A stretch of DNA of 64,000 nucleotides from Pycnococcus provasolii (Eukaryota > Chlorophyta > Pseudoscourfieldiophyceae > Pseudoscourfieldiales > Pycnococcaceae), in the NCBI GenBank assembly GCA_938743325.2, contig OW568883.1, positions 124,001 through 188,000 on the forward strand, read 5' to 3'. The position numbers were made by a program, and so were the translations under genes. How positions within the stretch are numbered: position 1 is the stretch's first letter; every line of letters begins with the position of its first letter. This document shows positions 1-64,000 of the stretch, piece by piece. A model generated the notes under the pieces. That model made no database searches. It was not told the DNA's origin and was given only the letters and a program-made list of their open reading frames with translations.

Positions 1-240
1 ACGTGTCTCTCACAATCGGACGCACACATGCGAAAAGCAAGAGCGGCCTAAGTTTTAATTTTGCATGTACCAATACAATATCGCGCGGCTCAATGGCGAA
101 TGAATGGCGCCGCTGAATGGGCGGGCGAAGTAAGTGGGGAATGTGAAATGTGGAAAAAGACCGAAGTAAAATCGATTACGCAATGGAATGAGCGAAGCAA
201 GAGCCTCCTGCCGTCGGCGTGGCACCGCCGCAGGTGTCCG

Positions 241-1551
241 TCAAAAGCTTCCAAAATCACTGCGCATGCTGCAGTCGATGTGCTCCCCAGGTTTTGCCAC
301 AAGATAACGAAGCAAATGTCGAGCATAGTCCGAGGTGATTTCAGGATCTTCGTATACGTCACGTGGCATTGCTGGTCCGGTCTCGCCAAGATTTTCGCGG
401 TACCATGGCGCCCAAAAGTAGACGGCTGGAATGGAATGGCACTTATTCGAGAGATTTGGTGTCCCTCCGTGCCACGCGCGAATGTCACGAAGAATGACAC
501 TTCCCGCCTTGACTGGGCAAGCGGTGGAATATTGCATCCAGCTCGGCTCTTCCTCGAGACTCGGCGAACGCATGCACCACTTCTGAGTTCCTCGAATTTG
601 TCGCGTGGGACCGTTAAGTGCTGTTTGATCATCAGGGAAGAAGTTGCAAGCAATCGAAGGGCACGGCAGGTCACGCAGCGTGACTTTGCCACGAGGATCG
701 CGAAACGAGCCGTGGGATTTCAGCACATCCCCCGCTTTGTACGCGTGCCTGTCCCCAACGTCAGTGTGGAGTGGCTCGTACAGAGTCGTACCAGGTAAGC
801 AAAAGTCGCCACCTGCATTCAGACAGTGGTAGTCAGGGCTATCGAAAATACGCTGAAGAATTGGCGTCAACGTCGGAAGGTCAACAAGCTGCACCCACGC
901 AGGGTGGTGCAACATGGAACCATGCTGGTACGCAGGTGAGAAGCTGTATCGATGGCTTCCTCTGTTGCCACGACGGTGTTTGTCAAGCTTGACTATTTCT
1001 GTCATGACTTCCTCGCAACCTTCCCGAAGCTTTGCGAGTTGCTTTGCGTCGAGCACGTCACGAATAACCACAAATCCGTCACGGTAAAAGAGCTCAGCAG
1101 CGCGCTGTACGTCGCCCGGACTGCAAGTTTCCAAATCTGCAAGCCCGTTGTATTTTTTTAGGTCGTTTCGTAACCGCACAACTTCTGGGTGGTCCGCTGG
1201 TACGTCCCTCCAACCCGCCGAGTCCAGGTCCACAAACTCATCATCAGGTTCGATTTTTTTATTTCGATTTTTCCGATCAGCGAAGTTCGTCGCGTTACGC
1301 TCCGTGAGCGCGTATTTGTACGAGAAGCGAGCGTGCGGCAAGGAGTGCTGCTGGTCAAGCTTGTTGGCCTTTAAGGAAGCAGCCCCGGAAGACGCAGACG
1401 AGTTGCGAAGGAGCAGGAGACGGGCGGCCAACGCGTCACACCCACACAGTAACAGGTACTTGATAACCCATGATGCTGTTACGCACTCAGCAAGAAGCCC
1501 CACCCTACCCTCACGAGGCAAAGCGTGTGCAAGCGACGACAGCGACGGCAT
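241..1551 (-). CDS. Phytanoyl-CoA dioxygenase (PhyH)-family Fe(II)/2-oxoglutarate oxygenase
   Basis: Predicted non-haem iron, 2-oxoglutarate-dependent oxygenase of about 436 residues. I start it at the ATG at 1551; the frame is open one codon further to a TTG. After an N-terminal stretch of about 140 residues with no obvious domain, a PhyH-like fold begins with FYRDGFVVIRDVLD, typical of the family's first strand and helix. The iron triad is visible: HTD near residues 262-264, and a distal His near 361 in AWHGGTPN. GPTRQIRGTQKW corresponds to the family's usual 'GPT..IPGSH' stretch. The substrate cannot be told from sequence: family members act on phytanoyl-CoA, natural products and osmolytes. 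The hydrophobic Leu-rich N-terminus (about residues 30-50) could be part of an organelle-targeting sequence. Family call is firm; function is open. Confidence 0.85.
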   Translation of the reverse strand: MPSLSSLAHALPREGRVGLLAECVTASWVIKYLLLCGCDALAARLLLLRNSSASSGAASLKANKLDQQHSLPHARFSYKYALTERNATNFADRKNRNKKIEPDDEFVDLDSAGWRDVPADHPEVVRLRNDLKKYNGLADLETCSPGDVQRAAELFYRDGFVVIRDVLDAKQLAKLREGCEEVMTEIVKLDKHRRGNRGSHRYSFSPAYQHGSMLHHPAWVQLVDLPTLTPILQRIFDSPDYHCLNAGGDFCLPGTTLYEPLHTDVGDRHAYKAGDVLKSHGSFRDPRGKVTLRDLPCPSIACNFFPDDQTALNGPTRQIRGTQKWCMRSPSLEEEPSWMQYSTACPVKAGSVILRDIRAWHGGTPNLSNKCHSIPAVYFWAPWYRENLGETGPAMPRDVYEDPEITSDYARHLLRYLVAKPGEHIDCSMRSDFGSF

Positions 1552-1696
1552 CAAGACGCGACGCGAGCGAAAAGAATGTAAAAACTAACCCGCCCAAGAC
1601 CCGCCGAGGAAAACGAAAACGATAAATGGAAAATGTCGAAACCGATGATGAAAAGTTGTTTGTAACGTTTCGGGGCCTCGCCGGGGCCCGGGGGGA

Positions 1697-2188
1697 TCAA
1701 CTGATCGAGATACGCGACGCGGCTGGCCCTCGCCCTTGCCCTCGGGACCCGCCCGGCCCCCCTACCCGGCCCTCGCTCGGGCCCCCTCCCGTGCGCACGC
1801 GCACGTACGCGTCAGTGCCTTCGCAAATGGAAGTGCACGCCTCTCGCTGGTACGACGTGAGCTCATCCGCGACGAGCTTCCAGTGCTTATGCAGCGCGCC
1901 GTGTGCGTGCGGCACGCGCGCCACGAAATCCTCCACGCTGAAGAAGGCGTGACCGTCGTCGGCACTCGGCAGGACGCTCGGGTGTGGGTGAGTGGTGAAC
2001 ACACAAGTCGTACCAAAGGGAGAGTCCGCTTGGAACACGTCGGCCGAGACTGTCACGTTGTGGAGGCACGTGACCGTCCAACCGTTAACCCACTGCGCCG
2101 GGCTTAAGAGCTCGAAAGCTGGGCGGTCGGTAAGTCCGGGTAGCGAGGAAAAGCTGGGCTTGGATTCTCCATAGTGCAAGTTACGATT
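1697..2188 (-). pseudogene. ORF fragment with HPHP...SADD motif, no in-frame ATG
   Basis: An open frame of about 160 codons with no ATG in frame; it opens just after a stop at 2189-2191. The middle (AFELLSPAQWVNGWTV, then TTCVFTTHPHPSVLPSADD, then HWKLVADELTSYQREAC) looks like genuine protein, while the last 30 residues, Gly/Arg/Pro-rich, look like read-through into GC-rich DNA. An ATG lies just upstream in another frame, so a short intron, a frameshift or decay could each explain the missing start. THPHP followed by SADD loosely recalls the His-x-His...Ser-x-x-Asp signature of JAB/MPN metalloproteases, but the spacing is not canonical. No function is assigned. Confidence 0.35.
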
Positions 2189-2191
2189 TTA

Positions 2192-2543
2192 AGTGAGCGT
2201 CGTGGAGAAGTCCACGTATACGTGTGACAACTTTACCGGTAGGAGTCCTAAACCTCCCTAGGTTGTCTCCAAGGAGGAACGACGCCACTAAAATTGTTAG
2301 GAATGGTTCTGTTACTACTTAGTAAAGGACGTGACACTCCTCACCCAGGTCAAAGGAGCCCAAGCAACGGCGTATCCCGGGCAAACGGATTACCAGGGGG
2401 GGCCCACCCGGCCCAAACCCACATTTCCCCCAATGGGGTTTTCGCGCGCGCTCATTCTGCTCCTGTTCGGCTCGGTGTCGGTGTCGGCGGCGGCATAGCA
2501 TAACACGCCACGCCAAATCGCCTACGCCTACGCCACGCTTATC
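2192..2543. other. Intergenic region between the ORF fragment and the importin gene
   Basis: About 350 bp between divergent units. It holds a GC-rich stretch with a seven-G run near 2400 and no convincing coding sequence. It presumably contains the promoter and 5' UTR of the importin gene that starts at 2544. No TATA box or other named element was recognised. Confidence 0.5.
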
Positions 2544-5500
2544 ATGTCGGATCCCTCGTCGTTGTCTCTGTCGTCTCTATCGTCTTATTTGTCGACGCTA
2601 TACTCAAGTGGCTCGTCCTCGTCCGATCGTCGCGCGTCCGAATCCTACCTATCTTCCTTTCAGTCATCCGTGGCGGCGTGGTCGCTCTGCGATGCTGCAC
2701 TCCACTCCGGCGCGTCGGGGCACACTCCTCTGGGGGGATCCTCCGGTCCTTCCGTCTCGCTTGAACTGTTGATTTTCTGTGCGCAAACGCTCAGACAAAA
2801 GTGCAGCGCGGACTTCGAGGAACTTCCCCCACAGGCGTCGCTGCAACTTCGCGACTCGTTATTTGTGTTGCTCGCGAAATACGCCGCAGGACCAACCGCG
2901 ATACGGACCGCGCTCTGCGTCGCCATCGCCGCCGCTGCGACACACCTACCGTCAACTGCGTGGGAATCTCTTGGACTCATACAGTGGAGCGTCAACAAAC
3001 TCGCATCCTTGACTTCCACGAACCTAGTCGACGCAATCATGAACCTACTGCAAGTCATACCCGAGGAAGTCGGATCGACGCGCGTCGCAGTCAAACCCGC
3101 ACGTCGACGCGCGTTCGAGGCGGAAGTCAGAGCCGCCGCGCCGGACGCTATCAACGCAATCACAAACGCCGCGCAATCCGCGGCAAGCCCCGACGCCGCT
3201 GCAGCCGCACTCAGAAGCTACGCAACGTGGCTCCACCTCGCTGGCTCAAGGTGCTTCGCGGGAGGCGTCGCAGGACTTGCCGCACACCCCGTGTGCAAAG
3301 CCACCGTTGACGCACTAGCTGGCGACCCAGACGGCGTCGTGTTCGAAGGTGCGATCGACACGGCGGTAGAATTGCTAAGGTGCGCCTCGGTGAGCCAGTT
3401 TCTTCTCACCGCAGAAGAGGGAGAAGTTGGCGCAGCGCCCTCAATGGAACAGGCGCGAAGCGCCGCCGCCGCCGCCGCGCCCATCGCACAGGCTGTCGCA
3501 GCGCGCGCGCTCGAGCTCAAGCCTCGCCTCGACAAACTCATCGCAGAAGACCCTGACGACGTCGAGTCTGCCAAGCCACTCGCGCGCATTTTCGCAGAAG
3601 TAGGCGAGGTGTTCGTGGAACAGATCGCAACAGCGACGCCCGAATTTGCCGCACCCGCGGAGGCACTGCTCGCCGTCGCGAGACATCCCGATTCCGGTGT
3701 GGCGGAGATGGCGGCAGTATTCTGGTTTGAGCTGCAGAGGAAGCTGCTCTCATCCCTCGAGGCACGCGGCATAGACGCCATCGAGGCGGATCGGCGAAGG
3801 GCGTTCTTCGCACCAGCGTTCAGCCAAGTGCTCGCCGCCACCGTCGTACGCCTGCGATACCCAAAAGGCGACGAGGAGAGAACGTGGACGGAAACGCAGC
3901 GACGCGAGCTTAGGCAGCAGCGCAATTACATGACAGACCTCGTGCGATCTTGCGCGGCTCTTCTCGGAGCGTCGGAAACACTCAAGCAGCTTGGCACCGC
4001 GGTGGCCGCGACGCATGAGGGCAGAGCTGGATGGGAGGAGGGAGAGGCGGCTCTCGCCATTGCGTGCGACGCCGCGCACGTGCTCCCACTCTCTGGCGCA
4101 TTTCCCGGCGATGCGCAGATCGTTGGCGCCTTTCTTGCAGCCGTTGTCGCGGCACCCGACGCGCTCGTCGTGCAGCGACCTCTTCTGCTGGAGCAGGCGA
4201 CGATGTGCTGCGGTTCGTACGCCTACTGGCTTGCAGATATGCTCGAGCGTGAGGAGACTGGCGCCGCCGACCTGCTCTCGCACGTTCTCACGCTGTGCGC
4301 CAAAGGAATCGCACTTGGGGGAAATGCCGCGTCGAGTGCAGCACACGGCCTGATGAAAACGTGCATGGCGTGCGCAAAATTTGTCAGCTCGGAGGCGACT
4401 CTTTCGAATCTGCTGAAGCTCTACGCCTCCACGATCGAGGCTTACCTAGGCGCCGCCGCCGCCGCCGCCGCCGCGAATTCAACGACGGCATCGGCAGCAC
4501 CGCCGGCTTCAAACAATCAAATCGACAAGTGGGCGATGCAGGACGTCACGACGGCGCTCACGAGTGCTGTCGGCGCGCTAGGCGATCCGAAGCAGCGCGA
4601 ACAGGGATTCCTCGCAGTGATCGATCGCCCGACGGCGGTGCTTAACTCCGCATCAGCATCGCCACCTTCCACGCTGATCAGCGCGCAGAAGCAGCATGCT
4701 GCACAGTGCCTTCGTGCGGCGCTTAGTGGCATGGACGCTTACCCATCCATTGTCGCCGGCGCTCTCAGCTGGCTCTGGCCTACACTCGAGAAGGCAATCG
4801 AGTCGAGCCTAGGCGACGAGAACACCATCGAGGATCTATGCAAGGTGGTCAAGTACGGGATTAAGGCAAGCGGGTATCCTCACGCAGCTCAGCTTTTGCC
4901 GCAGTTGCTTGCCACGCTACCTCGTGCGTTTGCAAGGCACCCCCACGGACCCATTCTTCTCGTGGCATCGGAGCTGACAAAGTCGCTCGGTGGTCATGTG
5001 GACAAGTGCGCTCCCGAGGCATGGGACGTCAGCCTTGGCGAGGTGGTGTGCTCCATCCTCTCTAACAGCCTTTCGCGCTTTCCATCCCCCCAGATGGTGG
5101 ACGAAAACCCGCATCTTGCCGACGACACGTACCTCCTCGGCGGCCGCGCCGTCAGCTACTGCGCTCGCCACGTCATTGCGAGGCCGGACCTCATCGCGCT
5201 GATGCTCGACGTCGGCGCGATCAGCTGCGTCTGCAAGCACGTCGAGGCGGGCATGAGCGCATGCATGATGATTTCTAAGCTGTGCAACTCAGAAGACTTG
5301 CGCCGGAGCGGTGCCATCACACAGGCACTCGCACCCCCACGTGGGCCGCGCACGCTCAGCCGGCTTTTGGCTGTGATAGCAGGCGCCGCGCCGCGCCGGC
5401 GCGTGCACGACGCCAGCGATGCCATTCAGGCGATGTACGAGTGCTTGAGCATTGCCAATATGGGCGCACGTGAGTGGCTCGTCATGGCTCTGCAGGCTGT

Positions 5501-5672
5501 GCCAGATACGGCTGCCAGCGCCGCGGACAAGAGCGCGCTCGCAGACGCACTTCAGTCTGGTGTGTACACAACAAGATCCGAGGTGGCCATTCAGGAGTTC
5601 TCCGACTGCTGCCGTAGAACCAAGACGTTCCAAGAACAGGCTGTCAACGCGCTGATGGCACTCGGCGGATAG
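2544..5672 (+). CDS. Transportin-3 / importin-13-type importin-beta family receptor
   Basis: 1042-residue alpha-solenoid protein, close to the usual length (about 920-1000) of the TNPO3/MTR10/MOS14 family, which imports SR splicing factors and other cargo in a RanGTP-dependent manner. The N-terminal FCAQTLRQKCSADFEELP followed by LRDSLFVLL matches the family's second HEAT repeat ('AQTLK.KI...F.ELP...LRDSL'). The rest is helical and Ala/Leu-rich, consistent with about 20 HEAT repeats, with a short poly-Ala insert near residue 640. The first 45 residues are Ser-rich and probably disordered. The gene is a single exon with an ATG at 2544. It converges on the OGFOD1-like gene with only 58 bp between the stop codons. 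Plant MOS14 affects splicing and RNA silencing; the cargo here is inferred, not seen. Confidence 0.85.
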   Translation: MSDPSSLSLSSLSSYLSTLYSSGSSSSDRRASESYLSSFQSSVAAWSLCDAALHSGASGHTPLGGSSGPSVSLELLIFCAQTLRQKCSADFEELPPQASLQLRDSLFVLLAKYAAGPTAIRTALCVAIAAAATHLPSTAWESLGLIQWSVNKLASLTSTNLVDAIMNLLQVIPEEVGSTRVAVKPARRRAFEAEVRAAAPDAINAITNAAQSAASPDAAAAALRSYATWLHLAGSRCFAGGVAGLAAHPVCKATVDALAGDPDGVVFEGAIDTAVELLRCASVSQFLLTAEEGEVGAAPSMEQARSAAAAAAPIAQAVAARALELKPRLDKLIAEDPDDVESAKPLARIFAEVGEVFVEQIATATPEFAAPAEALLAVARHPDSGVAEMAAVFWFELQRKLLSSLEARGIDAIEADRRRAFFAPAFSQVLAATVVRLRYPKGDEERTWTETQRRELRQQRNYMTDLVRSCAALLGASETLKQLGTAVAATHEGRAGWEEGEAALAIACDAAHVLPLSGAFPGDAQIVGAFLAAVVAAPDALVVQRPLLLEQATMCCGSYAYWLADMLEREETGAADLLSHVLTLCAKGIALGGNAASSAAHGLMKTCMACAKFVSSEATLSNLLKLYASTIEAYLGAAAAAAAANSTTASAAPPASNNQIDKWAMQDVTTALTSAVGALGDPKQREQGFLAVIDRPTAVLNSASASPPSTLISAQKQHAAQCLRAALSGMDAYPSIVAGALSWLWPTLEKAIESSLGDENTIEDLCKVVKYGIKASGYPHAAQLLPQLLATLPRAFARHPHGPILLVASELTKSLGGHVDKCAPEAWDVSLGEVVCSILSNSLSRFPSPQMVDENPHLADDTYLLGGRAVSYCARHVIARPDLIALMLDVGAISCVCKHVEAGMSACMMISKLCNSEDLRRSGAITQALAPPRGPRTLSRLLAVIAGAAPRRRVHDASDAIQAMYECLSIANMGAREWLVMALQAVPDTAASAADKSALADALQSGVYTTRSEVAIQEFSDCCRRTKTFQEQAVNALMALGG

Positions 5673-5730
5673 ACAAAAAGTAAGCATAATGTTATACACT
5701 AGAGTATATATTACACAATCATTCTGCTCT

Positions 5731-7467
5731 TCATCGATCAAACTCCACAAAAACATCACACAAACTTCCCGGGGCGGCAGCGGAGAGGTACTTTACGAAG
5801 CGAAGCATATTCGGAGCGCGTCTGACAATCGTAATCGTGTTGAAGCTTGCGTGTGAGCACAGCACGTCGTCTTCGTCATCTTCGTCCTTGTATATTGCAG
5901 CCTCCGCAGCCGCCGCGAGCTTGTCCGACTCCTCGTCATTTTTTCGACGTCGCTTCGACACTGGTCCAACTTCCTGCTCCTCATCGCCATCATCATCCTT
6001 CTTCTTATCACTCGACGCATCTATCGTTGCTTTGACGTAGTCTGTGAAGCCCCCCACCTCTCCGCTTGCCCAAGTCTCATGCGCGTCATCGTCTTCCCCG
6101 CCTCCCGCGAAGGTTAAAGACACCTCCAAGCGCGCCTCGCCATCTTCCGCACCGAGGTCGCCGTGGTGCGCGACTGTGTAGTCCAATCCCGCGCGGAAAC
6201 GCCGCGCAGTGGCGCGAGCGCGACTTGGCAAGCTGTCACCGGTCAACGCGGACATGAGCTTGCCAAATGCTAACGACGCGAGTGCCCTCTTCACTTCGCC
6301 GAGTACAGCACCCAGTTCGTCGTCGTCATCGCCGCCGCCATTTCCTCCACACCATTCAAGGAAGCGTCGCTTGTGCGGTGGCCCCTGCAGTTCCCAGCCT
6401 GTTCTGATTCCCGCGTTGTCTTGGGGCACGCGCCCACCGCCGAGGCGATCCAGCGCATCAGCAGCTTTCAGTGCTGCGCGCACGCGATTCGCCAGCGCCG
6501 GCGCAAGGAAGTCGTGCAGCTCGACGCTGCCCCCAGTCGCGTCGAAGCTGTCGCGCACTTGCTTTTGCGTTTCCGGCTTGAGGTAGACATCGTTGACAAC
6601 ACCACGCAGGTCGACGAGATTGTCGTCAGCCGTCAGCGGCGCGAGCGGCGCGAGTGCATCAGCGCCCTTTCCCTCAAGAAGTTGTGCGAGCGTCGCGTTC
6701 GTGTCATATCCTGGCGGTGGTGTTGCGGCGTGGAACCATCCTGACACGGATAGGCGCGGTTTGTCTTCGGCGTACACTTCCTGCACTGCGTGGAAGCTGA
6801 CGCCCGGCGTGACTTGGAATAGCACCATGGAGTTGTACGTCGGTGGCACACGTTTCGTCGGGATACAGCTTGGCTGCGGGTGCTGTTGTGTCTCGTTATT
6901 ATTTTCCACCGTGTCGAGCGGAAAGAGTTCGAGCGCGCCTCCGTCTTCGTCCTCCCATGCTTCATCCGGGTCGGTGAGGTATATGACGAATGATACACGG
7001 CGTGTTCCAATGACGTCGTCGTGGCATAGAAGGTGTCCACCGTTGGCGTAGACGTTGCACGACACGTCAACTTTATCTCCTCTGAGCGGCCCGCAGTTGG
7101 TCACTTGGGAAACAAATGCCCTGAATTCTTCCGAGTAGATGGCTTCAAGAAGCGCGAGCAGATGAGGTGCGGCTGAGGAGGCGGCGTCTTTGTCTAGGTT
7201 CGCAAGGTCAGGCGTCTGGTACACTTTGAACAAATCAGTCTCACGAAGTGACGCGTCTAAGTTAGATATGATTTCGTCGCGTACACCTGATGCCGCCTGG
7301 GGGGTCATGAGGGGAAGTATTTGCACGTGTTTGTACGGCTGAGCAAGGGCATAGGACGACGCATAACGAGACACGTCATCAGAGGCGGACTTTAGAGACG
7401 ACGACGACGAAGGAGAGAGAAGGCCTGGTGACAGACACGTGTATTGGTGTGACTTTGACGACGCCAT
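5731..7467 (-). CDS. OGFOD1/Tpa1-type prolyl 3-hydroxylase (ribosomal protein uS12 hydroxylase)
   Basis: 578-residue 2-oxoglutarate oxygenase similar to human OGFOD1, yeast Tpa1 and fission-yeast Ofd1, which hydroxylate a proline of ribosomal protein uS12 and link translation to oxygen. The catalytic half shows GGHLLCHDDVIGTRRVSFV, giving iron ligands His149 and Asp151. SFHAVQEV supplies distal His226, and KPRLSVSGWFH supplies the 2OG-binding Arg238. A second, non-catalytic double-stranded helix domain (Ofd1 C-terminal type, starting near residue 290, SVELHDFLAPALANRVRAAL) follows, as in the family. An acidic KKKDDDGDEEQE insert lies near residue 485. Length and domain order are normal. Start is the ATG at 7467. 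Confidence 0.9.
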   Translation of the reverse strand: MASSKSHQYTCLSPGLLSPSSSSSLKSASDDVSRYASSYALAQPYKHVQILPLMTPQAASGVRDEIISNLDASLRETDLFKVYQTPDLANLDKDAASSAAPHLLALLEAIYSEEFRAFVSQVTNCGPLRGDKVDVSCNVYANGGHLLCHDDVIGTRRVSFVIYLTDPDEAWEDEDGGALELFPLDTVENNNETQQHPQPSCIPTKRVPPTYNSMVLFQVTPGVSFHAVQEVYAEDKPRLSVSGWFHAATPPPGYDTNATLAQLLEGKGADALAPLAPLTADDNLVDLRGVVNDVYLKPETQKQVRDSFDATGGSVELHDFLAPALANRVRAALKAADALDRLGGGRVPQDNAGIRTGWELQGPPHKRRFLEWCGGNGGGDDDDELGAVLGEVKRALASLAFGKLMSALTGDSLPSRARATARRFRAGLDYTVAHHGDLGAEDGEARLEVSLTFAGGGEDDDAHETWASGEVGGFTDYVKATIDASSDKKKDDDGDEEQEVGPVSKRRRKNDEESDKLAAAAEAAIYKDEDDEDDVLCSHASFNTITIVRRAPNMLRFVKYLSAAAPGSLCDVFVEFDR

Positions 7468-7716
7468 TGTTTGGGGATGGCGAAGCGAAAGCGAAATGCG
7501 GCGGCGGCGCTCAAAGAAATATCTGACAGATTTCCTCCGAGAGAGATTTCAGATTTCGGCGGTTTTTTTGTTGGGGATCCCTGGGTTGGCGCGCGAGGCG
7601 GGGCACGTGGCAGCGGAGGGTGCTGCGCGCGAGAGCGTTGAGTGGCGATGACGAGAGAAGTGGAAGTGCATCATCGAATGTTACACAACACAATTTTCCA
7701 GTTTTTTTTTCTGCAT

Positions 7717-8943
7717 TCACTTGTCGTAGAATGTCTCCTTGCTCGCAGCAAAGAACGTCGCCACCGCCTCCTCGGGCGTTCCCACAATCACGCCGTGGCC
7801 GAGGTTCAACACGTGGCCACGAGGGCCGTTCGACTGCGCCTTCTTCACACAGTCCTTCACGGCAGCCTCGATCGAATTTTCGTCCGCGAACAGCACGACC
7901 GGGTCAACATTGCCCTGCATAGACTTGTCCGCGGGAAGGCGCTTCGCGGCATCCGCCATGTCCACCGTCCAGTCAACGCCGACGCAGTTAACGCCAGTCG
8001 AGGCGATGCGCTCGAGCAGGCCGCCTGAGCCGTTGGCGTAGAGCGTCAGCGGCACGTCCGGGTGCTTCTCTTTGATGAGGTTGATGGTTTTGACAATCGA
8101 CGGCTTGGAGATGGACTCCCACATCGTCGGGGGCAGCTGTCCACCCCACGAGTCGAAAATCTGGATCACCTGCGCACCCGCCTCGATCTGGAAGCACGCG
8201 TACTCCGCGACGGCCACCGCCAACTTGTCGAGCATGTCAAGGAGCAGGGTCGGCTCCGTGAGCGCCATCGTCTTCACCGTCTTGTACAGCCGGCTCGTCT
8301 GACCTTCGACGATGTACGTGCCAAGCGTGAACGGGCTTCCGACGAATCCGAGCAGCGTGGCGCCCGTTCCGTCGAGGTGTCCGCGCAGCGTCGTGAGCGC
8401 CTCGCCGGTGAAGGACACCTTGCTTAGGTCGATGTCGTGCATCATGCTCATGTCGTCCTTACTCCTGATGGTTTTCTCCAGGACGGGTCCCACCTCGTTG
8501 TCGATTTCGAACGGGATTCCGACGGCTGGAAGCGGCGTGAGGATGTCGCTGAAGAGGATAACTCCGTCTGGCCTGAACGACTCGAACGGCTGCAGCGAGA
8601 TCTCGACGATAAGCTCGGGCGTCTCTGAGCGTGTACGGAACGACGGGTGTTTTTCCGCGAGCTTCCTGTACACCGCCTGGTAGCGACCTGCTTGGCGCAT
8701 CATCCACGCCGGTGCACGTTCTGTGCGTTCTCCGCGTGCTGCTCGGAGCAGGATGGGGTCATCGGACGAGGCGGTACTAGCTGGCGGTCGGGATGTCAAC
8801 GACACGGTACTACTGGAAGATGACGAGCCTGACACGCTACTGGAACACCGAGATCCACCAGACCTAATTCTCATCCGAGGATGAAGCAAAGTCCGAGAAC
8901 TCATCATGGAAAGATTAACCCGAGAACATGACATGGACGACAT
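7717..8943 (-). CDS. HEME: Uroporphyrinogen decarboxylase, plastid type
   Basis: Decarboxylates uroporphyrinogen III to coproporphyrinogen III in haem and chlorophyll synthesis. About 408 residues; I use the ATG at 8943, because the open frame starts two codons earlier at GTG. The first 60 residues are Ser/Thr/Arg-rich, as expected of a chloroplast transit peptide. The mature enzyme then begins with PAWMMRQAGRYQ, the UROD signature. GFVGSPFTLGTYIVEG and IQIFDSWGGQLPP are further conserved active-site segments, and NLGHGVIVGTPEEAV is the normal C-terminal motif. Domain length is full and no key segment is missing. The neighbouring genes are not tetrapyrrole enzymes, so there is no cluster. Plastid location is inferred from the N-terminus. 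Confidence 0.95.
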   Translation of the reverse strand: MSSMSCSRVNLSMMSSRTLLHPRMRIRSGGSRCSSSVSGSSSSSSTVSLTSRPPASTASSDDPILLRAARGERTERAPAWMMRQAGRYQAVYRKLAEKHPSFRTRSETPELIVEISLQPFESFRPDGVILFSDILTPLPAVGIPFEIDNEVGPVLEKTIRSKDDMSMMHDIDLSKVSFTGEALTTLRGHLDGTGATLLGFVGSPFTLGTYIVEGQTSRLYKTVKTMALTEPTLLLDMLDKLAVAVAEYACFQIEAGAQVIQIFDSWGGQLPPTMWESISKPSIVKTINLIKEKHPDVPLTLYANGSGGLLERIASTGVNCVGVDWTVDMADAAKRLPADKSMQGNVDPVVLFADENSIEAAVKDCVKKAQSNGPRGHVLNLGHGVIVGTPEEAVATFFAASKETFYDK

Positions 8944-9280
8944 CTTCACAACGCAATGCAGCTATTACTTAATATCGATGAGCGTGCCCGTGGGAAACAA
9001 CAACTGCAACCTGAATTCAACCTGTCGCCGGCGGGGGGGTGCCCCACTTGTGCAAGCCTCCCGGGAGAAAAATCCAACAAAGGCCCCGATAAGACCCAAA
9101 CTTTTGGATCGGGATAAGATTCACTTGACGATTGAGTTTTCTGATATAGTTTTCTGATGCTGATGGGAGGGAAATCCGCCCGGGGGGGGGAGGGTGGGAC
9201 CCGTGGGGGGGACCCGTGGCCCGTGCCCGTCGGGGGGGGGGGGGGGAACAGGCGGTCCCTAGGCTCGACCTTCCGTTTGG

Positions 9281-9324
9281 GTTAGGGTTACGGGTACCAG
9301 GGTACCCTACGTAGAAACCCTAAC
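9281..9324. repeat. Perfect hairpin with telomere-like arms (copy 1)
   Basis: GTTAGGGTT at 9281-9289 pairs with AACCCTAAC at 9316-9324, and inside it GGGTACC (9292-9298) pairs with GGTACCC (9301-9307). A nested palindrome built from telomere-type hexamers. A second, related copy lies at 9418-9447. Confidence 0.7.
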
Positions 9325-9417
9325 GTGAGCTTATTACTGTACGAGAGACAGACAGACGGGTAGGATTCATGGGACCCAGGTTCCTCGAACTCTTAACCTT
9401 AGTTCTTATAGCTAACC

Positions 9418-9447
9418 TTAGGGTTACGCGGTACGCAGAAACCCTAA
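9418..9447. repeat. Telomere-like inverted repeat (copy 2)
   Basis: TTAGGGTT at 9418-9425 pairs with AACCCTAA at 9440-9447. The right arm continues as AGAAACCCTAACGTGA, the same sequence found at the right arm of copy 1 (from 9314), so the two structures share common ancestry. Confidence 0.65.
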
Positions 9448-9967
9448 CGTGAATTCTTGACGACGAGGGGGCGCACCCTTGCTTGCGTTGCGTTGCGTTT
9501 CGAACATTTAGTAGTACTACTGTATGGTCTAGACTCTGGGGTAGGGGCGGCATGTTTCCCTTTTTCTTCGTATTTACGTATCGGAAGTTTTATATATTTG
9601 GTATTCGAATTTCAAAATCTACTCGAACAACCGCGAGTGGTTCACCCGCGACGGAGTTCATAGATCTGTCGAAGACAAATCAGAATAAATTTGAACTTAC
9701 CACGAGTGTTTCTTGATAGCGTTAGGCCATAGAGGTACTGCAGTGCGACAACGTACTATTACAATATCATGCACACACGCGTTACTCATGTATGTATGTG
9801 ACATGCAAATCTTCAGATCAGGGACATCCCAGATCTAAGAGATAAGCAAGTACCTCTATGGCTGGCAGGCATTCATGATAGATTGGGCAACACATTAACA
9901 GAGAGATGATTACGTAACAAACAGCACAAGTAAGAGAACTCCAAACAGCACACAACAACGATGCATT

Positions 9968-12295
9968 CTAGCTCGACTTAAAGCCAGCAGGTGTCGTGGG
10001 ATGCGGGTTCAACGCCTCGGCCATCGCGCGCTCGCTCCAGCGGTTCGCAAGGCGATCGTCCGATCCCTTGTCCGTGTACCACTCGATCGTGCGCTTCAGA
10101 CCTTCCGCCCAGCTCGTCTTCTCCGTCCAGCCGAGCTGCTCAAGCTTCGAGTTGTCGATGTAGTACCTTCTGTCGTTGAACAGACGGTCCTGAACAATCT
10201 CGAGCTTGTCGGACGCGGCGTCCGAGCTCATGCTACCAACCTCGCCACCCTTCATCACCGCGAGGATGTCCGCCGCCGTCTCGCGCACCGTGCGCTCCTT
10301 CGGCGACCCGATGTTGTACGTCTCGCCAATCACGCCGTGCACCAGCACGGTCTCGAACGCCTCCGCGACGTCCTTCACGAACAGAAACGACCGCCGCGAG
10401 TGCCCGCCGCCGTGCAGGGGCAGAGACCGGCCCTGCGACGCGAGCATGATGAACTTCGGAATCACCTTCTCCGGGAACTGGCCAGGGCCGTACACGTTGT
10501 TGCCTCGCGTCATCAGGCAAGGCAGCTTGTACGAGTCCATGTAAGCCTTCACCTGCATCTCGCCGCCAGCCTTCGCCGCCGCGTACGGGTTCGTCGGAGC
10601 CAGAACGCTCTCCTCCGTCACGCCGGCGTCCGCCATGCTCGGGTTCATCGTCTCGCCGTACACCTCGTCCGTCGACACGTACACGAACTTGCGTATGCCG
10701 CCGTACACGCGGCAAGCCTCGAGCAGGTAGTGCGTGCCTAGGACGTTGTGCTCCGTGAACGTCACGCTGTTCAGGAAACTGTTGTCAACGTGGCTCTGCG
10801 CCGCGAAGTGCATCACCGTGTCGACGTTCTCCGTGACGAGCACGTGCTCGACGAGGTCGACGGCGCGTATATCGCCGCGTACAAACTTCAGGTTCGACGA
10901 CACGACGCCGTCGTCGTCCTCGAGGTTACGCACGGAGCTGACGTAGTCCATGCGGTCGATGACGATGATCTTCGCGTCAGGGAACGTCTTGGCGAGTCGC
11001 ACGGCGACGTGCGATCCGATGAAGCCTGTCCCTCCGGTGAGGAGCAGCGAGCGAGGTTCGTACGGCGCATCTTTGTCATCTGGTTCAGCAGGAGCAAGCT
11101 CGTTCAGCGGCGTGCCCGAGTATGTCACGCGCAGTGATCTCAGACCACCCGTAGGGTGGCTCTGCGGGTGCGGGTCAAGTGCCTCGGCCATCGCGCGCTC
11201 GCTCCAGCGATGCGCAAGGCGATCGTCCGATCCCTTGCCCGTGTACCACTCGATCGTGCGCTTCAGACCTTCCGCCCAGCTCGTCTTCTCCGTCCAGCCG
11301 AGCTGCTCAAGCTTCGAGTTGTCGATGTAGTACCTTCTGTCGTTGAACAGACGGTCCTGAACAATCTCGAGCTTGTCGGACGCGGCGTCCGAGCTCATGC
11401 TACCAACCTCGCCACCCTTCATCACCGCGAGGATGTCCGCCGCCGTCTCGCGCACCGTGCGCTCCTTCGGCGACCCGATGTTGTACGTCTCGCCAATCAC
11501 GCCGTGCACCAGCACGGTCTCGAACGCCTCCGCGACGTCCTTCACGAACAGAAACGACCGCCGCGAGTGCCCGCCACCGTGCAGGGGCAGAGACCGGCCC
11601 TGCGACGCGAGCATGATGAACTTCGGAATCACCTTCTCCGGGAACTGGCCAGGGCCGTACACGTTGTTGCCTCGCGTCATCAGGCAAGGCAGCTTGTACG
11701 AGTCCATGTAAGCCTTCACCTGCATCTCGCCGCCAGCCTTCGCCGCCGCGTACGGGTTCGTCGGAGCCAGAACGCTCTCCTCCGTCACGCCGGCGTCCGC
11801 CATGCTCGGGTTCATCGTCTCGCCGTACACCTCGTCCGTCGACACGTACACGAACTTGCGTATGCCGCCGTACACGCGGCAAGCCTCGAGCAGGTAGTGC
11901 GTGCCTAGGACGTTGTGCTCCGTGAACGTCACGCTGTTCAGGAAGCTGTTGTCAACGTGGCTCTGCGCCGCGAAGTGCATCACCGTGTCGACGTTCTCCG
12001 TGACGAGCACGTGCTCGACGAGGTCGACGGCGCGTATGTCGCCGCGTACAAACTTCAGGTTCGACGACACGACGCCGTCGTCGTCCTCGAGGTTACGCAC
12101 GGAGCTGACATAGTCCATGCGGTCGATGACGATGATCTTCGCGTCAGGGAACGTCTTAGCGAGTCGCACGGCGACGTGCGATCCGATGAAGCCTGTCCCT
12201 CCGGTTAATAGGAGTGACGTCGGCGTGTACGGCGCGACGGTTTGCGCGTGGTACTCTTTTAAGGAATCCGTCACGGCCATCGCGCCCTTGCCCAT
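9968..12295 (-). CDS. Tandem-fused double nucleotide-sugar 4,6-dehydratase (RmlB/RHM-N type)
   Basis: 775 residues built from two near-identical copies of an extended short-chain dehydrogenase that converts NDP-glucose (dTDP- or UDP-) to the 4-keto-6-deoxy sugar, the first step toward rhamnose. Copy 1 spans about residues 27-389 and copy 2 about 416-775, offset by exactly 389 codons (1167 bp). Each carries the NAD-binding GGTGFIGSH, the catalytic TDE (residues 153-155 and 542-544) and the YxxxK pair (Tyr182/Lys186 and Tyr571/Lys575), so both halves look active. Most differences sit at the extreme N-terminus, the linker and the C-terminus. Plant RHM also starts with this dehydratase but is fused to an epimerase/reductase, not to a second dehydratase. 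ATG at 12295. Confidence 0.9.
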   Translation of the reverse strand: MGKGAMAVTDSLKEYHAQTVAPYTPTSLLLTGGTGFIGSHVAVRLAKTFPDAKIIVIDRMDYVSSVRNLEDDDGVVSSNLKFVRGDIRAVDLVEHVLVTENVDTVMHFAAQSHVDNSFLNSVTFTEHNVLGTHYLLEACRVYGGIRKFVYVSTDEVYGETMNPSMADAGVTEESVLAPTNPYAAAKAGGEMQVKAYMDSYKLPCLMTRGNNVYGPGQFPEKVIPKFIMLASQGRSLPLHGGGHSRRSFLFVKDVAEAFETVLVHGVIGETYNIGSPKERTVRETAADILAVMKGGEVGSMSSDAASDKLEIVQDRLFNDRRYYIDNSKLEQLGWTEKTSWAEGLKRTIEWYTGKGSDDRLAHRWSERAMAEALDPHPQSHPTGGLRSLRVTYSGTPLNELAPAEPDDKDAPYEPRSLLLTGGTGFIGSHVAVRLAKTFPDAKIIVIDRMDYVSSVRNLEDDDGVVSSNLKFVRGDIRAVDLVEHVLVTENVDTVMHFAAQSHVDNSFLNSVTFTEHNVLGTHYLLEACRVYGGIRKFVYVSTDEVYGETMNPSMADAGVTEESVLAPTNPYAAAKAGGEMQVKAYMDSYKLPCLMTRGNNVYGPGQFPEKVIPKFIMLASQGRSLPLHGGGHSRRSFLFVKDVAEAFETVLVHGVIGETYNIGSPKERTVRETAADILAVMKGGEVGSMSSDAASDKLEIVQDRLFNDRRYYIDNSKLEQLGWTEKTSWAEGLKRTIEWYTDKGSDDRLANRWSERAMAEALNPHPTTPAGFKSS
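10010..12217 (-). repeat. 1167-bp intragenic tandem duplication
   Basis: Two tandem units inside the dehydratase gene, at roughly 10010-11050 and 11177-12217, are almost identical at the nucleotide level over about 1 kb, including third codon positions. That means a very recent duplication or continuing gene conversion. Confidence 0.9.
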
Positions 12296-13580
12296 GCTTG
12301 CTGGTGGAGCTCTCTGCTAAGAGAGAGACGTGTGCGATCGATCGTCCCAGATCGCTTCCAGACGAGCTTTGTTTGTGTCCGGCGGAGAGGCAACGCGGCC
12401 GCGGCAAAAGGGCACGGATCGTCGAACCAGTTCGGATTCGTACCACCCTGCATGTCGTCAAAATGCAAATCACAGTTGAAATCTGTAAAGTAAAATCAAT
12501 TCCATTCAATTATTATAGTTACATACCGGCACATGTAAGGGCATGTTTGTACTATTTTGGCATTTTATTTTTTAGTTAGAACAATTTAACACCTTGTGCA
12601 CAGGGTTCGGGACTCTCGTTGTGGTTGTGGGCGTTGATGGTTCCGTGTTATGGCAGTGTGGACTGTGGAAGAGTAGTTTTGGCGAGAAATGGTAGAAATG
12701 GTGGTGGTATGATAACTAAAACGTAGAAATTCATCGTGGGAATGGGAAAGGGCGCGTGACCAATGGGTCCTTTCCCTTGCATTCATTTGGTGCGGAACAC
12801 ATGTATCTTGCGGAGGACCTTCGATTGGGTTTTTGAGACTTCCCTAACTTCCGTAAATAGCCAGGCGCAGGCCGGCGGCGTGCCTCTTGGGTACGAGGGA
12901 GGCCTCCTTGGAGCCTGCCTCTACCCTACGATAGCTGGGAGGGAAAATGCCAAATGGCCGCCCTTGGAGGCCGCCCCTATCGTAGCTAAGGTTTACCTCT
13001 ACGAGAGCAGTTTCCCTCTCTCGCCTCTCGAGAGCTCGCGTTTCCCTTCAACTCTCACTCAATGCTCCCCTATGACTATCCCCGATAAAACGGTAATGGC
13101 AGAATGGTGCGTCACTTTCTGCTAAAAAGTAGTCTAACTAGTTCTAAGGAAGGGAGGAAGAGGAGCGGCGAGCTCATAAGCACCACCTATAGAACCTATG
13201 CACCCCTGCAAGGCTGCAACCCTTCTTCTCATGTCCCTGAGGAGAAGTGAGGAGAAGGAGTGAGAGGAGGGCACCTGACCTGACCCAGGAAAGGAAAGGA
13301 ATCCGACCAACGAGAGGATCCCCACCCACCCTGCCACCCTGGTACCAGGAAGAAAGACCAAGGAGGTTTGCCGGGACCCGGGGGGAAACTCCCGGGGGGG
13401 GGGGGGGGTGGGGGGGCCGGTTTGCCGGGAATAAGGGGAATAGAATAGGGTCGGCTTCGGAGGGGGGGGGGCACTGGGCGGCCCCCTGAAAACGCGCATT
13501 GAGGCGTACCTCGCCGGGTAAACTGCCCGGCATCGAGGGTCCCCATCCCCGGCAACCGACACGCCCTAGTTTGGAGGGAA
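12296..13580. other. Intergenic region with long G-run
   Basis: About 1.3 kb separating divergent genes. It has AT-rich DNA near 12480-12600, GC-rich imperfect repeats around 12860-12990, and a G-run at about 13396-13426 broken by single T bases. None of the short open frames looks like a conserved protein. Promoters of both flanking genes must lie here. Confidence 0.5.
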
Positions 13581-16500
13581 ATGCCTCGTGCTCCCTGGGC
13601 GTCAGGCTCAAGAGCAGGGTCATGGCGCCATAGTGGTGCGGTGAGTAGTTGGGGGACGTATTATGAGGAGTTGGACTTGGAAGAAGAAGATTTGGCTTTG
13701 TTGGATGATGAGGGACGTGCCTTTGAGTTGCCTGCTGTTCCTGGTGGTGGTGCTGTTCCTCAAGGAGGAGTCGCACCTGGTTCGTGGCGGCAGAAGCAAC
13801 TCACCCTGTTGGAGGAAGGTCATCACAGTCGGCGTAATAGTGGTGGTGGTGCTGCCACTGCCACGACGAACGCTTTGCAGTGCGTGCTCAGGTGCCACTC
13901 GTGGCGCTCCTCGCTCAGGTCGCGCTCGGCAGCCGCAAGCCAACTCACGTGGTACATGGTCGTCGTCGCCTTCCTCGCACTGCTCGCAGGAAGCCCGCCG
14001 ACGCCCATGCCCGTGAAAACCATTACAACGACGCCTAAAACGACCAGCGTTGTGTCGTGTGCGGACAACTACTGCACGACGTCACTCGTCGTCGATGTCG
14101 ACACGACGACGCAAACGACGACGAATCCGCAGCGTCAGCCGTCGGCGTCAACCACCACTACGCAAAGCAGACTCTGGTCAGCCATCACGGAGTGGCGAGG
14201 CGTCGGGACAAACCACCTGGAAGGGAACCTCTTCTTCTACACCGGAACCACGTCAAACAGCTTCGCGTTGGCGGCGCCCGTACCACCACCCAACGCCGAC
14301 GACGACGCCAACGCGGCGCGGGCTGCCGAAAAAAGGAAAGCGAAGCGCGAACGGAGGGCAAACAAGGCGCAGAAAGTGGTCAGCTACCACAACAGAGGTG
14401 TCGTTAGCGTCGGTGGCGATGTCACGTTCACGGACAGCGAACCGGTGGCGACGTTCGAAGGACACCACGTCCACTTCGATGGAAACGACCCAGGCGCCGC
14501 TTTGGCCGCCGCGAGGGCTGCCAGATTCTCAGCAGCTCACGAAAAGGCAATTGCTCACGAGAGGGCTATGAAACTGGCTGCGGAAACCGGGGTTCCACAG
14601 ACAAACACGATACCGCCTAAAGCGCCGCCACCGTTGAAAGGTGTCTTCACAACCGCGAACGGCGTCGAAATCCCGCTCATCGACGCTTCAGCAGCGGCGA
14701 TGCCAAACAATAACAACAACTTGCAAGCTGCGCCGAGCGTTTCCATACAGCCGCCATTCCTCGACTGGGGAGAGCAGCCGCTCTGTGAGCCTTCGACGAG
14801 AACCGTGTCCGTCATCAACACATCCCCTGACACGGAACTGCTCGTGCTTTCGCTCAGCACCGACAACATCGTGTTCTACCCCAAGGGCAACTTCTACCAA
14901 GAGTCCGTGGCACCTGGCAAACGCATGTCGATCGATGTGGAGTATCTGCCGCGCACGCTAGGATCGTCCGAAGGAACACTCATCGTGCAGACGTCCGTCG
15001 GCGGGTTTCTCATACAAATGCGCGGATCTGGAACGCCGTCTCCGTACCACGTGAGCCCGCTGCTAAACGCCAAGGTTCCCAGCGGTAGCGCACACGGATA
15101 CGAGCTGCGGCTGTACAACCCGCACGATAAGGTGCTCAAGGTGCTGGAGGTGTTCACGGAGGAGGAGTTCCTCTCGCTGAAGCTGCCAACGGGGGGACCC
15201 GACGGAAACGCCGACAGCCAGGACACGGGCGGCCAGGCGATGAAGGGAACCGCGTGGGAGGTGCCGCCGCGAGAAACCCGCACTGTCATCAAGCTTGAAT
15301 TTCGAACCGCAACGCCGGGCAAATATCAGGGCGTCGTGATGGTAAATACCACAGCCACAATGCTCGCGGTGCCCATTGACGTGCACGCCGTCAAAGGTGG
15401 CATCCACCGAACGCCCGAGGAGCTTGATTTTGGAACACTTACGAACCCGAGCGAGGTGCAGCATCGAGATCTGCTCCTGCTGCACTCTGGGAACACGTAC
15501 GTAAGCGTGCTCGACGTGTTCGCCAACCCACCCGACCCGATGCTGATCGTGTCCTTCAACAAGGGTATGCTCCTGCGACCCGGCGTCGAGACGAAAGTCG
15601 CAACTCTCAGCTACGCAGGAAAGGTAGAAGGCCGCGTGACGAGCCGCGTGCTCGTTCGAACGAACGACACGAATCCGATGAATTCGCGGCTCGAGGTGCC
15701 CTATCGCGCTCGAGTGCTACACGGGAGCCTGATCTACAACAGCTCGGACCTCGCCTTCAAGTTGCTTCCGAACGGTACGAACGAGACACGCAGTGTCGCC
15801 TTTGAAAATGGCTTTAGCATACCGCTCGTCATGAGCAGCGTGAGCATAATGGGAGGGGATGGCAGAATCACCGCGTCAGTGCCGCCGGATGCGTACAAGA
15901 CGGCGGTGGAGCCGGGTGCGACGTTCCCGCACGTGCGCCTGCTTCACCGCTCGGGAGGAAAGAAAAGCATTCTACGCGCTAATCTCGTCATGCATACGAA
16001 CGCAACGCGCCTCCTCGTGCCAGTTCGCATATACGATGGAAAGCTGAGGCTGAGTCTTTCGCCGGTGCCGGGTAAATCTGGCACCAACGGCGATGCGTCG
16101 TCGGCGAAGGGAGTCGACGACGGCAAGGCTGTCATTTTAGAAGAGCCGGTGGTGGATGATCCCACCGACGCCATCTACGAGCTCAAAATGGGCTACCTTC
16201 CCGTTGGCGAAGCTAGAAGCCGCTCATTTCGCGTGTATAATCCCAACCCCATGGCCGTTCCTCTCGCTTCCGTGACCACGGCTCTGCCCGGCGCCAAGGT
16301 ACGCCTTGAGGGAGTTTGGGATGAAACTGGAAAGCGTGTTCCCGGCTACGGCGAGGCGGACGCATCGATAGAGGCGAAGTATGGCAAGTCGATCGCAAAG
16401 GCTGTGCAGATGGCTGAGAAGGCTGCCAGCGAGGTAAACGCTCAAGGCAAGCAAACAGATGGTGGCGCCAGATCGGGTACGGCGCGTGTCGCAGGTATTC

Positions 16501-19500
16501 TGGGCAACTTTGGCATGGGCAATCTCGCCGATAGTGACAGCGCCAGACGTCCCGGTCGCCTCGCAACGCTGGCACCTGATTGGAGCGCCTGGCTTAGCTT
16601 GGAGGTGACGGCGCCGGAGGAGGAAAGGCGAAGTGGCAAGGTGGTTGTGCGCAGCGACGTCGAGGAACTGCACTTGACGGCTACATACGAGTCAATTGTG
16701 GGGCGTCTGACAATTGTCCCTCCCGCGCTCAAGTTTGACGCGTCTTTCCCGGGCAAGCGCCTGAAGAAGCCGGTCTTTGCACGCTCCACATTCACACGGC
16801 ATCTTAAGATAACCGGGTGGCGCTCTACAGATCCGCGCGTTCGATTCGTGCCGTCGATGACAAAGGTGCCACCCGGTGACAAAACGGAGGTGGGGTACGT
16901 GCTAGTCGACCCTTCGTTGGAGATTGAGCCCGCACTGCAGTACCTTAGCGAAGCTGTGCCCGTCAATGATACGACGTGGGCCAAGTCCCTCCGCAAAGAG
17001 GTTGAGAACAGCAAGATCGCGAGGAGAAATCAGATGCCCCAAATACCCAGCGACATGCTAGACCGCATGCACCCGGTACCCGACGACATGGCGCAGCAGA
17101 GACAAGCGTATGTGCACAAGTGGAAAGACATGGTGAAGCGAAAGCAGACGACAGTTTCCGCGACGATTGCGATCAACACGGACGTGACGAGCAACCACGA
17201 GATCACAATCAAGGCGCCACTCGCATTCCCCAGTCTTCTGGAGGGTGAGAAGGTAGTTCTTCCGCTCACGCAGATCGGGTATGAGCACCGGCATGTTGTG
17301 CGCGTGCGCAACCCGTCGGACGAGCCTGTCAGCGTGACAATCTCTCTGGGCGGATTTCGCATGTCTACCGTGCCGTCGAACCGTGACCATATAGAGCAGG
17401 TCTCGGTGTTTTTCCTCGACACCACGGGAACGCTTACCACCGTGATCTCACCCAACGGGTACGCAGACCTTGGCCCGGTGGTCTTCTCACCGACATGGCG
17501 CGTCACAGCTGATTGCGATCTAATCGTGAAGAATAATCTCACATCCTACGAGTCACTGCATCTCCACGGCGAAGCAGGAACGGGTGCGCTTTCGTTGTTC
17601 GCAGATCAGAGGACGGGAAAGTCGTCAAAGGCTCTGCCATCTGACACCGAGTCCCTCGAGCTCAGTGATCGAGAGATTATGGCGAGGCAGAATGGTGATG
17701 GTGAAAAATTCACTGGTGATGGTGATGGAGATTACTCGGGCATAGAGATTACCAGCGAGCAGGGTATTCTGATGTTAGCAACTCCTACCGACTTTGGCGT
17801 GGAAAGCACGAAGTGGCGACGCGCAAATATGAAGAAGAAGTGGGAGCTCATTAAGGGGACCTCGTCGGAGGCACAGACACTCTTTAGCGCGACGTCAAGA
17901 CCCGCGACGCCATCGATGGTTTTTAAAGGCACGTTCGTCAACCGCGGCAACTTACCCGTCGAAGTGTCGAAGCTGGGCCTTGTGCGTGCGCCTAGTGCGA
18001 AGAAAAGCTCACTCGTCGCATGGCTGTACCTCTTCCGCAAGTTTGCTCATTTGATTGGGTACAACAAGGTGGGGCCGATGCATCCCTGGACGGAGGGCCC
18101 GTGGCACGCCACTGGTCCTATCGCGAGCAAGAGACCTCACTCACCGTGGATCACGGAGGCTATGCAGTATTCCAGCATCGATTCATCGCCGGATGCGGCG
18201 ATGCCCAAGGAGGGCCACCCTATCTCCATGCCCTGCACGAGCGGACCTTTTACGATCGTGACATGCCGACCCTTCACCCTTGCTCCTGGTGCAACGACAT
18301 CCTTCAAAGTGCGGTACCAGATGGGCATCGAGAACCACAACGCAGATCACGTTCTTGTGATTGCGTTGAAGAATGGGCAGGCTCATGGCTACCCCGTGCG
18401 CGCTCGAGTTCCAACGGAGATGCTAAGCATGTGGCTTGCGGTGCAGCCGAAGCTCTTTCGCGAACTCGTTATCAGGACTTCCACGTCTCTCATCGTCGCG
18501 CTTGTCACATTTTTGATTTGTATTGGGATGTGGCGCGTAATATTAGTCTCTTTCGAAATGGACTGCCTGGACTTCATGGCTCGCAAAGCACAAGACACGC
18601 TCGATGGAATCCAGAGGGACGCCACGGAAAGCAAGAAAGAGCGGGAAGCTGCGGGCAAGGAGAACGTCCAAGCGGCATCACAGCAGGCGAAAGTCAAGGC
18701 GATGCCCGGAACTGCCAAGACACCGCGTACGCCAGCCCCTGCGGCGGTGGCGAATACTCCGACGGCACCGTCAGCTGTCGCCTCCACGAAAAATGGCAAA
18801 GGTGCTAAGGGTGGGTCCGCTCCACCTCCTGCGCCAGATGCGTCTGCTGTGCAGAGAGCGAGTGACCAGCGCACAGAATCTGCGAGTACTGCGACTGCTG
18901 CCGCCGGCTCAGCCGCCACAACTGTGGCGGCGGCGTCATCAGCTTCCACGGCAACAAAGGTTGCAACGACTGCTACAGCTGCGACTCACGAGGACGGCTT
19001 TGAGAGCCATGGCACAAGACGTCGCCGCAAGGGCAAGCAGGGCAAGGATGGCGACGAGGACGACGTGTTCGACTCCGCACCGACGACGCCAACAACTCCT
19101 CCAACGTCGGTGCTCGCGAACCAGCAGCAGTCGCAGCAGCAGCAACAACAACGTCGACGCGCACCGGCGTCGCCGGTGTCAGCCGCGGATGGCGTGGTGT
19201 CAGGCAACGGCGCGGATGCCACAACGCCTCGTATGCGAACGTCGCCAATTGGCACGCCAACGGTTCGTGTGGCGCCGCGAGCACCACCCTCAAGCAGCTC
19301 GGCACCTCCCGTGAGCCCGAAAGCTCAAACGGGTGCTGCTGCGAATACTCGCTCGTCGACCGCTGCACATTTGCCGAATCTAAGCATGCCTGACACCGTC
19401 ACTGGCGAAGCTGACGACGACGAAGCCACGGCATCTCCGCCATCGGCACCTGCTCAGATCACTCGCCTCGCGCAGCACGCGGCGTCCATTGGACCGCTGG

Positions 19501-20324
19501 TGGTGACTGGTCCGGAATTTTCCACAGACGGACGTGCCGTGCCAGTTGCAGCGTCGACTGCAGCGGCGGCAAGGGGGTTCGCAGCAACGTCGGCGTCGGC
19601 GTCGGCGGACACGGTCCCGGCAAGTTCATCGGCAACCACTCGTGCTTCCCCTAAGGTTGCAGTGGCACCTCGTCCTGCGCCACCGCTCAGCCCAATTGGA
19701 GGCGCCGGCGCTGCACTAGCGCGCACGGCAGTTGGTCGACGCAGTTCACTTCCATCGCCACTTCCATCGCCTCAGAGGTCGGGCGCCAATGCCACAGCCG
19801 CGTCACCATCATTTTCTGCATCCGCGTCGGCGGTTGCTGCGGCAGCGGCGGCGGCAGCGGCAGCTCCGCGTACAGCAGTGGGTCGTGTGCCACCACTCAG
19901 CCCAGAGCGGCGCAATGCGCACGCAGCGATGAATGCAGCTGCAAACGTCGCTGGTGCAGGGATCGTGCCGCGTGGCGCACTGCCTGCAAACATGGTTCCA
20001 CAAAGTGTTAGTGCTGCTGCCGCCGCCGCGGCGCTCGCTGGGACATCGTCCAACAACAACGTGTACCGTCGTAACCCTAGCCAAACACCGGCGCAGCATG
20101 GCCACGTGGACTCTGTGAGTGCCGTGGCTGCACAAGCTGCGGCAATTGGGCCTCATACTATGAGCACGATGGTGCCCAATCGCCCGCCCGCGCTTGGGGT
20201 GGGACGTGCAACAACACCTGCAGGACAATCTCTTGGCCTCGGCGGTCCACTCGGCGGAATGCAGGCGTCGACTTGGGATGCGCACCAGCAGCACCTCCAT
20301 CTACAGCAGTTGCAGCAGCAGCAA

Positions 20325-20356
<32 letters not shown>

Positions 20357-20738
20357 TCATCACTTTCATCTTCAGCAGCAGCAACTTCAGCAGCAGCAAC
20401 TTCAGCAGCAACTTCAGCAGCAGCAGCAGCTTCAGCAGCAGCAAGGCTCTTTCCACGCGCCACCTCCAGCTGTCATGGCACCGCAAAGCCCGCACGAGCA
20501 AGTTGCCTCTCCGCACGGCGCGATGGGCGGCGGCTCATTTGACAACAATTTATCCGGCGGAGGTGGTGGTGGTGGCGGCGGTGGTGGTTTGTTCAGTGGC
20601 ATGACCTCCATCTGGGGCCCTTCGCTGTTTGCCGGCAGCGACTGGTCTGCGTCACCTGCACCACAGGCGCCGGACGCGGTGGCTGGGGTGTGGGGGTTGG
20701 ACTCGTCAGATCCCACGGATGATACGTGGGGCGAGTAA
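13581..20738 (+). CDS. TMEM131-like secretory-pathway membrane protein
   Basis: 2385-residue protein of the TMEM131/TMEM131L family, whose animal and plant members sit in the ER/Golgi and help secretory cargo assembly. The N-terminus has a hydrophobic segment near residues 123-140 (WYMVVVAFLALLAG), probably a signal anchor. From about residue 385 the family's PapD-like Ig domains start: FLDWGEQPLCEPSTRTVSV, then GTLIVQTSVGGFLIQMRGSG. Several further Ig-like repeats run to about residue 1600. One clear transmembrane segment lies near residues 1630-1655 (TSLIVALVTFLICIGMW), followed by a 730-residue Ala/Ser/Thr/Pro-rich cytosolic tail with a poly-Gln block (about 2236-2291) and a Trp-containing acidic C-terminus ending DDTWGE. 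In animals the tail binds TRAPPIII; the Trp motif is compatible with that. Unusually long, and one exon. Confidence 0.85.
20300..20455 (+). repeat. CAG/CAA (poly-Gln) trinucleotide repeat inside the TMEM131-like gene
   Basis: A run of CAG and CAA codons giving several Gln blocks interrupted by Leu and His. Mixed CAG/CAA usage makes the tract less slippage-prone than a pure CAG repeat. A second short CAG/CAA block lies at 19121-19151. Confidence 0.85.
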
Positions 20739-20877
20739 TTCCAAGCCTTGTGATTTTGCTCATTCAATGTAATGAAATGGGAATGAAACTTTTCGTCAAA
20801 CGATCGTCCATTCAATCACGTTGATATATAAATATAACTATAGAAAAAAGCTACAGGGTAGGACTATGTATAGAATC

Positions 20878-22641
20878 TTACTTTGCACCAGCGGCAGTCA
20901 CGAGGCGTGTGACCTCCTCCGCAAGTGCCGTTGCTGCCTCAGGCGTTGCCGCCTCAGCGTAGACGCGCACCACGTCCTCCGTTCCGCTGGGACGCGCGAA
21001 CGCGCGCGCGCCAGCTCCAGCGGCAGCCACAGCCTTGTCGATCTGACCCTGCAGTCCGGTTGGCGAGACGCAGATCGCCTCGTTGTCTGCGTCAGTGACG
21101 AAAGCGGTTCGGTCCGGTACCTTCGCCTTCATCTGCAGGCTTGGCACATCGGAGTAGAGGGCGAGCCAGTCCTCGAGTGACCAACCGCGTCGCTGCAGCG
21201 CGAGACTGACGAAAAGCAGCGCTGAAAAGGCATCGCCAACCGCCTGATTGATGAGGCCGTCGGCGTAGAGCAGAAGTCTTTGCGCAGGACCGAGCGACGC
21301 CTTCTCTCCATCCGTTGCACTTTCCTTTTCGGCAAGGTGTCGCAGTTGCGCGACGGCGCGCGGCGAGAAGAGCACTGCCCCATGCCCGTTCGCCTCAAAG
21401 TACACGCTCACGTCGAAGCGCGTGACGGCGACGTGGTGCAAGTGCTTCACGCCCGTCTTGGCGTAGGCTGTGCGTACACAATCTCCCAGGGTCTTGAGGT
21501 ACGCCGTGCTTCCTCCGTTCGCGTATGCCGTCTGCACGACGCCAATTGTGGCGAGGCCATGTGCAGACTGATCGCCGTGGCGCGTCGTGAGCATCTCCAG
21601 ATCTTTCGCGAGTTCCAAGGCGTGTAGGATCGCGATGCGATCGCCATCCAACAAGGCGACGTCGCGGGCGCCTGACGACGACGGCAGGTAGTACACGATG
21701 CGATCGGCGTCGCCGTCGAGGCTGCACCACGCGCTTGCCTTTGTTGCCCGCTCGACGTCCGACTCCGCCGCGGTGACACGGGGGAGCACGCGTTCCTTCT
21801 GGATGTAGTCTGCTCCGCACAGGCTGTTCAGTTTGGAGTCGCCGTTTTCGTCGCAAGCGTTGACGTCGTTGTTGACGAGTATTGTGTTATTTTTTATGCC
21901 GTACTTGTCTGGTATTGTGTCAAGCAGGAGTTTGAGCTGTGGTGCCCCAACGCCGTGCGCGCAGTCGACGGCTAAAGAAGTCTCTGCGGAAGGATTTGGC
22001 AGGTCGTCCGCGAGTTTGCAGTACGCTTCGCAGAGGCAGTTGTGGTAGTCTTCGACGAACGACCCTTCGCCTGCGTTGCTTTTGAGCACGAGCCAGTGCA
22101 GCTGTGGCGTGGTGACGACGCCGCACACGAGCGGCGTTCCTCCCGCCGCCTCGATTCCTTTGACGGCTAAGTTGGCGAGGTTCTGTCCACTTGTTCTGGT
22201 GTCGCGTCCCACTAAGACACGCGGCGGAAACTTGGGTTGCTGTCCTCCTGTCGTAGGCGTTGGTGCGATCTCCTCGAGAAGTCTCTTGACATCTTCTACT
22301 GACGTCGCCGCCGCGACATCTTCCATGAACGTTTCCCACGCAGGCGGCGCCATGGATCCGTCAACAGCGCACACTTTCACGCCGTTATCTCCGGGCGGAT
22401 TGTGCGACGCGGTCACCATCAGGCCAACAATACCCATATGAGGAGGAGGAGAATCACCACGAGAAGACGCCAATGATGAAAGCGAAGAAAGCGAGAATCG
22501 CGAGCAGCACAAACCAACACGGTACAGCAGACCCGTGGAATTCAATAATTCAGAGGAGGAGCGAAAACCAGCCGTGCCGTAGCTTATAAGCAAAGAAGGA
22601 GTGTGTCCTGAGAGCAAAGAGGCATCCAGGGAGGCGGACAT
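20878..22641 (-). CDS. AGM1: Phosphoacetylglucosamine mutase
   Basis: Interconverts GlcNAc-6-P and GlcNAc-1-P on the route to UDP-GlcNAc, needed for N-glycans, GPI anchors and chitin-like polymers. About 587 residues; I choose the ATG at 22641, five codons inside a frame opening at TTG. SYGTAGFRSS matches the family's N-terminal substrate loop, TASHNP (Ser near 79) is the phospho-serine loop, SLDGDADR is the metal-binding loop, and RPSGTEDVVRVYAEA is the phosphate-binding C-terminal motif. These features, and the C-terminal domain, favour AGM1/PGM3 over ordinary phosphoglucomutase. Length is slightly above the usual 530-560. It converges with the TMEM131-like gene, 139 bp between stops. Confidence 0.92.
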   Translation of the reverse strand: MSASLDASLLSGHTPSLLISYGTAGFRSSSELLNSTGLLYRVGLCCSRFSLSSLSSLASSRGDSPPPHMGIVGLMVTASHNPPGDNGVKVCAVDGSMAPPAWETFMEDVAAATSVEDVKRLLEEIAPTPTTGGQQPKFPPRVLVGRDTRTSGQNLANLAVKGIEAAGGTPLVCGVVTTPQLHWLVLKSNAGEGSFVEDYHNCLCEAYCKLADDLPNPSAETSLAVDCAHGVGAPQLKLLLDTIPDKYGIKNNTILVNNDVNACDENGDSKLNSLCGADYIQKERVLPRVTAAESDVERATKASAWCSLDGDADRIVYYLPSSSGARDVALLDGDRIAILHALELAKDLEMLTTRHGDQSAHGLATIGVVQTAYANGGSTAYLKTLGDCVRTAYAKTGVKHLHHVAVTRFDVSVYFEANGHGAVLFSPRAVAQLRHLAEKESATDGEKASLGPAQRLLLYADGLINQAVGDAFSALLFVSLALQRRGWSLEDWLALYSDVPSLQMKAKVPDRTAFVTDADNEAICVSPTGLQGQIDKAVAAAGAGARAFARPSGTEDVVRVYAEAATPEAATALAEEVTRLVTAAGAK

Positions 22642-22914
22642 TTCAATCTTCTTCAACTTTCGATGGAGTTGCCCGGATGGAGGGGGGAAATGCAGTACTC
22701 AAAAGTAGGGGTTACGACAAGGCTCTCTCTCCCTCCCGGGCCCCGGGCACCGGCCTACTTCCTACTACCTTAGTACTAGTTGGTACTTTACTTGGTCACT
22801 GCGCTGCCGGCGACCCCTTTTTCCGCCGCGACGAGTGCGGCGGCGCCTTCCGGTGGAAGAGCGATTGAACGTGGAGCCGGTTGCTCCTCCACGTCCAGCT
22901 CTGCAGGAGTGTGC
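22642..22914. other. Intergenic region upstream of AGM1
   Basis: GC-rich promoter-side sequence with CCCGGGCCCCGGGC at about 22735. No gene is recognised. Confidence 0.4.
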
Positions 22915-23728
22915 TCACTCAGCGGTTTCGCTAGGATCTTCTGCCCCGGGTTTGAAATGAGAAAGCACCGACTTGAACGCCGCGTTCAACGTCGTCAGTT
23001 GCGAAACGGTGGCCGTAAGGATTTTGGCTCTCACCTCAGGCATCATCTTCACCTCAACAAATTTCGAGCGTTGGCAGAAATGTAGCAGCACCTCCAAGTG
23101 TGACGCGCACGCACGTCGCCGGCGCGTACAACGAGTTCGAGAGGCTCACTGCGTCACAGCAGTTCGAGCGCGTGCAAGGATCGGTGCACCATAGCGTGCA
23201 GTCGTGCACGATCGCATGAGCCGACTGCTCGAACGCGTGCACAAGCAAAAAAGCGCCCGTCACGGGGGGAGTCTAAAAACCTCCGCGTCTCCCGCGTGCG
23301 CATCACCGGCGTGTTTCACAACAGCAAACAAGGTACTTTGGATAGTTTTCTGGTTTGAAGTGGCGTCCAGTAGGGCTAGTCGCAGCCACCATGGTGACTA
23401 GCCCGAGCCGTTTCCCGACTCCCCTTCCTGCTTAGAATCGGCCAGCAAGGAGACATTATTGAATCGAGAAGTAGCACCATCTGGAAGCCGACACTTCGGT
23501 TCATTGTGACCAAGCAAAACTCTTCTCCAGCTCGTCCGTCTTGAATGGAACCACGGCGACACCAGTCGCGCGCCACCCACCCATGTACTTTCGTTGCCGT
23601 GCTGGCCGCATGAACGCCGAACAGAACGCCAAAGCACCGGCGAGGCACCCTGGCTGTGTGGCCTCGTAGTCCCCAAACAGTTGCCGCTCGATGTCGTCGT
23701 CGTCACGAACCTCCGCGAACCTGGTCAT
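22915..23728 (-). other. Possible intron-containing or decayed gene (two protein-like segments)
   Basis: Two open stretches on the minus strand look more protein-like than background but do not form one frame. The upstream part starts with an ATG at 23728 and reads MTRFAEVRDDDDIERQLFG, then GCLAGALAFCSAFMRPARQ and VPFKTDELEKSFAW, ending at 23501. The downstream part, 23097 to 22915, reads FVEVKMMPEVRAKILTATV followed by LTTLNAAFKSVLSHFKP, and ends at a stop. A third open stretch (23263-23054, another frame) overlaps its start. A small gene with one or more introns, unusual here, or a pseudogene would explain this. No family was recognised. Confidence 0.3.
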
Positions 23729-24052
23729 GAAATATTCATGGACAATCTGTCAATCTCTTCTGCCGTTACTGCGAACGTGTACAACGCCCCGAGTCCCCGA
23801 CCAAAATTGTCCGACCCTTCAATTTTTGGTGGGGCCCGCATGGGCCCGATTTTTGCCATTATGGATTTGTGTTCTACGGTGCATCCCCAAAAGGCCCAAA
23901 CAAATGATGCACAAAATTTTGCACTGTTTGTTTTTGTTAATTTTAACAGGTCAATTCCGACGAGGGAGGGAGGGGTTCCGACAGGGAACCCCAAAAAACA
24001 TAATCATCCCATCGCCAACATCCGGATCATAATCCAGATCACACTGATCAGT

Positions 24053-25744
24053 ATGTCGTCGGGCATGTCCCGTTCGCATAATCGTGTCCTGTTGGATTAC
24101 CTGGTGTTTATCATCTTGCTGAGCATAATCACCGCGCGCATGTACCACGGTGGCCGTCTCGCCTTCATGGTAACGCGTGACTCGCTCCACCACTCCCATT
24201 CCCAGGGTGGTTCTTCAAAAGGAGGGGGTTCATCACAGGGGGGGCATTCGCAGTCTCGGAGGTCCCAGTCTTCGCGGGTTCAGGCGGGTGGTTCCCCTGG
24301 TTCATTCAGGAGCCGTTTGGTGGGTTCGGTCGGGTTAGCTCGGTCTGGTGGTCTTCACCATGACATTGACCTTCAGGGGTCTGCTTCAGTTGGTGCTCGT
24401 TCAGGAGCGTCTTCAGCAGGGTTGGCGGCGCGACTGTCAGGGGGTGGTGGTCGTGGTGGTGGTGGCAAGTTCAGTGGTGGTGGTGGTGCGAAACCGTCAT
24501 CATCATCATCACCATCGCCAGCTGCGATACCTCTTGACGCGAAGGAAATGCAGCAGGCTGTGCACGAGCTCGAGCTCGCACACGGGGTTGGCATCGGACG
24601 GGGCGACCCGGCGCAAGCGGCGCAGAGACTAAGTGCTCTGCACGGAAAAAATACCACCACCTACACCACGGCATCCGCCACCGCCGCCGCCGCCGCCACG
24701 GAGCAAGAAGTTGTCACCGCCGAGAAAGACGCCGAACGTATGCCCGAGGAGGAACTTGACGAGAAGGCGCTCGCTCTGCGGAAGAAGAAGGAACGCGACC
24801 GCGAGGAGCGGCAGCGCGAGAGGCTGAGCGAGGAGCTGCAGAGAAGACAGGGGAGAAGCGAGGACGTCTACTGGGGAGACATGAAGGTGAACACAAACGA
24901 GCTCGGCGCGAGCTGGGACCTGCTCAAGCACCTGAAGGTGAGCGGCAGCGAAACGCCGCTCTTCACGCACAAGAGGCAGTTCGTTTACTACAACGAGACC
25001 ATGGAACGCACGATGCTGCGCCACTACCTCGAGTACGTAGAAGGCAACGAGACGATCATCTACCACTTCCCGCGCGATCTCTTCGACCTGCTGCCTCTCG
25101 AGGAACCAAAGTTTCTCTTCAAGAAGTGCGCGATTGTCGGCAACTCGGGCGTTGTGCTGCTGCGCGAGAACGGCGAGGAAATTGACAAGCACGACGCAAT
25201 CATACGCATCAACGTCGCGCCAGTGGAGGGCTTCGAGGCGTTCGTCGGACGTCGGACGACTTTCGACATCGTCAACGCGCACAACGTCAAGGAGCTGCTG
25301 ACTGGCGTGAGAAGATGGCGATCGGATTCCTCGGAGAGCAAGCTTGTCATGTTCGAGACGGCAAGCCACCACTCGCGCTACAAGCTATGCACCGGGGTGC
25401 TGCGTAGACTAGCGTACGCGAACCCGCTACTTCTCAACCCGGCGTTCAGCAACATCGCGCACAAGACGTGGGTGCAGCTCAAATTCCTGCTCGAGTCGGA
25501 GCGTAATTCGAATTACAATAGGAAGCCAATGAGCGGCTTCTTCGCCGCATTCTTCGCGATGCAGATCTGTGAGAAGACAAACTTGTACGGATTTGACGCG
25601 TACACGAGTCGACGAAGGAATTACAGGTATCACTACTTTGATAATGTGCAAGGCTTCACCGACGTTCACTCGTTCGACCTCGCGCTGGAGGTATTTCGCC
25701 TCATCGAACGGCATAATCCTGACATGCTCAAGATACATGCATGA
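24053..25744 (+). CDS. Sialyltransferase-like glycosyltransferase (GT29 family)
   Basis: 563-residue type II membrane protein. The frame is open from 23594 but begins at TTG through unconvincing sequence, so I use the ATG at 24053, which puts a signal anchor at residues 13-30 (LLDYLVFIILLSIITARM). A Ser/Gly-rich then charged stalk (to about 280) precedes the catalytic domain. Sialyl motif L starts near residue 355 (KKCAIVGNSGVVLLRENG, then DKHDAIIRINVAP). Motif S is near 491 (MSGFFAAFFAMQICEKTNLY) and a motif III/VS-like YHYFD near 525. Animal relatives transfer sialic acid in the Golgi; green plants and algae mostly lack sialic acid, and their GT29 members use Kdo or remain uncharacterised, so the donor is unknown. 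Confidence 0.85.
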   Translation: MSSGMSRSHNRVLLDYLVFIILLSIITARMYHGGRLAFMVTRDSLHHSHSQGGSSKGGGSSQGGHSQSRRSQSSRVQAGGSPGSFRSRLVGSVGLARSGGLHHDIDLQGSASVGARSGASSAGLAARLSGGGGRGGGGKFSGGGGAKPSSSSSPSPAAIPLDAKEMQQAVHELELAHGVGIGRGDPAQAAQRLSALHGKNTTTYTTASATAAAAATEQEVVTAEKDAERMPEEELDEKALALRKKKERDREERQRERLSEELQRRQGRSEDVYWGDMKVNTNELGASWDLLKHLKVSGSETPLFTHKRQFVYYNETMERTMLRHYLEYVEGNETIIYHFPRDLFDLLPLEEPKFLFKKCAIVGNSGVVLLRENGEEIDKHDAIIRINVAPVEGFEAFVGRRTTFDIVNAHNVKELLTGVRRWRSDSSESKLVMFETASHHSRYKLCTGVLRRLAYANPLLLNPAFSNIAHKTWVQLKFLLESERNSNYNRKPMSGFFAAFFAMQICEKTNLYGFDAYTSRRRNYRYHYFDNVQGFTDVHSFDLALEVFRLIERHNPDMLKIHA

Positions 25745-25844
25745 ATGTCGTGTACTTTTCTCCCACCATTCTTTATTTAAAAGACTGTTCATTTTGATTG
25801 TATTATAAGAAAAAAAAAAAAGATTTACAAAATTATTACGAATT

Positions 25845-28760
25845 CTACAAGTGTGCGCGCTCTCGTGCCTTCTCCACCTCCCTTGTCTTGCTGCTCTGCT
25901 TCTTCGCGCGCTTTTCGAGCGCGTCGCGAACGCGTGCTCTCTCTTTGTTGTTCTCGCCCTCCTTCGACGCGTCGCGCCAAAGATTGGCATCCTCCGCCTC
26001 CTCCGCCGTGGCATATTCCACAGATAGAGGGCGCCCGTAAAGGTGCAACGACTGCGCACCGGAGTGCGCGGTGGCAGCCTCGCTGCGCGTGGCGAATTCA
26101 ACAAAGGCATATCCCTTGTGGCGCCCGTCGCCACGCTTGGGTAGGCGAACAGAGTGACCTCCGAATGCCGCAAAGAGCTGCTGCAGGTCCTTCTTCGTTG
26201 CCTCGAAAGCGACATTGCGCACAACGAGCTTCGGTGCAATCGCACTTGGCGCCGCCGCCGCCGAGGCTGAGCCGTTGCCACGCAGTGCACCAGTCGCAAC
26301 CTGCGCAGTGAGTGTGTGCCCATCGAGCACAGTGCCATCGAGGTCGCGAGCCGCGCGAGCAGCCTCCTCGGGCGTCGCGAGCTCTACGAAGCCAAAGCCT
26401 GCAGAGAGCATCTTGGTACCATCTGAGCCAGGCTTCGGCCGCTTGACGACTGTTGCCGCTCGCAGGCTACCCGCCCACGGAGTGCCACCTCGCTTGGAGC
26501 GCCGACTGCCGATGGAAGCGGCGTGCGCACGAAGCCCAGCATCGTCTGTCGCAAAGGCAAGGTTGCGTACGTAGATCGATCGTGAGCGAGGAGCGTCCGC
26601 GTCCGCGTCCGTGGCTGCGTCAGGCGCCGACTTTCCACCTGCATCTTCACTGGCTGGCGTGGAGTTGGCCTGCTGCGGCTTAGCAGCACCGTCGAGAACA
26701 TCGCGCGGCGCCCACTCCAGGTACAGTGGGCTCGTGCGAAGCTTGCGAAAGCAAAGAGCACGCAGTGCACGCCTCGCGTCGGAAGCCTCAGAAAATTCCG
26801 CGAGAGCAAGAGGTGCCCCGTTTGGCGGGTACACAAGCCGAACGAGCGGGCCGTGCGCCTCCAGCAAACTACGCAGCTCTTCCTCACGCACGCCCGCCGC
26901 GAGGTTCTTCAGAAGAAGCGCAGTCCGCGAGCGCGGCGGTGCAGAACTTCCATTTTGCTTCGCCTCCGAACGTGCAGCCTGCAGGCTCGTGACGTTCACT
27001 CCCTGGCTTTCAAAGTACGCGATGGTTTCCTGTAGAACCTGCGCCTCTGCCAACGCCACGTGCACAGCTGCGCTCGCCCCCCCCGGCGTCGAGTCGTCAC
27101 CGCCAAGAAGCTGTGCCTTGGACGTACCTAGACGCGATGCTGCAAGCGATGCCGCCGTGTCGCTATTAACGAAGAGTGAATTCCACGATGCCTTGTCCGT
27201 ACCAGCGACAGCCGCAGCTCGCCGCTCACGTTCCTGAATGTCTTGGTACCTGCCGCCGCGCCCCTTGCCGTCCTCATCTGCATCGCCCTCGACAGGGATC
27301 TCCTTCATAACGACCTGCGGCTTTGCGATGCGAATCCTGAGCACACGTCCTTGGAATGTTGCTCCTCCAAGCCGCTCCAGCGCACCGTGCGCCGTCTCTG
27401 GATCTGCGTAGTGAGCGTAGGCAAACCCACGACTTGCGCCAGTGGAAGCATCAATAACCATGTGAACCTGCGTGGGTGGTGGGTCCGTCATCTCCGTGAG
27501 GAAGTCATGCAATTCCTCCTCTGATGCGATGTATGGTAAATTCTGAAGCAGCAGGCGATTGCTTTCTGCTAGGACATCATCCTCGTGTTCGCCGTCGCCG
27601 TTAGTGGCATCTCGATTTGACTTTGCTGGTTCGCTGTCGTCGTCGTCGTCGTCGTCGTTGCTTTTATCATCATCGTCGTCGTCGTCGTCCTTCCCTTTGC
27701 CCTCCTCCTGCTCGGGCATTTCGTTGAACGTTCCCGCGACTTGGCGCCTCCGCATGTATTCGAGGTCGGATAAGCCTGCGTCTGTGCCATCCTCGCCACC
27801 TGCGTCGTCGTCGTCGTCGTCGTCGTCGTCCATTGGGTCATCTCCGTCGTTGTCCTCCGCCTGCTGTTGCTGAGCTGCCAGCTTTGCCGCTTCTTTCTTT
27901 GCGAGCTTTGCCGCTCTACGTTCCGCCTTGGTTGCCTCTGCTTCCGCCGCGGCGGCTGCCGCCGCACCTTCGAAAGCTGCGTCGTCGTTTGCCCATATGT
28001 GTCCACGTGCGCTTCCCTTATTGCTCGCAAGTGCAAGAAATTCGCGCAGCTTTGGGTCTTTCGCGAGTTCTTCGTCCGTGAATACGTGCTGAGCCGTTTT
28101 GGCTTTCTTTTTGTTTGTTTTACCGTCGTCGTCGTCGTCAGCAGCAGCAGCAGCGTCGTTATATTCACTTCCTTCTTTCGTTTGTTTTCTCTTCATTTCG
28201 CGGTTCGCCGACGAACCTTCGGAGTACTTGCTCCACGGTCTCTCTGCTGAGTTTGCGTCGTATGCCGCCGCATGTTCGTCTTTTGCGCGTGCCGGTTCCA
28301 GTTTCAGTCGATACGTATCCATGAACGCGCCGTCGAAGTACGCGTGTGCGCGTGCGCATTCTTCGGCTGTGCTGAATCCCACGAATCCGAATCGGCGCGA
28401 CACTAAGCCGTTGGGTTGCACGACAGATTTTTGACCACGTCCTCCTCGCTGATTCGACCGAGCATTACCACCACCACCACCACCACCACGTGTCGAGCGA
28501 CCACCATTCGACGAGTCAACACCAGAGAGACCACGTCCAGCAGGGAGGTACACGACGAAACATTCCGTGATCATGAACGACACGTGGGAAGAACGAGACG
28601 ACTCTGAAGAGGCATTATTTCCGAAGAAGGCCGAAAGCCTTGCACTAGAGCACAAGGGAGGGAGGTTGCGAACGCAGAGACGAGTCACATTATTTGAACC
28701 AATTGTCAAAGACAATGAATGATGAGAGCCACCACCATGAAGGGAAGGAGACGACGCCAT
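25845..28760 (-). CDS. Mrd1/RBM19-like ribosome-biogenesis RNA-binding protein
   Basis: 971-residue protein with five RNA-recognition motifs, at about 27-160, 400-480, 611-685, 726-822 and 842-918. Mrd1 (yeast) and RBM19 (animals) bind pre-rRNA and U3 snoRNA in the nucleolus for early 18S processing. The first RRM carries RLCVRNLP and a split RNP-1 (RRFGFVGF), followed by DGAFMDTYRLKLE, typical of RBM19 RRM1. The last has KLVVRNVAFEAT and KGYAFVEF, then LHLYGRPLSVEYA, closely like the final RRM of the family. Five rather than six RRMs matches yeast Mrd1. RRM1 is interrupted by a Gly-rich loop (about 75-115), and long Asp runs lie at 300-390. ATG at 28760. Confidence 0.92.
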   Translation of the reverse strand: MASSPSLHGGGSHHSLSLTIGSNNVTRLCVRNLPPLCSSARLSAFFGNNASSESSRSSHVSFMITECFVVYLPAGRGLSGVDSSNGGRSTRGGGGGGGNARSNQRGGRGQKSVVQPNGLVSRRFGFVGFSTAEECARAHAYFDGAFMDTYRLKLEPARAKDEHAAAYDANSAERPWSKYSEGSSANREMKRKQTKEGSEYNDAAAAADDDDDGKTNKKKAKTAQHVFTDEELAKDPKLREFLALASNKGSARGHIWANDDAAFEGAAAAAAAEAEATKAERRAAKLAKKEAAKLAAQQQQAEDNDGDDPMDDDDDDDDDAGGEDGTDAGLSDLEYMRRRQVAGTFNEMPEQEEGKGKDDDDDDDDKSNDDDDDDDSEPAKSNRDATNGDGEHEDDVLAESNRLLLQNLPYIASEEELHDFLTEMTDPPPTQVHMVIDASTGASRGFAYAHYADPETAHGALERLGGATFQGRVLRIRIAKPQVVMKEIPVEGDADEDGKGRGGRYQDIQERERRAAAVAGTDKASWNSLFVNSDTAASLAASRLGTSKAQLLGGDDSTPGGASAAVHVALAEAQVLQETIAYFESQGVNVTSLQAARSEAKQNGSSAPPRSRTALLLKNLAAGVREEELRSLLEAHGPLVRLVYPPNGAPLALAEFSEASDARRALRALCFRKLRTSPLYLEWAPRDVLDGAAKPQQANSTPASEDAGGKSAPDAATDADADAPRSRSIYVRNLAFATDDAGLRAHAASIGSRRSKRGGTPWAGSLRAATVVKRPKPGSDGTKMLSAGFGFVELATPEEAARAARDLDGTVLDGHTLTAQVATGALRGNGSASAAAAPSAIAPKLVVRNVAFEATKKDLQQLFAAFGGHSVRLPKRGDGRHKGYAFVEFATRSEAATAHSGAQSLHLYGRPLSVEYATAEEAEDANLWRDASKEGENNKERARVRDALEKRAKKQSSKTREVEKARERAHL

Positions 28761-29188
28761 GACTCACCAGGGAGCAGAGCAGGACTTCACCACCTGTAGG
28801 TCTTCGAGCCAGGGAGGGGCGAGGGGTGAATGGCGGAGGATGGCGGCGCCTAACCCTAACCCTGACCCGGCGGCGCCTAACCCTAACCCTAACCCTAACC
28901 TTTGGGGCAGGGCTCCGTGGTCCAAAGTTCCAAACTCGGGGTTAGCAACCGAGGGTCCAAACTCGGGACTGACTGGGCGAGTGGGCGAGGGCGAGAGGAG
29001 GGGAATGATTGGGGATCCCTTAAAGGTCCATACTCATACTGTGGTAGATCAGTTTTATTCGGTTTTGAGGTTTCAGGTCAGATTTTTTAGTTTAGATTTT
29101 CCCTTGAGATATTTCACTTCAGAATCCCCGTCACACCCACTCCACACTGGCTTAGTTCCAGTTGGCTGTTCCCACAGGCTCGCGATCT
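28761..29188. promoter_or_regulatory. Divergent spacer with telo-box-like CCCTAA repeats
   Basis: Shared upstream region of Mrd1 and the retropepsin-fold gene. It carries two blocks of CCCTAA-type repeats, about 28849-28865 and 28876-28900, separated by GGCGGCG. In land plants AAACCCTAA 'telo-boxes' are common in promoters of ribosome-biogenesis genes; a regulatory role here is inference. An open frame crossing the region begins inside the Mrd1 start and is not credible. Confidence 0.5.
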
Positions 29189-30568
29189 ATGGCACACGCA
29201 TCATGGAAGGCTGGCTCGCCAATGAAAACCTCAGCCTCGCGTTTTTCAGGGACTTCATCATGTTTAGGCCGACATGTTTCTGCTCCTGGCTCCCATTTTC
29301 ATTTTAATTTTAATTCTGCGCCGAGGCGTCCTCGTTCATGCCCTGTAGTCTTTTCGTCATCTGGTGGTGGTGACGACAGCGCTGATGACAAACTTGCGCC
29401 TACCGGGCCATCGACCATCGCGGCGCTGACGGAGATGCTCGGCGGCGAAGATGATGTGCCAGCAGCCGATGCCGATGCCGATGCCGATGCCACGACCGCC
29501 GAACCGTACGCACCGCCAACCACGGAGAGTGAGAACGGCGAGTTCGTGCACGCGCCGCTGATCCGCCGACCTTCCCCCGCGCCGGCGGAGGGCATGCCCG
29601 CGGGCGAGTACGTCGCGCTCGCGCTGCGATTTCCCAACCTTGCGACGAGCAATCAGAGGACGCAGGAACAGCGCGGAGTGTCCCTCGACTTCGTGCTCGA
29701 TACCGGCTCGTCTGCCGACATTGTGCTCCCGCCCGTCGCCCAGGAGCTTCAGCTCGAGGAGGTTGGCGAGCAGCCAGCCGGCGCGGGTGCGCTCGGTGCG
29801 GGGCTGCAAAGCGGCAAGATCGTGATGCTCGGTGACACGCAGCTCGACTACCTGCCGCCCGACCGCCGCTTCGCCTTCATCACGGGGTTCAACGCCGCCG
29901 CGCTCTTTGTGCCGACGCCGGGGGTTGCGGGAATCCTTGGAAAGCCGTTCTTCGACTCGTTCGACGCCATCGACGTGCGCGTGAACGCGGGCACCGGCAA
30001 CCACACCGCGCTCTTCCACGCCGCCTTTGATGCTGATGCCGCCATGGCGGAGTCGGGGCTACGACGCATCGCAGTGGACGCGAGTGGGCCTGGAGGTTTG
30101 CCCATTGTGATGGTGAGCGTGAACGGTGGGCCGCCGATGCGTGGGCTCCTCGACACGGGTGCGCCAATTACAATTTTGAATCGCGCCGCGGCTGACGCTG
30201 CCGGCGTGACGCTCATGGCAGACGCCGATGCCGCACCGCCAAGCGCACCACCAACCGGCGGCTTGCTGTCGATGTTTCAGTCACCGCCGCCGCCGCCGAA
30301 GCCAGAGCGCGGCGCCGCGTGGGTCGGCGGCGCTGGCGGCGTTGCGCCAATCAGGCTCGTCGCATCGGAGCACGCCGTCGCCGTCGCCGCGGACGGCGTT
30401 CAACTCGCGGACGTGCCCGTTTTGGTGGGCGATCTGCCCGGGTTTGCGGCGCTTGGGGCGGGAGAGGACGAGCCGGCGGTGCTCCTCGGCTGGGACGCGC
30501 TCCGAGGAGGAGGAGGCACTGCGCGCCGCATCGTCTTTGGCACGCGGCGCGGCTTCCTGCTGGCGTAG
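29189..30568 (+). CDS. Two-domain retropepsin-fold aspartic protease-like protein, probably organellar
   Basis: 459-residue protein. The ATG at 29189 gives an N-terminus rich in Ser, Arg and Ala with no acidic residue over the first 50 positions, like a chloroplast transit peptide. Two retropepsin-type halves follow. The first has the active-site triad DTGS in FVLDTGSSADIVLP with a downstream GILGKPFFDSFDAIDV. The second has DTGA in GLLDTGAPITILN and ends with LGWDALRGGG. Each half resembles the gag-asp/retropepsin family of cellular aspartic proteases rather than a retroviral polyprotein, as there is no integrase or reverse transcriptase nearby in frame. Whether both DTG sites work together in one active site or separately cannot be told. 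A poly-Ala/Asp (DADADADA) tract lies near residue 90. Confidence 0.7.
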   Translation: MAHASWKAGSPMKTSASRFSGTSSCLGRHVSAPGSHFHFNFNSAPRRPRSCPVVFSSSGGGDDSADDKLAPTGPSTIAALTEMLGGEDDVPAADADADADATTAEPYAPPTTESENGEFVHAPLIRRPSPAPAEGMPAGEYVALALRFPNLATSNQRTQEQRGVSLDFVLDTGSSADIVLPPVAQELQLEEVGEQPAGAGALGAGLQSGKIVMLGDTQLDYLPPDRRFAFITGFNAAALFVPTPGVAGILGKPFFDSFDAIDVRVNAGTGNHTALFHAAFDADAAMAESGLRRIAVDASGPGGLPIVMVSVNGGPPMRGLLDTGAPITILNRAAADAAGVTLMADADAAPPSAPPTGGLLSMFQSPPPPPKPERGAAWVGGAGGVAPIRLVASEHAVAVAADGVQLADVPVLVGDLPGFAALGAGEDEPAVLLGWDALRGGGGTARRIVFGTRRGFLLA

Positions 30569-30662
30569 CTAGCTGCTGTGCTGTGTGTTGCCCTAACTGT
30601 AATAATCAAGTAATAACCAATGAGCGGGATAGTAGTAAGGGAAAACGTCTACACGAACATTA

Positions 30663-32030
30663 TTAGACGAGGCCGCGCTCCACCGCCTTCCACACAATCG
30701 AAAAGCACGCGCCTTGCATGCAGTTCACCAAAACGCGCGTGCCCAACCCGGACGTAAACAAGCCGCCCAAGCCGCGCTCAAACACGATGCGACGAACAAC
30801 CTGGTCGTACCGCAAATTCGCCTCAAGAGACGTCTGCTTGTACGCCTTGATCACGCGAAGAGAATTCGAACACGTGTCACTCACCGCCGATGCGCATATG
30901 CCGCTCAGAGCGTCTTTGACGAGCACAAGCAGTCCGGGCGAAAGAAGAAGTAGCGCCGTAGAAGCGGAGGAGGAGGAGGAGGAGGAGGCGTCGCCCATGC
31001 CAACAAATAGGTGCGTCTGGCAGAAATTGTACGTTAGAAACCATGGGTACGAACCCACCCAGTTCGCGGCGAGGTTCGCAAACAAGCCGCTATACAGCTC
31101 GCCAACACCGTTGCTTCGCACGCGGGACATCAGAATCGCTGCCGCCTGCGGCCCGCGCACCTGGAATGTCGTCTTGTACGCGTCAATCGGCATCAGCGCA
31201 ACCTTAAAAAGGCTACCAGCACCGCTGGCGAGGAAGGACGCGATGCCCACGTTCACACCCTCACCATAGTAAATGGAAAACACCGCCAGAACACCCGCGT
31301 TCGCGAACGTATCTCCGAACCGTGACAGCGGAGCCTGCACGATAGCAAAGCTCCAACCTTGGTAAAGGCGTCTGATTCCGTTTTCGCGCCAGAGCGCATT
31401 AAGCGCTTCCATGAGCCCGCCTCCGTTGGCGTACTGGTAGTTCATCGCCGTTCGCAGCCACATGAACGTCATCACTTGCACGACGCCTCCAGCGACTCCG
31501 CCGAGTCCTCCCCGGAACGCCTTTGCCAGTGCGAGTTCGAGCGGGCCTTTGCCGGCTGCCGCCGCGGCGGCGGTCGCGGCGGTTGCAGGCGGCGGGTCGT
31601 ACATGGACGACATCACGATGAGCAGCATGAATATTGCGAGCAAGCCATAAGCGAGTTTGCGGTGTTGTGTTGAGTCGGCGGTTTGTTTTGGTGGAGACGA
31701 GTCTGCTTGCGAGTCGTGTGCGATGTCGACGATCCCCTTCTCCATGTGCGATCCGGAGGGAGAGATGCTGTGTGCACCATCGTGTGCGACGTCCACGCGA
31801 CGAGGCGCCATCACCATCAACGCCGTTGACGATGACGATGACGAGAGTGCTCGCTGTGCTACCGAACCCCTAGCCCTAACCCTCCGAGCGCACGATCGCA
31901 AGGACGACGAGTTGCGGTAGAAACGGAGAGACGTCCGTGGTTCGGAACCCCTTAAAAAAGTGCAGGTACGGCGGGATGCACAGTGAAGAGTTGAAGTCTT
32001 CTCCGAGAACGATGGTAAAAGTGCTGACAT
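30663..32030 (-). CDS. Mitochondrial-carrier-family (SLC25-like) membrane protein
   Basis: About 455 residues from the ATG at 32030; a later start at the Met preceding APRRVDVAHD is also plausible. The C-terminal 300 residues show the tripartite carrier fold. MPIDAYKTTFQVRG is a carrier Px[DE]xxK signature, NGVGELYSGLFANLAANWV matches the matrix loop and following helix, and a third repeat has FERGLGGLFTSGLGTRVL. The first repeat's signature is weak (no clear PxDxxK), as in divergent plant and algal members. An extra hydrophobic segment near residues 125-145 (LAYGLLAIFMLLIVMSS) precedes the carrier part and is unusual. The Arg/Ser-rich N-terminus suggests plastid or mitochondrial targeting. 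Substrate unknown. Converges with the retropepsin-fold gene (94 bp). Confidence 0.75.
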   Translation of the reverse strand: MSALLPSFSEKTSTLHCASRRTCTFLRGSEPRTSLRFYRNSSSLRSCARRVRARGSVAQRALSSSSSSTALMVMAPRRVDVAHDGAHSISPSGSHMEKGIVDIAHDSQADSSPPKQTADSTQHRKLAYGLLAIFMLLIVMSSMYDPPPATAATAAAAAAGKGPLELALAKAFRGGLGGVAGGVVQVMTFMWLRTAMNYQYANGGGLMEALNALWRENGIRRLYQGWSFAIVQAPLSRFGDTFANAGVLAVFSIYYGEGVNVGIASFLASGAGSLFKVALMPIDAYKTTFQVRGPQAAAILMSRVRSNGVGELYSGLFANLAANWVGSYPWFLTYNFCQTHLFVGMGDASSSSSSSASTALLLLSPGLLVLVKDALSGICASAVSDTCSNSLRVIKAYKQTSLEANLRYDQVVRRIVFERGLGGLFTSGLGTRVLVNCMQGACFSIVWKAVERGLV

Positions 32031-32205
32031 ACAAAGAGTGCACTAGTAGTGGGAGACACACGCACACCAGATTCGATCGAAAGTGGTGCTGCGAAAGTGG
32101 AATGGCGGAAAAAATGGGGCGCACGTGCAGTCAGGCCCAGGGGGGACAAGTCGAACCCACGTTTTTGCCAACCCCGAATAATCGAATCATTTCACCCGGC
32201 GGCTA

Positions 32206-32898
32206 ATGCCGATGACACCACCCCCCATAATAATGTCTCGGCCGCTCTTAAGGACTATAAGGTCTCTTAGGACTATGAAACGAGAATATCATACAGCGCT
32301 TCCTGTGGGTTTGCTTTTGTTTTTCCTACTAGTTTGTTTTTCCAGTATGCTCCTTGTAACAGTTGTGCAAGCTGGAGCTCGCTCGGAGAATACGCAGAAA
32401 ATACACCTGAAGCAAAACGAAGACGGAAGCTTTCCTGACGCGAAAGTAGGAAACCTCAACCCCGCGGACATGTACGGCATGATCGTATACAACGCACAGC
32501 AGGAGGGGAACGACGTCGAAGAAGCTATAGAAGAAGCGGCGCAACAACTGCCGTTCATGGCGAGGTGGATTGAGAAGGCGACCGAGAAAGAAAAGCAGGA
32601 GGCTGTGGTGAAAGTCGCGAGACGAGCGTATCCTAATCCAAACAAAAACAAAAACAAGGACGACGACGACGACTCGCAGGGTGCATCCAAACCGGTATTC
32701 ACCATTCACCAACAACCGGACACGAACAGTAAGGGTGCAAGCTGGTCGGCGTCGGCGTCAGCGAAAGTCACACGAGACGGCGACACCAATAGCGCTGACG
32801 AGTTGTCTTCTCAAGCAACGTCAACAAAGAAGAAGACGAAGAAGACGAAGAAGAAGAAGAAGAAATCTGAGAGGCCAAAAGAGAAGGAGGACTTGTAA
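32206..32898 (+). CDS. Small secretory-pathway protein with Lys-rich tail and KEDL C-terminus
   Basis: 230 residues from ATG 32206; Met24 (32275) gives a much better signal peptide, since MKREYHTALPVGLLLFFLL is followed by VCFSSMLLVTVVQAGA. A short helical domain (about 65-145; MYGMIVYNAQQEGNDVEEAI) is followed by disordered sequence, an Asp run and a poly-Lys tract (KKKTKKTKKKKKK). The last four residues, KEDL, resemble KDEL-type ER retrieval signals with the acidic pair reversed; retention is inference. No family was recognised. Upstream lies the divergent carrier gene, 175 bp away. Confidence 0.6.
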   Translation: MPMTPPPIIMSRPLLRTIRSLRTMKREYHTALPVGLLLFFLLVCFSSMLLVTVVQAGARSENTQKIHLKQNEDGSFPDAKVGNLNPADMYGMIVYNAQQEGNDVEEAIEEAAQQLPFMARWIEKATEKEKQEAVVKVARRAYPNPNKNKNKDDDDDSQGASKPVFTIHQQPDTNSKGASWSASASAKVTRDGDTNSADELSSQATSTKKKTKKTKKKKKKSERPKEKEDL

Positions 32899-33343
32899 AG
32901 AAATAGAAGCACATGTATAATCTTAGACAACTATGTAAGTGACGAATGAATATGTAGCTTACTCACGTATTGACGTATAGTAATAAAGCAAGAGCCCCCT
33001 CCCTATGTATACCAACTAAGGTAAATAGAAGCGCGTCAAAGGGACGGCCCGCCTTGCGTTGTGCGGCTCCGGCACGACGCGGGTCCACCCGCTCGCGCGC
33101 CATGACTGTATTTGGCGGCGTCACACTTGCGTCTTACCGTTGGTTTCCGAGCCTCTCTCGCCTCTGTCTGGCGGGTTCCGTGGTTCGACCTGGTCTCATC
33201 GGGATTCATCATTGGACCATATCACAAGCCAAGAAAGAGACTAATTTAACACCGCTCGAGTTCCCCTATGAGGGAGGGTAAGGAACGACGAGTGACGCGC
33301 GGCGTGAAAACAAGTTTCAGTTTCGGAAAAGTTAGAGTGGTGG
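32899..33343. other. Intergenic region before the copia fragment
   Basis: AT-rich 3' flank of the KEDL protein gene to about 33000, then GC-rich sequence. No long terminal repeat, gene or RNA was recognised. Confidence 0.4.
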
Positions 33344-34903
33344 TTACAAGGTGGGGTATCCGGGGAGGTGTCGTTGAGGGGGTGCCTCGCGAGTCTCGCG
33401 AGGTCCAGAGAATCTCAAACAGGATTCGGTTGCAACCTTCTCAACCATCTCCAACGGGCAGATTGGTGTGTCGACATCATGGCATTTATTTGCATAGGTG
33501 ACTTGGTTCATTAGTACCAGTCGAATGGATGTCGCGTCATTGTCGTTGCCGTACCACAGACCAAATTGACTCGTCTGCGAGACATACTTCAGGATTCTGT
33601 TGCAAGCCGTGTCGTCAGCTAAATCAGCTTGATGCATCTTCCGCGCCACGCAGTTCACGGCGTGCGCAATGTCCGGTCTCGTCCCGCATGCCAGATACAG
33701 CAAGCATCCGACTTTCGATCTGTATTCTGTCATCTGTTGTTTCGTCAGTGGTGTAGTGTTCGCAGCCGCTGATTCCGTCGAGGGTGTGTGCACTGCCCGC
33801 TGTTCATCGATGACTCTCTTGAATTTGTTGGCCAGCATGAGCGAGTAGTTGGTTTGATGCACTCGAACGCCATCAGGTTTGTATTCGAGTTGCATTCCAA
33901 GCAGTTGCTTAGGTTGCAATTCCAGCTTCACTCGGTCGAAATGCTTACGCAGAAGAGCTGTCAAGTCGTCGATGTCTACTTGTCGTTGTGCAAAGACAGG
34001 TCCGTCGTCGACATGCGTAGCGATCACTACGAGGTTGCCGTCTGCTAAGTTTCCACGGAAGAAGATGCACGGATCTGAGTCCGAGCGTTGATACTCCAGC
34101 AGAAGGGTTTGCTCCAAGTGCAACCAGAAGCTCCTTCCTGCGTCGCTCTGTCCGTAGAGTACTCGCAGAAGCAGGAGTGCGTCCGTGGTACCATCCCAGT
34201 AGCCAGTGGGCTGAGATATCACGCAGCGTCGCTGTGCTGGCGTCGATGCGAATGCGTTGCCGATGTCGAAGCAAGCAGAGTGTTTGAAGACGCCTTGTCC
34301 GAGCAAGCTGATGAGCATACGTAGCATTGGCAAGCTCACCATTGCAGAGTACTTTGAGAATTCATGCACTTCTCGGTCGCCCCTCACACAGAACCTGCTA
34401 CGGCACTGTTTGATTGTACCGTCAGGATTTAGTTTGTACCTGTACGCCCATGTGACTGGAAGTGGTCGCTCCCCTCGCAATAGCTCGTGCTGATGTATCC
34501 GCACGAAGCATCCCATCGCGTAGAGGTTGTCAATTTCTTCCATCTCTCCGTCGATGAACCACTGCGCATGAGGGCCTGCCAACATCTCTGCTCGCGTCTT
34601 TGGATCTTTCAGGTGTAGTCCGATCTCCTGCGTGAGCTTGTCCATTTTGAGGATATCAAATTTGGCTCCTTCCTCGCAGTGCTTCGCCATGAGGATGTTG
34701 ACAGCTAGTCCTTTCTCAAGCGTAGTAGCGTGTTTCGTCTTCGCCAGTTCTCCGTTGAGTATCTTATCCGCATTCAGCTTGACATGCTGCGATGACGAAA
34801 TGATCTTCCCTGGTCCTTGGTAGATCAGAGCTCCGGGTTCTGCCGTGGTGCGCTCATCATCGATTCCGACGTATAGGCCAGGCGTGCTCTTGCTGGCGCG
34901 CAC
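33344..34903 (-). mobile_element. Truncated Ty1/copia retrotransposon pol fragment (reverse transcriptase)
   Basis: About 519 codons of a Ty1/copia-type polyprotein with no ATG at its left edge (opens at GTG) and no flanking long terminal repeats. The reverse-transcriptase part is clear: VTWAYRYKLNPDG, then CFDIGNAFASTPAQRRCVIS carrying the first catalytic Asp, LYGQSDAGRSFWLHLEQTLL, and the catalytic box THVDDG, a variant of the usual YVDD. SKVGCLLYLACGTRPDIAHAV is the copia-specific segment after the RT. The frame ends shortly after the start of the RNase H region in unrelated sequence, and protease and integrase are missing. It is a fragment, though the RT frame itself is intact, so the insertion or truncation is not very old. 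Confidence 0.85.
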
Positions 34904-35427
34904 GGCGCAGGTGCTCGGAGTGCCGGCAGAAGCGCCACCGGCGCAAGCTCAACACGACGACGCCATGAAGTTGATGCAGGAGCACATCGGACAGGTGCAG
35001 AACATGATGATGGCGCTGATGCAGCGCCTCCCGCCACAAGATACTTCTTCGACGAGCTGGAGAAACCGGAGAGAAAGCAACGCGCTCAAGCACCGCCGGG
35101 GCCCGGGGAGGTCCGGCGGGGCCCCCGCGGGCGGGCAGGCGGGGCTACAGGAGCAAAGTACCGTAAGGCGGGGCCCGAGCAACTAAGGCGGGGCCGGAGC
35201 GAGGGAGGCGGGGGCCCACCCACCCACCCGGGAGAAGGCGGGAGAAGGCTCATGGTCGGGGCCCACCCCGGGGGCGGAGGGGAGGGGGAGCTCCGGGAGG
35301 GCCCCCAGGGGCATCTGGAGAGGTGAAAACTCAACTTTGAACTTTCTGGGATTTTTATTTTTCTCCGAAGTTTTTTTTTTAGTTTTTTCGCGTCTTCAAT
35401 TTCAATTCTTCATTCTCGAACTTCTCC
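34904..35427. other. Junction region with a possible gag-like fragment and GC-rich repeats
   Basis: About 34913-35070 the plus strand encodes HDDAMKLMQEHIGQVQNMMM followed by ALMQRLPP, an amphipathic-helix stretch that could be an inverted gag fragment. From 35090 to 35320 the DNA is very GC-rich with repeated AAGGCGGGG-type units, and from 35330 AT-rich, forming the MORC 5' flank. Confidence 0.35.
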
Positions 35428-37234
35428 ATGGCGCCTCTCCCGGAAGACGTCGTGGTGGTTGTCGACGGTGAAGGGGATGACGGTGAGCCTGGTGTTGTTC
35501 GTGGGGATGAATTGACTGGTGCTGCTGGTGCTGGTGGTGCTGGTAGTGCTGGTGGTGCTCCTGCTGGTGCTGGTGCTGGTTTATCTTGCCATGCCTACCA
35601 GCACGTGCAGCACTCGCGCGTCACCGCCAAGTACCTCGTGTCCAACGCCACCTCGCACAAACACCCGTTCGGCGCGATCGCCGAACTTGTTGATAACGCA
35701 CTGGACAGTGGAGTGTGCGCGACGCAGTTTGTTATTGACTTCAAAAGTGGACCGGAAGTTGGTGGGGTGGAGTGCCTCGTGCTCATGGACAACGGGCCGG
35801 GAATCGACCAAAGCACACTCTCGAAAATGCTCGGGTTCGGATTCAGCGAAAAGTCGGGACAGCAAATTGGACAGTACGGAAACGGATTCAAAAGCGGAAG
35901 CATGAGGCTTGCCGACGACGCGCTCGTCTTCACCAAGTGCAACGAGACGAAAAGCGTCGGGTTCCTCAGCCAAACCTTCCTGCGCGAGGAAAAAATTGAG
36001 GACGTGCGCATACCCATGGTGACGTGGTCCAACGACGACGACGCGCGCGTCGTCTCGGGAACGCCGGAGGAAACGACGGAGAGCCTGGCAGCCATCACCA
36101 AGTACTCCGTCTTCAATACAGAGGAGGCGCTCATGAACCAGGTGAAGGTGCTCGACCACTTCGCCGGAGATCGCAAGACGGGAACCATCGTCATACTGTT
36201 CAACCTGCGCAAGGACCAAGGAAACCTCGAACTCGACTTTGAACACGGCACGAAAGAAGATGTCGTGTACGACAAGGAAGGTACGACGCCGGATCGCATC
36301 GACAAGGACATTAACGTGTCGCTTCGAGCGTACCTGAGCGTGCTGTACAAGCTGCCACGCATGCAGATCTTCCTGCGTGGAAAGAAGGTCAAGTCGCTGC
36401 GGCTGGAGGGAAAGCTTGTGAAGCGTATGAGGGATACGTACAGGCCTAAGACCACCTCCGGAGGATTCAACTTCGAGAATGCCACGGCAACGATCGACCT
36501 CGGTCTGACGACGATGGATGCGGACCACGACTACGGCTTTATGATTTACCACCGCAACCGTCTCATAAAGCCTTTCCTTCGCCTCGGCATACAGCAGCAG
36601 CAGAACGAGAAGGGTGCTGGTGTGCTGGGAATTGTCGAGGCTGACTTCTTGCAGGTTTCGCACAATAAGCAGGACTTCGTTGACTCGACGGTGTACCGCA
36701 ATCTGACCAAACGCCTCGCTGACATACTCGCGACGTACTGGTCTGCCAAGGAGGAGCAAGATAAAGAGGAGGAGGAGCAGGCTCGTCGCATGAATGCGTC
36801 GAGTGCCGCCGGCACGTCGCGTCCACGGCCGAAACGTAAGTTAGATCCGGACGTTCTGTGGGTGCAGTGCGACTTCCCGCAGTGCCTAAAGTGGCGGACG
36901 ATGCCCAAGGGATTCAAGGCATCAGACCTGCCCGAAAGTTGGTTTTGCCATATGCATCCTGACCCGAGATTCCAGAGCCACAGCACACCGGAGGAGAACT
37001 GGGACAACGAGACCAGCGCCATCTACGCAAACACAGGCGAGCATGTGATGAGCGCTGCCGACTTGAAGAAACAACAGGAGCAGCAGAGAAGAGAGAGGAA
37101 GAGATTGGAGGAGGAGGAGGCGGAGAAAACCAGGGCGGAACTTCAACAGCGCATCAGTCAGCTCGAGAGGGAAGCAAATGAACGTTCGGAGAAGCGCTTG
37201 AAGCTCGACGCGGATGGAGGAGCACCTAGCACAA

Positions 37235-37266
<32 letters not shown>

Positions 37267-37596
37267 GGAGGTGGCGGCAGCGTATTTCCATCCCACATGG
37301 CACCGCCGGCGCCGCCGGCTATTCGTGGCAGCCAAACACCGAGCAACGGCGTACGTGTCGAGCAACTTGGCTCGGTGGCGAACACAGCATGTGCCAAGCT
37401 TCGCACGATTGTTGTTCAGATGATGACGGAGGCAGGCTTCGACGCAGGAGATGTGGAGAATATGCAGATTGCCCCGATCGACTCGCTGCTGAGTATCAAG
37501 ATGACGGAATTAGTGAACTACTGTATCACCACGATCCGCGAAAGAGCAAATATAGCTGGTGAAAGAGCCGCGCAAGCGGCACTCGGTACACAATAA
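35428..37596 (+). CDS. MORC-family GHKL ATPase with CW zinc finger
   Basis: 722-residue MORC protein; relatives are nuclear ATPases that compact chromatin and silence transposons. The Gly/Ala-rich first 55 residues are low complexity. The GHKL ATPase follows: AIAELVDNALDSGV (Glu86, Asn90 for Mg-ATP), MDNGPGID (121), and GQYGNGFKSGSMRLADDAL (149). The S5-fold transducer extends to about residue 430. A CW finger lies at about 475-525, with VLWVQCDFPQCLKWR and later SWFCHMHPD giving the four-Cys pattern; CW domains usually read histone H3 K4 methylation. A charged coiled coil (about 545-595), a poly-Gly run (about 612-625) and a C-terminal helical region complete it, like MORC3/4 organisation. 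ATG at 35428. Confidence 0.93.
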
Positions 37597-37741
37597 GCAT
37601 GCTGGGAAGGAATAACAAGAAAAAAGCAATTGTGTAAAACCAAACCCTTGTCCGAACGAGGTGTGGTGGTGGATGTGAGTTTTGTAGAAAGACAATTTCA
37701 TAGTCTAAAGTTACAGAGAAAGAACGGCCGTACGAAGAGCC

Positions 37742-38554
37742 TTAGAAGAGCAGGTCGTCGTCAGCATCACCCACGGCACCGCCAGCCTCTAACAGGCTGC
37801 TTGCTGCCGTCGCTTGCTCAGCCAACTGCGCCTTCTCCATGTCCTTCTTTTTCTTCGCCTGCACCTTCTTGAGACGAAAAAACTCCTCACGCTCAAGTTC
37901 GTCGAGCTCGCTCTTGATGTAAGCCACTGTGTTCGCCAAACGTGGCTTGACAACGTTTTCAAGCGCGTTCACGCGCCGGTTCGTGGTTCTGATAGCCTCG
38001 TCGAGTGCGGCGAACGACGTCTGCAGGCTCGCCATCTCCACGTACAGCCGCGTAAGCTCCGCGTACCAGCCAGCTGCACCGTGCAGCTGCTGTCCTCCTT
38101 TCGCAAGTCCAGCGAGCTCGAGCTGTTCTGGAAGCGCGACAGGTCTATTTTGCTGTTGGCTGTCATCTCCCGCTCCTCCTCCTGCCGCGTTCCCACCTCC
38201 TCCGACGAGTGTGTACACGGGCAGTTGCACACCGGCGACGTTATCGGTGGACGGCTCCACTTTAACGAGCGCTTTGGATGACGACGCGCCGTCTAAGATG
38301 GTATGTTTGATTTGTTCTCCACACGCGAATCTGACTTGAAGCATGGAGAATGACGCTTCTCCACTACTTGCGGAAATGCGCTCAGAGAGTGCTTCGAGAC
38401 GTTTGACTAACAAACGGAATCGTAACGTGAGTGCATCAGCTTTTTTCTTTAACAAAGCGTGTCCTTTGGATGCGCCAAGTAAACGCGTCTTGATGACAGC
38501 TAAGACTGTCACGGTGGGTGCGACACTTAAACGCGACTGACCAGACGAACTCAT
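37742..38554 (-). CDS. VMA8: V-type proton ATPase subunit D
   Basis: Central-stalk rotor subunit of the V1 sector that acidifies vacuoles and endomembranes. 270 residues from the ATG at 38554; the frame stays open 25 codons further upstream, but that extension is encoded by a duplicated 30-bp sequence and should be 5' UTR. SVAPTVTVLAVIKTRLLGA, GHALLKKKADALTLRFR and the C-terminal TTNRRVNALENVVKPRL, then DELEREEFFRLKKVQAKKK, are all strong V-ATPase D signatures. The variable middle has a Gly/Ala/Gln insertion (VGGGGNAAGGGAGDDSQQQ). Length is close to the normal 245-260. The insertion of repeated DNA immediately upstream may affect its promoter. Confidence 0.95.
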   Translation of the reverse strand: MSSSGQSRLSVAPTVTVLAVIKTRLLGASKGHALLKKKADALTLRFRLLVKRLEALSERISASSGEASFSMLQVRFACGEQIKHTILDGASSSKALVKVEPSTDNVAGVQLPVYTLVGGGGNAAGGGAGDDSQQQNRPVALPEQLELAGLAKGGQQLHGAAGWYAELTRLYVEMASLQTSFAALDEAIRTTNRRVNALENVVKPRLANTVAYIKSELDELEREEFFRLKKVQAKKKKDMEKAQLAEQATAASSLLEAGGAVGDADDDLLF

Positions 38555-38598
38555 TCGAGCAATGACGACGCCGACGCCGATGAAAATGGGTAACTTTA

Positions 38599-38628
38599 AT
38601 AAACCCGAGGACCCAAACAATTCTGCCA
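38599..38628. repeat. 30-bp direct repeat, copy 1 (possible target-site duplication)
   Basis: Identical to 38860-38889. Lies 45 bp upstream of the V-ATPase D start. The two copies flank 231 bp that include one 152-bp hairpin repeat. Confidence 0.8.
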
Positions 38629-38709
38629 AAAGGTCAAATGACGTGGTTACAACCCAAAATTAAATCCTGAATGGCCCCCAGCAACCCATAGTCAGGGCGG
38701 GCGGGTGGG

Positions 38710-38861
38710 AAAGGTTGCGCGAACAGCGCAACCAGCAGCAGGAATGGTGGTCCGAGGGAGACCACCTTAAACCCTAGCAGCCGAGCCACCCCGCGGCTCG
38801 GCACCTCAGAGGGGGCCCTCTACCGTTTACCCCGACTAAACCTTTCGGTAGAATCGTACAT
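38710..38861 (-). repeat. 152-bp direct repeat, copy A, with chain of hairpins
   Basis: Identical over 152 bp to 39957-40108. Hairpins: 8-bp stem 38713-38720/38726-38733; 7-bp stem 38746-38752/38760-38766; 8-bp stem 38780-38787/38795-38802; and a stem CTACCG 38820-38825/CGGTAG 38846-38851 extended by TTTA/TAAA. The listed orientation follows the neighbouring gag-like ORFs. Confidence 0.9.
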
Positions 38862-38889
38862 AAACCCGAGGACCCAAACAATTCTGCCA
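38860..38889. repeat. 30-bp direct repeat, copy 2
   Basis: Exact match to 38599-38628. It overlaps the last two bases of the 152-bp copy A and lies just beyond the stop codon of the gag-like ORF (38892-38894). Confidence 0.8.
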
Positions 38890-38891
38890 TC

Positions 38892-39815
38892 TTAGACTCC
38901 ACCTGCAGCACCGTGCGGCGCACCGCGCGGCGCTGCTGGCCCAGCCGCCGCAGCGGGATGAGACAGAGCAGGAAGAAGATGTCCAAAGAAGACAGCAGCA
39001 GCAGCATCGGCTTGAACAGTAGGGTCGATGTAGTGCTGTATGAGAGCGGTGGAGCCTGGAGCCCATCCGCCAATGTATTCGATGCGAGACATGGTCCCAG
39101 CCGCCTTTTTAGCGGCTGCCTTCGCAATAGCAGTTGCGAAGTCCGAGTCGAACGTTCGAGAAAACGTTTGCGCGCTGTCAGACAACAGTGGTGCCTGAGC
39201 TGATTCTACGTCGAAGAGAGCCTCTACCGCTGCACGCTTTTCCGGCGCGATCGCGTAGTCAGGAGCACCCTTCACGTACAAGAAATCGTTGAGTTCGTTG
39301 AGCCTCGAAAGGATCCCAGTGGCAGTGTTAAGCGTCCGGTCAAGAGTCGCGGAGCGTTGAGCGAGCACCGGCCTAATTCTGTTTCGCCAAGCAGCTGCGT
39401 CCTCGCCAGCTAGAGGGGCTAGACCGTCCTCGAAGTTTTGACCGTCAGCTATGACGTCTCCCAAAGCGGATACAACAAGCTCGAGGTAAGCACCAGCTGT
39501 ACGCGATCGCCGATACGTCCACACCTGGTGCTTAGACTTGCGTCTAGAGTACTCGGTTATGGCAAGATCGTTATCAAGGCGAAGCGGGTTGACTGCACCT
39601 TGACGACCAACACCGTCGCGAGGGAAAAGATCAGCAGAGACGACCTCCTCGAAATCCCTCGGAAGCAAATAGTTAAGCTGCACCGGCTGTTGTCCTACAG
39701 GCGCAACAGCTCTGCCTTGGGCCTCAGCCACAGCTTGATCACGTTGAGCTTCCGCAATCTGCAACTGCAAACGCAAGGCCACAATCTCAGGTGGCTCTTG
39801 TGCAACAGCTGCCAT
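38892..39815 (-). CDS. Gag-like/capsid-like ORF of a repeat-flanked mobile element
   Basis: 307 residues from the ATG at 39815 (the open frame begins two codons earlier at TTG). It starts with a heptad-like helix (VALRLQLQIAEAQRDQAVAE), then a conserved-looking YLLPRDFEEVVSADLFPRDG, a mostly helical middle (KHQVWTYRRSRTAGAYLELV; RTLNTATGILSRLNELNDFL) and an Ala/Pro-rich end. This coiled-coil plus helical layout, absence of a known enzyme domain and position between two 152-bp direct repeats suggest a gag-like protein of a non-autonomous element. A shorter relative is at 40110-40403. No zinc knuckle is present. No family match can be claimed from sequence alone. Confidence 0.55.
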   Translation of the reverse strand: MAAVAQEPPEIVALRLQLQIAEAQRDQAVAEAQGRAVAPVGQQPVQLNYLLPRDFEEVVSADLFPRDGVGRQGAVNPLRLDNDLAITEYSRRKSKHQVWTYRRSRTAGAYLELVVSALGDVIADGQNFEDGLAPLAGEDAAAWRNRIRPVLAQRSATLDRTLNTATGILSRLNELNDFLYVKGAPDYAIAPEKRAAVEALFDVESAQAPLLSDSAQTFSRTFDSDFATAIAKAAAKKAAGTMSRIEYIGGWAPGSTALIQHYIDPTVQADAAAAVFFGHLLPALSHPAAAAGPAAPRGAPHGAAGGV

Positions 39816-39956
39816 ATGCAAGTGCCCTCAAGCACTTAATCAAAATCTCCTCGGAGTAGTAACTAAATCAGAAATCTCCTCGGAGTAACAAGATAGGTAG
39901 TTCACTTGTGAACTCCTCACGTCAGTGATCCCACGCGTCTCGACACGTGTGGCTGC

Positions 39957-40108
39957 AAAGGTTGCGCGAACAGCGCAACCAGCAGCAGGAATGGTGGTCC
40001 GAGGGAGACCACCTTAAACCCTAGCAGCCGAGCCACCCCGCGGCTCGGCACCTCAGAGGGGGCCCTCTACCGTTTACCCCGACTAAACCTTTCGGTAGAA
40101 TCGTACAT
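39957..40108 (-). repeat. 152-bp direct repeat, copy B, with chain of hairpins
   Basis: Exact copy of 38710-38861, offset 1247 bp. It truncates the second gag-like ORF, whose final codons (VRFYRKV then stop) are read from the repeat itself. Confidence 0.9.
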
Positions 40109-40403
40109 TAATTACCAAAGCCCAATCTAGGTGCTGAAGGACAGGGTTCGACGGCAAAGAAAGCAGTGTTGGCTTGCCACGACGCGGAATCCCAGTCGTA
40201 GGTAGCGACTCCGCGTGGCGAGCGTCCGGATAGCTGGCCGGCACCACGTAATCTAACGTAGGCTCGCCTCCTTCTTCGGCCGCTTTCTTGCCCTTCTGCT
40301 CTGCTTCTGCAGCTGCGCGGCGCTCCTGCGCTAGCGCAATCTCCAGCTGCAATATTTCGCGACGAGCTTCCAGAACCTCGAGTTCGTTCGGCGCGTCACC
40401 CAT
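40083..40403 (-). pseudogene. Truncated second gag-like ORF
   Basis: 106 codons from the ATG at 40403. Its start, LEARREILQLEIALAQERRA followed by AAEAEQKG, and then YVVPASYPDARHAESLPTTG align in order with the heptad helix and the YLLPRDF...ADLFPRDG block of the neighbouring 307-residue ORF. The homologous part stops about residue 90, and the last residues come from the 152-bp repeat, so the rest of the gene was lost or displaced by the repeat. Confidence 0.55.
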
Positions 40404-40733
40404 TAATCAATCGATTAAGAATCCAACAGTAAACTTCCAATCGAAGGTTGCTGATGTTTCGATCTAAACGTAGGTATTCAGACCGTTTCGGTACACGAAC
40501 TACGTCCCTCGAAGACGCGTTCGGCGTGTGTTCGACCTCCCACTACTCGCGTGTAGTGCGGCTGTTAGGTTGTTTGCGAAGCAAGCAACCAACAGCAAGA
40601 GTGGATACGCGCGAGCAGCCTTAAGGGAGAGGCCGCCGGAGGGTCTCGAGACCCGCCGGGCGGCCGCCCAGAACCAGCTGCGCGAGCGACTCCCCCTAAT
40701 CAAAAACCCCAATTAAACAAGTAGAACTGAAGA
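40404..40733 (-). repeat. Upstream region of the gag-like remnant with a diverged hairpin cassette
   Basis: Contains a diverged relative of the 152-bp repeat. The stem GGTTGTTTGC/GCAAGCAACC at 40568-40590 is followed by AACAGCAAGAGTGG, comparable to AGCAGCAGGAATGG after the first hairpin of copies A and B. A CCTTAA follows, then a long GC-rich hairpin at about 40631-40665. Order and spacing of elements are conserved although the bases differ. Confidence 0.6.
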
Positions 40734-40769
40734 TTAGGGTTAGGGTTAGGGTTAGGGTTAGGGTTAGGG
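40734..40769 (+). repeat. Interstitial telomeric repeat (TTAGGG)n, about six units
   Basis: Six consecutive TTAGGG units, perfect, ending in GGGCGTCTCG. On the minus strand, the orientation of the gag-like ORFs, it reads (CCCTAA)6 at the upstream end of the element cluster. It is the longest telomere-type tract in the window and suggests TTAGGG as the species' telomere unit. Confidence 0.9.
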
Positions 40770-40878
40770 CGTCTCGTTTTGTGTTTCTTTTTTTGGCGGG
40801 CCTCGCCCTCTCATTCTGTCATTCGTCTCGCTTGCAATCAATTTATGTCAGCTCGTTCATCATGTCCTCTTGTATCCC

Positions 40879-41826
40879 ATGAGTGACTTGTACTTAATAA
40901 GTAAGCCTTCCGACCTTCCTCACTGCGAAGGTGTCTATGTCGTGCGGTGCGGCGATTCTAAAAGCGTGTACGTCGGTGCCGCGTCTAACCTCATGAGAAG
41001 ACTTGGTGCATGGCACCACCCGTCTCCGTTCGTGCGTGCTCGTGGGGGAATTCAAGGTGTGGAAGCGCCCATCACACAGAGACAAAGTGGGTGGAGCTTA
41101 GAATATTGGGAAATGATGGAAACATTCGAGAGAGTGAGACGTCACGGTATCACACACACGAGAGGTTGGAAGTACACCAGGCCGGTATTAAGTTACTCGG
41201 AACTAGTCGGGCTGAGAGACGTTTGCGTGACGCTGCAAGACCTTTGCTTTAAGTGCGGCGCACATGGGCACTTCGCAAGCGAATGTGTGAGGGAGGACCG
41301 CGAACGCTGGCTTGAAGAGATCGACAACATGATTGAGAAGAGATTTGAAGAACTGATTGAGAAGAGGAGGCTTGGGCAGCCTGTTGCGAGCGATGTTTCT
41401 TCAGTGCCGCAAGTGTTCGTCAAGTGCGACCCTCTCGAGCCAAATTCTCCACCATCTTCGCAAGCAGCGCAAGCATCACCAACACTGCCGCCACCATCAC
41501 CGCCAGCTTCGACGCCGCGACTCGCGTTCGGTACAGGCGCTGCGCTTGCGCCTGACACTCCTCCTCGTCACGCGCGTTCCTCACAAGCCGCACCCGCGGG
41601 AAGCGGACCAAGGTGCCTATGGCAACTGCACGGGAGTTGCATTCGATGCGCTTGCACAATCAAGTACAACACGTCAAAGCCGTTTTGCTATGACTGTTTT
41701 AGGATATGGAATATGCATGCGAATCCCGAGTTCGACGAAAAGTTCTGCCATGCTTGCGGCGAGAGCGCGACGACGTGCTTCTCTTCGCCTGAATGCGAAG
41801 CGTGCGCGCCCTGCGCTCCGATGTAA
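40879..41826 (+). CDS. GIY-YIG nuclease-like protein with CCHC zinc knuckle and zinc ribbon
   Basis: 315 residues from the ATG at 40879 (frame opens three codons earlier at TTG). Residues 18-47 form a GIY-YIG core: GVY at 18-20, YVG at 31-33, then NLMRRLGAWH with the expected Arg40. Residues 96-102 (GWKYTRP) follow. A perfect CCHC knuckle, C123-x2-C126-x4-H131-x4-C136, comes next, then a charged helix, a Pro/Ala/Ser-rich linker and a C-terminal cluster of CxxC pairs (254/257, 270/273, 290/293; NTSKPFCYDC). GIY-YIG domains cut DNA; the knuckle and ribbon would bind nucleic acid. The family Glu is not obvious: Glu75, 78, 81 or 84 are candidates. The telomeric tract lies 110 bp upstream. Origin by transfer from a virus or bacterium is possible but not shown. 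Confidence 0.75.
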   Translation: MSDLYLISKPSDLPHCEGVYVVRCGDSKSVYVGAASNLMRRLGAWHHPSPFVRARGGIQGVEAPITQRQSGWSLEYWEMMETFERVRRHGITHTRGWKYTRPVLSYSELVGLRDVCVTLQDLCFKCGAHGHFASECVREDRERWLEEIDNMIEKRFEELIEKRRLGQPVASDVSSVPQVFVKCDPLEPNSPPSSQAAQASPTLPPPSPPASTPRLAFGTGAALAPDTPPRHARSSQAAPAGSGPRCLWQLHGSCIRCACTIKYNTSKPFCYDCFRIWNMHANPEFDEKFCHACGESATTCFSSPECEACAPCAPM

Positions 41827-41892
41827 CTGATCTTCACCACCTAAGGTGTAGCAAAATCATATTACTAAAACGAGCAATCACAGCTCACTTAT

Positions 41893-42585
41893 TTATTTGC
41901 GCGTCAAGCTACCTTTGACAAGTTCGTCCATCTCCTCGAAACTTATCTCGCTCTCGTCCGTCGCGTGCAACTCCACGCCAATGCCGTCCAAGTTCTGCTT
42001 CAAAAAGTCCTTCGTGCTCGCGTACAACATCTTGCTTTTGATTGGCGCATTGTCTGGACTCCAAAGCACAAACACGAGACGCGTGATTTTGCACCCGTCA
42101 CTGTTCGTCAGCTTGTGATCCCACACGGCGTAGCGACAGTCGGCGTCAGGCAAACTTTGCTCGAACGTGCCGTACTGCGCATCCTTGTCGCCGGCGTGCT
42201 CCACCACCACGCGGCCAAGGTTCTCGACCACCTTCATCACGAGAAAGCGGCTCTTCGAGCGCTTCACGGCCTGGTAAGCTGTTACGACTTCCGCATCCAC
42301 CTCCACGCCGCTGACACTCTTCCCGCCGATGGTCGGGCTGGATGCGCTAGGCAGCGGCTTAGGCGCCGTCGGCGCGGGTGCAGGTGCAGGTGCAGGCACG
42401 GGCGCGGGTGCGGGCGCGGGTGTCGGCGTCGGCGTTGGCGTCGGCGTCGTTGTCGTCTTAGAAATTTGCAGTTCACGAGCGAACACTTCACTTAGCACAC
42501 GAAGTTCATCCTTGGTTAAGTTCGCTTTCCGCGCTTCGGCCGCTAACGCGCATGCTAATGACCCGAACACTGATGGAAGAGACAT
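41893..42585 (-). CDS. ADF/cofilin with proline/alanine-rich N-terminal extension
   Basis: Actin-depolymerising factor: severs and recycles actin filaments in the cytoplasm. 230 residues against about 140 for ordinary ADF. The ADF-homology domain occupies the C-terminal 140: SGVEVDAEVVTAYQAVK, RYAVWDHKLTNSDGCKITRL, FVLWSPDNAPIKSKMLYAST and KDFLKQNLDGIGVELHATD are in canonical order, including the long actin-binding helix. Ahead of it are a short helical piece (about 1-42) and a Thr-Pro then Ala-Pro dipeptide repeat (about 44-73), an unusual linker. Typical Ser3/Ser6 phosphoregulation cannot apply in the same way because the domain's N-terminus is buried by the extension. Converges with the GIY-YIG gene (66 bp). 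Confidence 0.92.
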   Translation of the reverse strand: MSLPSVFGSLACALAAEARKANLTKDELRVLSEVFARELQISKTTTTPTPTPTPTPAPAPAPVPAPAPAPAPTAPKPLPSASSPTIGGKSVSGVEVDAEVVTAYQAVKRSKSRFLVMKVVENLGRVVVEHAGDKDAQYGTFEQSLPDADCRYAVWDHKLTNSDGCKITRLVFVLWSPDNAPIKSKMLYASTKDFLKQNLDGIGVELHATDESEISFEEMDELVKGSLTRK

Positions 42586-43064
42586 TCAGGTACTGTAAGA
42601 AGAGGTGGCCCTTACAACGAATGAGCAAGAAACACTTGATCAAGCAGCCGTTATTATAACTATGGAACGACAATCCAAAGAAACACTCGCGGAACGGCGG
42701 GAGGAAGAGAGAAAGCAAAAGCAAAAGCAAAAGCAAAAGCGCGCGCGCGTAAACGCGGTTTCCCCCTACCCTAAGTACCTTTACCAAAACGTTTTTAGGA
42801 AAACAACTTATGTATGTCCACATTATTGACCACGTACTGTAAACTTTACATACTCCTGAGGAAATAAATTTACCACCTACCTGCTCTCCTGTACATACTC
42901 CATTTGCGTCATTATTTGACCACCTGCGTGCGTGTGTGGCAGCGTGGTGTCGAGAAACAAATACTGTATTTGCAGTGTACATAAAGTTGATTGGTGACGC
43001 AGGCGACGGAATTCACGGAACCATTTATTCTGCATCCACCCCTCTGTTGTGTCTCGGATCCGTC
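42586..43064. other. Divergent spacer between ADF and glycosylase genes
   Basis: About 480 bp. A short AAGCAAAAGCAAAAGC tandem repeat lies at 42713-42740 on the plus strand, followed by GCGCGCGCG; the remainder is AT-rich. Presumed bidirectional promoter. Confidence 0.4.
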
Positions 43065-44129
43065 ATGGCGTCGGCGTCATCAGTCCCTCCTCCTCGTGCT
43101 AAAGAAGGTTTGCATTTGAACGACTACGAGTTGCTTCGTCTTTCGCACATTCGGCGTAATCACGAGTACATGATGAGGTTAGGAATCAAGCCGCTTGTTG
43201 CTGCCATGAATACCTTGCCGAATACACACGTAGTTGATGGACCTGCGACGCCTTCCATGGAGGAAAAGAAACAAAGGAAACGAAGAAGTGGCGTTTCTAA
43301 GGGCTGTAGTAGGGAACCGTCGCGCAAGTCGCGTCGAATCGCATCCATCAAGCCGGAAGTTGACCTAGATACCGCAAGAAAGGTCGTGGACGGGGATGAC
43401 GACTGGGATCACGAAAACAGCGAAGAATATGACAATGCCGGGCCAAAACAGAGAGCGAGCAAGTATGCCAAGACCGAGGACGCTGTCAAAGATGCGCAGG
43501 CATACCTGGAATCAACACGATCAGCCCTGAACGTCCAGTTCGACGAACGCGCGAAGCAAGCGGGCGATGACAGCGACAAGTGGCACGCCGAGGCTGTTCG
43601 TCGGTGGGGTGCGAGTGTCGGCGCAACGGAGGTCGAGCCAATCACCGACTGGAAGGCGTTCGTCGTGAGCCGCAACACCACGCCGCCTCCCGTGAGCAAT
43701 ACGGCGCTCTTGCAGGAATTCTATGCGCACGACTGCTGGCAGCTTCTCGTGGTTTGCGTGCTGATGAGCCGCGTATCTTCGTGGGAGGTGAAGGACCGGG
43801 TTGTCTCTGCATTTTTCGAGGCGTATCCGACGCCGAGCGCCGTCGTCGCTGGCGACGTGACCTCCGACGCGCTCTTCGCGATCCTGAAACCTTTGGGTTT
43901 GTTCCCGTTCCGTTTCAAGAGCTTGATGGAGATCACGAGGACGTTCTTGAGCAAGCCGCGTCTTCACGTCGACTTAGGTGACAACAAGGTGTACGGTTTG
44001 GGCGCATTCGGCGTCGAGAACTACCGCGTGTTTTGCCGCGGCGACTTAAGTGGCTCGTTCACTGACACGACCATCAAGGGGTACGTCACGAAGGCCCTGA
44101 AAAAGAAGAAGGATGCCCAGCGCCTGTGA
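43065..44129 (+). CDS. MBD4-like HhH-GPD DNA glycosylase
   Basis: 354 residues from the ATG at 43065 (the frame opens earlier at GTG). MBD4-type glycosylases remove T or U opposite G, countering deamination of 5-methylcytosine. The C-terminal 150 residues match the MBD4 catalytic domain: AHDCWQLLVVCVLMSRVSSW, then LKPLGLFPFRFKSLMEITRT, then VYGLGAFGVENYRVFCRGD. FTDTTIKGY sits where MBD4 has its HPEDHKLNKY segment, so the catalytic Asp is kept. No methyl-CpG-binding domain is visible, as in plant MBD4-like proteins. A small conserved-looking N-terminal motif (YELLRLSHIRRNHEYMMRLG) and a basic, probably nuclear-localising KKQRKRRS region precede it. Start and family are well supported. Confidence 0.85.
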   Translation: MASASSVPPPRAKEGLHLNDYELLRLSHIRRNHEYMMRLGIKPLVAAMNTLPNTHVVDGPATPSMEEKKQRKRRSGVSKGCSREPSRKSRRIASIKPEVDLDTARKVVDGDDDWDHENSEEYDNAGPKQRASKYAKTEDAVKDAQAYLESTRSALNVQFDERAKQAGDDSDKWHAEAVRRWGASVGATEVEPITDWKAFVVSRNTTPPPVSNTALLQEFYAHDCWQLLVVCVLMSRVSSWEVKDRVVSAFFEAYPTPSAVVAGDVTSDALFAILKPLGLFPFRFKSLMEITRTFLSKPRLHVDLGDNKVYGLGAFGVENYRVFCRGDLSGSFTDTTIKGYVTKALKKKKDAQRL

Positions 44130-44239
44130 AGACGACATGATGATGACGACATGACATGACATGACACGATGAAGTTGCTGTATGTAAAAAACCAAGTGAA
44201 AAAAAAAAGAAAGGAAAAAGGAAAAAGTCAGTCACACAA

Positions 44240-45259
44240 TTACACAATTACAATCTCCGTCATGAATGGCGTGGCGTTGAGTTGTGCAACATCCGCTGGC
44301 GCCTCGCCGTCGTCGTTGTATCCCCAGCACGCGATGCGGCCGTCACTTCGCACCGCGAGTGAGTGATTACCACCCGCAGCGATCGCGACGAAATCTCCGT
44401 CCATGCCGTCGGGAGGCGCCTCGCCGTCGTCGTTGCTTCCCCAGCACGCGATCCTTCCGTCGCGTCGAAGCGCGAGCGAGTGAGCGGCACCCGCTGCGAT
44501 TGCGACGAAGTCGCCGTCGACGCCGTCGGGAGGCGCCTGGCCGTCGTTGTTGCTTCCCCAGCACGCGATCCTTCCGTCGCGTCGAAGCGCCAGCGAGTGA
44601 AACATACCCGCGGCGATCGCGGCGAATTCGCCTTCGACGCCGGCGGGAGGTGCCTGGCCTTGGTTGTTCAAGCCCCAACATGCGATGCTGCCGTTGCGTC
44701 GGATCGCCAGAGAGTGAGCGCCACCCGCGGCGATGTCGACGAAGTCGCCTTGTATGCCGTCCGGAGGCGCCTCGCCGTTGGCGTTGCGTCCCCAGCGCGC
44801 GATGCTGCCAATGCGTCGAAGCGCCAGGGAGTAATCTTCGCCCGCGGCAATCGCGACGAAGTCGCCGTCGACGCCGTCCGGAGGCGCCTCGCCGTTGGCG
44901 TTGCGTCCCCAGCACGCGATGCTGCCGTTGCGTTGCAGCGCCAACGAGTGTTCATAACCCGCGGCGATAGCGACGAAGTCACCGTCGACGCCGGCGGGAG
45001 GCGCCTGGCCGTCGTTGTTGGCACCCCAGCATGCGATCCTTCCGTCTTGTCGCACCGCCATCGAGTGCCGGTAACCCGCTGCAATGTTCATGTTGGCTCG
45101 CGACATTCTTTTGCGAAGCTCGTTACGTTCCTTGACAATTTCGATCCGGCGCGGCCTGTGCACCGCGACGAGCCAGTCGCGCCAGACGGCGATGGCACGA
45201 TCGCGGAGATTGTTCTCATCAAAGTCAAGGTCAAGGTCAGAGCCATCCCGAGGAGGCAT
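44240..45259 (-). CDS. RCC1-like beta-propeller repeat protein
   Basis: 339 residues. After a 60-residue charged N-terminus (DLDLDFDENNLRDRAIAVWR) come seven near-identical 38-residue RCC1-type repeats, consensus HSLALRRDGRIACWGSNNDG then GEAPPDGVDGDFVAIAAG, forming a probable seven-bladed propeller. The repeats are also nearly identical in DNA (114-bp unit), so they amplified recently. Classical RCC1 is the Ran exchange factor, but this short-loop, highly regular form is common among uncharacterised bacterial, viral and algal RCC1-like proteins; it lacks the extra insertions of true RCC1, so a Ran-GEF role is unlikely. ATG at 45259; converges with the glycosylase gene, 110 bp between stops. 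Confidence 0.85.
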   Translation of the reverse strand: MPPRDGSDLDLDFDENNLRDRAIAVWRDWLVAVHRPRRIEIVKERNELRKRMSRANMNIAAGYRHSMAVRQDGRIACWGANNDGQAPPAGVDGDFVAIAAGYEHSLALQRNGSIACWGRNANGEAPPDGVDGDFVAIAAGEDYSLALRRIGSIARWGRNANGEAPPDGIQGDFVDIAAGGAHSLAIRRNGSIACWGLNNQGQAPPAGVEGEFAAIAAGMFHSLALRRDGRIACWGSNNDGQAPPDGVDGDFVAIAAGAAHSLALRRDGRIACWGSNDDGEAPPDGMDGDFVAIAAGGNHSLAVRSDGRIACWGYNDDGEAPADVAQLNATPFMTEIVIV

Positions 45260-45715
<456 letters not shown>

Positions 45716-45791
45716 CACAGCACAGCACAGCATAAGTGAACTGGTGTGCACTGTGTGCACTGTGCACTGGGCTTGGTGTCGCTTGGTGTGA

Positions 45792-45950
45792 CTTGGTTAC
45801 AGTAGCTGCTGTGGTGTGGCTTGGTTAGAGTAGCTGCTGTGGTGTGGCTTGGTTAGAGTAGCTGCTGTGGTGTGGCTTGGTTAGAGTAGCTGCTGTGGGG
45901 TGGCTTGGTTAGAGTAGCTGCTGTGGGGTGGCTTGGTTACTTAGCTGCTG
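45792..45950. repeat. 28-bp minisatellite, about 5.5 copies
   Basis: Tandem unit starting CTTGGTTAGAGTAGCTGCTG and ending TGGTGTGG, repeated about five times with minor changes (TGTGG to GGTGG). Sits in the upstream region of the gene at 46074. Confidence 0.9.
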
Positions 45951-46073
45951 GTGTTGGGGTGGTGGTTAGCTGCTGTGGTGTTTGCTTGCTGCGTGTTAGC
46001 TTCTGTGTTTATTGTGTATTGACTACGTTTCATTTTATCTGGGTGCGAATAATTTTATCTGGGTGGTTTCATC

Positions 46074-46973
46074 ATGGGGGGCTATGATGCTGAGGATGAC
46101 CATGAGGAGTTGGAGGACAGAGAAGAGGGTGAGCTTCGCTTGCCTCGTCCTCATGAATACAGCAATGACGACCTTCTTGAGAAGAACGATGGTGATGATC
46201 ATCGTGGTGGTGGTGGTGCACTTATGGACGACGACGATGACAATGACGACGACTACAGAGGAGAAGACGGGCGTTCATTTCGAAGAAGATCCAACTCTCA
46301 CAGTGATTACAGTGGTGGTGGTGGTGGTGGTAGGAATCATAATAATAGGCATGTCCATGGACGTTCGCGATCTAGGTCGCCACGTGGTGGTGGCATACGT
46401 AGTAGTGCACACGGAGGACAACACGCAGCGCACCCCAACGACAGAAACAGAGGAGAACAAAGACCTTACCACGGAAGGCGTGACGATAACAGAAGGTACG
46501 GCTACGGCGAACAGTTTCAAGGACGGGATGCCGTGCACCACGCGCAAATGGTCGTCGAAGACATCAACAGAAGACACCAAGCACAAGCAAGACATCACGG
46601 CGGCGACAGAGGAGACCCCGCGTACCAGGCGCAAGCTGCGATTGACGCCATCAACCGGAGACTCACCTCAGACGCCACGAGACAGAGACATAGCCGAGAA
46701 CGACCTATGCAACGTGACGTCGGGGAACCGAGCAGTGGATGGCAGCCGCCAAGTCGACATCACGTCATGACAAACCTTACGCTTCGCGAGAACTTTCAAA
46801 CGGGCCTCGTGAACGGCTCACTTGTGCTTTGGAACCAGCTGCCGGCGTTCGACCCTGACCTGTACTCGTTGGCGATGCGCGCACTCGTCGAGTTAAGCAA
46901 AAGACTTGGGGAGAACCTCTCCGCGAGCATAACACCACCGATTCAGCCACGAGGTGGGCAGCCGAGGCGTTAG
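46074..46973 (+). CDS. Acidic and Arg/Gly/His-rich protein, unknown function
   Basis: 299 residues. The first 90 are strongly acidic (DDDDDNDDDYRGEDGRSF), then comes an RS/RG-rich part (GRSRSRSPRGGGIRSS), then two related amphipathic segments (HHAQMVVEDINRRHQAQARH and AYQAQAAIDAINRRLTSD) that appear to be an internal duplication. The C-terminal 75 residues (TNLTLRENFQTGLVNGSLVL, then LYSLAMRALVELSKRLGENL) may be a small folded domain. The composition suggests an RNA-binding or splicing-associated nuclear protein, but this is composition only. The 3' end of the gene is duplicated downstream. Confidence 0.6.
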   Translation: MGGYDAEDDHEELEDREEGELRLPRPHEYSNDDLLEKNDGDDHRGGGGALMDDDDDNDDDYRGEDGRSFRRRSNSHSDYSGGGGGGRNHNNRHVHGRSRSRSPRGGGIRSSAHGGQHAAHPNDRNRGEQRPYHGRRDDNRRYGYGEQFQGRDAVHHAQMVVEDINRRHQAQARHHGGDRGDPAYQAQAAIDAINRRLTSDATRQRHSRERPMQRDVGEPSSGWQPPSRHHVMTNLTLRENFQTGLVNGSLVLWNQLPAFDPDLYSLAMRALVELSKRLGENLSASITPPIQPRGGQPRR

Positions 46974-47151
46974 AGTACTTTAAGAAGTAAGATTACCTCA
47001 CTTGTTTCGTTTGCTTGTTGTTCAAATGTTGTTTATTACAACCGCGAGCATAACACCACCGATTCAGCCACGAGGTGGGCAGCCGAGGCGTTAGAGTACT
47101 TTTAGACCTCACTTGTTTCGTTTGCTTGTTGTTCAAATGTTGTTTATTACA
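46921..47151 (+). repeat. Tandem duplication of the gene's 3' end
   Basis: 46921-47040 and about 47042-47151 are near-identical. The copy includes the last 17 codons, the stop and the start of the 3' UTR, with about 10 bp lost after the stop. The upstream copy provides the functional stop. Confidence 0.9.
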
Positions 47152-47197
47152 AGAGGTGATTGAAACAAATCATATTATGGTACAAAATAATAAAACA

Positions 47198-50100
47198 CTA
47201 GCGCTTGAAGATAATCTGCTGGCTCGAATCGGCGGATGTGAGCAGGCCAACCCGACTGCCGCCCATCGTCGCGCGTACATCCGCCGCATCGTCTGAAATC
47301 GCGCCAGGTGCGGGAACTTCTCGCAACGAGGCACGAAGGCTGCCCACCGAAACGCTCATTGCGCCACCGTCGTCGTCGTCACCGGCACCCTTGGGCTCCG
47401 GCGAAGACGCGAAGCTGCGACGCGAGAGCCATTGGCTAATCGATTCAGAGCCATCGTCGTCACTCTCCTCGGGAGCAATGCGAAGCGGCGATCGATTCTG
47501 TGGTGCTCGACCTCGCACAGGCAAGGACGACGAGCGCCTTGGGGGCGATGAAGAACGGGTTGGAAGCTCAGGCTCGGCGCTCGGCATCGGTGGTGGTGGC
47601 ATAGGCGGCATCTTCGTACCCTCCGGCAAAGGAGCCAGAGTCGTCGGAGGTGCGCGCTCAATTGGACCTGGAATGCGACGCCGCTTCTCCGCCCACGTTG
47701 ACTGCTGTTCCGTCTCAGTCTCAGCCTTCGATGAGGTTGCGGATTTTGGCGGCAAGGCGTGCAGGGATGCCGCCGCCGCCGCCGCCGCGGAACCTGCAGA
47801 TGACGCAGGCATGCTCTTTGATTTTAAGGGAGGAGGCTTGGCAACCTTTTTCTCCGCTTTCGAAGGTTGGAGTTCCGATTCATCGGCAGACTTCGGTGGA
47901 CGAGAGATGGGCGGTAATTTCTTAGCACCCTTGCTGCCAGGTTTCTCAGGTGACGTTTGATGAGGCGCGCCCTCGAGCGGCGGGAGTTTGCTTGGCGGCT
48001 TACGCCTTTTCTTCGATCGTTGCTGGTCCTTGTCGTCAACGTCGTCGTCGTCAGCATTACCGCGCGATTTCTTCCTCATTTTCGACACATCGTGCTTCTT
48101 GGCCCGGCCTGTTCTCGAGCATGCGCATCTGTACACCATGTAGACTCCACCACCTACCAGCAATGCCAGGAAAGCGATGAGGAGGAAGGGAAACCAACTA
48201 GGCATGTCGGACGGTAGCAGGTTTCCGAAAGCCCCGCTTGGCGCTGTTGACGACAATGGTGGCAGCAAGGGAGAGTGTGTGGGTGGTGGTGATGATGCAA
48301 GCGGCGTCGGCGTCGGCGGCGGTGGTGGTGGCGGTGGCGGAGTAGGAGACGGTGGAGGGAAGGGCACTGGTGGTGGCGGCGGCGGTGGAGATGGCGATAG
48401 CAACGGAGGTGGAGGCGAAAGGCCTTGTGTCGTAGTGACTGACGAATGTGGTGGAGGCGGTATGGGGGGAGCTGGCGGTGCAAATCCTCGTAAGAGTGCC
48501 ACGTGAAAGTCCTTCCACGTCGACCCGTCAGGAGCGAGGATGCGAATCGCGGCAGCAGCGCTTGCTCCCGGGATTGGCGCGAGCAGTGCTATGCAGACGA
48601 ATGTTTTACCAACTTCCATGCACGGCTTGGACGGCCCAAGATCACGCGGGGAGTTTCCCAGCGAAATGGAGCGCACGGTGACACGAACACCTGGTATGCC
48701 CGCAAGATTAGGCGTCGCAATCAGAGGAACGTGCGAAGCGTTTTCGGCACTTCCCGAGAACGATGCCCAGTCAAGGCGCACCGATGCTGAAAACGCATCG
48801 TCGAAGCCAACGGCGGGTATCTCGGCTTTGATCACATACTCGACGTAGGCGCCAAATCCCGCGTACGCGCCTGTATCGTCTGGTGTGAGACTGGAAAGAA
48901 GGACGTGACTAGGCTTAGATTGGCGTATCACCGAGACACCCACAGGAAAGTCTGGACCAATGCCGTCGAGTGGGGAGGATGTCAGCAGTATCGAGTTTTG
49001 CCCGTATCCGAGGTTGACGGCTTGACGCGCTATCACTTCCAAGAACGATGGTCGAGACGCAAGGACCCTCAGGCGATTCGTTGCGACAGTTGCATTGGAT
49101 GTATCCTGTACTAGATCAGCCAGAGGTGGCGGAGCGAGCAATGCTTCGGGCAATGGCTGCAGCGTTGGTGCACCTGCGGCGTCAACGTCGTATCCACTGG
49201 CGAACACCGATAATCCAATTCCTCCTCCGACGCCGTCGTTGAAAGCACCGTATGGAAGCTCCGCTGAGATAATGTTCGACTGCACTGCATAAAGAACTTC
49301 ACACGGTGCCAGCTTTCCAGTCAGCCCATCAGCCAGGCACCATGTAGGCTCGTCCGCATCACGAGGAGTGTTGGGCATTGTCGTGTCCGGCGCACCAGTC
49401 GCTCGCACAGCCTCTGCCCAGAGCGAGGCGAGCGTCGCTTCAGGGAAGGCGCTGGCGTTCGGCTGAACCTCCGGCGCGTATAAACCTAGAGCACTGCAGT
49501 GGCTGCAAAAGATGCCCACTGGTCCAGTAAAAGGTCCAAAACGATATGCGGGCGTGGCGGAATCAAAAACGGGAGCTGTGTCGAAGGTGACGGTAGGATA
49601 ACCGGTAGGATGACGGAAAATGCCCATCGCAGGTTCAGCCCATACGGCGCGCGCCTCCGTGGCAAACGGGGCCTGTCCTGCAGCATCAGGTGCAGAAACG
49701 TCACGTTGCCAGCGTACATTCGCCAGGGGGTCGTCGAAGCTGCGATCCATATTTCTCGCTTCGAGCGCGTCGCAGCGCAGCAGCGCGCGGCTGGAGTCAC
49801 GGCGAGATGTGGCAAGCACAAGGCCGCACCCGTTCCCACCCGATGCACATCGCGACCCAAAAGCTCCAGTGTCACCACCAACAAAGGCAATGGCAGTTGG
49901 ATGGCGAATGCTGTGAAGCGTCGCGTTCGGTGGTGCCTCGGGAGGAGGTGGCGCCGAGGGAGGTGGGCTCGGTGGCAGAGGACTCGGCGGTGGTGGTGGA
50001 GGACTAGGTGTTCGTGGCGGTGGCGGTGGCGCCGGCGTTCGTGAGACGGATCCCAGTGACCCTCCCGTATCCGCCCAGATTGCATCGCCCCAAACAAGAT

Positions 50101-52951
50101 TGGCGCTGGCACCTTCAGCAACACAAACATCACCGCCACATCCTGTGTTAGCGGCCAAGTTGCCGTTAAAGAACACGGTGCGTAGCGACGCTTCCAGACC
50201 TCGGCTGAATCCACGCTCACCATCACACGGAACGTTGCGACCAAGGCTCATCGCACCGCCATGTAGCGCTTCGTTCTTCACGAATGAACAAATTTCACAC
50301 GTCACTTGCACTCCATCCGTGCTTCCATCCGGCGGCGCAGTCACAAACACCGCGCCGCCTAATCCAGCGCCTTTTACCTCGACTCCGGACTTGACGGGCG
50401 GCATCGCAACGTTGTGCTCAAAGCGAACGCTTTCGAAGCGCACTCGCATTGTGCCCTTGCCAAGAGACGGCGTCACCACAAGAACGCCGCCGCCGCCGCA
50501 GTCGCCTGCGCAGCACGCGCCAAATCTATCGAGAAATCCGGCGCGATACCCGTTGCGCAGGACGAAATTGACGAGCGTTAGATGGCTCGTGTGGGTGTCG
50601 CCTTCACGGAAGCCTCCAGTCACGTCGAGAAGGGCGCTGGAATTCAGGCCGTCGATAATGCAAGCGCCTCCACCGCCGACTGCATATCGACCGCAGTCAC
50701 CGTACACCGTGACAGCGGTTGGGCCAGCGCACTCGGCAGCGTCAAAGAACAGGCGGGATACGAGCTGAACGTCGCGCGTGAGGCGTATGGAAACCACAGG
50801 CTTTCTTTGCGTGCATGCCGCCCCCAGTGCGGCGCGTAACGCATCCGCCGATTCCACGGTCTCAGCGTCTTCGGGGATAACCGGTGGTACATACGTGGGT
50901 GGCGGTGGCGGGCTCATCGGCGGCATCGGCGGTGGAGATGGCGGAGGTGGCGACGGTGCTGATGCCGTGGACAGAGCATCGACAAAGGGGTGCGCCGTGA
51001 TGTCGGGAAGCGCGACTTGTTGAAGCGGCCACGTGCCATTTCTCCATCCGTCGTTGAGATAGAGCTGATCCTGCCCACCAGCGTATGCTGCGAGAGTTGC
51101 CGCATGAGGAGTCTGCATAGACTCTTCGACGGTGAGTGGGCGGCACCCAGACAAGCGAATTGAAAAGGAATTGATGATTCCCGCTTGTCGCACGCCGCTA
51201 GCGGCAAGTGCGGTGGCAGCTCCACTGAAGACCGCAGAAGAGCGGGCTGCTGCCATATCCGCCCAGTCGACGCTGTTGTCATCGCCGCTTGAGGTGCCGG
51301 AATCGAGTGGCACGCCAGAAACGTTAGGAGCAAATTTCACGCGAAATGATTCGCTCGCGTGCACGAACGGTGAAAGAAGAACTGCGACGGATCCCTGCGC
51401 ATCATCACCAGCGCGCGCAGCCCCATTACCCACGAGCTGGCACCGCTCAATCTGTGCGAACGCATCGAGCGCCCTTGGAAATCGGCCCCGTGCGAGGTGA
51501 ATTGCCGCGCCTGCCGGTGCCTCATTGCTCGTGATGTCGCACGGTGCCGCAATTTCAAGCCGTGCTCGGTCGTGCACAGCAGCCGCGCCGCCGCGCCTCC
51601 TGGCAACATTACCATGGAGCACTACGCCTTTGGCATCCACGAACGCACCTGATGATATCCTTAGCGCGCCACCGTCACCGTCGCTCGCTGTGTTGCCTCT
51701 GAAGTCGCACCAGTGCAGTACGAATCGGCCAGCGTACCCTCTTGAGGTGATGTCTCGACGATTGTGTGCAAGAAACCACCGCACCGATGTGATGAGGCTA
51801 GCCGGCGGAGCGCTTCGTGCCGCAACCTCGAACGCGTCGCCGCTGAATGCGATGGCGCCTCCGCCGTCACGCGTGGCTTCATTTTGTATGAAGTCGCACC
51901 CGTATGCGACAGCGCGCGCCCTCGGGTCCGTGGAAATGTGCAGAGCGCCACCAGTCTCGTTAGCGCGATTCGCCTCAAGCGTGCAAGCGAGTCCGTCGAC
52001 GTCCACGCCTCTACCAAAGATGGCGAGCTGGCTCACGTCTCTCGATGCGATGGCGCCGCCGCGTCTCGCGCGATTTCCCTGGAAGCGGCAAGCGTTGATA
52101 ACCGCTGCGGCAGAATTCGACATGAGCAGCGCACCGCCGTCGCCATCCTCCCCCGCGTCGTTGTCAACGAATTGCACGCGTGTGATGGTTGCAGTAGCGC
52201 CTTCGCCGAGCCAGACGGCACCTCCCCCCGTGTCGTTCGCATGGAAGCCTCGCAGCATGACATCGCGAAGCTCCACCATCACGCCCTCGCCGTGCGCCTT
52301 GAGCAGCCTCGCGTTTGTCCCTCTTCCGTCGATCTCGCACGTCGACCCCCCGCAGCTCCTGGTGTGTCCGATGAAGCGAACCGCAGCCTTGCGTCTTCCA
52401 CCGGTGTCAACAATCGTCGTCGCTGCGTCCGTTGCCTCCTGCAGACTCACGTTCGCTCTGATGTGAAACTCGATAGCGGGTGCCGACACGCCGCTGCTTG
52501 CCGTTTCCTTGATGATCCTCGCGTACGCGGCCGCCGCTCGCGACAGGTCCTTCGGCTTTTCGACGTGAATCGCGAGCGCGGCTGACGCATACTGGCTAAG
52601 TTTCCTCCTCCGCAATCTCCTCCTTTCCACGTGAACTTTCCAATGTGTCGCTGGCAAGCTTGACGAGCGACGAACCAATGACGATGAATCCCCCATGCTA
52701 CTGAAAGACCGCAAAGGCAAAGGCAAAGGCAAAGGGCCCTCATCCAAGCTCAAAGAGCGGCCGTCCAATCCCAAAGAAATGCCCATCGGCCGAGCCGCCA
52801 AACATGACGACAAACATGACGACACGAATAACAAATACCACCAAGAAACCTCCATGAAAACCACCTTCAAGGAGTAAGATCTTGGAGGACCCGACATGGA
52901 TCTTGTTGACGACGACGACGACGATGACCACCACCACCACATGGCCGGCAT
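47198..52951 (-). CDS. Giant beta-helix / proline-rich cell-surface membrane protein
   Basis: Up to 1917 residues. The ATG at 52951 is preceded by stops, but Met33 (52855) gives a good signal peptide (MEVSWWYLLFVSSCLSSCLA), so translation may start there. The ectodomain has right-handed beta-helix repeats rich in Asn and Gly (GGGAVWLGEGATATITRVQF; GGALLMSNSAAAVINACRFQ), in two blocks, about 130-640 and 700-970. These resemble Pmp-type/parallel beta-helix surface proteins. Three Pro-rich linkers (PPPPPSPLPPSPPP type), as in algal hydroxyproline-rich glycoproteins, separate the domains. A single transmembrane helix near 1582-1605 (WFPFLLIAFLALLVGGGVYM) is followed by a basic, Ser/Pro-rich cytosolic tail. 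Probably a cell-wall or adhesion protein; ligand and role are unknown. Confidence 0.75.
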   Translation of the reverse strand: MPAMWWWWSSSSSSSTRSMSGPPRSYSLKVVFMEVSWWYLLFVSSCLSSCLAARPMGISLGLDGRSLSLDEGPLPLPLPLRSFSSMGDSSSLVRRSSSLPATHWKVHVERRRLRRRKLSQYASAALAIHVEKPKDLSRAAAAYARIIKETASSGVSAPAIEFHIRANVSLQEATDAATTIVDTGGRRKAAVRFIGHTRSCGGSTCEIDGRGTNARLLKAHGEGVMVELRDVMLRGFHANDTGGGAVWLGEGATATITRVQFVDNDAGEDGDGGALLMSNSAAAVINACRFQGNRARRGGAIASRDVSQLAIFGRGVDVDGLACTLEANRANETGGALHISTDPRARAVAYGCDFIQNEATRDGGGAIAFSGDAFEVAARSAPPASLITSVRWFLAHNRRDITSRGYAGRFVLHWCDFRGNTASDGDGGALRISSGAFVDAKGVVLHGNVARRRGGAAAVHDRARLEIAAPCDITSNEAPAGAAIHLARGRFPRALDAFAQIERCQLVGNGAARAGDDAQGSVAVLLSPFVHASESFRVKFAPNVSGVPLDSGTSSGDDNSVDWADMAAARSSAVFSGAATALAASGVRQAGIINSFSIRLSGCRPLTVEESMQTPHAATLAAYAGGQDQLYLNDGWRNGTWPLQQVALPDITAHPFVDALSTASAPSPPPPSPPPMPPMSPPPPPTYVPPVIPEDAETVESADALRAALGAACTQRKPVVSIRLTRDVQLVSRLFFDAAECAGPTAVTVYGDCGRYAVGGGGACIIDGLNSSALLDVTGGFREGDTHTSHLTLVNFVLRNGYRAGFLDRFGACCAGDCGGGGVLVVTPSLGKGTMRVRFESVRFEHNVAMPPVKSGVEVKGAGLGGAVFVTAPPDGSTDGVQVTCEICSFVKNEALHGGAMSLGRNVPCDGERGFSRGLEASLRTVFFNGNLAANTGCGGDVCVAEGASANLVWGDAIWADTGGSLGSVSRTPAPPPPPRTPSPPPPPPSPLPPSPPPSAPPPPEAPPNATLHSIRHPTAIAFVGGDTGAFGSRCASGGNGCGLVLATSRRDSSRALLRCDALEARNMDRSFDDPLANVRWQRDVSAPDAAGQAPFATEARAVWAEPAMGIFRHPTGYPTVTFDTAPVFDSATPAYRFGPFTGPVGIFCSHCSALGLYAPEVQPNASAFPEATLASLWAEAVRATGAPDTTMPNTPRDADEPTWCLADGLTGKLAPCEVLYAVQSNIISAELPYGAFNDGVGGGIGLSVFASGYDVDAAGAPTLQPLPEALLAPPPLADLVQDTSNATVATNRLRVLASRPSFLEVIARQAVNLGYGQNSILLTSSPLDGIGPDFPVGVSVIRQSKPSHVLLSSLTPDDTGAYAGFGAYVEYVIKAEIPAVGFDDAFSASVRLDWASFSGSAENASHVPLIATPNLAGIPGVRVTVRSISLGNSPRDLGPSKPCMEVGKTFVCIALLAPIPGASAAAAIRILAPDGSTWKDFHVALLRGFAPPAPPIPPPPHSSVTTTQGLSPPPPLLSPSPPPPPPPVPFPPPSPTPPPPPPPPPTPTPLASSPPPTHSPLLPPLSSTAPSGAFGNLLPSDMPSWFPFLLIAFLALLVGGGVYMVYRCACSRTGRAKKHDVSKMRKKSRGNADDDDVDDKDQQRSKKRRKPPSKLPPLEGAPHQTSPEKPGSKGAKKLPPISRPPKSADESELQPSKAEKKVAKPPPLKSKSMPASSAGSAAAAAAASLHALPPKSATSSKAETETEQQSTWAEKRRRIPGPIERAPPTTLAPLPEGTKMPPMPPPPMPSAEPELPTRSSSPPRRSSSLPVRGRAPQNRSPLRIAPEESDDDGSESISQWLSRRSFASSPEPKGAGDDDDGGAMSVSVGSLRASLREVPAPGAISDDAADVRATMGGSRVGLLTSADSSQQIIFKR

Positions 52952-53500
52952 GAATTCTGAAAAATTCTAAAAAAAAAAAATATTTCTGAAAAATTCTTAA
53001 CATCCGCCGATTGGACGCGTCCTCCTCCTCCGAGACGAAGTTTGACTTTTCTCTCTCCTCCGAAAAACCTTAAAACCAAACCCCGAACCTGAACAGCCGA
53101 ACCTCATTATTTCATCATTATTTGGCCTTGCAAGCTTGTTGCAAGTCTCCATTTTTACACACACATACATAAGATACCTTTACCCGGTAGTGGCTTTAGG
53201 TCCTCCCGATTCCCGAGGAGTGTTTCTTGCACAGTCCTTGAGCTGACCACCTTCCTTAAGAACTAGTCTATCGTCCACCTACTGTAAAGGTAGGTAGGAT
53301 TCCGCCCGCGCCCTTGCGCCCTTGCCGCTTGCGGCACCGTACCGTTAACTTGAAGCTAACTGAAAGGTTAGTAGGTTACAGTAGCTCGCCATACCTGCAC
53401 ATGTAATTACCTTCATCAGTAAAAACAACCAAATACTTAGGATTAATTACAGTATCCTAAAAGATTCATTTTACAGTCTTCGAATCATCACAAATAGTAT
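52952..53500. other. Intergenic region upstream of the beta-helix gene
   Basis: AT-rich near 52965-53000 with a TTCTGAAAAATTCT direct repeat, then mixed sequence containing short inverted segments such as CTCCCGATTCCCGAGGAG at 53205-53222. No gene or structural RNA recognised. Confidence 0.4.
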
Positions 53501-56500
53501 CTAATAATCTTCGTCGCCATCCGTCGTCGTCGCCAAATTATCCACGTCGTTATCCAGATCCTCGCCATTCAATTCAAAAGGCAAAATGGGATGGACCCCT
53601 ACTTGATAGGGTAACAAGGGCGGCAGTCCGACCGGCGCTGGAGGAGGTTGTGGTTTCCCAGGAGTTGGAAGGAATTTCGCCGCCTCGCCCATATTGTCAA
53701 TGATACGACGAACACTGTCGATGTCCTCAGGGTTATGGTCCATGCTGCCATTAGAGCTTTTATCGATCGGAACGGCGACTTCGTCGGTATTCCTACTTTG
53801 ACTTCGATTCCGATTTAGCATGTTAGAAATACCCACATGATGGCGAAGAGTCCTCCAATCTCTCGCCGCACGCAATTCATCCACAAGCACGGTAAATTCG
53901 TCAGATGGAATATCTTCGTTTTCGCTTTGTTCTTGTGTGATCTTGTCGTCGTACTCGTCATTGCGAACCAAATCCATAGCGGTATCTGATTCCTCATCCT
54001 CTCCCGCATTCTTGTAGGGATCCACCCAGAGGAAGCACACGTACACGATCATGACGAATATGAGTAACGTCATCGAAAGCATGATCGCAGCAGGAATTGC
54101 GGGAAGCGTGCTCGTGGAGTCTGTGGCAAAGCTAGAGATACACAGCATAGCCACAACCTGATTTAGGTGGATCGTCATCCAAAGCCAGTCCCATCTCGAG
54201 TCGCGGTAGGGCATATGCATGGAATGGAATGCAAGGCTCCATACAGCAATCACAAGCCCGTATAAAATGGAAATGCCCTCTTCGCCATCAACTCCTTGGC
54301 TCACAACGGCGACCATGATCACACCACCCGTCGACGCGAGCCTTCTAAATATTTCGTAAACCTGCCAGTAGAAAAAATGAATCTCGTAAACTTCGTAGAA
54401 AATGCCGCATAACGAGTTCACGTACTCTGTATCGAGCATGTTCATTGGCCGCTTCACTTTGAAGAAAGCGAGACGCCCCGTCTTGTCAGTTGCACGTCGC
54501 GTGCGGAACAACATCTCTTTTATGATCATGCGACCTTCCTCGTCTCGTAGCACCGTACGCTTCCACCTCCGCAGACAGAAAAAGAATATCAAGGGATATC
54601 CAAAGACGAAGAGCACGGTGTAGATGCCTACGACAATGGCGAGCGCGTTGTAATGTGAGTGGTCCAAGGAGCATAAGACTGGTCTGCTCGCACGCATGAC
54701 ACTTAAGGGGGAGGTTATGGAATCCGAGCGAATCTTGTCGCACCGGAACAGCTTGAACATTGTCGCAGAAATGCTCGGATGGAAATAGTTGATGAAGAAG
54801 AGAAGAAACTTCATGCATCCAGATCGAAGCACAGTCAACTTGACGCGTTCGCGGTTCCAAAAAACGACGGCGTGGTACACCGTCGCAAACGTGATGACGA
54901 TTGCGAAAGGGATTAATGCCGAGACCGCGATTTCGGCAATGTATGGATCAAATCCTGAATCGCCACTGATGAGTTGGTCGAAGACGCACTTCGATCGCGT
55001 AATTGCGCCAAATGGATTCACAAATCCGTTGAGCACTTCGAAAAACTCTGTCAGGAAACCGGGTGCCTTGAAGGTGTACAGATCCCTCATTTGCCCAAAA
55101 ACCTGGATATACCCCGTCAGGATATTCGACAGTGCACCAGCTGTGTACGCGACGTTGGACGCCGTATAGTAGTACTTGTAGTACAGGTTGTTGAGTTTCG
55201 TCTGGAGTGCGCCTTCATCCATTTCTTCTCCCGCTCCTTTCATGCCTTTTTCATCGGAAGCAGGCTTCCTTTCCACGGCGAAGAAGCAAAGGAAGCGGTA
55301 TATTATGTACCACATCAGCGCGTATACAGCGAAGCCACCGCCCACGGTTGTTTTAATTACCCTCGCGGAAGGGCACTCCTGGCAAGTTCCTGGGTTGTTC
55401 ACGTCGAAGTCGTACCCTTTCAGGCAAGCACCACACAACGGAGCGTCGCTGTCATATTCCGCCGCGCACTTTGCCACACCGGGTCCTCCTGGGCATGCAA
55501 CAGCGCTGTCGCAGGCGTAAATTCCCGTGAGCACGCAAGTTGCATCGTTAGGTTCGCAGGATTGGATGCTGGGTGAACCCCAGTAACCCGGATTGACTAT
55601 CCACGTCTTGTTGTGCTTTGCCGCTGGATGGCTGATCAAGAAACCACCATCGCACGTCGCACCGCTTGGACAAGGAAGGCAGGTTGCGTTGTAAAACTCT
55701 TCAACTCCATTGCCTGGGACCAAGCTGTACATCCCACGTTCACAACGCTTTAGCACGGGAGGGCGAAGCACACGTCCCTCGTCGTCACGTACTAGCACGA
55801 ATCCCATAGGTACATCAATGCATTCATCGGGACTGTGCAACAATACTTGCCCAGGCGAACACGACGCGATTATCGAACTATCCATAATCTCGCTTACGAC
55901 GAATCCGCACGAATCAATGGAATCTGCGAGTTGGAATGCCTGCGCACAAATCATACCTGAGACATAAAATAGCCGGTTGACGCGCTGCCTAAACGAAGCC
56001 TTCGCCAGCTCTTCCAGGTCAATGCGATACGGGTCAGTACTCACCCAGCCACTACCGCCAACGCTCATTTGCACGAGCTTGTCAAAGAAAGCGTCGCTGT
56101 CTACAAAGCGCCCTTCTTGTTCCATGATGTAGCCGAAGGTACGATTTACGTACACCTCATTCCAAGACGTGCCATTATTAGTCATTGCGAATGCACTGCC
56201 CATCAGTATTCCAGAACTTCGCTGAAAAGCGAACACGGGCGGGCTCTGGTTCGCATCCTGACGCACATCTCCAACGCTTTTCTGAATTTTGGCAAACGCG
56301 GTGTCGAGTTGAACGTCCAGATTCAGGCCACCAGCAGCACTGAAGATTCCAATCTCGATTTGGGCTGTAGTATATCCAACGAGGCTGATCGCACGAGATC
56401 GACTGCACTCGGTATTGAATAAATTAAGACAGTCTTTGGCGGCGCTATTTCCATTGTCATAAGGATACCATACTGCGTCGTATCCCGATGCAATGATCAC

Positions 56501-58570
56501 GGTTTCGTCTTTGCCGTTGAATTGCGGCAAATTATGAAGATTCAGCTCAATAAAGTAGGCGAGCTTATCAATGACTTCACCACCGCGAGAAATGAAGTTA
56601 TACGAAACCCAGCCTCCTCCCGCCGATGCTGCCTGCCGCGCTGATTCCAGCAGCAGGTCGCCTCTCACTATGTCGGATCCAAGTCCAAGAAGATCTGCCA
56701 AATCCACAAGGCTCTCTTGATTCTTGACCCAATCTGGGAACCGGCCGTGCGCGACAAATTCGCCCGTCGACGCGATGAACGCAAAGAGGTATGCGCCCCC
56801 TTGCATGTAATCGGCATTTTGCGAAGTGATCGCGTCAAGAGGGATCGACGGCTCATCGGCGTGAATGGTGATGGCGCTGATCGCGTAATTCACAAGCATC
56901 TTCACCTCTTGTTCTGCGCATGGCAAGGCGTAGAGCGTAGAGCACTCGGAGAGCGTCTTGTTCATGGAATCGATCGGGGGGTATGTTGGCCTTGCGTGGT
57001 TGTACCCCGCGCCGTATACAATCGTGCCACTCATGTGCTCGACACGAATGGTCACGGCAACCTTTTGTACGGGTGGACAGAAGCTCGTTAGTGGGAACCC
57101 TGACCCATCCGAAGAGCCTTCTTCCCTTTCATCTGCCAGTGCTTGGCATTTGGAGACGGGCCAGTCGTACGTGGCGACGGCACCATACCCGCCATTTTTT
57201 AGCGATGCGGCGGAAATTGAGACGGCTGCTCTTTTTCCGTGTTCACCCACACCTTCCAGTGTCATGCCAACGAGAGCAGGGTTCGCTCCGTGCGCGAGGA
57301 AGGTGCCATCTTCACGAATGGCAAACACGTAGAAGAAGGCTTCGCCTTGTCCGAGGTCACGATTGGACACGCGATACTTCTGCGTGTCGAACGTGATATC
57401 CTGCAGAAGCTTGTGCACGCACTGCTCGTTTGTGCACGAGCGCGCGGTGGAAGACACTCGTCCCACGAGCACATTAACATTGTGTCTTGCGCACCCCGAT
57501 GCCTCGGCAGAGTTGCACGGCAGTATTGGTTCTGGCACGCTGTTTAGAATACCGGATGCAATGATGAAGCCATCGTCGTGATTTTTAGTCTTGTTTGGCG
57601 GTATCAGTTGCTGAAAGATGGACACGGCTGGCGGTGGCACACGACGCACGTTCAAGAACGTGCTAACGGCGAATCGTGGCTCGAACACGACGCGCTGTGC
57701 CTCAACTGCGTGCGTGGTGAGGCACGGCGTGAGAACGAACGCTTCTTGTTTCACGCTTTTCTCGCTCAGTTTCGTTCGAAGAACTTGGCACTCGGCGTAA
57801 ACTGCTTCCACCCAGCTCCCTCGTCCTCGCGAGGTTGTGTTAACAGCGTGAAGAATCTGAGCCTGCATGAAGGACGGTAGCGCGTTCGTGTGCATAGCGG
57901 CCGCTACGGCGATTGGCGCGTTGGCTGTAGAGTCTTTGTAGAACTCAGTCCAAGATTGTAACGAGCTGTCGTCTGACGCCCCTCCCGAAACTAAGCACGT
58001 CGACGCGTCGGACGAGCATAACCTGACATAGAAACCGCCGGATATCACGAAAGGCTTAGTAAGTTGTCGAAAGTTCGCCTCGAACGTGGTTGCGTCTTCT
58101 TTTGTTTGTATGCTTTGCAGGAGGTTGGCGACAGCGTTGACCATGTACGCGGCGTTGGTCCACGCGCACGGTTCCGCGGTGTACGCGGAGCACGCGTCCG
58201 TCGCGGGTGCGGTTGGCACGTCGACTTGAGAAGGCTGTTGAGAAGTCTGCTGCTTTTGTGCGAACGCCAGAGCTGGCCCGAATCCACGAAACCTTGAAAA
58301 TGAGTTCGAGTTGGCCCAATTAACAACCAGAGGGATGACGAGAAAAAACACCTTAAGGAAGTGCATAATACAAGAGTGCATAACACAACCACCATAAAGT
58401 GCATAACGTCTTCTTCTTGTACCACGAGCATAACGTCGTCTCTTCCACCTCGACCAGCACCAGCACGACGCTGGCACCAATCGAGTAAGAGCGGTTTCCT
58501 CAAGAGAAAGAGGATAGCTCTCTTGAGAAAAAACATCTGATGGCATGGCCGAGGGACCCATGGGGGCCAT
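53501..58570 (-). CDS. Giant multi-Cache, Cys-rich, polytopic channel-like membrane protein
   Basis: About 1689 residues from the ATG at 58570 (frame opens at GTG 29 codons earlier). A signal anchor lies near residues 69-86 (MHFLKVFFLVIPLVVNW). The ectodomain contains at least three Cache-like sensor modules: AFFYVFAIREDGTFLAHGAN with ALVGMTLEGVGEHGKRAAV, then GGAYLFAFIASTGEFVAHGR with GGGWVSYNF, then PPVFAFQRSSGILMGSA with GGSGWVSTDP. A Cys-rich EGF/GCC2-like segment follows (CLPCPSGATCDGG; CGACLKGYDFDVNNPGTCQE). About eight transmembrane helices (55340-54025) come next, resembling the TRP-like C-terminal region of large algal and protist proteins, then an acidic cytosolic tail. Cache domains bind small extracellular ligands, so a ligand-gated channel or receptor is inferred. 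Confidence 0.75.
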   Translation of the reverse strand: MAPMGPSAMPSDVFSQESYPLSLEETALTRLVPASCWCWSRWKRRRYARGTRRRRYALYGGCVMHSCIMHFLKVFFLVIPLVVNWANSNSFSRFRGFGPALAFAQKQQTSQQPSQVDVPTAPATDACSAYTAEPCAWTNAAYMVNAVANLLQSIQTKEDATTFEANFRQLTKPFVISGGFYVRLCSSDASTCLVSGGASDDSSLQSWTEFYKDSTANAPIAVAAAMHTNALPSFMQAQILHAVNTTSRGRGSWVEAVYAECQVLRTKLSEKSVKQEAFVLTPCLTTHAVEAQRVVFEPRFAVSTFLNVRRVPPPAVSIFQQLIPPNKTKNHDDGFIIASGILNSVPEPILPCNSAEASGCARHNVNVLVGRVSSTARSCTNEQCVHKLLQDITFDTQKYRVSNRDLGQGEAFFYVFAIREDGTFLAHGANPALVGMTLEGVGEHGKRAAVSISAASLKNGGYGAVATYDWPVSKCQALADEREEGSSDGSGFPLTSFCPPVQKVAVTIRVEHMSGTIVYGAGYNHARPTYPPIDSMNKTLSECSTLYALPCAEQEVKMLVNYAISAITIHADEPSIPLDAITSQNADYMQGGAYLFAFIASTGEFVAHGRFPDWVKNQESLVDLADLLGLGSDIVRGDLLLESARQAASAGGGWVSYNFISRGGEVIDKLAYFIELNLHNLPQFNGKDETVIIASGYDAVWYPYDNGNSAAKDCLNLFNTECSRSRAISLVGYTTAQIEIGIFSAAGGLNLDVQLDTAFAKIQKSVGDVRQDANQSPPVFAFQRSSGILMGSAFAMTNNGTSWNEVYVNRTFGYIMEQEGRFVDSDAFFDKLVQMSVGGSGWVSTDPYRIDLEELAKASFRQRVNRLFYVSGMICAQAFQLADSIDSCGFVVSEIMDSSIIASCSPGQVLLHSPDECIDVPMGFVLVRDDEGRVLRPPVLKRCERGMYSLVPGNGVEEFYNATCLPCPSGATCDGGFLISHPAAKHNKTWIVNPGYWGSPSIQSCEPNDATCVLTGIYACDSAVACPGGPGVAKCAAEYDSDAPLCGACLKGYDFDVNNPGTCQECPSARVIKTTVGGGFAVYALMWYIIYRFLCFFAVERKPASDEKGMKGAGEEMDEGALQTKLNNLYYKYYYTASNVAYTAGALSNILTGYIQVFGQMRDLYTFKAPGFLTEFFEVLNGFVNPFGAITRSKCVFDQLISGDSGFDPYIAEIAVSALIPFAIVITFATVYHAVVFWNRERVKLTVLRSGCMKFLLFFINYFHPSISATMFKLFRCDKIRSDSITSPLSVMRASRPVLCSLDHSHYNALAIVVGIYTVLFVFGYPLIFFFCLRRWKRTVLRDEEGRMIIKEMLFRTRRATDKTGRLAFFKVKRPMNMLDTEYVNSLCGIFYEVYEIHFFYWQVYEIFRRLASTGGVIMVAVVSQGVDGEEGISILYGLVIAVWSLAFHSMHMPYRDSRWDWLWMTIHLNQVVAMLCISSFATDSTSTLPAIPAAIMLSMTLLIFVMIVYVCFLWVDPYKNAGEDEESDTAMDLVRNDEYDDKITQEQSENEDIPSDEFTVLVDELRAARDWRTLRHHVGISNMLNRNRSQSRNTDEVAVPIDKSSNGSMDHNPEDIDSVRRIIDNMGEAAKFLPTPGKPQPPPAPVGLPPLLPYQVGVHPILPFELNGEDLDNDVDNLATTTDGDEDY

Positions 58571-58995
58571 GGCGGAATCTGAAAATGAAGTGAGGAGTCG
58601 GCGGAGTGGCCGCGTGTAGGGGATACTGTATTGCGTGTATTGCGTCGACGGAATCACGGAAGCTCTCCCCCTGGCCTCCCCTGGCCGGCCTGGCGCCTGG
58701 CAGGGAGTGGCTTAAGCGTAGGGGTCCCCTGACTCCTTTGGCAGTTCCAGTTAGGGGATACACAGCTTTTCTTGAACAGGGAGATGGCATCATCAACGTC
58801 TAGCAACGCAACGGCCAGGAAAGAAAGCAAACGAAGAGGGACCCACCCATGGCCATGGTACGAAGACGGATCCCCATGATGAAAAAAACAACCAACCAGA
58901 GAGAGCGAGGGGCCAGAGCAAATTTCCCCCCTGGTTTGGTTTTGGTTCCCTTAAGGTTCGAAAAATCACAAAAACGAACCTTAAGAAATTATTCT
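58571..58995. other. Divergent spacer between Cache-channel and ANK-MYND genes
   Basis: 425 bp carrying both 5' flanks. An open frame reaches back to an ATG at 58849, but that stretch is basic and unlike the following domain, so I treat it as 5' UTR. Confidence 0.4.
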
Positions 58996-60462
58996 ATGGC
59001 GTCCATCTCCGTCTCCGCAGGTGAAGACGTCGACTTGACGTCTATGATGGATCCTGAAGCTGCTCGCATGTACGCCGCATGTATGGGCGCATCCTCCGTG
59101 AGCGATCTGTTACAAGTCTGTCGGTCGTTTGGGGCATCTAGTGATATGTTGGAATCCATGGAGGATCATGTTGCAGCTGAGCAATCCCAGGGGGCCGAGG
59201 ACGACGACTTCGATACCAAGGAATTTAATACAGAGCAACGTAAAACGTTCATATCTAACCTCATACGACAAAATGGTATCACACTTGCTGCGCAATGTGC
59301 AGCAAGGCACTGCGACGAACTCGCGCTCGCAGAAGTCATCAAGCAAGCAGGAAAGGCGCGAAAAAAGGAGGCGCTCGCCGCAGAGGTGATCTGCGCCGCG
59401 GCGAGGGAGGACCTATCTGGTAAGTGCATGAAGGTGCTCCTGAAGAACGGCGCGGACGCTGTCAACGCAAGGTGCCCAGAAACAGGAAACTTGCCGCTAC
59501 ACTACGCCTCTTTCAGGGGAAACGTCGCGACGGTCAAGCTGCTACTCAACGCCGGTGCGAACCCAGATGCGCCGGACACAAACGACACCTCCTCGTCGTT
59601 TTACGCTGCGCAAGCCACTAAAAACAACGCCGCCGCGGCTGGCGAGGAGGCGTTCGCGGCCATTCTTGAACTGTTCGTGGCAAAGGGATACAACATTGCG
59701 GCGGTATTGCACCGAGGGACACGCAAGAATGCACTTTCGTCGACGTGCGAGGCTGGCTGCGCCAAGGTGGCCCAAGTTCTGCTGGAAAATGGCGCGGATG
59801 TAAATTCCGGGTTGCAGAGCGGCACGCCAAAAGACGAAGGGCTCACGCCGTTGCACCAGGCGTGCTATAGCGGCAACCACAAGCTTGTGCGGCTGCTGCT
59901 CAAGGCGGGTGCGAACACGCGTGCTCGAACACTCGAATCGCTCGCACTGCCGGTGGAGTACTGCCTGCAAGGCGGGAACGTGCGCGTCGCGAAGATCATT
60001 TTTGACTGGGAGGAGGAGCACGGCATTGACACGAACGACGACCCTCCTCATCCAACAGGCGCAACTGACATGATATCCACGACCTCCATTAACATTGAGT
60101 CGCTGAAAAGCATGGTGGCGAGGTACGAAGAGTCTGGCGATCTGGACATGACTAATGCTGGGCGTATGGTTGACTTTTCGGAACATCCCTCGAATATGTC
60201 GGCTCGTGTTCAAGAGATGATGCAGGCGCAAGGTAAGGTGGTGGAGCGACACAGCGGCAAGCAAAAGCGCTACTGCGCGAATTGCGGCAAAGGTCCTCAC
60301 TACGACATGAAGCGCTGCTCGAAGTGCCAGTCGGTGTCCTACTGCTCGCGTGAGTGCCAGCTCGCTCACTGGAAGGGCAAGGGCAAGGGGTCGAGCGGCG
60401 TGGCGCACAAGAAGGAGTGCGCAAGTTTGGCGCAGCAGCATTCAGCATCACTTGTAAGTTAA
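58996..60462 (+). CDS. Ankyrin-repeat protein with C-terminal MYND zinc finger
   Basis: 488 residues from the ATG at 58996; an alternative ATG at 58849 would add 49 basic residues. The first 130 residues are helical and acidic. Ankyrin repeats follow at about 140-330, for example MKVLLKNGADAVNARCPETG, LPLHYASFRGNVATVKLLLN and GLTPLHQACYSGNHKLVRLL. The C-terminus (about 426-476) is a MYND finger: CANCGKGPHYDMKRCSKCQS then VSYCSRECQLAHWK and HKKEC, with all Zn ligands present. ANK-MYND proteins (ANKMY2-like) bind partners through both modules, often in signalling or cilia-related trafficking; which applies here is unknown. Confidence 0.88.
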   Translation: MASISVSAGEDVDLTSMMDPEAARMYAACMGASSVSDLLQVCRSFGASSDMLESMEDHVAAEQSQGAEDDDFDTKEFNTEQRKTFISNLIRQNGITLAAQCAARHCDELALAEVIKQAGKARKKEALAAEVICAAAREDLSGKCMKVLLKNGADAVNARCPETGNLPLHYASFRGNVATVKLLLNAGANPDAPDTNDTSSSFYAAQATKNNAAAAGEEAFAAILELFVAKGYNIAAVLHRGTRKNALSSTCEAGCAKVAQVLLENGADVNSGLQSGTPKDEGLTPLHQACYSGNHKLVRLLLKAGANTRARTLESLALPVEYCLQGGNVRVAKIIFDWEEEHGIDTNDDPPHPTGATDMISTTSINIESLKSMVARYEESGDLDMTNAGRMVDFSEHPSNMSARVQEMMQAQGKVVERHSGKQKRYCANCGKGPHYDMKRCSKCQSVSYCSRECQLAHWKGKGKGSSGVAHKKECASLAQQHSASLVS

Positions 60463-61029
60463 ATAAATGAGTTAAGTAAGTTAAGTAAGTTAAGTAAGTT
60501 AAGTAAGTTAAGATAAATGTGGTTCTTACAGCAGATTTCCCGCTACGCTAAAACTTAAAAGTCAAGTTCCCTGTGAAGACGATGACAGCTGTAGGTGGTC
60601 AAAGGCTGTTGAGGTGGTCAAATGAAGATTGCTGCGAAGGCAAGTCCATGCAATAGTTTATGCAAGGCCGTGCAAGGCCGTGTTGTGTTGACCTTCCCCA
60701 GAATTCCCCTTCATCGATCCTTCATTGATCCTTGTCGACTTTCGACTTTGTCGTGATGATCCGGCCGGTGCATTCTTCATTGTTGTGGACTCCTAGTACA
60801 CGGTGGTACAGGATGTTTTTTAGCTTTTTAGCTTTGGCACGAAGACGTTTTGCGTTCGGGTTTAAGGGTTAGGACTGGGCTGCCCCCAGGCGTTTGCGTT
60901 TGCGTTTGCGTTTTCGGACCTCGTTTTCGGCCACAAATCAAATTCGTATCTATCCACGTCATTGGACCGATCTTCGCGAAGATTGATCCGCGCGTCTTGT
61001 GAAATCCGGTGAATCCAGTTTTGAACGCC
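60463..61029. other. Intergenic region with 9-bp tandem repeat
   Basis: At 60471-60512 a GTTAAGTAA unit repeats about 4.5 times directly after the ANK-MYND stop, in the likely 3' UTR. A GCGTTT hexamer repeats near 60890-60913. No gene. Confidence 0.6.
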
Positions 61030-62286
61030 ATGCCTTGTTCGTGTCGTTGCTCCTTAGTAGTAAACTTGTTCGTCCTTGCCTTGCTGGTGCTCGGACTTGC
61101 AGTGCCTTGCAGTGCGGATAGCTACTCGGGATCGTCAAGCTACTCGGGGGGTGGCGGATACTCGGGAGGATCATCGACGCCAACGCCTTCGCCTTCACCG
61201 CCGCCGCCGACCACGACGACGACAACCACCACCACCACCACCACGACAACCACGACAACCACCACCACCACCACCACCACCACCACTACAACCACCACTG
61301 TGCCAGCTTCGACCTCGGGCATCGCACCAGGAGGGGGGGAAGAAGACGTGATGCCGGAAACTGGATCGCCTATGCCGAACGCAACGCAGAACGTAAACGG
61401 GACAATGACGCTTTGCGTCGTGTATCCGTCGATGTGCGAAGTCAAGGACTCAGAAGGAACGATGTGCTTCCTCAAGTTCGTGGGCTTTGCCCAGAATATG
61501 ACAGACGCGTCGGGCCCGCCGTCGTGCGACACGTTGAAGAACGACGTCGGAGTCACGACCGAGTGCATGGAAATCATGGCTGCTTCGGCGTGGGACTTCA
61601 AGGACGCAGGAGGCGTTTCCCTCTTTGAAAATGATACGGTCAGCGCCTTTAAGCCTGTTTTTGACGCATGCGCGAAAGGCGTCGAGCCCGACGAGGAGCA
61701 CACTCCGACGCTTGTTCCAATGTCAGTGACGTTCGAAGGAATGACTCTCACTCAGTTCAACAAGGACGTGTTTGTCGAGGTGACGGCTAAGATCTTCGAC
61801 GTTCCACCGGGCGAAATCACAGATGTTGAGGCGGTGGAGATCATGTCTCGCCTACGCCACCTCCATCAGGACACCTATCAGGCCGTTCAGGTATCTTGCA
61901 AGGTGGCCGTCTTTGGTACGGAGGAGGCGAATGACTTTCAAAAGCTGCTTACGAATGCCGTCGAGAGTGGCACCTACGCCTCGAATCTGAAGGAGAAAGG
62001 ACTCGTCGGATTCACCTCAATCTCGAAACCCGAGTTTGCTGTGGAGATAGTCACGACAACGACGGCCGCAGTGGCGACGCCGATGCCGACGACAACGACG
62101 AAACCGCTTGCGACAGCATCGACCACGTCGACGACAACAGAAAAAACGGTGGTTAAGACGGTCACAACGACGACGACGGCAATGGCGGCGCCGGCGACGA
62201 CGACGAGTGCGCCGACGTCGGGATGCGTCCGAGGTGCGTCGATCGCCGTGGGTGCGCTCGTTGGCGTACTGGCTGCGGCGGCGTAG
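61030..62286 (+). CDS. Thr-rich (mucin-like) secreted or membrane-anchored protein
   Basis: 418 residues from ATG 61030. A clean signal peptide (LVVNLFVLALLVLGLAVPCS) is followed by a Ser/Gly/Tyr stretch and an almost pure poly-Thr tract (about residues 63-97) encoded by ACC/ACG/ACA repeats, likely O-glycosylated. A central domain (about 125-330) has Cys residues and N-glycosylation sequons (NMTD, NDTV) and the segment MSVTFEGMTLTQFNKDVFVE, which resembles small extracellular domains found in algal, dinoflagellate and choanoflagellate proteins. A second Thr-rich stretch precedes a hydrophobic Ala-rich end (ASIAVGALVGVLAAAA), consistent with a GPI-anchor signal. Surface location is inferred; function unknown. 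Confidence 0.75.
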   Translation: MPCSCRCSLVVNLFVLALLVLGLAVPCSADSYSGSSSYSGGGGYSGGSSTPTPSPSPPPPTTTTTTTTTTTTTTTTTTTTTTTTTTTTTTVPASTSGIAPGGGEEDVMPETGSPMPNATQNVNGTMTLCVVYPSMCEVKDSEGTMCFLKFVGFAQNMTDASGPPSCDTLKNDVGVTTECMEIMAASAWDFKDAGGVSLFENDTVSAFKPVFDACAKGVEPDEEHTPTLVPMSVTFEGMTLTQFNKDVFVEVTAKIFDVPPGEITDVEAVEIMSRLRHLHQDTYQAVQVSCKVAVFGTEEANDFQKLLTNAVESGTYASNLKEKGLVGFTSISKPEFAVEIVTTTTAAVATPMPTTTTKPLATASTTSTTTEKTVVKTVTTTTTAMAAPATTTSAPTSGCVRGASIAVGALVGVLAAAA

Positions 62287-62676
62287 CTTAAACCCTTCCA
62301 CCCACCGCAAGCCGAAAAACATTGTCTCAAATTGACGGGCAGGACATGCGCATCATTTTGCAACCTTCAATTGTTTTTTCCGTTATAAAAATAAAGACGT
62401 TTTGGGTTGACCAATAATAGTGAAGTGAAACAAAACATGGCGCCGACTTTTAAAAAAGTTCTGTGCCAGAGCGGGATCCCAGAGGGACCTTTTTTTTTCT
62501 CAGCCTATTTATTTTCTCGGAAAAGTGCAAATATGGTTCCGAGGAAAAGTGCAAACCTATCAGACCTCAGTACGCATTTACTTTACGTTGATTCACTCGG
62601 ACGCCGGGAGGCTGATGGACGATCCTCTTTTCGAAGAAGAATCTAAATCTAAAGTTACACAACTATTAAAAATTGG
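62287..62676. other. Convergent spacer, 3' flanks
   Basis: 390 bp between convergent genes, AT-rich, with a run of nine T at about 62491. Nothing else recognised. Confidence 0.4.
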
Positions 62677-63522
62677 TCATCCTAGCAAGAGCACCTCCGC
62701 CATGAGTTTTTCGCTCAAGCGCGCGGGCTGGATGGTCGTCGATCCGTCCGCGAACAGCGTCGCGAGGTAGCACGCCGTGGGACAGTCGCTGTCCTCGCAG
62801 CAGCACCGTCCTGAGATGACGAACGAGCGAGGTGCCTGGTAGGAGAGGTGAGATCCCTTGACGGCTGATCCGGATGCGTACCTGACGCGCACCGTGCCTC
62901 CCGCGACGAGCGCGACGTCGTCGGCATCCACCATGACGCGTGCGTCGAACAGTTCGGCGACAAGCATGTGTCCGAAGCAGTCCCCCTCCTCCTGGCACCT
63001 GCACCTCGCCTTGAAGAGCCCTTCCGTGTTGTGCGTGAGGTACGCGCGGTCGGTTGGTGCGTGCAGTGCGGCGAGGTGCGCCTCGTCGTCTTCTTTCACG
63101 AATACGAAGAATGGCGCATCCTGCAGTCTTTGCAGAGCGTGGCTGAGGAGTTGTTCGCCGCACGACTGCTTGAGCCACTTGGGTGCTGGTGTCGGTCCGA
63201 ACGCGACGTCTGTCGCGTGCTGCGACTTGCTGAATCGCAAAGGCGGCAACTTTTTGTTATTGCTGCTGCCAAAGTGCTTGTGGAATCCTCCCGAGGCACT
63301 ACTGTCATTACCATCATACGAAGATCCTCCTTTCCCTCCTCCCAGCATCATCGTGACGGAGGGGGAAGATCTCCGAGAAGTCCAATCTCGAGCACGGAAG
63401 CACAATCTCGGAGCACGCGAAGCACCACCACCACACGCGAAGTCACGATTACCATTACCAAGACCACGCAGGCACTTCAGATCACCACCACCACGCATCC
63501 TTAAGGACGACATCGCAGGCAT
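62677..63522 (-). CDS. Unknown protein with duplicated RCxC...DC motif, probably plastid-targeted
   Basis: 281 residues from the ATG at 63522. The frame is open to 63798, but that part starts at TTG and includes a poly-Pro/Gly stretch read from a C-run. The first 65 residues are Arg/Ser/Gly-rich with few acidic residues, like a transit peptide. The rest contains an internal repeat: ARCRCQEEGDCFGHMLVAEL (residues 172-191) and GRCCCEDSDCPTACYLATLF (238-257), sharing RCxC, DC and LxxLF. Eight Cys in these two blocks could bind a metal. Between them lies a short beta-rich piece (TVRVRYASGSAVKG). No family was recognised. Confidence 0.6.
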   Translation of the reverse strand: MPAMSSLRMRGGGDLKCLRGLGNGNRDFACGGGASRAPRLCFRARDWTSRRSSPSVTMMLGGGKGGSSYDGNDSSASGGFHKHFGSSNNKKLPPLRFSKSQHATDVAFGPTPAPKWLKQSCGEQLLSHALQRLQDAPFFVFVKEDDEAHLAALHAPTDRAYLTHNTEGLFKARCRCQEEGDCFGHMLVAELFDARVMVDADDVALVAGGTVRVRYASGSAVKGSHLSYQAPRSFVISGRCCCEDSDCPTACYLATLFADGSTTIQPARLSEKLMAEVLLLG

Positions 63523-64000
63523 AAACGCACAAGCACACCACCCACAGTGATGTGAGGAGGCGAGCACACAAGCACGTGGCGAGCACCCAAGCACGATGAG
63601 GAGCAGGCTCTCCGGAGAGTAGAATGGCAGGCCTGTGCCGATGACAGCAGGTACAAGCGGATTGTCCCGCCGAGGGGCCGAGGGAGGGAGCTGCTTCGCC
63701 GGCACCTGGGGCCGGGCACGTGCCCCCCCCCCCCCCCCCCCCCTGGCCTTTTCACATGGGGATACCTCTTCCGACTCCTCCCAGCCGCGCAGGTTCAATC
63801 TTTCTCGATTGAGCTTCTTGGGCCCCGCTGCGACACCTTCCCGAGAAGATTGATTTCACCTTCTGGTTTTGGTTTTTTTGCGCAGATATTCCTGGTGCCT
63901 GGAAAAAAATAAGAGGAGTGGAGGGATTGGATTGGCACACTTTTGTTCGGTTCGGTTCGGTCCTTTTGCTTTTGGTTGAAACTTGACCAGCACTTTTGCG
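63523..64000. other. Window end: upstream region with C-run
   Basis: Contains a 21-base C run at 63723-63743 and then AT-richer DNA. No gene supported; a gene could begin beyond the window. Confidence 0.4.

Follow-up and report, generated by a model that had tools for sequence, protein, structure and literature searches.

The 64,000-nt stretch of the Pycnococcus provasolii genome analysed here (hereafter the window) carries what is very probably a non-autonomous, internally deleted copy of a tyrosine-recombinase (YR) retrotransposon of the DIRS order, probably PAT/Toc3-like. With this assignment, the locus is settled as a split-repeat YR retrotransposon and not a new gag-only element, and it illustrates how a deletion can make a plausible-looking “gag gene”. 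The same genome holds dozens of young copies, each with both ends intact but with an internal deletion of its own, which bear on the timing of the deletions, as well as a family sitting at telomere-type repeats, which suggests sequence-directed integration by a YR retrotransposon. It thus amounts to a natural experiment on an order of retrotransposons that is still poorly understood.

The original prediction described two identical direct repeats enclosing a single gag-like ORF. The two 152-bp repeats (38710-38861 and 39957-40108) are indeed identical at 152 of 152 positions and lie 1247 bp apart, start to start, with a repeat-finding tool extending the pair to 155 nt at the cost of one mismatch. 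A whole-genome search with the 152-bp repeat yielded 18 matches including the window's two (16 full or nearly full length, 2 partial), distributed over 12 loci with the window included, so the repeat is not unique to this locus. The proposed bounds of 38710-40108 had to be revised: a 30-nt motif at 38599-38628, absent from the earlier description, recurs exactly at 38860-38889, directly after the left repeat, and because the sequence conserved in other copies starts at this motif and ends at the right-hand repeat, the element spans 38600-40107 (about 1.51 kb), with its genes on the minus strand. Read along that strand, the order is A1 (40107-39957), ORF, B1 (38889-38861), A2 (38860-38710), and B2 (38709-38600). 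The internal B1-A2 join, CGGGTTTA followed directly by TGTACG, is the join that the outer 3' and outer 5' ends would make in a circle. This combination of split direct repeats and a circle-type join points to a YR element of the DIRS order (PAT/Ngaro-type), and reading the repeats as the A repeats of such an element fits both their shortness and the absence of a target-site duplication. The features of the locus, for which the window's own family is termed family 1 and a second, related one family 2, are as follows.

38600..40107, minus strand: whole internally deleted element, family 1, with ends common to other genomic copies
39957..40107, minus strand: A1 repeat, gene-5' terminal, identical to 38710-38860; copies stop here and their flanks differ
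39093..39815, minus strand: gag part of the ORF, with ATG at 39815 (39821 if TTG is used)
39089..39093: internal deletion junction, at a boundary common with copy L012; exact microhomology 2 bp
38892..39092, minus strand: C-terminal 66 residues of the recombinase plus stop, in frame with gag, matching the L012 recombinase ORF
38861..38889, minus strand: B1 repeat, internal, directly abutting A2, identical to 38600-38628
38710..38860, minus strand: A2 repeat, internal, identical to 39957-40107
38600..38709, minus strand: B2 region, gene-3' end, an 81-nt stretch plus the terminal B motif (38600-38628)
40108..40125: 18-bp spacer that separates a truncated family-2 fragment from the family-1 end, found only here by exact search among the sequences compared
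40126..40735, minus strand: family-2 5' fragment, with A1 at 40567-40735 and the start of gag, 99.5% identical to copy L038 over 610 bp
40734..40769, plus strand: (TTAGGG)6 array, adjoining the family-2 fragment at its 5' end
37742..38554, minus strand: ATP-synt_D gene (PF01813, 2.4e-53)

Of the 10 genomic matches to the B2 region, 8 fall within the 12 loci of family 1. The window's GC content is 52-60%, compared to 70% for Cafeteria burkhardae (PMC8547959), which was rejected as the host on this ground. The 3' end of the element lies 45 bp upstream of the first host-derived in-frame Met of the ATP-synt_D gene, which we take to encode V-ATPase subunit D, in the same orientation, so that the former upstream sequence of this gene is now located beyond the element.

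A single ORF does lie between the repeats (38892-39821, minus strand), encoding 309 aa from a TTG or 307 aa from an ATG two codons on, and a Pfam search with it returned no domain at E <= 1. Its residues 1-243 are identical (243/243) to the 244-aa gag-like protein of L012, and its last 66 residues correspond to the end of the L012 tyrosine-recombinase-like ORF (69 of 76 residues identical over the matched stretch), including the putative catalytic Tyr (HYID). Compared to L012, 1.66 kb is missing at 39089-39093, namely the last codon of gag, the RT gene, and most of the recombinase. As predicted, the window element includes no polymerase, being a retroelement copy without RT, RNase H, and most of the YR. 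The gag-like character likewise stands for 243 residues, while the notion of a dedicated gag-only gene does not: judging from its sequence, the ORF is a gag-recombinase fusion created by deletion. The AF2 model of gag (pLDDT 51) is of insufficient quality for a capsid fold to be assessed. Six predicted proteins of Pseudoscourfieldia marina or environmental origin (P0014, P0017, P0020, P0023, P0024, and P0025) matched both the gag and the recombinase queries, hence gag-recombinase fusions are not confined to the P. provasolii assembly.

Two longer relatives reveal what the window copy has lost.

C2:710383-713555: L012, family 1, 3.17 kb, with gag, RT, and a recombinase-like ORF
C4:115324-120103: L038, family 2, full length, 4.78 kb, with A repeats of 169 bp identical to each other

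L012 is the largest family-1 copy, and no full-length one was found in the genome. Its RT (RVT_1, 5e-20) is 52% identical to that of L038, compared to 33% for the recombinase-like ORFs and 28% for gag, and its RNase H region is missing, as the RT frame runs into the recombinase frame. L038 encodes gag, a 673-aa ORF for RT-RNase H that ends in a methylase-like tail (RVT_1, 1.7e-16; RNase H, 4e-4), and a recombinase ORF. In both copies, recombinase and RT are on the same strand, and no zinc-finger match was found in gag (Pfam, E <= 1). The Pfam Dam model matches the tail of the L038 RT ORF, a region absent from the window copy, only weakly (E 0.04). It is precomputed in 27 of 120 listed relatives of this ORF. 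When L038 was aligned with 22 selected relatives, 19 of the 23 sequences matched Dam at E <= 0.01, L038 not being one of them; this count is biased, as 17 of the 22 are precomputed Dam carriers. Six peptide patterns retrieved no viral-contig relatives of the RT.

Since the Pfam Phage_integrase model (PF00589) has no match in the P. provasolii genome, even though it has matches in all 14 control genomes, the identification of the YR rests on motifs, fold, and homology. All 10 aligned YRs, several of which are close copies, have Arg159, Arg274, and Tyr308, but only 2 of them retain the His of the His-x-x-Arg motif, which is replaced by Lys in L038 and by Gly in L012. The L038 YR model has a mean pLDDT of 73, with ten-residue blocks at 77-98 between residues 111 and 330 except for 181-200, and in a Foldseek search it matches Cre with E 7e-7 and a TM-score (by query) of about 0.5, the matches to XerA, XerH, and the Tn1549 and lambda integrases being weaker.

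Family 2 provided the material to evaluate when such deletions arise. In a survey with L038 as the query, 40 of 83 candidates were scored, and 78 of the resulting 80 rows were combined into 41 groups, some of which include 12 to 865 bases of other or unaligned sequence. Both ends were found in 31 groups and one end in 10, and all but one of the 31 (the full-length copy) are internally deleted, with no two of these 30 sharing the same breakpoint pair when breakpoints are taken as BLAST limits. A random-deletion model based on the sizes of 25 single-join family-2 copies (median loss 2.9 kb of 4.78 kb) predicts that about 25% of incomplete groups would keep both ends, compared to 30 of 40 observed (P 8e-11). 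Because integration needs both ends, and both are kept beyond random expectation, we favour deletions that would have occurred before integration, an argument that draws on family 2 since only 6 of the 12 family-1 loci have both ends. The alternative, that host repair deleted existing copies after insertion rather than during replication, is unlikely but deserves weight: the junctions resemble end joining in their short microhomology (0-2 bp) and in the 12-base extra sequence at two joins, and one-ended copies do exist (10 of 41 family-2 groups, 6 of 12 family-1 loci). Against it stand the excess of groups with both ends and the many deleted copies that are 98-100% identical to full-length L038, and are therefore young. 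Deletions are also unlikely to be assembly errors given the 444-fold HiFi reads and QV of 58.2 reported for this assembly of strain CCAP190/2, ucPycProv1.2, which comprises 44 chromosomal scaffolds and two organelle genomes (PMC11130579). In Xenopus, Ngaro-like copies are described as degenerating mainly by loss of terminal repeats (PMC9210276), which is the opposite of the pattern seen in P. provasolii, where ends are kept and middles deleted.

Three further readings of the deletions were considered and rejected. Microhomology-driven template switching was suggested by BLAST overlaps of up to 5 bp, but exact counts are 0-2 bp, with a mean of 1.0 (10 of 13 junctions) vs a null mean of 0.73, the null being made on the family-2 element alone and the three negative junctions (mismatches or filler beside the join) being set aside. 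RNA splicing is not supported, as none of 9 exact junctions is GT..AG (the tenth, L047, being left out). Selection for in-frame fusions was addressed with 23 of the 30 deleted both-ended groups, groups with extra sequence or more than one join being excluded; in 4 of the 23, one side of the junction has no ORF, which leaves 19 testable junctions, 6 of them in frame (L038 coordinates). As this is close to the one third expected, the open frame of the window ORF looks like luck. The 5' breakpoints are not evenly spread: 8 of 23 fall within 50 bp in gag (592-640 in L038 coordinates), a clustering reached in 0 of 20,000 uniform draws, and the copies concerned are 96-100% identical to L038. Two family-2 5' fragments were also observed tail to tail, at C9:836719-838268 (plus strand) and C9:838270-839158 (minus strand).

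The two families differ in their surroundings. The lack of a clear target-site duplication, already remarked in the original prediction, extends to all 6 both-ended family-1 copies, whose flanks are often T/A-rich beside the element and display no longer common motif by eye. For family 2, flanks were read in 30 of the 31 both-ended copies (the C27 copy being left out). The 3' flank starts with AACCC in 24 of these (not in the other 6), the 5' flank ends with CCCTA in 15, and at least two CCCTAA occur in the last 50 bases of the 5' flank in 17, against a background of 0.08-0.09% of 51-base stretches of the 64-kb window, its own array included. In full-length L038, however, the 50 bases of 5' flank contain no CCCTAA. 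Three of the 30 copies (L047, L055/L056, and L087/L088) have flanks repeated over 16-35 bp, while none of 870 mismatched flank pairs reached a 14-bp repeat; these may be target duplications or older tandem units, and are unexplained by simple YR insertion. Contig C23 carries a CCCTAA array close to its start, and the first 180 bases of contig C1 contain none; we infer that TTAGGG is the P. provasolii telomere repeat. Taken together, we see about even chances that family 2 is a telomere-repeat-targeted YR retrotransposon, in which a circle junction joining CCCCCCCTAAA to ATCTTCAG would recombine with interstitial CCCTAA and nearly every insertion would be born deleted before integration, with the window element representing the same defect in a sister family. 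The apparent telomere-type targeting of family 2 may be new: a literature search, mostly without full texts, brought up no evident account of these elements in Pycnococcus, nor of an evident telomere-repeat-targeted DIRS-order element, PAT and Toc3 included.

The split repeats, the common ends, the relatives encoding YR, RT, and RNase H, the varied flanks, the near-identical copies, and the gag-YR fusion are observations, onto which a replication cycle can be proposed. Full-length relatives would supply gag, RT-RNase H with its methylase-like tail, and YR. The element would be transcribed, and reverse transcription, aided by the end-to-end junction already present internally as B1-A2, would give circular DNA, which the YR would insert by recombination at a short core, without target-site duplication. 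Deletion would take place before integration, by faulty reverse transcription or by end joining of the cDNA. As for the window copy in its present form, its intact ends would in principle allow it to move in trans, but only with proteins from another element.

Placement within the DIRS order relies on structural keys and not on a tree. The split-direct-repeat architecture belongs to PAT and Ngaro YR retrotransposons (PMC4157794; PMC8547959), and the key for Toc3-like PAT elements combines a methylase, a gag without zinc finger, and a recombinase on the RT strand (PMC4157794). The window element and L038 share the split repeats (A1-ORFs-B1A2-B2) with PAT/Toc3-like elements, along with a gag without zinc finger (as in Toc3 vs Pat1) and, in the relatives, a YR on the RT strand; a methylase-like tail on RT-RNase H may be a further one, Dam being weak in L038 (E 0.04). 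The absence of target duplication at copies of the window's family is another shared feature, and circle-junction integration without target duplication is described for DIRS1 (PMC3266345). Differences are that RT, RNase H, and all of the YR except its C-terminal 66 residues are missing from the window copy, and that family 2 sits at telomere-type repeats. Membership in the Ngaro group rather than the PAT group seems improbable. The A1-ORFs-B1A2B2 layout, with internal repeats downstream of the YR, is also that of Ngaro (PMC8547959; PMC4157794), the Ngaro elements of Cafeteria burkhardae share both this layout and the gene order, with ORF1-deleted variants and solo AB repeats described among them (PMC8547959), and Dam is below threshold in L038 itself. 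However, Ngaro elements are characterized as being without a methylase-like domain (PMC4157794), whereas a putative region of this kind ends the L038 RT ORF and aligns with proteins that Pfam calls Dam. The Ngaro elements are about 6 kb long vs 4.78 kb for L038, and breakpoints in P. provasolii vary between copies. Chlorophytes are moreover known to carry PAT-like families (PMC3266345), with PAT-like DIRS elements reported in Chlamydomonas relatives (PMC8226300), and a PAT/Toc3-like placement is the more probable one.

Whether the 1.5-kb form could be a family in its own right was assessed from the copies of family 1. Both ends are present in 6 of the 12 loci (the window, L009, L010, L012, L015, and L016), with interiors that are all different, and the other six (L011, L013, L014, L017, L018, and L019) are single ends or remnants. 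The copies are mostly 97-100% alike, which suggests recent activity. L016 has the same base change in both A copies, as expected if both are made from one template, while in L010 a one-base difference between the A copies counts against our preferred explanation. The new small element family proposed originally is not borne out by these data, as no two of the six both-ended copies have the same interior and L012, a larger copy, encodes RT and recombinase. A self-standing non-autonomous family, in which the deleted form was repeatedly mobilised in trans, is accordingly very improbable: intact ends and split repeats make such mobilisation possible in principle, and the similarity of the copies fits recent activity, but no other family-1 locus found has the window junction, the five other both-ended interiors differ from it, and in family 2 no two deleted groups have both breakpoints in common. 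Further observations concern three loci. At L011 (4726-4942), a 5' end is joined to an inverted 3' end. In L010, the end motif is interrupted by an 843-bp insertion (2711-3555) whose 116-bp inverted repeats are 99% alike and which is probably a small DNA transposon. A remnant on C7 (L091) has only about 60 bp in common with the window element.

The layout initially suggested, a TR-GAG element, i.e. a non-autonomous LTR element of plants (PMC6022998), with the 152-bp repeats as short LTRs flanking a gag gene, can practically be dismissed, since its likeness (two identical direct repeats around one gag-like ORF, without polymerase) is outweighed by the repeats being A repeats and not LTRs, by conserved sequence reaching 110 bp past the left “LTR” so that the repeats are not outermost, by a 30-nt end motif that recurs inside the element, by the recombinase tail on gag and the tyrosine-recombinase-like protein encoded by related copies, by the lack of a Pfam gag domain at E <= 1 in the window ORF and L012, and by the lack of a target duplication.

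The repeat, for which a chain of stable hairpins had been noted, folds better than shuffled sequences on both strands (z -4.3 on the plus and -3.4 on the minus strand). The L038 A repeat also folds better than shuffles on the gene strand (z -4.3), and both families display a hairpin at the inner edge of the A repeats (GGTTGCGC...GCGCAACC and GGTTGCTTGC...GCAAACAACC). These folds are suggestive of a conserved RNA signal, based on two independent families only. Self-cleaving ribozymes and other known RNAs were considered and rejected: three weak Rfam matches in 37500-42000 (E 1.2-4) are all far below gathering scores, and none is located within the repeats.

Several other genes were noted along the way. 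A 775-aa ORF at 9968-12295 (minus strand), which presumably resembles an NAD-dependent sugar dehydratase/epimerase, consists of two nearly identical halves, reflected in a 1040-bp direct duplication that is 98.75% identical. At 40870-41826 (plus strand), a 318-aa ORF that combines a GIY-YIG nuclease domain with a CCHC zinc knuckle starts about 100 bp from the TTAGGG array, and could be another mobile-element gene. Finally, a gene made of 117-bp repeat units, which we assume to be RCC1-like, is located at 44239-45271, and an 82% identical relative of it is found at 6665-7679 of L012, beside the element copy there.
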